Source: a bacterium | Lineage (GTDB): Bacteria; SM23-31; JAUVVT01 | Direction of reading: 5' to 3' | DNA length: 20,331 bases | Assembly: GCA_030616165.1 (NCBI GenBank) | Contig: JAUWXV010000041.1 | Coordinates: 1-20,331, forward strand | In this document: positions 1 to 20,331 of the stretch, in pieces | How the letters are laid out: every line of letters starts with the position of its first letter | Position numbering within the stretch: the first letter of the stretch is position 1 | The notes under the pieces: model-generated | The model's database searches: none | The model's input: the letters and a program-made list of their open reading frames with translations, nothing else | Told to the model about the DNA's origin: nothing | Position numbers and translations under genes: made by a program

Positions 1-1227
1 AAACGAAATAATAAGACCTCCCCCTTCTTCAACAAACTCTTTTAACAGCATAACCTGCTGATTCGTCAAGGAGCTCTCATTTGTAAGAAACACAACGTCA
101 TAATTATTTAATAAGTTAGGGGTGAGAAGATCCTTTCCACCAACTGAAAAATCATAAAGCGTCTGCTCCCCCATATAAAAACAGTTTTCAAGAAAAAAGG
201 CATTACTCTGGGAAGATTCTGGAGAACCATCGATACATAAAATTGATGGGCGTTCCTCAATCATAAAACTAAAGTAATTGAAATTATCCACAGTCAGGTT
301 ATCCTCGTTCAACGTTACATATCCCTGATAGGTGCCTTCTCTAAGGTCCATCTTCTGGAAAAATACCTGATGTGCCTGTTCCTCCTCCACCATTTTTCTG
401 TCAACTTCCCTGCCGTTAATCCAGAGGGAAACCTCCTCATCCTGTTCTATAATAGCTCCCTGCGTACTGACCTGAAGCCCGAATTGCACCGCAACCGCAT
501 CGCCGACCCGCTTGTTCTTGAGGTCAAATTTGTCTATGTGTGAATTCGTTATTTCATCTTCGACAATTTTTATCGGAACAAAGGTAATGCTCTGCTCGAT
601 ATTCCAGTTTTCAAACTGGCTGCTCCACCCGTTACTTTGAAAATCTGAAATGAGGACAATGCGTCGCTCATTGTGCCGGGCATCTTTCAGGATTTCTTCC
701 GCAAGCCTCAACGGCTTATACAGGTCTGTTATTCGGTTGCTTACCGTTACTGTATTCACCACTATATTTTTATGTAATGTAATATCATCACTTAATTTCG
801 ATACCTGCTGAGGTTCTTCTGAAAATACCACAACCGCGAATTCATCCACGCTTCCAGCATTATCAATTATATTCACTGCCTCCTCTTTCGCCCGCTCGAA
901 ATGATTTCCGTACTGCATGCTGTAGGAATTGTCAATGAGAATTACAACAGACTTATCCTGTACCTGCGAAATAAGCGGTATTCTCTCACGGGGAATAAAG
1001 GGCCGCGCGAACGAGAAGGCAAGAAATCCAAGAATTAATGCCCGGACAATTAGTAATATCAAATCCCGAAGTCTGCGTTTTTTTATCAGCGCTTTTGGTG
1101 TTGCCTTTAAAAATAAAAGTGAACTGAACTTTACTTTACGCGCGCGGATTTTCCGAATCAGATGGTAAAGTATCGGCAGCAGCGCAGCGCTGGCGGCAAA
1201 CAGGAATAATGGATTAATAAAAGACAA
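1..1227 (-). CDS. BatA-type VWA-domain membrane protein (3' part outside window)
   Basis: 409 codons are visible and the frame is still open at base 1, so the C-terminus lies outside the window. The start is a TTG at 1225-1227, preceded by AAGGTGG with good spacing; no ATG fits the N-terminus. The protein begins MSFINPLFLF, followed by a hydrophobic helix (residues about 5-23) and a basic stretch, the typical BatA N-terminal domain, then a second helix (about 56-73). A von Willebrand factor A domain follows with a DxSxS metal site (LIDNSYSM, D99-S101-S103). The last visible part (ILCIDGSP, then EFVEEGGGLIISF) resembles the glutamine-amidotransferase-like fold found at the end of many such proteins. 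It starts 14 bp after the DUF58 gene and is surely co-transcribed with it. Role by family knowledge: membrane partner of MoxR and DUF58 in an envelope or stress function. The substrate is unknown. Confidence 0.88.
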   Translation of the reverse strand, partial: MSFINPLFLFAASAALLPILYHLIRKIRARKVKFSSLLFLKATPKALIKKRRLRDLILLIVRALILGFLAFSFARPFIPRERIPLISQVQDKSVVILIDNSYSMQYGNHFERAKEEAVNIIDNAGSVDEFAVVVFSEEPQQVSKLSDDITLHKNIVVNTVTVSNRITDLYKPLRLAEEILKDARHNERRIVLISDFQSNGWSSQFENWNIEQSITFVPIKIVEDEITNSHIDKFDLKNKRVGDAVAVQFGLQVSTQGAIIEQDEEVSLWINGREVDRKMVEEEQAHQVFFQKMDLREGTYQGYVTLNEDNLTVDNFNYFSFMIEERPSILCIDGSPESSQSNAFFLENCFYMGEQTLYDFSVGGKDLLTPNLLNNYDVVFLTNESSLTNQQVMLLKEFVEEGGGLIISF

Positions 1228-1241
1228 CTGACCACCTTATT

Positions 1242-2153
1242 TTATTTTCTGGCACTTCTTTTTGATAAATATTGAAAAAGTGCATAATCAAGCGGTTTAT
1301 TGGTTGCCAGGATATTATAATCTATCCTAAGCAAGCCGCATTCATTCTTAAGAATGGACCTGAATTGTTCGAGATTATACAGGTACGTTTCTCTCGCCTC
1401 GTCAGACATTATAATAATTCTCTCACTTGTTTCCATATCTTCAAGTTCGACTATATCTTTAAACTGAAATGTCAACTCGAACGGGTCCAGTATTTGAAAC
1501 ACAATTATGTCATTACCAGCAAACCGAAAATGTTTAAGACCGTTAATAATCGTTTCCGGCTCTTCAAGGAGATCGGAAATAATGATGATAATACCGCGCT
1601 TTTTAATCGACTCAGCCATTTCATTAAATGGCCTCGCCATAGAAGTTCTGGTTCCGGGACGGATGTTTTCCAAACTGTGCAAAATAGTAATAAGATGTCC
1701 CTGTGTGCTTTTCGCTGGAATTCTTTCCCTGATTTGATTATCAAAAAAGTAAAGGCCAACTCTGTCCCGCTGGCGAATTATAAGATAGGCAAGCGAAGCT
1801 GCAAGTATGGAACCGTATTGAAATTTCGTAATATGATTTGAAGCATATTCCATCGAATTACTTATATCCAGTAAGATGTGGCAGCATGTATTGGTCTCGT
1901 CTTCGAACTCTTTGATGAACAATCTATCAGAACGTGCATACAGTTTCCAGTCGATGCGCATCGGGTCGTCCCCAGGTATATAAGGGCGGTACTCAAGGAA
2001 TTCCACGCTGAATCCCTTGTACGGGCTCTTATGCAAACCGGAAATAAATCCCTCTACTATTTTGCGTGCCAAAAGCTCCATATTCGAAATTCGTGAAAGA
2101 ATTTCGGGGTCGATAAATCGTGTTGGACTGCCCTTTATCGGAGTATAATTCAT
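1242..2153 (-). CDS. DUF58 domain protein (VWA-like, MoxR partner)
   Basis: 303 residues, the usual length for a soluble DUF58 protein. The family signature is clear: YRPYIPGDDPMRIDWKLYAR (residues about 55-74) followed by KEFEDE, then a VWA-like metal-binding stretch LLDISNSM (94-101). It has no signal peptide or membrane helix, so it should be cytoplasmic or peripheral at the membrane. The ATG at 2151-2153 has an AAGGAA sequence about ten bases upstream. It lies between the MoxR ATPase (175 bp upstream) and the BatA protein (14 bp downstream), the order expected for this module. Family knowledge says these proteins work with MoxR ATPases as chaperone-like assemblies; the client here is not known. 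Confidence 0.92.
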   Translation of the reverse strand: MNYTPIKGSPTRFIDPEILSRISNMELLARKIVEGFISGLHKSPYKGFSVEFLEYRPYIPGDDPMRIDWKLYARSDRLFIKEFEDETNTCCHILLDISNSMEYASNHITKFQYGSILAASLAYLIIRQRDRVGLYFFDNQIRERIPAKSTQGHLITILHSLENIRPGTRTSMARPFNEMAESIKKRGIIIIISDLLEEPETIINGLKHFRFAGNDIIVFQILDPFELTFQFKDIVELEDMETSERIIIMSDEARETYLYNLEQFRSILKNECGLLRIDYNILATNKPLDYALFQYLSKRSARK

Positions 2154-2328
2154 AGACGATTTAATTCCTTTTTTTATATACCAGAAAAGCCGTTTATTTA
2201 ATCAAAAACCATTCATTACTGATTTCTCAAGATTTTTTAAAATTCAAAAAACATCAAAAACTTATCGGAAAATAAGACCAAATTTCAGCAATTAAATATT
2301 CAACAAACTTATAGATTATACATTCATT

Positions 2329-3390
2329 CTACGTAAGTCCCGAAACCGGCTCGCTGACAGTTTCAAGTAGCATTTCAATAACTTTATCTGAATCAATCCT
2401 CTCGGATTCTGCATAAAAATTTGTTATAATCCTGTGCCGAAGCACGGGGATTGCCAGAGCCCGGATATCTTCTATTGAAACATTATACCTGTCGTGAAAC
2501 ACAGCCCGAACTTTTCCCCCGAGCAGCAGAAACTGCCCTGCCCGGAGTCCTGCACCCCAGCTCACCCATTTCTTGATAAATTCAGGGGCTTCATCTTCAG
2601 AGGGCCGGGAATTGCGCACAAGTTTTACGGCAAATTGTGCCACATTATTCGGAACAAATATCTTCTTGACCATTTTATGGAACTCGAGGATGTCAATGCC
2701 GGAAAGGATAGTGTTAAGTGCAACTTCATCTTGTGATGTGGTATTTATGGCTACCTTCAGTTCATCGTCTTCCGAAAGATAATTAATAATGATATTGAAC
2801 ATAAAACGGTCGAGTTGTGCCTCAGGGAGAGGATAAGTGCCTTCCAATTCAATAGGATTCTGCGTTGCCAGGACAAAAAAAGGTCTTGGTAAAGATAATC
2901 TCACTCCACCCGTAGTTACCTGATATTCCTGCATTGCCTCCAGAAGGGCAGCCTGCGTTTTTGGTGGTGTCCTGTTGATTTCATCTGCAAGAATGATATT
3001 AGCAAAAATAGGTCCCTTGACAAATTTTATGGACCTTTTACCGGTTGATGTATCCTCTTCAAGGATATCTGTTCCAGTTATATCAGCGGGCATTAAATCA
3101 GGCGTAAACTGGATACGCTTGTATGACAGGTCAAGAATCTCACCAAGGGATTTAATCAGCAGGGTTTTCGCTAAACCGGGTACTCCTGTTATCAGGCAGT
3201 GCCCACCCGCAAATAAAGCAATAAGTGCCAGTTCTATCACCTCTTCCTGTCCGACGATACGGCGGCGTAGCTCCTCGAGAATTCCTTTTTTACCATTCTG
3301 TAATTTTTCCAGAATTTCTTCTTTCAGCGTTTCTTTTTCTTCTTGGTTTATGTTTTCTTTATTATCGTTAGCATTATTAATATTTGACAC
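2329..3390 (-). CDS. MoxR family AAA+ ATPase
   Basis: 353 residues. An acidic, low-complexity N-terminus (about 1-45, Asn/Glu/Lys-rich) precedes the AAA_3 domain. Walker A is the MoxR variant GVPGLAKT (69-76), Walker B is IILADE (132-137), a sensor-1-like ATQNP is at 175-179 and EAQLDRFM at 190-197. The C-terminal lid domain has the family ending with RHRIITNF. The start is GTG at 3388-3390, with AAGGAG six to seven bases upstream; no better ATG exists in frame. MoxR ATPases form hexamers that remodel partner proteins, usually the VWA/DUF58 products of adjacent genes, as here. The gene lies 75 bp after the TPR-peptidase gene on the same strand. Family assignment is secure; the specific function is not. 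Confidence 0.95.
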   Translation of the reverse strand: MSNINNANDNKENINQEEKETLKEEILEKLQNGKKGILEELRRRIVGQEEVIELALIALFAGGHCLITGVPGLAKTLLIKSLGEILDLSYKRIQFTPDLMPADITGTDILEEDTSTGKRSIKFVKGPIFANIILADEINRTPPKTQAALLEAMQEYQVTTGGVRLSLPRPFFVLATQNPIELEGTYPLPEAQLDRFMFNIIINYLSEDDELKVAINTTSQDEVALNTILSGIDILEFHKMVKKIFVPNNVAQFAVKLVRNSRPSEDEAPEFIKKWVSWGAGLRAGQFLLLGGKVRAVFHDRYNVSIEDIRALAIPVLRHRIITNFYAESERIDSDKVIEMLLETVSEPVSGLT

Positions 3391-3465
3391 AACTGCTCCT
3401 TCTATTTAACATATGTCTTTTACAGTTAGTTTACCTTATAAATAAATGTATAATGAAAATGTATT

Positions 3466-6099
3466 TCAATTTTGATTTTCTACACACTTAAGCAGCAATC
3501 TCTGGGCATCCCTGTATCCTGGGGAAATCTCCAGAGACCTTAAAACTTCCCTTTTAGCATCCGGCATCTGCCCATTATTATAAAGGCTCAATGCCAGGTG
3601 GTAACGGGCTTTTGCCCTATCGAGCGGGTCCATCGCCAGAATAACCAGCCGTTCTTCCGTTTCCGATGAATACGATTTCTGTTTTCCATACAATTCTGCT
3701 AATCGAGTATGAGTATTTAAATCATATGGTTCAATCTGAATAGACCGCTTATAATAATATTCCGCTCGGGCAAGATTGCCCACCATATCCTCGTAAATCT
3801 GCGCCAGTTCTCGTGCTTCCTCTGCACCATACTCGGTAAATGTCAGATAGTCTTTTAGAATATTTATGAGTTTCGACTCTTCCCCCTTTTCACGATATAT
3901 TTTTGCCAATCCCTGATATGAGTTGCCCGCTCTGGTATAATTCGGAAAAATCTCAATGGCTTTCAGGAATTTTTTCTCCGCGTCTTCAAATTTACCCTCG
4001 TTTAAAAGTTCATATCCATCTTTAACATTTTCAAAAAATGGATTTTTTGATTTTCCAAATAATTTCTCAAAAAAAGATTCTTCTTTGTTACTAACGCTGA
4101 ACATGGGAGGTAAACCTGAAAGAACAGGCGCATATTTATCCCTTTCAGGCCTGAGACTGTCAAAAAATTCCTTTTCCACTTCTTCTGGAGTCTTCTGCAG
4201 AACCATTTGGAAAGCATTTTCAAGGTTACTCCCTTTTCCGAATTCGGCAAGTAAATCAACAATTGCAGTAAACCCAAAACGTTCTACAATAAATTCCATC
4301 AACTTCGCTGATTGATAGTATGTGAGCATAATCTGCTCGGGAAATTTCGGACGGGTAAAGCCTTTGTTAATATCCTCTAAAGGAAGGAGCAGGTTCTGGT
4401 CTAAAGCAGCAAATAACTCCAGGTCCATCTCTCTTCCCCATTCAGGGCGTGCGAGTTTTTCCTCATATACCGATAACCCCTCGGTAACCCATCGGGGAAC
4501 TTTGTTGTCTGAAATGCTCATCGTCATTACGTGGGCAAGCTCATGCCATAGAGTGCGCGACCAATTGTACTCGCTACCAGACTGTGCCTTGGGAGTATCA
4601 AATGCCACTACGTCTCCAAAACATACGCCGAGTAAACCAATTCCCGGCAGTCCGCTAATCCGAACAGCAAAGTCGGCATGGTCGTTATATGCCTCAATGC
4701 GTATCTTCTGCTCGGGGATATACGGGTAGCGAATATGTAAAGAATCGTAACATTCCTCTGCAAGGGCAAGAATTGGCTGACCAAGAACGCCGCTTTCGGA
4801 ACTGTGAATCAATAATGAGAAATGTTCACTTTCCATTGATTCAAAATCTTTATAATCATCGATCAGTTCCAGAGTGTTGCGGGCGTAAAGATTAAACGGG
4901 TCCCCCTTGAATCCTCTTTCAAGATAGCGGCGTGCTTCAGCGACCTGCCCGATACGGAGAATATTTGAACCTAACAGAGCGTATGCGTGCCAGTTATCCA
5001 ATTCTTTTGAAATTGCCTTACGGCAAAATGAGACCGTGTCCTTATAACGGAATCGGCGAATACAGTTTTCCGCCAGGGTGATATAAAAGTCACCGCACTG
5101 GGGATTAATTTCCTGGACCTTTTGTTCAGTCTGGGCAAATTTCTCCTCAGCGTTACGGAGGTGATATATCGATGCAAGGTTTGCTAATGACTGCTCACAG
5201 GCAGGATTAATTTCAAGTGTCTTATTGAGTAATTCTTCCGCTTCGTCATAATGGCTGTCAAGTATATGTATCTCCACGAGCATATTCAACGCATCAACGC
5301 AGTTGGGATTCTCTTCTATCGCTTTATTCGCAAGTGCTTCCATCCGTGAAAAACTCTCAAGTGAGCGGGCATATCCGACATACAATTCTGCACTGTGCGG
5401 GTTGATTGAAATGGCTTCTTCAAAGGTACGCTGAGCGTCAACATTGTTGAATTTTTCCCTGAACAGGTCCGCCCACCAGTAGAGATTCTGAACATTTTTG
5501 GAGTCCAGTTCATACGCAAGTTTAAACACCCGGTTTGCTTCATGAAAATCTCCAAGCTTTGCAAAGGCTTTCCCGGCAATTCCGATTGATTGAGTGGTTC
5601 TTAATCTGTTCTGATTGTACTCGCTCGTTATCTGCCTGTAATATCTATACGCATATCTTTTTCGTCCTGTTTTTTCTAGTAAGTCCCCAAGTTCAAGAAG
5701 ATTGCGCAAGAAATCCTCCTTGTACTTTTGTGCATCGATAAAGGCTTGTTCAGCATCTTTATATCTCCCCACTGCCATCAAAAAACGCCCTTTCATATAT
5801 AGGAGGTATGGATTAGCCGGAGCTTTATTTAAGTACGATTCTAATTCATCAATGCCGTCATTGTAATTACCAAGTGCAAGGAAGGTCTCAAAATAACCCA
5901 GAACCTGCTCACCGTCATCCATAAGAGTGTTTTCCAATAGAGGCTGAAAAAGTCTCCGAGCTTCAAGGTAGTCGCCTGTTTGCAGGGCTTCTTTTGCTTT
6001 TTCAAGGTCTTGTGAGGATTCCTGAGCAAAAACAGGCATGCCTGTGCAAACTATGAAAAATATAAAGGCAATAAAAAAAATTTCTTGTCGTCTTTTCAT
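3466..6099 (-). CDS. Secreted TPR protein with peptidase MA-like gluzincin domain
   Basis: 877 residues with a signal peptide (basic MKRRQ, hydrophobic core 7-20, likely cleavage after VFA at about 25). The N-terminal half (about 30-410) is a long run of tetratricopeptide repeats. The middle contains a zinc peptidase centre, WHELAH, with H519, E520 and H523 and a third ligand E540 in VTEGLSVYEE, the gluzincin spacing of the peptidase MA family. More TPRs follow (about 690-870). Expected location is the periplasm or outer surface. The catalytic residues are intact, so it could be an active protease that docks partners through its TPRs. It is flanked by a secreted DUF4159 gene and MoxR on the same strand, which suggests a role in the same envelope system. 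No good Shine-Dalgarno is visible before its ATG. The substrate is unknown. Confidence 0.9.
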   Translation of the reverse strand: MKRRQEIFFIAFIFFIVCTGMPVFAQESSQDLEKAKEALQTGDYLEARRLFQPLLENTLMDDGEQVLGYFETFLALGNYNDGIDELESYLNKAPANPYLLYMKGRFLMAVGRYKDAEQAFIDAQKYKEDFLRNLLELGDLLEKTGRKRYAYRYYRQITSEYNQNRLRTTQSIGIAGKAFAKLGDFHEANRVFKLAYELDSKNVQNLYWWADLFREKFNNVDAQRTFEEAISINPHSAELYVGYARSLESFSRMEALANKAIEENPNCVDALNMLVEIHILDSHYDEAEELLNKTLEINPACEQSLANLASIYHLRNAEEKFAQTEQKVQEINPQCGDFYITLAENCIRRFRYKDTVSFCRKAISKELDNWHAYALLGSNILRIGQVAEARRYLERGFKGDPFNLYARNTLELIDDYKDFESMESEHFSLLIHSSESGVLGQPILALAEECYDSLHIRYPYIPEQKIRIEAYNDHADFAVRISGLPGIGLLGVCFGDVVAFDTPKAQSGSEYNWSRTLWHELAHVMTMSISDNKVPRWVTEGLSVYEEKLARPEWGREMDLELFAALDQNLLLPLEDINKGFTRPKFPEQIMLTYYQSAKLMEFIVERFGFTAIVDLLAEFGKGSNLENAFQMVLQKTPEEVEKEFFDSLRPERDKYAPVLSGLPPMFSVSNKEESFFEKLFGKSKNPFFENVKDGYELLNEGKFEDAEKKFLKAIEIFPNYTRAGNSYQGLAKIYREKGEESKLINILKDYLTFTEYGAEEARELAQIYEDMVGNLARAEYYYKRSIQIEPYDLNTHTRLAELYGKQKSYSSETEERLVILAMDPLDRAKARYHLALSLYNNGQMPDAKREVLRSLEISPGYRDAQRLLLKCVENQN

Positions 6100-6272
6100 A
6101 TATGAAACAAGTGAAAATTAAGTTTCTAAAGTGAGATTTTCAATAACTAATGTTTAAAACAACTCAAGTCAACAAGAACATGATACGGACAGAGTAAGGA
6201 TAAACTCGCGAATGCCTCAATAGTTATAGGTATCAGACAATCCTTATTGAGCAAGCAGAAATAAATAAATCG

Positions 6273-7031
6273 TCAATGCGTCAAAGCGTAAATTATGAAA
6301 TTTATTGCCATCTGAAAGCTGACTGTCGAAGCATCAGCCAAACTGGCGGGCCATTCCCAGCCGTCGCCAATATCCTGGTTATAACAAATAACACACATCA
6401 TTCGTCCGTTATCATCATAGATTGCGTAATACTGGTCATCATATCTGCTAAATCCCGGTTTCGTAGAGCGTGCTTCTACCGGGTCAATGTCAAAATATAT
6501 AGACCAGATAGGATGTTTTTCATCCAGCATAACCGGTTCCCTGTCCGGGAAAACTTGTTTAATGTTATTATAAAAATTAAACCATTCCCGTCCTTTACGT
6601 CCGCCAAAATCATGGAAATCATCGATTATCATAAAACCGCCCCTGGCAAAATACTTCTGCATGTTTTTTACCTCTTCTTCATTCGTAAGCCAGTAACCAG
6701 GTTCGGTCAGATAGAGAACAGGATATTCATAGATTTGTTCTTCATCAAATGAGAGTACCAGCGGCTGACCGACTAAAGGGATTTTTGTCGTGCGTTTGAT
6801 TGCTTCATGCAGGTTTAAGTCAGCGGTAGGATAATCAGTCGCCCACATCCCTCTTCTGGACCTGCCCCGAAATCCACGACCAAAACCACCAGACCTACCC
6901 CCATATCCCCGATAAACATCATCATACCTGACACGCACAAATCTATAGCCGTGGTCATCCTGTGCACGGAGTATTTCAGGAACGATTATTATACTTTCAA
7001 TCAGTAAAATAAACATCAAAAACTTTTTCAT
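6273..7031 (-). CDS. Secreted DUF4159 domain protein
   Basis: 252 residues. A signal peptide (MKKFLMFILL, cleavage near LRAQ at 24) is followed by RFVRVRYDD, then an unusual Arg/Gly-rich segment (about 40-61) and ATDYPTADLNLHEAIKRTT. The rest fits DUF4159: a strand/helix core with PVLYLTEPGYW, the segment GGFMIIDDFHDF resembling a glutamine-amidotransferase-like fold, and HPIWSIYFDID. DUF4159 proteins commonly accompany MoxR/DUF58/BatA clusters, and this one lies 173 bp upstream of the TPR-peptidase gene on the same strand. It should be exported to the periplasm. The biochemical activity of the family is not established. Only a weak AAGG is seen before the ATG. Confidence 0.85.
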   Translation of the reverse strand: MKKFLMFILLIESIIIVPEILRAQDDHGYRFVRVRYDDVYRGYGGRSGGFGRGFRGRSRRGMWATDYPTADLNLHEAIKRTTKIPLVGQPLVLSFDEEQIYEYPVLYLTEPGYWLTNEEEVKNMQKYFARGGFMIIDDFHDFGGRKGREWFNFYNNIKQVFPDREPVMLDEKHPIWSIYFDIDPVEARSTKPGFSRYDDQYYAIYDDNGRMMCVICYNQDIGDGWEWPASLADASTVSFQMAINFIIYALTH

Positions 7032-8042
7032 ATATTCTGTGTACCTTGTCTTTCAAAATATGAATAAATTAAACTCATAACAAATGAGCATGTGATTGCA
7101 AGTTTATGTTAAAATCGAATAACAATTTTTTTATCGTCAATCCCAAGTCAAAATACTTTTTCTATGTTTTCATATTATTAAATTATAATAAAATAAAATC
7201 ACTTAATCAATAAAAATATACCATAAAATATTGCGCAGTTATACTGCACTCATAAATTCATTACATAATTTAGCGGCTTTTTGTTTAGTGGACTGTTCTT
7301 CATATTCTATCAGACCTGATTAGTATAAAATTGATTGGTGGTACTGATGATTGTAATTATGAATCTATAGTGCAATATCTTGTTGAGCATGTTATGGTAT
7401 TCAAATTCAGTTAAATCAATTACATAAATACAGGTCAATATGAAAAAAATTAAAACAATATAGGTCGATATATATAATACAATTATTATATGAAAATTAT
7501 TTTATTAAAATCAAATATTTTATATATTTTTTTTATTAAATATGTAGAAGGAAAAAAACTTTATAAATAACAATCATTCAACATTCCAAAATGATAAATA
7601 AAACAACCTCTAAGGGTATCGCATTTTGTTTTAATTCATTGTTATGAACACTGTTTAAATCTCAAAAGTTCCTTACATGAATTATATAGTAGGTATATTA
7701 CGTTTCAAATGGCGGAGGTTACGATAAGTAAGGAAAGATTTGCTGAGATACTGGTTCGGATTAATCGATTGCGGTTCTGTTCAATGTAATGCTGCACTTT
7801 CTCATAATAATCCTTGGACAGGGGTTCATTGTTATCTTACTTTAAGGGAAAAACATCTTAATTAGAAAGAAACAGACAATATTAATTGAAATAGTACGAA
7901 AAAAATGATTGAATCTAACGGGAAAATTGTTAGTTTACATTTAAAATATAACAAAAACTCAAACTAAAGTCATATTTGATTTTAATATGGGTAATAACAA
8001 TTTAATTATTTTATCCATTATTATTAATTTTTTGGAGTAAGT
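7032..8042. other. 1-kb AT-rich intergenic region between divergent genes
   Basis: No gene can be supported in this stretch. It separates divergently transcribed genes and must contain both promoters, but I could not choose a convincing -35/-10 pair for either. Two short minus-strand open stretches look faintly protein-like: 7239-7319 (ending KAAKLCNEFMSAV then stop) and 7708-7836 (containing KDYYEKVQHYIEQNRNR then stop). Neither has a start codon with a ribosome binding site, so at most they are gene remnants. A 26-residue plus-strand open frame at 7709-7789 overlaps the second and is not called. The last bases before 8043 carry GGAG, the ribosome binding site of the next gene. Confidence 0.7.
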
Positions 8043-8981
8043 ATGAAACAATGTTTTCCCTATAAATATCTTATTATTTTTGTCGTTATATTGATCATTA
8101 TTTCACTCACTATTTCGGTGCTTTTTGCACAAACCGACGGTAATGCTGCTAATAAGTTGCCCCAGTTTTTTGGATTTTGGCTGCTCCCGCGTGTCTGGAT
8201 TGGGGCAATTTTTTGTTTAGTAGGATTATGGATTCTTATGAAATCAAATTTAACACGTAATTTACGGTTTATATTTTTGTTTATTATATTTTTTGTTTTT
8301 GCGATATTTCCAGCATTGCCATTAGGAAAACTTAATTATGGTATGGGAATACATCCCAGTCCAATGTGTACAGTTACTAAACCCTTTCCATTTATTAATG
8401 CGGGTAGCACAGTTCCTGTTATTTTTATATCACTTTTAGTTTCTATGCTTATACTGACTGTTATAGGGAATAAACTTTTTTGTGGTTGGGTTTGCCCTAT
8501 TGGTGCCCTTCAGGAAATATTCCATCGAGTATCTTTGTTAGATAAATTAAAAATCAAACTCCCTTTTAAATTAACAAATTCGATACGTATCACTATTTAC
8601 GTCATTTTTATAAGTATTATTTTTTCTACGGGTATTGGCATTTATGATTATTTCAATCCCTTCGAGTTTCTCCATTGGCAATTTGGATTATTCGCAAGTA
8701 TAATCTTATCATTGACCTTGATTGCATCGCTGTTTATTTTTAGACCATTTTGTTATTTAATCTGTCCCCTTGGTATGGTCACCTGGATTTTTGAGCATTT
8801 TTCATTCATTAAAATCAGAGTTGAAAAAGACAAATGTACAAGTTGTAATACTTGCATTGAGAAAAGTCCATGCCCGAGTATTCCTTCGATTTTAAATAGA
8901 AATAAATTACGACCTGATTGTCACGCATGTGGTCGTTGTATAGATGTTTGCCCTGAAAATGCTTTAAAGTTTAGGTCATAA
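8043..8981 (+). CDS. NapH-like polytopic membrane 4Fe-4S ferredoxin
   Basis: 312 residues with about six membrane helices (roughly 9-29, 43-64, 74-92, 123-141, 182-200, 217-234). It has the two CxxxCP motifs typical of NapH/NosR/CcoG-like proteins: C147-C151 in CGWVCPIGA and C237-C241 in CYLICPLG. The C-terminal domain carries two 4Fe-4S motifs. The first, C265-C268-C271-C277, has five residues before its last Cys instead of the usual three; the second, C293-C296-C299-C303, is canonical. By family knowledge such proteins pass electrons between the quinone pool and a periplasmic or cytoplasmic partner, but no nap, nos or similar partner is adjacent. ATG at 8043 is preceded by GGAG. The gene stands alone and converges on the molybdenum hydroxylase genes. 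Confidence 0.85.
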   Translation: MKQCFPYKYLIIFVVILIIISLTISVLFAQTDGNAANKLPQFFGFWLLPRVWIGAIFCLVGLWILMKSNLTRNLRFIFLFIIFFVFAIFPALPLGKLNYGMGIHPSPMCTVTKPFPFINAGSTVPVIFISLLVSMLILTVIGNKLFCGWVCPIGALQEIFHRVSLLDKLKIKLPFKLTNSIRITIYVIFISIIFSTGIGIYDYFNPFEFLHWQFGLFASIILSLTLIASLFIFRPFCYLICPLGMVTWIFEHFSFIKIRVEKDKCTSCNTCIEKSPCPSIPSILNRNKLRPDCHACGRCIDVCPENALKFRS

Positions 8982-9110
8982 AAGGAAGAGTTTAACTTAT
9001 AATATTCAGTTGATAATATCATCATTTGATATGGACTTTTTATGATGAAAAGTAACATACTGGTGAATCTAAATCTTTTGTGGAAGTTATAAAAGCCTTT
9101 TCAGCAGATT

Positions 9111-9146
9111 ATTGCTTTAGTTGTCTCTAAACAAGGCAATTTTTTA
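9111..9146 (+). terminator. Putative rho-independent terminator of the ferredoxin gene
   Basis: Bases 9111-9118 can pair with 9133-9140 (ATTGCTTT with AAGGCAAT, one T-G wobble) around a 14-base loop, followed directly by a run of T. It lies about 130 bp after the ferredoxin stop codon, in the space between convergent genes. The long loop and weak stem keep confidence low. Confidence 0.35.
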
Positions 9147-9245
9147 TAATATTGGTTTCCTCAGTATTATAAAAGAACTGCAAATATATGAATATCTGGC
9201 ATGCCTGTTTTGTCAATAACAGCGCTTTTCAACAAATAAACAGGT

Positions 9246-11384
9246 TTACCCGCGCTTCATTGCTTCTTTTATACGCTCAGGTGTTATCGGAAGTTGAAAC
9301 ACCCTTGCACCGATGGCATCGTAAACAGCATTGGCGATTACTCCGCCCATACATATTATTGCAGGTTCTCCGCCTCCCTGTGGTGATGTCTCCTTGTTAT
9401 CTACAATCACAGTCTCGATTTTCGGAGTCATTGAAAAACGGGTTATCTCGTATGTATCAAAATTAGTATTGAATATTTCTCCCCCTCTGTAACGCATTTC
9501 TTCTGTCAAGGCATAACCTAATCCCATATTAATGCAGCCTTCAATCTGTATCGTTGCTCCTTGGGGATTAATCACAATACCCATTTCCTGTGCACATACG
9601 ATACGCTTAACCTGAACACGTCCTGTATTCTTATCAACTTCAACTTCAGCTATATGGGCAACGTAAGAGCCTACATCAGTACCCATTGCAACACCCCAGC
9701 CTCTACCGCTCGGCGTCTTTTTTGGACTCCAGCCGAATTTATCTGCCGCCGCTTCCAGTGCGTTCCTCACTCTTTTATCTTTAATATGTTTTAAGCGGAA
9801 TTCCACTGGGTCGATACCTGCTTTTGAGGCCATAATATCTATTTGACATTCTCGTGCAAAAGTATTTGTACTATTCCCCGGTGCCCGCCATGCTCCCGTG
9901 GCAAATGGATGAGCACTACGGCCCCCAAGAGAAACTAAAGCATAATTTGGTATTTCATAGAATAATTCCGCACCTCGCGTGCCGGCATAATAAACATTGT
10001 AATCAAAAAAAGTAATATCTCCTGATTTTGTCGTACCTGATTTTATTTTAATCACTGCGGCAGGACGATAAGTGTCATAAAAAAATTCTTCTGCACGTGT
10101 CCACGCAACTTGAACTGGTTTTCCGGTTATTTTTGCTAACTTTGCTGCTTCTAATGCCTGCCTTCCCGGAGATTTCCCACCAAATCCTCCTCCGACAAAA
10201 GGAGTTATCACACGGACTTTTTCAGAAGGGAATCCGATTGCTTCTGCTATTTGGTCCTTGATTACAAAAGGTCCCTGTGTGGAAACCCATACAGTTGCTT
10301 TATCTCCTTCAATATTTGCTAAAGCTGTATGGGTCTCAATTGTCGCATGAGCAAAGTAGTTGTCAAAGTAAGTCTCTTCAGTTGATATATCAGCAAGCTT
10401 TTCCCCGTTTTTAATATCACCTTTTTCATCTACTACCCTCCTGCTTTCAGCAGAATTGAGCAAATGTTCATGAATAGTTTTATCGTCAAATTGTGCCTCA
10501 GGACTGTCATACTGGGTTTTGATTTTAGACAGTGCAGCTTCAGCATTGTCCGGATTATTATGAAGAACTGCAATCAGATCATCTTCCTGAACTAATGTTA
10601 CACCCTCTAAATTCTTTACTCCGGAAACATCAACACTTTTTAGTTTGGCATCATGGGAGGGCGGACGAAGAATCTTTGCATACAGCATACCAGGCAGTCG
10701 AATGTCTCCTGCATACTTTGCCTTACCTGTAACTTTCTCATGGGAATCAACACGTAAAAAAGGCTTACCCATGATATTAAATTCTGATACGTTCTTTAAA
10801 TCAACTTTTCCTTTGACGCGCCTCTCAATGATTTTACCTTTGGCGAGTTGGGAATAAGTAATTCTGTTATCACTGTTGCTTTCTTCAAATATTACACCAT
10901 TTTTTGCTGTTAATCTTTCTATTGGAACCTTAAGCTGTTCAGCAGCTATCTCTATTAAAACAGCTCTTGTTTTTGCGGCTGCTTCTCTTAATACCGGTCC
11001 AGTGAAACGGATAGTCTGGGAACCCCATGTTCCAGAATCCCACGGACAAATGTCTGTGTCTCCCATTACCATATCAATCGACTCCATTGATACATCAAGT
11101 TCATCAGCTGCCATCTGTGCCAGGGCAGTTATTGCTCCCTGTCCCAGCTCAACTTTACCAACTAAGCATGTAATCCTCCCGGTTGCCTCGATTCTAAAGT
11201 AAGCGTTAATATCTTCGGGACGTCCTCTTCTTTGAGGTTCCATTCCTTCAAGCGCAGATATATCTCCAAGTGTGAAAAGTACGATAATTGCCCCGCCGGT
11301 CTTTTTCATAAATTCACGGCGGTTGAAGGGCTGTGAAGAAATTATATCAATAAATTCTTCACCAATATATTTATCTTCTATCAT
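9246..11384 (-). CDS. Molybdenum hydroxylase large subunit (IorB/aldehyde oxidoreductase type), Tat-exported
   Basis: 712 residues of the xanthine dehydrogenase family Moco-binding subunit. Near the N-terminus, NRREFMKKTGG followed by a hydrophobic segment (22-40) is a twin-arginine signal with Asn in place of Ser/Thr. Features of the Moco domain include GKVELGQG, FVGGGFGGKSPG and, near the C-terminus, PQGGGEPA with the expected catalytic Glu at E673. It binds a Mo-cytosine-dinucleotide-type cofactor and hydroxylates aldehydes or N-heterocycles, taking the oxygen from water; the substrate cannot be read from sequence. It starts 11 bp after the 2Fe-2S subunit gene, with AAAGGAG upstream of ATG. 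No FAD subunit is present, as in two-subunit IorAB enzymes that donate electrons to a cytochrome or quinone carrier. No maturation gene (XdhC/CoxI type) is adjacent. Confidence 0.9.
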   Translation of the reverse strand: MIEDKYIGEEFIDIISSQPFNRREFMKKTGGAIIVLFTLGDISALEGMEPQRRGRPEDINAYFRIEATGRITCLVGKVELGQGAITALAQMAADELDVSMESIDMVMGDTDICPWDSGTWGSQTIRFTGPVLREAAAKTRAVLIEIAAEQLKVPIERLTAKNGVIFEESNSDNRITYSQLAKGKIIERRVKGKVDLKNVSEFNIMGKPFLRVDSHEKVTGKAKYAGDIRLPGMLYAKILRPPSHDAKLKSVDVSGVKNLEGVTLVQEDDLIAVLHNNPDNAEAALSKIKTQYDSPEAQFDDKTIHEHLLNSAESRRVVDEKGDIKNGEKLADISTEETYFDNYFAHATIETHTALANIEGDKATVWVSTQGPFVIKDQIAEAIGFPSEKVRVITPFVGGGFGGKSPGRQALEAAKLAKITGKPVQVAWTRAEEFFYDTYRPAAVIKIKSGTTKSGDITFFDYNVYYAGTRGAELFYEIPNYALVSLGGRSAHPFATGAWRAPGNSTNTFARECQIDIMASKAGIDPVEFRLKHIKDKRVRNALEAAADKFGWSPKKTPSGRGWGVAMGTDVGSYVAHIAEVEVDKNTGRVQVKRIVCAQEMGIVINPQGATIQIEGCINMGLGYALTEEMRYRGGEIFNTNFDTYEITRFSMTPKIETVIVDNKETSPQGGGEPAIICMGGVIANAVYDAIGARVFQLPITPERIKEAMKRG

Positions 11385-11395
11385 TTTTCACTCCT

Positions 11396-11857
11396 TTATT
11401 TCTTGGATGTGGTTTCTATTGCCTGTATAATGCGGTTATGTGCTCCGCATCTGCACAGGTTATCATTCATTCCATCAATAATTTCATCTCTGGAAGGATT
11501 GGGATTTTTCAATAACAAACTGTAGGCGGTTAATATCATGCCCGGAGTACAAAACCCGCACTGAAGAGCATCGTGTTCCCTGAAAGCTTTTTGAAGAGGA
11601 TGTAAATCTCCGTTTTTTGCTAATCCTTCAATAGTAATAACCTCTTTGCCGTTGACGTATTTCATTGGAAATTGACATGACCTGACAGCTTCGTTATCTA
11701 CAAGAACAGTACAAGCACCGCAAGCACTTATTCCACAGCCAAATTTGGTTCCCGTCAGATCAAGGTCTGTTCGTAAAACCCACAAAAGCATTCGCTCGCC
11801 ATCTACGGTCAAGCGAGTGGATTTACCGTTGAGTTTGAAGTTAATTGTTTCTTTCAT
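11396..11857 (-). CDS. Molybdenum hydroxylase 2Fe-2S subunit (IorA type)
   Basis: 153 residues, normal for the small subunit. The N-terminal plant-type ferredoxin domain has C41, C46, C49 and C61 (GCGISACGACTVLVD). The C-terminal helical 2Fe-2S domain has C100, C103, C135 and C137 (CGFCTPGM and CRCGAHNRI). It carries electrons from the molybdenum centre of the next gene product. The small subunit has no signal of its own; in this family it is co-exported with the Tat-bearing large subunit. ATG follows AAGGGG closely. It is the first gene of a two-gene operon divergent from tetR, separated from it by 416 bp. Confidence 0.93.
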   Translation of the reverse strand: MKETINFKLNGKSTRLTVDGERMLLWVLRTDLDLTGTKFGCGISACGACTVLVDNEAVRSCQFPMKYVNGKEVITIEGLAKNGDLHPLQKAFREHDALQCGFCTPGMILTAYSLLLKNPNPSRDEIIDGMNDNLCRCGAHNRIIQAIETTSKK

Positions 11858-12206
11858 ATTGACCCCTTTTTAAATAAAATTTAAAACAAATATGTAAAAA
11901 ACTCGGGAAAAGGCTTTATTTCAATCGTAAAATATAGAGAGCAGTTTACTTCAGAAGAAAATAAAAATGAGCCAGAAGTTTAAGTGTCTCGTCTTTTTTT
12001 GTTTTAATAGGGTGTAATAATTTATCTGATACTCCCTATATTATTTTTATAAAAGAGAATATTCGGGATTCTGTTGATTTGTAGTCCAATTTAATACATT
12101 TTTTTGCATAATACAAGAAATTATTAAAATATTTTGGTTCAAGAGGTCATTATAACTATTAATCCCTCGATTTATCGGGGGACTATTAGAAAAATGAAAA
12201 AAATAC
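11858..12206. other. Intergenic region between iorAB-type operon and tetR
   Basis: AT-rich DNA with no gene that I can support. It must hold the minus-strand promoter of the molybdenum hydroxylase operon, which I could not place with confidence. A hairpin (12163-12170 with 12175-12182, loop TTTA, one T-G pair) lies about 25 bp before the tetR -35 box. It has no following T run on either strand, so it is not called a terminator. Confidence 0.6.
12163..12182. other. Short hairpin upstream of tetR promoter
   Basis: TCCCTCGA and TCGGGGGA pair over eight positions (one T-G wobble) around a TTTA loop. No T run follows on either strand. It could be a regulatory structure or a small dispersed repeat; nothing in the window decides this. 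Confidence 0.3.
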
Positions 12207-12235
12207 TTGACAAAGAACGAATAATTTGATATATT
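12207..12235 (+). promoter_or_regulatory. Sigma70-like promoter of tetR
   Basis: TTGACA at 12207-12212, a 17-base spacer and TATATT at 12230-12235. Transcription would start near 12242, inside the palindromic operator, giving a leader of about 32 bases with GGAG at 12263-12266 before the tetR ATG. Confidence 0.75.
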
Positions 12236-12258
12236 ATGACTGATAGTCAGTCATAATA
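12232..12258. promoter_or_regulatory. TetR operator O1 (perfect palindrome over the -10/+1)
   Basis: Perfect inverted repeat with 12-base arms (12232-12243 and 12247-12258) and a 3-base spacer TAG. Its core is TGACTGA-TAG-TCAGTCA at 12237-12253. It overlaps the end of the -10 box and the predicted transcription start, so binding by the TetR protein encoded immediately downstream should block its own promoter. The core recurs before the second gene of the operon (12925-12941). Confidence 0.82.
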
Positions 12259-12273
12259 AAATGGAGTAATTAA

Positions 12274-12888
12274 ATGGCACGTATTTCAAAAGACCCGGAA
12301 GAACGAAGACAAGAACTAATTGATACCGCTATGCGTCTTTTCTTGGAAAAAGGATATGAGCAAACATCAGTTAGTAACATTGTTAAGGAAATCAACGTAG
12401 CCCAGGGGACCTTTTATTATCATTTTAAATCTAAAACTGACATACTTGAGGCGGTAGGGGAAAAGTTCATCGACAAAATAATAAATAAAATTCAACATAT
12501 CGCAAATAGAAAGAAAATTGATGAAGCCGAACGCCTTGACGATATAATCGATTATTTTTCACTATTTTATAATGCCAATAAAGAAATAGTCAACTATATC
12601 CATAGTGAGAGTAATATTGTGCTGCACCAAAAATTGGGAAGAAAGACACTGGCTAAGCTGTTACCTATTCTGACGAAGGTTATTGAAGAGGGAGTGGCAA
12701 AAGGTCGATTTAACGTGACTTATCCTGCTGAAACCGCTGAATTTTTGATTCTTGCCATGTGTGAAATGTTACATCAACCTAATACAATGACCGATGTTAA
12801 GCGTCGAGAGAGGGTCCGTTATACTATTGAGGAGAATTTGAAAAGGATACTCGGAGTTAAAGACTACACCTTTGAACTGGAGTTATAA
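12274..12888 (+). CDS. TetR/AcrR family transcriptional regulator
   Basis: 204 residues with the TetR N-terminal DNA-binding domain: RRQELIDTAMRLFLEKGYEQ, then the helix-turn-helix SVSNIVKEINVAQGTFYYHF (about 32-51) and KSKTDILEAV. The C-terminal ligand-binding domain is helical and not specific enough to name a ligand. ATG has GGAG seven bases upstream. It is the first gene of the operon for an envelope transport system, and identical palindrome arms precede it and the next gene. The likely model is an autorepressor released by the transported or a related lipophilic compound; this is inference from context. Confidence 0.93.
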   Translation: MARISKDPEERRQELIDTAMRLFLEKGYEQTSVSNIVKEINVAQGTFYYHFKSKTDILEAVGEKFIDKIINKIQHIANRKKIDEAERLDDIIDYFSLFYNANKEIVNYIHSESNIVLHQKLGRKTLAKLLPILTKVIEEGVAKGRFNVTYPAETAEFLILAMCEMLHQPNTMTDVKRRERVRYTIEENLKRILGVKDYTFELEL

Positions 12889-12924
12889 CTCATTACTATT
12901 GCGGGCATTTTTTTGGTGAAAAAA

Positions 12925-12941
12925 TGACTGAACGTCAGTCA
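12925..12941. promoter_or_regulatory. TetR operator O2 before the LolA-like gene
   Basis: TGACTGA-ACG-TCAGTCA, a perfect 7-base-arm palindrome with a 3-base spacer. Arms and spacer length are the same as O1; only the three central bases differ. It lies in the 85-bp gap between tetR and the LolA-like gene, 32 bases before the chosen start. The promoter it would control is not clear; weak -35/-10-like sequences are nearby but none is convincing. Confidence 0.75.
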
Positions 12942-12973
12942 GATAAATGCCTGAAAATATAGGAGAAAAGAAA

Positions 12974-13735
12974 ATGAGAAACATTATGATTTCGGGATTA
13001 ATTGTTTTGCTCTTGTCTCCGGTTTCATTCAGCCAGGAGCTAACGGGTGAAGACATCATTAAGAAAGTAAATGAGTTATTCAATCCCCAGACAAGTTGGG
13101 GAAAGTCGAAGATGACCATTATGACAACTTCAGGCAGTAAACGAACATTTGTCCTTGAATCGTGGAGCAAGGACAAAGGTGAGAAAAATCTTGTCCGTTA
13201 CCTGGAACCAGCGCGTGTCAAGGGGCAGGCAACATTGATGCTGAATCATGCCGATGATATTTGGATGTATTTCCCACGAACTCAACGAGTTCGAAAACTC
13301 GCCACACATGCGAAAAAGCAAAAAATGCAGGGAAGTGATTTTTCTTACGAAGATATGGGAAGCGGAGACTCCTTTATCAATGATTTCAGTCCAAAAAGGC
13401 TTGAAGATGAAAAAATGGAAGGACATGATTGTTATAAACTTGAACTTACACGTAAAACGGATAGAGACATTTCTTATTCGAGATTAATCATGTGGGTCAT
13501 CAAAGAAAACTTTTATCCCATAGTTATAGATTATTATGACGAAGATGACTCCACTCTATTGGAAAAAAGATTGGTCCAGAGCGATATTCGCCTCATCGAT
13601 AACATTCCGACTGCGATGAAGGCGGTTATGTATAATAAAATGGATAACACACAGACAGAGATGGAGTTTCTCGATGTTAAATATAATGTTACGTTAAATG
13701 ATGATATGTTTACAGAAAGGAGTTTAAAAAAGTGA
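12974..13735 (+). CDS. LolA-like outer membrane lipoprotein-sorting protein (periplasmic)
   Basis: 253 residues. I chose the ATG at 12974 because AGGAG lies eight bases upstream and because it gives a clean signal peptide (MRNIMISGLIVLLLSPVSFSQ, cleavage near residue 20). An in-frame ATG at 12947 would put nine charged or polar residues before it. The mature part matches the LolA-like outer membrane lipoprotein-sorting family found beside MMPL transporters: SWGKSKMTIMT, NLVRYLEPARVKGQATLML, WMYFPRTQRVRK, and the hallmark MQGSDFSYEDM. It probably shuttles a lipidic molecule across the periplasm between the transporter and the barrel encoded downstream. Its stop codon overlaps the GTG start of the next gene, indicating translational coupling. 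Confidence 0.88.
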   Translation: MRNIMISGLIVLLLSPVSFSQELTGEDIIKKVNELFNPQTSWGKSKMTIMTTSGSKRTFVLESWSKDKGEKNLVRYLEPARVKGQATLMLNHADDIWMYFPRTQRVRKLATHAKKQKMQGSDFSYEDMGSGDSFINDFSPKRLEDEKMEGHDCYKLELTRKTDRDISYSRLIMWVIKENFYPIVIDYYDEDDSTLLEKRLVQSDIRLIDNIPTAMKAVMYNKMDNTQTEMEFLDVKYNVTLNDDMFTERSLKK

Positions 13736-14922
13736 AAAAACGGATTTCAATGCTGCTGTTTTTTTCTTTCTATATATCTCCTCTTATGGCGCAGGATAGT
13801 GTAGAGCTATTTGGATATTTCGAATCACAGATAATGGGTGTAAAAATCAAGAGCGATTTTTACCAGCTTTATACCAATAAGTTACGGGTGGATTTAAAAT
13901 CCAACCTCTCCGAAAACATCACGTTCGCGGCAAATTTCGATTACATTACATATCATGGTAAAAAGGAATGGAACATACTGGATTTTTTATCCTCCGGCAT
14001 CACTTCCAAGGTTCCCCAGGACAAGGAATCGGATTACGAACTCCCATTTTACAATCGAAATTTTCTCGATAATGCCTATATAAAAATTGCCTTTAAAAAT
14101 TTCGACTTAACGGTTGGAAAACAACAAATTTCTCTGGGTACCGGTTATGTCTGGAATCCAACAGATGTATTTAACATAAAGGATGTCCTCGACCCGACCT
14201 ATGAGCAACCCGGTCATAATGCAGTGCGTTTGGATGTGCCTCTATCCACTGTATACACAATCACCGCACTCTATTCACCTGAGGATACATGGAAAAATTC
14301 TGCTAAATTACTCCAATTCAAGGGGTGGACTTCACACTTTGATTATTCCATTATAGCGATTGAAAAACTCTGGCGTTTTCACGATTACACCCAGTTTAAC
14401 GATGAGAACTCGAATTTTGTGGAATTACCCGAGCGGCGACAACTTTTAGGTGCGAGCACGGCAGGGGAACTTCTGGGATTGGGGGTCTGGGCAGAATACG
14501 GATACAACAAAATGGAGTATTCTAAAGATTTCTATGAACTTGTGGTTGGCACAGATTATACGTTTGATTTTCAAACCTATGTGATGTTAGAATTTTACAG
14601 GAATACGTTGGGAAAGAAAGATTACGAACAGTATGATATCAATGATTGGATGCGGCAGTTTACTGCTGAACAAAAGGCTATATCTCGCGACCAGATTTAT
14701 CTCTTCGTCCAGCACCCGACAACGGATTTCCTGAGCCTGGGCTCTTCAAGCATATATAGTATTTCAGATAAAAGCATGGCTTTGATTCCGACTCTAAATT
14801 ACAGCCTCTCAGAAAATATAGATATTATGGCTTATCTTAATTTCAATTTTGGCAGAGAAGGAAAAGCTTTCTCCAAAATTTCAGGAAATGGTGGATTACT
14901 CCGGGCTCGAGTCTATTTTTAA
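13732..14922 (+). CDS. Outer-membrane beta-barrel protein of the MMPL/LolA-like operon
   Basis: 396 residues, GTG start at 13732 overlapping the upstream TGA by four bases, with AAAGGAG nine bases upstream. A signal peptide (MKKRISMLLFFSFYISPLMAQ) is followed by alternating amphipathic strands rich in aromatic residues. NAYIKIAFKNFDLTVGKQQ and GTGYVWNPTDVFN are like barrel proteins (DUF1302-type) that accompany LolA-like and MMPL genes. The protein ends RARVYF, with the terminal Phe typical of outer-membrane barrels. The family assignment is by resemblance; the barrel nature is well supported. It would be the outer-membrane component of the transport route. Its stop codon TAA overlaps the first two bases of the left inverted repeat of the inserted cassette. 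Confidence 0.78.
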   Translation: MKKRISMLLFFSFYISPLMAQDSVELFGYFESQIMGVKIKSDFYQLYTNKLRVDLKSNLSENITFAANFDYITYHGKKEWNILDFLSSGITSKVPQDKESDYELPFYNRNFLDNAYIKIAFKNFDLTVGKQQISLGTGYVWNPTDVFNIKDVLDPTYEQPGHNAVRLDVPLSTVYTITALYSPEDTWKNSAKLLQFKGWTSHFDYSIIAIEKLWRFHDYTQFNDENSNFVELPERRQLLGASTAGELLGLGVWAEYGYNKMEYSKDFYELVVGTDYTFDFQTYVMLEFYRNTLGKKDYEQYDINDWMRQFTAEQKAISRDQIYLFVQHPTTDFLSLGSSSIYSISDKSMALIPTLNYSLSENIDIMAYLNFNFGREGKAFSKISGNGGLLRARVYF

Positions 14923-14940
14923 CCGCGAATTTCGCGAATT
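14921..14940 (+). repeat. Left inverted repeat of GxxExxY cassette
   Basis: AACCGCGAATTTCGCGAATT. It matches the reverse complement of 15363-15382 at 17 of 20 positions. The arm has an internal 9-base periodicity of the form CGCnAATTn. The outer end overlaps the barrel gene's stop codon. Confidence 0.8.
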
Positions 14941-14972
14941 ATTTTTATTTGAAAAAGTTAGAGAAAAAAAGG

Positions 14973-15359
14973 ATGGTACAATTATTATTTAAAGAGGAAG
15001 TTTATAAGATAGTTGGTGCATCTATGGAAGTACATAGAATATTAGGTTCAAATTTTATTGAAGCTGTATATCAAGAAGCTTTATCAATAGAATTTAAGTC
15101 GAGCAATATTCCATTTGTTGAATTTCCTCAATTGAAAATAGATTTTAAGAGAAATATATTGAAAAAGAAATTTGTTTGTGATTTTATATGTTATAATGAA
15201 ATTATTGTAGAAATAAAAGCAATAAACCAATGTGGACATAATGAAGAAGCTCAAATAATTAATGCATTAAATGCTTCAAAGAAACCAGCAGGAGTATTAA
15301 TAAATTTTGGCGAAACTTCATTATACTGGAAACGATTTGTAAACACTAAACAAAATTAG
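14973..15359 (+). CDS. GxxExxY family protein (PD-(D/E)XK nuclease-like)
   Basis: 128 residues from the ATG at 14973; a TTG at 14949 in the same frame would add eight residues (MKKLEKKR) but has no ribosome binding site. The family pattern is clear: EEVYKIVGASMEVHRILGSNF, then IEAVYQEALSIEF, then FVCDFICYNEIIVEIKA and ALNASKKPAGVLINFG. The Asp, Glu and Lys of the PD-(D/E)XK fold appear intact (CDF and VEIK). The Gly that gives the family its name is Asn here (NFIEAVY). Function of the family is unknown; a nuclease-like fold is established for it by family annotation. Codon use is strongly AT-rich compared with the genes on both sides. It is enclosed by inverted repeats and sits inside an operon it has no evident link to. 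Confidence 0.88.
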   Translation: MVQLLFKEEVYKIVGASMEVHRILGSNFIEAVYQEALSIEFKSSNIPFVEFPQLKIDFKRNILKKKFVCDFICYNEIIVEIKAINQCGHNEEAQIINALNASKKPAGVLINFGETSLYWKRFVNTKQN

Positions 15360-15362
15360 TGA

Positions 15363-15382
15363 AATTTGCGTAATTAGCGGTT
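15363..15382 (-). repeat. Right inverted repeat of GxxExxY cassette
   Basis: Read on the minus strand: AACCGCTAATTACGCAAATT, 17 of 20 identical to the left arm and 19 of 20 identical to the arm at 20000-20019. It begins four bases after the GxxExxY stop codon. Confidence 0.8.
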
Positions 15383-15415
15383 GATTTTTTATAACAATTA
15401 AAAGGAAATTAGAAT

Positions 15416-18283
15416 ATGAGAGAAATCATCCTTAAGAAATTAGCGAACTGGCATACTTCCCATCCATTGAGAATGCTTCTGATTGTTATACTTTTAACTA
15501 TTATTTTAGGTGGATTTGCAGGGCAGTTAACAATCACCATGCAAACATCAGATTTATTGCCTGAGGGTGATAAAAGAGTCGTTCAATTCAACAAGATTTT
15601 AGATGAGTTTTCAACTGCCACAAGCCTTGTTGTTGTTGTCCAGGGTGAAGAAGAACGTATCAAAGAGTTTGCCGACAAACTCGCTCCCCGAATCCTAAAA
15701 TTAAGGGATAACAGCCAAAATGATTCATTTCAGAAAGAAATCGATAAACTTCAAAAAAATATAGAGAAACTTAAGACAAAAAAGAATAAAGAAGAAGAAA
15801 TAGCCGAACTTCAATCCAAAATCAAAACCTTCCAATCACGCATAAATATGCAATTGTTCCAGCGTGTGGATTATAAGACTGAAATCGATTTTTTAAGAAA
15901 TCACGCCTTGATGCTGGTCAAAGAAGAAGATTTAAAAAACATAAAAGATATCTTTATGGACCCGAATCTATCGGGATTGTTGTTTAATATTAACAACTCT
16001 ATGGAGAGAGAGTATGTGGGACAGGAAGAATCAATTTCTACTCGCGAAAAAGAAGACGGCGCAGTATCTTTTTTAGATGGTATTCAAAATCTTGTTATAA
16101 ATTTACAAAAGACAGGGCGAGGGGAAGAACTCTCAGAAATGGAAATCAGGAAAGTTGCGGACAAACTGCTGTTTGGTGAACCATATATGCTGTCTTATGA
16201 TAAGAAAGCCCTTGTTTTAGTCGCTATTCCAAACTTCACTATCATGGACCGCGACCTGCTTATGGTAGCAAATGAAGCCGTTCAGGAGATAGTTGATGAA
16301 ATGTTAAGGAACTTCCCGGATGTAGAAGCAGGTTTGAGTGGGTCGATTGCAAGAGAACACGATGAACAGGTCTATTCCACGAAAGCTTTAGGCTCTTCCA
16401 CAATCATCGCTTTGATTGCCATTTTAATTTTTCTCATGGTCTCCTTCAGGATGTGGGTGGCTCCAATTTTCGCCATATTAACTCTAATAATCGGCGTAAT
16501 TTGGGCACTTGGAGCTTCATGGATTGCCGTGGGACAGCTCAATATGATGACGTCTATGATGTCTGTCATCCTGCTTGGTCTTGGTATCGATTTTGCCATC
16601 CATTTGATTTCCGGATTCACAGAATGGCGTGCCGCAGGGGACAGTATCGCCGTAGCACTGGAAAAAACATTCTTAAAGAGTGGAAAAGGAATTATAACAG
16701 GAGCAGTAACTACAGCCTGTGCCTTCTTAACACTTATCATCAGTCAGGCTCGGGGTATGAGAGAAATGGGAATCGTTGTAGGAATAGGTCTGATATCAAT
16801 CCTTTTGGCAACGATGTTCTTTCTGCCGGTAATGTTGGTGTTTAGAGAACGCCTAATTGATAAAAAACGAAGAAAGGGCGAAGCCCTCGAAAAGTTCGTT
16901 CAGCGGGATATCTCCTTTCGTTTTTTAGGCCGTATTGGCGAATGGCTCAGCAAGCGATATATCTTTACGGTCACAGCCTCCTGCATAGTAACGCTTTTGC
17001 TCGTCCTGTCAGCATTCCAGATTACATTTGACCACAATTATATGAATATAGAACCAGAGGGTCTAACTTCGATTGCACTGATGGATACAGTCCTTGAGAA
17101 ATTTGATTTACACATAGAATATGCTCTCATTTTATCTGATAACGTTGATGAATCCCGTGAGACTTCAACAAAATGTCGTGAATTGAGTTCAGTGGCGCTC
17201 ACAGACGACATCTCATTATACCTCCCATCTAAAGAACAGCAGCAAAAAAGAATTCCCCATATCACCGAAGTTCGTAAAAAAATTCAGTCCGCTCGTATTA
17301 AAGATTCTTTACTGCCGAATGAATTGCCTGCTCTAAGTAAAGAGATTGAGCGCCTCGAGATGAATATAATGGAAATGCAGGATATGGCTTTTCTTGGTGG
17401 TCAGGATAAAGTGGACAATAAATGCAAAGAAATCGTCGGAGACCCCGAAAAGCCCAATTCCAGAAATATCATTCGGGAATTAAATGAAGTATTAAACGCA
17501 GATGTTTCAACGTCAGCAAAAGAATTGTCCGCATTTCAGCGAAATTTTTCCCCGTATTTCAAAGAATCTGTTATAAGTATGTGCTCTACAGAACCCATTA
17601 ATCTTGACGAACTCCCTGTATCCATTTTGGACCGATACAGCAACATAAACCGGGACCAATTCCTGGCTACTGTCTATCCGGCAGGCAATCTATGGGAAAA
17701 TAAAGAGTTACTCGATCGGTTTGTTGATGATATAGAAAGGGTGAGCGATAAGGCAACTGGAATGCCTCCTTTGTTTGTTGCTCTGATTAGAATATTCGCT
17801 CGTGATGGACGGAATGCTGTATTGTTGACCTTGGTTATTGTTTTTCTCTTGTTGTGGGTGGATTTTCGAAATCCAAGATATGCTTTGATGGCTATGATAC
17901 CATTAGCTTGCGGCATATTCTGGATGGTGGGACTAATGCACATGTTTGACATGCAACTCAACATGTTAAACGTAATAGGGCTTCCGCTGATTATTGGTAT
18001 AGGCATTGATGATGGAGTGCATATCATGCATCGTTGGAGACACGAAGGGAAAGGTAAAATTCTAACAGTATTTTCCAGCACCGGAAAAGCGATTCTTCTT
18101 ACTTCGCTGACAACTATGTTTGCATTTGGCTCACTGGCTTTTTCTATTTTCCGTGGCTGGGCTTCATTTGGGACTACCCTCTTTATAGGAGTGGGCGCCT
18201 GTTTTTTGACAACTGTAATTATCTTACCCGGAATTCTCGGGATAATTGAGAGAAAAAAACAGCAGGAAGATTTTAAAGAATAA
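15416..18283 (+). CDS. RND superfamily MMPL-type transporter
   Basis: 955 residues in two homologous halves. Each half has one membrane helix (about 18-38 and 515-535), a large periplasmic domain, then five helices (about 323-475 and 798-945). The RND proton-relay Asp motifs are present in both halves: GLGIDFAIH (D392) and GIGIDDGVH (D865, D866). Both periplasmic domains contain Lys/Glu-rich coiled-coil segments (about 103-143 and 635-660), which is uncommon. ATG follows AAGGAA. The family exports lipids and lipophilic compounds by proton motive force; with the LolA-like and barrel proteins it probably forms a complete envelope route. The gene was presumably adjacent to the barrel gene before the cassette arrived. 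The substrate cannot be inferred. Confidence 0.92.
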   Translation: MREIILKKLANWHTSHPLRMLLIVILLTIILGGFAGQLTITMQTSDLLPEGDKRVVQFNKILDEFSTATSLVVVVQGEEERIKEFADKLAPRILKLRDNSQNDSFQKEIDKLQKNIEKLKTKKNKEEEIAELQSKIKTFQSRINMQLFQRVDYKTEIDFLRNHALMLVKEEDLKNIKDIFMDPNLSGLLFNINNSMEREYVGQEESISTREKEDGAVSFLDGIQNLVINLQKTGRGEELSEMEIRKVADKLLFGEPYMLSYDKKALVLVAIPNFTIMDRDLLMVANEAVQEIVDEMLRNFPDVEAGLSGSIAREHDEQVYSTKALGSSTIIALIAILIFLMVSFRMWVAPIFAILTLIIGVIWALGASWIAVGQLNMMTSMMSVILLGLGIDFAIHLISGFTEWRAAGDSIAVALEKTFLKSGKGIITGAVTTACAFLTLIISQARGMREMGIVVGIGLISILLATMFFLPVMLVFRERLIDKKRRKGEALEKFVQRDISFRFLGRIGEWLSKRYIFTVTASCIVTLLLVLSAFQITFDHNYMNIEPEGLTSIALMDTVLEKFDLHIEYALILSDNVDESRETSTKCRELSSVALTDDISLYLPSKEQQQKRIPHITEVRKKIQSARIKDSLLPNELPALSKEIERLEMNIMEMQDMAFLGGQDKVDNKCKEIVGDPEKPNSRNIIRELNEVLNADVSTSAKELSAFQRNFSPYFKESVISMCSTEPINLDELPVSILDRYSNINRDQFLATVYPAGNLWENKELLDRFVDDIERVSDKATGMPPLFVALIRIFARDGRNAVLLTLVIVFLLLWVDFRNPRYALMAMIPLACGIFWMVGLMHMFDMQLNMLNVIGLPLIIGIGIDDGVHIMHRWRHEGKGKILTVFSSTGKAILLTSLTTMFAFGSLAFSIFRGWASFGTTLFIGVGACFLTTVIILPGILGIIERKKQQEDFKE

Positions 18284-18506
18284 ACTAATATACCAATTAT
18301 AAGCGACCGCCTACCCGGGTGGGACGATGTTAGAACTTTTTTCAAGAGTACAACAGATGATATTCAAATTCCGTTATATTGCTGTCCAATCTAATCAAAG
18401 CTAAAAAGTAATCAGCTATTTGCGGTCGGATTGAATGGATGGTTGGGGACATGACATCTTACTAAAGTAAAATTTTATATTACTAATACGTCACCAGCTT
18501 CCGACA
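18284..18506. other. Intergenic gap between convergent genes
   Basis: No gene and no hairpin with a following T run found. CGACCGC at 18304-18310 and GCGGTCG at 18422-18428 form a distant 7-base inverted repeat that may be chance. Confidence 0.5.
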
Positions 18507-19562
18507 TTATAAGGTTTCAATGAGTGCCTGGATTGGAAAATGATCACTAAATCCCTTTTTTGTTTTCTTGTCAAATGCCTTCGGACGTCTTTTAACCTTC
18601 GTGGTCATGATATCAGGCTTGAAGATTTCAACTGAATCAAGTTTCATTTTCAAATCCTGCATGCCGTAATATAGCCCGCGTGAGATAATAAATTGGTCAA
18701 GAGTATTCATTGTGTTTGTAGAATCGGAATAATAGTAGGTACCCTCATCCCGTAATCCAATAAATTGCCACATACAATTAAAAAGATAAGCTTGTGTACT
18801 TAAGTAACTTTTCGGCGTTGGGGTGTTTCTTCCCCTTGACTTTTTGATTTTTTCTTCCAGTTTATCCTCACCGCTTGTGGCCTTCAGTTCGTCAAGTAGG
18901 CTCCGGTTAAATGGTTCATCATTGAAGTCCCCCATTACAAGCACATTCCGATTCCATCGGGCGTTCAACTTGTCCAATGTTGCCTGGTTATCTGGCATGC
19001 TAAGATATTGGTCTCGCGGATATTTCAGAATATTATCAATGATCTGTCCGCAATAATTTGCCACTGTGATGCGGTACGGTTCAGTTCTATAAAGTCCTTT
19101 CCAGCGCGAGGGCCAGTGATTCACGAGAACTGTTAATTCGGCATCATTTTCGAGCATCTGCAGATTGACCTGGAATATGTCTCGTGTGGGGTATCGCAGG
19201 TTGACGAGGTGACCTTCTGGTTTGCCTATTAGTTTGAAGACATCTCTGGAATAAATCAATGATGTATCAATGCCTCGAATATCTGGAGTCTCGACATGTG
19301 CTATTTTGTAGTCCTGACGATTGGAGTTTTCTATGAGTATTTCAGCAACTTGCCGATTCTCTATCTCACAGATTCCAAGCAAGTCCGGTCCATTGCCGTC
19401 ATGCATAAGACTGATCACACTGGCAAGGTTCGTAATCTTTGCCTCAAAAGCTTGTTGATCCCATCCTTCTTCTGGTGTATATTCAAGGTCCGCTGCAATT
19501 TCCGACAATGTAGTATCGAAAAGATTTTGCAGGTTCCAGAAAGCAATTTTGATATTAGCCAT
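18507..19562 (-). CDS. Endonuclease/exonuclease/phosphatase (EEP) family protein
   Basis: 351 residues with all EEP superfamily blocks in order: WNLQNLF (9-15), the metal-binding Glu in LGICEIEN (E66), DTSLIYSRDV, the catalytic His in VNHWPSR (H149), the Asp and Asn of VMGDFNDEP (D212, N214), NTLDQFIIS, and GFSDHFPI near the C-terminus. It is therefore probably an active metal-dependent phosphodiesterase or nuclease. There is no signal peptide, so it is predicted cytoplasmic; the substrate (DNA, nucleotide or phospho-lipid) cannot be told. ATG at 19560-19562 has AAGGAGG upstream with good spacing. It is a single gene, convergent with the transporter operon, with its own candidate promoter. 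Confidence 0.9.
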   Translation of the reverse strand: MANIKIAFWNLQNLFDTTLSEIAADLEYTPEEGWDQQAFEAKITNLASVISLMHDGNGPDLLGICEIENRQVAEILIENSNRQDYKIAHVETPDIRGIDTSLIYSRDVFKLIGKPEGHLVNLRYPTRDIFQVNLQMLENDAELTVLVNHWPSRWKGLYRTEPYRITVANYCGQIIDNILKYPRDQYLSMPDNQATLDKLNARWNRNVLVMGDFNDEPFNRSLLDELKATSGEDKLEEKIKKSRGRNTPTPKSYLSTQAYLFNCMWQFIGLRDEGTYYYSDSTNTMNTLDQFIISRGLYYGMQDLKMKLDSVEIFKPDIMTTKVKRRPKAFDKKTKKGFSDHFPIQALIETL

Positions 19563-19614
19563 AACAAATCCTCCTTTTTATCCATCGTTCAAACCTCCCC
19601 AATTAAGGTAAGGG

Positions 19615-19643
19615 ATTGTCTTGCGGTACCTGACCATGGTCAA
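19615..19643 (-). promoter_or_regulatory. Candidate promoter of the EEP gene with overlapping palindrome
   Basis: On the minus strand TTGACC (19638-19643), a 17-base spacer and GACAAT (19615-19620), about 55 bases before the ATG. A perfect 12-base palindrome TGACCATGGTCA (19631-19642) overlaps the -35 box and could be an operator. Confidence 0.4.
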
Positions 19644-19775
19644 CACAGAGAATAAGTGTCATTTTCTTAATAAACATAAAGGATTCACATATCCCGCATT
19701 TTTGGAGCTATATCCAAACTGATTCAAATATTCGCCTCATTGAAAATAAGCCTAACTAATGTCTAACTTAATAAT

Positions 19776-19803
19776 TTGACAGTTAACATTCAAAAAATAT
19801 TAT
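19776..19803 (+). promoter_or_regulatory. Sigma70-like promoter sequence
   Basis: TTGACA at 19776-19781, 16-base spacer, TATTAT at 19798-19803, in AT-rich DNA. No gene with a good start follows, so in such biased sequence it may be fortuitous. Confidence 0.35.
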
Positions 19804-19934
19804 ATTATATCAAAAATTATATACAAACTAAACCTTTAAATGTCAAGTAAAAAATATTTATTTTTATATTTAAATTACCAAAAAATCAATCACAATTCTA
19901 AATTTAATCTATGAGTCAATTCTAAAAATGCTAA

Positions 19935-19954
19935 ATCCGCAAATTTCGCCAATT
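19935..19954 (+). repeat. Left arm of gene-less inverted repeat pair
   Basis: ATCCGCAAATTTCGCCAATT, 17 of 20 identical to the left arm of the GxxExxY cassette (14921-14940). Confidence 0.7.
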
Positions 19955-19999
19955 AACACTGATTGTTCTTTTCTAACTTAAGTAATATTAAATTCTTGA

Positions 20000-20019
20000 A
20001 ATTAGCGTAATTAGCGGTT
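20000..20019 (-). repeat. Right arm of gene-less inverted repeat pair
   Basis: Read on the minus strand: AACCGCTAATTACGCTAATT, 19 of 20 identical to the right arm of the GxxExxY cassette. The identity continues a few bases inward (TGAAATT precedes the arm in both places). Confidence 0.75.
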
Positions 20020-20057
20020 TCTATAGCAGACTCATTTACAACCCCTCAAAATTTCCC

Positions 20058-20086
20058 TTGACTTCCCTCGAAAAATATATTATATT
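20058..20086 (+). promoter_or_regulatory. Sigma70-like promoter sequence before remnant gene
   Basis: TTGACT at 20058-20063, a 17-base spacer and TATATT at 20081-20086. It precedes the short coding-like stretch at the window end. Confidence 0.4.
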
Positions 20087-20147
20087 ATATATGTTATAAT
20101 ATTCAATAACATTGCATAATATATTAATAATATAATATAACATAATT

Positions 20148-20302
20148 ATGAATTACAGAACATTATCCGCAAAAAAACGAAAATTTATTTACTAAATAAT
20201 AAAAAAGAAATCAACAACCTGGAAGTAAATAATATAATAAATGAAGTTTTAGGTGAGCATAAAATAGATTTTATAATAAAGGATAAAGTTAATGTGTATT
20301 GA
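20148..20302 (+). pseudogene. Short frameshifted coding remnant
   Basis: An ATG at 20148 reads MNYRTLSAKK and soon stops. A one-base backward shift at a run of seven A continues into a protein-like frame (TKIYLLNNKKEINNLEVNN, then GEHKIDFIIKDKVNVY and a stop at 20300-20302). No ribosome binding site precedes the ATG. The end (DFI, four residues, then VxV) resembles the strand before the ExK motif in the GxxExxY protein of this window, but it stops before that motif. It may be a decayed gene; low confidence. Confidence 0.25.
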
Positions 20303-20331
20303 AATTTCCGCCACAGTCGGATTTGCTATGC

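Follow-up and report, generated by a model that had tools for sequence, protein, structure and literature searches.

The locus analysed here raises the question of why a single small gene of the GxxExxY family sits between inverted repeats within a host operon, and whether gene and repeats form a mobile unit. In the 20,331-nucleotide stretch of DNA under study (the window), the gene lies between an outer-membrane barrel-like gene, itself preceded by a LolA-like gene, and a gene for a transporter (Table 1). The first-pass annotation described 20-bp inverted repeats around the GxxExxY gene, the left one overlapping the barrel stop codon without damage to the barrel protein. Both statements hold. 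The repeats, at 14921-14940 and 15363-15382, are complementary at 17 of 20 positions, and the left arm begins inside the TAA stop codon at 14920-14922, leaving the barrel protein intact.

Table 1. Positions of the GxxExxY element, its neighbours and a gene-less mini-element in the window
Feature	Position	Strand	Remarks
Upstream host operon gene, outer-membrane barrel-like	13732..14922	+	orthologues without the element exist
Element left end	14921..14941	+	AAC and two tandem 9-bp units, CGCGAATTT CGCGAATTA; overlaps the barrel stop codon
GxxExxY gene	14949..15359	+	start TTG 14949 or, more likely, ATG 14973; predicted PD-(D/E)XK nuclease
Element right end	15353..15382	-	three tandem 9-bp units; reverse complement AACCGCTAATTACGCAAATTTCACTAATTT
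Downstream host operon gene, HpnN-like/MMPL RND transporter	15416..18283	+	
Gene-less mini-element	19911..20035	+	same array class, arms 19938-19963 and 20001-20016; outer ends ATGAGTC/GACTCAT

Both arms are built of inward-pointing tandem 9-bp units (CGCnAATTn), with two in the left arm and three in the right, whose reverse complement reads CGCTAATTA-CGCAAATTT-CACTAATTT. The PF13366 ORF is the only ORF between the two ends, with no transposase of the DDE, HUH, serine or tyrosine type beside it, and the element sits between protein-coding genes, outside the 23S rRNA gene. Short inverted repeats of 70-80% identity are common in the surrounding 1-kb region, as might be expected if the pair were an ordinary intrinsic terminator pair or a chance product of AT-rich DNA. 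Against this, the pair is the only one of its kind in the window with 380-460 nt between its arms, and a pair so spaced appeared in 0/6 shuffled windows and in 1/300 shuffles of the 1-kb region. It is moreover tandem, recurs across phyla and co-varies with the protein, so the survey described below already contradicts this explanation, which we regard as very improbable.

The GC content of the gene is 25.5% (GC3 16%), compared with 39.5% (42%) and 40.2% (40%) for its neighbours. The earlier description of its codon use as more AT-rich than that of both neighbours is accurate in itself (GC3 16% versus ~40%), but the trait is general to the family, the gene having a lower GC content than its flanks in 97/103 GxxExxY loci. 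AT-richness alone is therefore no sign of recent arrival.

Inverted tandem arrays around GxxExxY genes

We surveyed 80 loci from a scan of one genome per species (84,980 species) together with intact copies from relatives, 99 of them with usable flanks. Each locus received an inverted-flank score, defined as the best local match between the left flank and the reverse complement of the right flank. A score of at least 30 was found for 68% of the 99 GxxExxY loci, leaving about one third of them below this threshold. The corresponding share was 1.9% among 321 other genes from these loci, 5.9% when flanks were mispaired and 0.8% after shuffling. In the extracted flanks, the repeat boundary thus recurs around GxxExxY genes. 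The two opposite outcomes, repeats placed at random relative to the gene and a gene kept at one fixed site in all lineages without repeats, were both looked for and neither was observed.

A motif scan for inward CRCNRAK units spaced at 9 or 10 bp, mostly three in number and no more than 150 bp from the gene, found 75 inward versus 15 outward arrays on the left and 87 versus 23 on the right. Beyond 150 bp, array counts per 150-bp bin drop to background. Because the motif was derived from the surveyed loci, we used loci from plasmid records as a small independent look; three of these (L264, between fabD and fabG of Sphingomonas, L265 and L261) have the same design as judged by eye. Loci with both arrays belong to 13 named phyla. 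Within the window's own genome (3.74-Mb assembly), the remaining GxxExxY genes whose flanks could be read are likewise enclosed by inverted tandem arrays, including one copy exactly between leuC and leuD, as identified by reading the flanking frames. These copies carry different unit sequences (CACAGAGAA, CACAGATTG), so the array type is not set by the host genome.

The family is common in chromosomes. It was found in 0/50,697 phage records, in 7/72,556 plasmid records, several of these large or chromosome-like, and as one partial match in viral contigs. Given this near absence, hitch-hiking on phages or plasmids was rejected as an explanation of its spread.

The survey also returned more elaborate arrangements. 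One locus (L119) is a two-gene cassette in which GxxExxY is accompanied by a 370-aa ORF without Pfam match and the right array lies 1.2 kb downstream, which suggests cargo capacity. This locus and L136 (G045:C75) are two GxxExxY cassettes 3 kb apart on one contig. At another locus (L117, G052), long G-rich tandem arrays of ~7 bp surround the cassette arrays on either side, which looks like a nesting of two classes.

Where the arrays end, the element ends. Aligned on their first unit, 59 left/right pairs have an identity of 0.92, 0.90 and 0.73 at positions -1, -2 and -3, after which identity falls to ~0.4 and then to the control level; the boundary is sharp, with the consensus A-W-C-C (AWCC outermost). 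Blast homology between elements at non-homologous sites breaks off no more than 5 bp from the predicted end in 53 cases on the left and 89 on the right. A further 12 and 5, respectively, fall 6-20 bp short of it, and only 3 and 8 run past it by more than 15 bp. Loci L062 and L078 have exactly the element in common, at unrelated sites.

The ends also follow the gene. Protein identity correlates with array similarity (Mantel r 0.53, p<=5e-4), the corresponding value for GC being r 0.05, and the nearest protein neighbour belongs to the same array class in 43/59 cases versus a null mean of 15. On the maximum-likelihood tree, array classes need 15 changes versus 31 when shuffled, and a single CGCGAAT clade has members in Acidobacteriota, Planctomycetota, Lentisphaerota and Chloroflexota. 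Ends and gene are therefore co-inherited. Among elements of one class, the left and right ends of the same element are more alike than the ends of different loci (p 0.0002 in each of three classes). At a site shared among Holophagaceae, both ends read ATCCACAGATT in L057 and AACCGCAGATG in L100, a concerted change. Recognition of the arrays by the protein would best explain this pattern, with hairpin pairing as the other possibility.

Insertion sites, related operons and gene-less copies

Comparison with orthologous operons lacking the gene, which the first-pass annotation had recommended, was possible for two relatives. In L014, with a barrel 63% identical, the gap is ~27 bp and holds neither gene nor array. 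In L013, with a barrel 81% identical, there is no gene and the same gap contains a hairpin of ACAGGATTT units (fold z -5.4). A third array class, ACAGGATTTACAGGAT, found mostly as gene-less hairpins in G005, G044, G001, G023 and G006 (L267-L284), is also present once at L013:1300-1500, in the operon gap occupied in the window by the GxxExxY cassette. The plasmid-borne relatives examined have no close empty site.

Across 59 loci, no fixed target duplication stood clearly above the mispaired control (lengths 2-12, offsets 0-6), and the reported lack of both a transposase and a clear target duplication is borne out. Direct repeats are present in ~22% of loci; they are mostly extra gene-less arrays together with a few duplicated host flanks (L121, L123, L002) and hence do not amount to a general target duplication. 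No general outer terminal repeat beyond the arrays was detected in the 59 loci, which come from many phyla. Outer terminal repeats were also considered as the true ends and rejected, as they were not found outside array-rich loci. Among the duplicated flanks, L121 and L123 each have, downstream of the cassette and accompanied by an array, a repeat of the 3' end of their upstream host gene (BMC-domain-like and tyrS-like). In L002 (G000:C259), a GxxExxY copy lies between 26-bp direct repeats that span the leader and start codon of hisG, and this start codon appears to have been taken over by the reading frame of the copy.

The window's own genome also holds gene-less copies. The 125-bp mini-element of Table 1 has ~17 copies there, two of which (C50, C163) match it in the core only, and each of its inner arrays has its counterpart in one of the two ends of the window GxxExxY cassette. 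Its outer end ATGAGTC also abuts a DUF772 transposase ORF (L310, C42). Likewise, CACAGAG-type mini-elements, with ends TGTCAAAA..TTCTATGAAAA, share these ends with the flanks of a Y1_Tnp (RAYT-like) ORF (L333, G000:C302). Because their outer ends are shared with DUF772 and Y1 transposase genes, the gene-less copies in this genome were likely dispersed by other enzymes. The mini-element at 19911-20035 can be classed as a MITE, being gene-less with ends shared with a resident transposase gene; the window cassette, which lacks these outer ends, cannot.

These copies bear on an alternative in which the whole cassette is a non-autonomous, array-bounded passenger that depends for its movement on resident transposases (DUF772/IS1182-like, RAYT-like Y1 or others) acting in trans, while the nuclease has another role. 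The outer ends shared with the two transposase ORFs fit this account, as do the 2-bp flanking identities or palindromic target seen at some mini-elements. It sits poorly with the window element, which is without outer ends, and with the 59 loci, which reveal neither a general outer terminal repeat nor a fixed target duplication. It also does not predict, beyond co-inheritance, that the array type follows the nuclease protein. We consider it unlikely, though a serious competitor and the strongest of the alternatives.

The sites themselves are of a consistent kind. Upstream genes share the strand of the cassette in 45/51 loci, and many left ends fall 0-30 bp beyond the stop codon of this upstream gene. 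Presence of the gene is patchy, with many truncated copies. Some elements have been retained at the same site within Holophagaceae and Anaerolineales (L057/L063/L100 and L038/L041/L051). Such a long stay also fits a useful resident gene, and dN/dS between species, at 0.05-0.13, indicates strong purifying selection. Both observations would agree with a domesticated host module, in which gene and arrays serve the host, for example by processing mRNA hairpins or repairing DNA ends, and owe their spread chiefly to vertical descent and homologous recombination. So would the orientation of the gene along the operon, the near absence from phages and plasmids, the concerted change of both arms and the hairpins into which the gene-less copies fold, as computed here. 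Patchiness and truncation speak against a host module, as do related elements at unrelated sites with homology ending exactly at the arrays and the occurrence of one array/protein type across four phyla; we judge it improbable, and more so than transposition in trans.

The first-pass annotation had proposed a selfish or mobilised cassette. This description is partly supported, by the recurring boundary, its travel with the gene, the operons lacking the gene and the homology that ends at the arrays. The word selfish is not established, owing to the strong purifying selection and the retention at one site across Holophagaceae.

The predicted nuclease and a model for the cassette

The window protein (128 aa) is a clear member of its family, matching TIGR04256 with 116.2 bits (cut-off 35) over positions 2-116/116 and PF13366 (PDDEXK_3) with 108.6 bits (cut-off 22). 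A PDB sequence search with the protein returned no match. Its structure model (pLDDT 93) is closest to Cas4 SSO0001 (4ic1; Z 9.9, 3.6 A over 102 residues), in agreement with the nuclease-like fold claimed at the outset, and further matches are to RecB/lambda-exonuclease-type nucleases (lambda exo, LHK-Exo, RecE). We therefore model GxxExxY as a predicted Cas4/lambda-exonuclease-type PD-(D/E)XK nuclease. With Cas4, lambda exonuclease and RecB-family nucleases the family shares the fold, the D...ExK motif and, at the family level, QxxxY; the window copy keeps D70, E80, K82 and Q94 (numbering from ATG 14973) and has A98 in place of the Y of QxxxY. It differs from Cas4/RecB-type nucleases in its small size, in its position as a stand-alone gene between repeat arrays and in the near-invariant family columns, which include no conserved cysteines for an Fe-S cluster.

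Taken together, these results lead us to propose a widespread family of minimal mobile cassettes of ~450 bp, each with one nuclease gene between inverted arrays, a reading to which we assign a probability of roughly 0.6. That the cassette is discrete, repeat-bounded, confined to a single gene and inherited as a unit is well supported. Two inverted arrays, usually of three 9-10-bp units, form the exact ends of each cassette. In the proposed model, the cassette would enter gene junctions, mostly directly behind a stop codon and in the orientation of the host operon, leaving both neighbours intact without a fixed target duplication, and would probably be expressed from the host transcript. In RNA or single-stranded DNA, the arrays may base-pair to a hairpin, and the nuclease may recognise this structure and then trim or cut it. 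Insertion could be completed by host repair or annealing, which would account for the missing duplication. The nuclease would probably process the ends of its own cassette, and self-mobilisation by the nuclease is plausible. We put forward only tentatively the wider proposal that GxxExxY is a new type of mobility enzyme, one that would recognise its own inverted tandem arrays and drive insertion into operon junctions without target duplication in at least 13 phyla, with S23p genes and their 7-bp arrays as a second, parallel class.

Several known systems resemble this arrangement. RAYT proteins belong to the Y1 HUH transposases, and a REP consists of one palindrome. The cassette has the terminal inverted repeats, discrete ends and multiple copies of insertion sequences and MITEs; its inverted repeats coincide with its exact ends, and it differs from those elements in lacking a transposase and a fixed target duplication. 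The likeness to RAYT/REP (TnpA-REP, REPtron) systems (PMC2817692, PMC3116915, PMC8266576) lies in a lone small gene enclosed by inverted extragenic repeats, in repeat pairs without a gene at other places in the genome and in an intergenic, chromosomal location. In the cassette, GxxExxY is a predicted PD-(D/E)XK nuclease with no Y1 HUH gene, and both ends consist of direct 9-10-bp units in an array. Inverted repeats with gene-less copies elsewhere, as in a REPtron, are present, the copies in the window's own genome mostly having IS-like outer ends.

The intervening sequences of 23S rRNA, which carry an ORF for the S23p four-helix bundle and have been proposed to be selfish, likewise place a single small ORF within a long inverted-repeat stem (PMC4990558). 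They differ from the cassette in protein fold, in unit length (7 bp in S23p versus 9-10 bp) and in location, rRNA versus an mRNA operon junction. We also observed that four-helix-bundle genes of this family (TIGR02436), in the window's own genome (L007, L008, L009, L011) and elsewhere (L145-L173), lie between inverted tandem 7-bp arrays with units such as AGAAGACAGAAGACAG, GGTAAAAGGTAAAGG and GCTATTA. About 20/28 of these loci lie above the 99th percentile of mispaired flanks, forming a parallel class.

Defence-system models gave no match, nor did Rfam at the gathering threshold. The literature we searched, a scope that left subscription journals, preprints and family notes outside, neither prints these repeats nor describes the biology, repeat boundaries or mobility of GxxExxY.

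A large protein family without a known role thereby gains a concrete context, as the sole gene of a repeat-bounded cassette, and the ends, the unit length and the co-variation with the protein open the way to direct biochemical tests. The parallel with 23S rRNA intervening-sequence proteins would make the old question of selfish elements testable. If the nuclease moves its own cassette, it would be a kind of mobility enzyme that belongs to none of the DDE, HUH, serine and tyrosine classes; otherwise, the cassette would be an unrecognised passenger in many phyla that exploits host operons.
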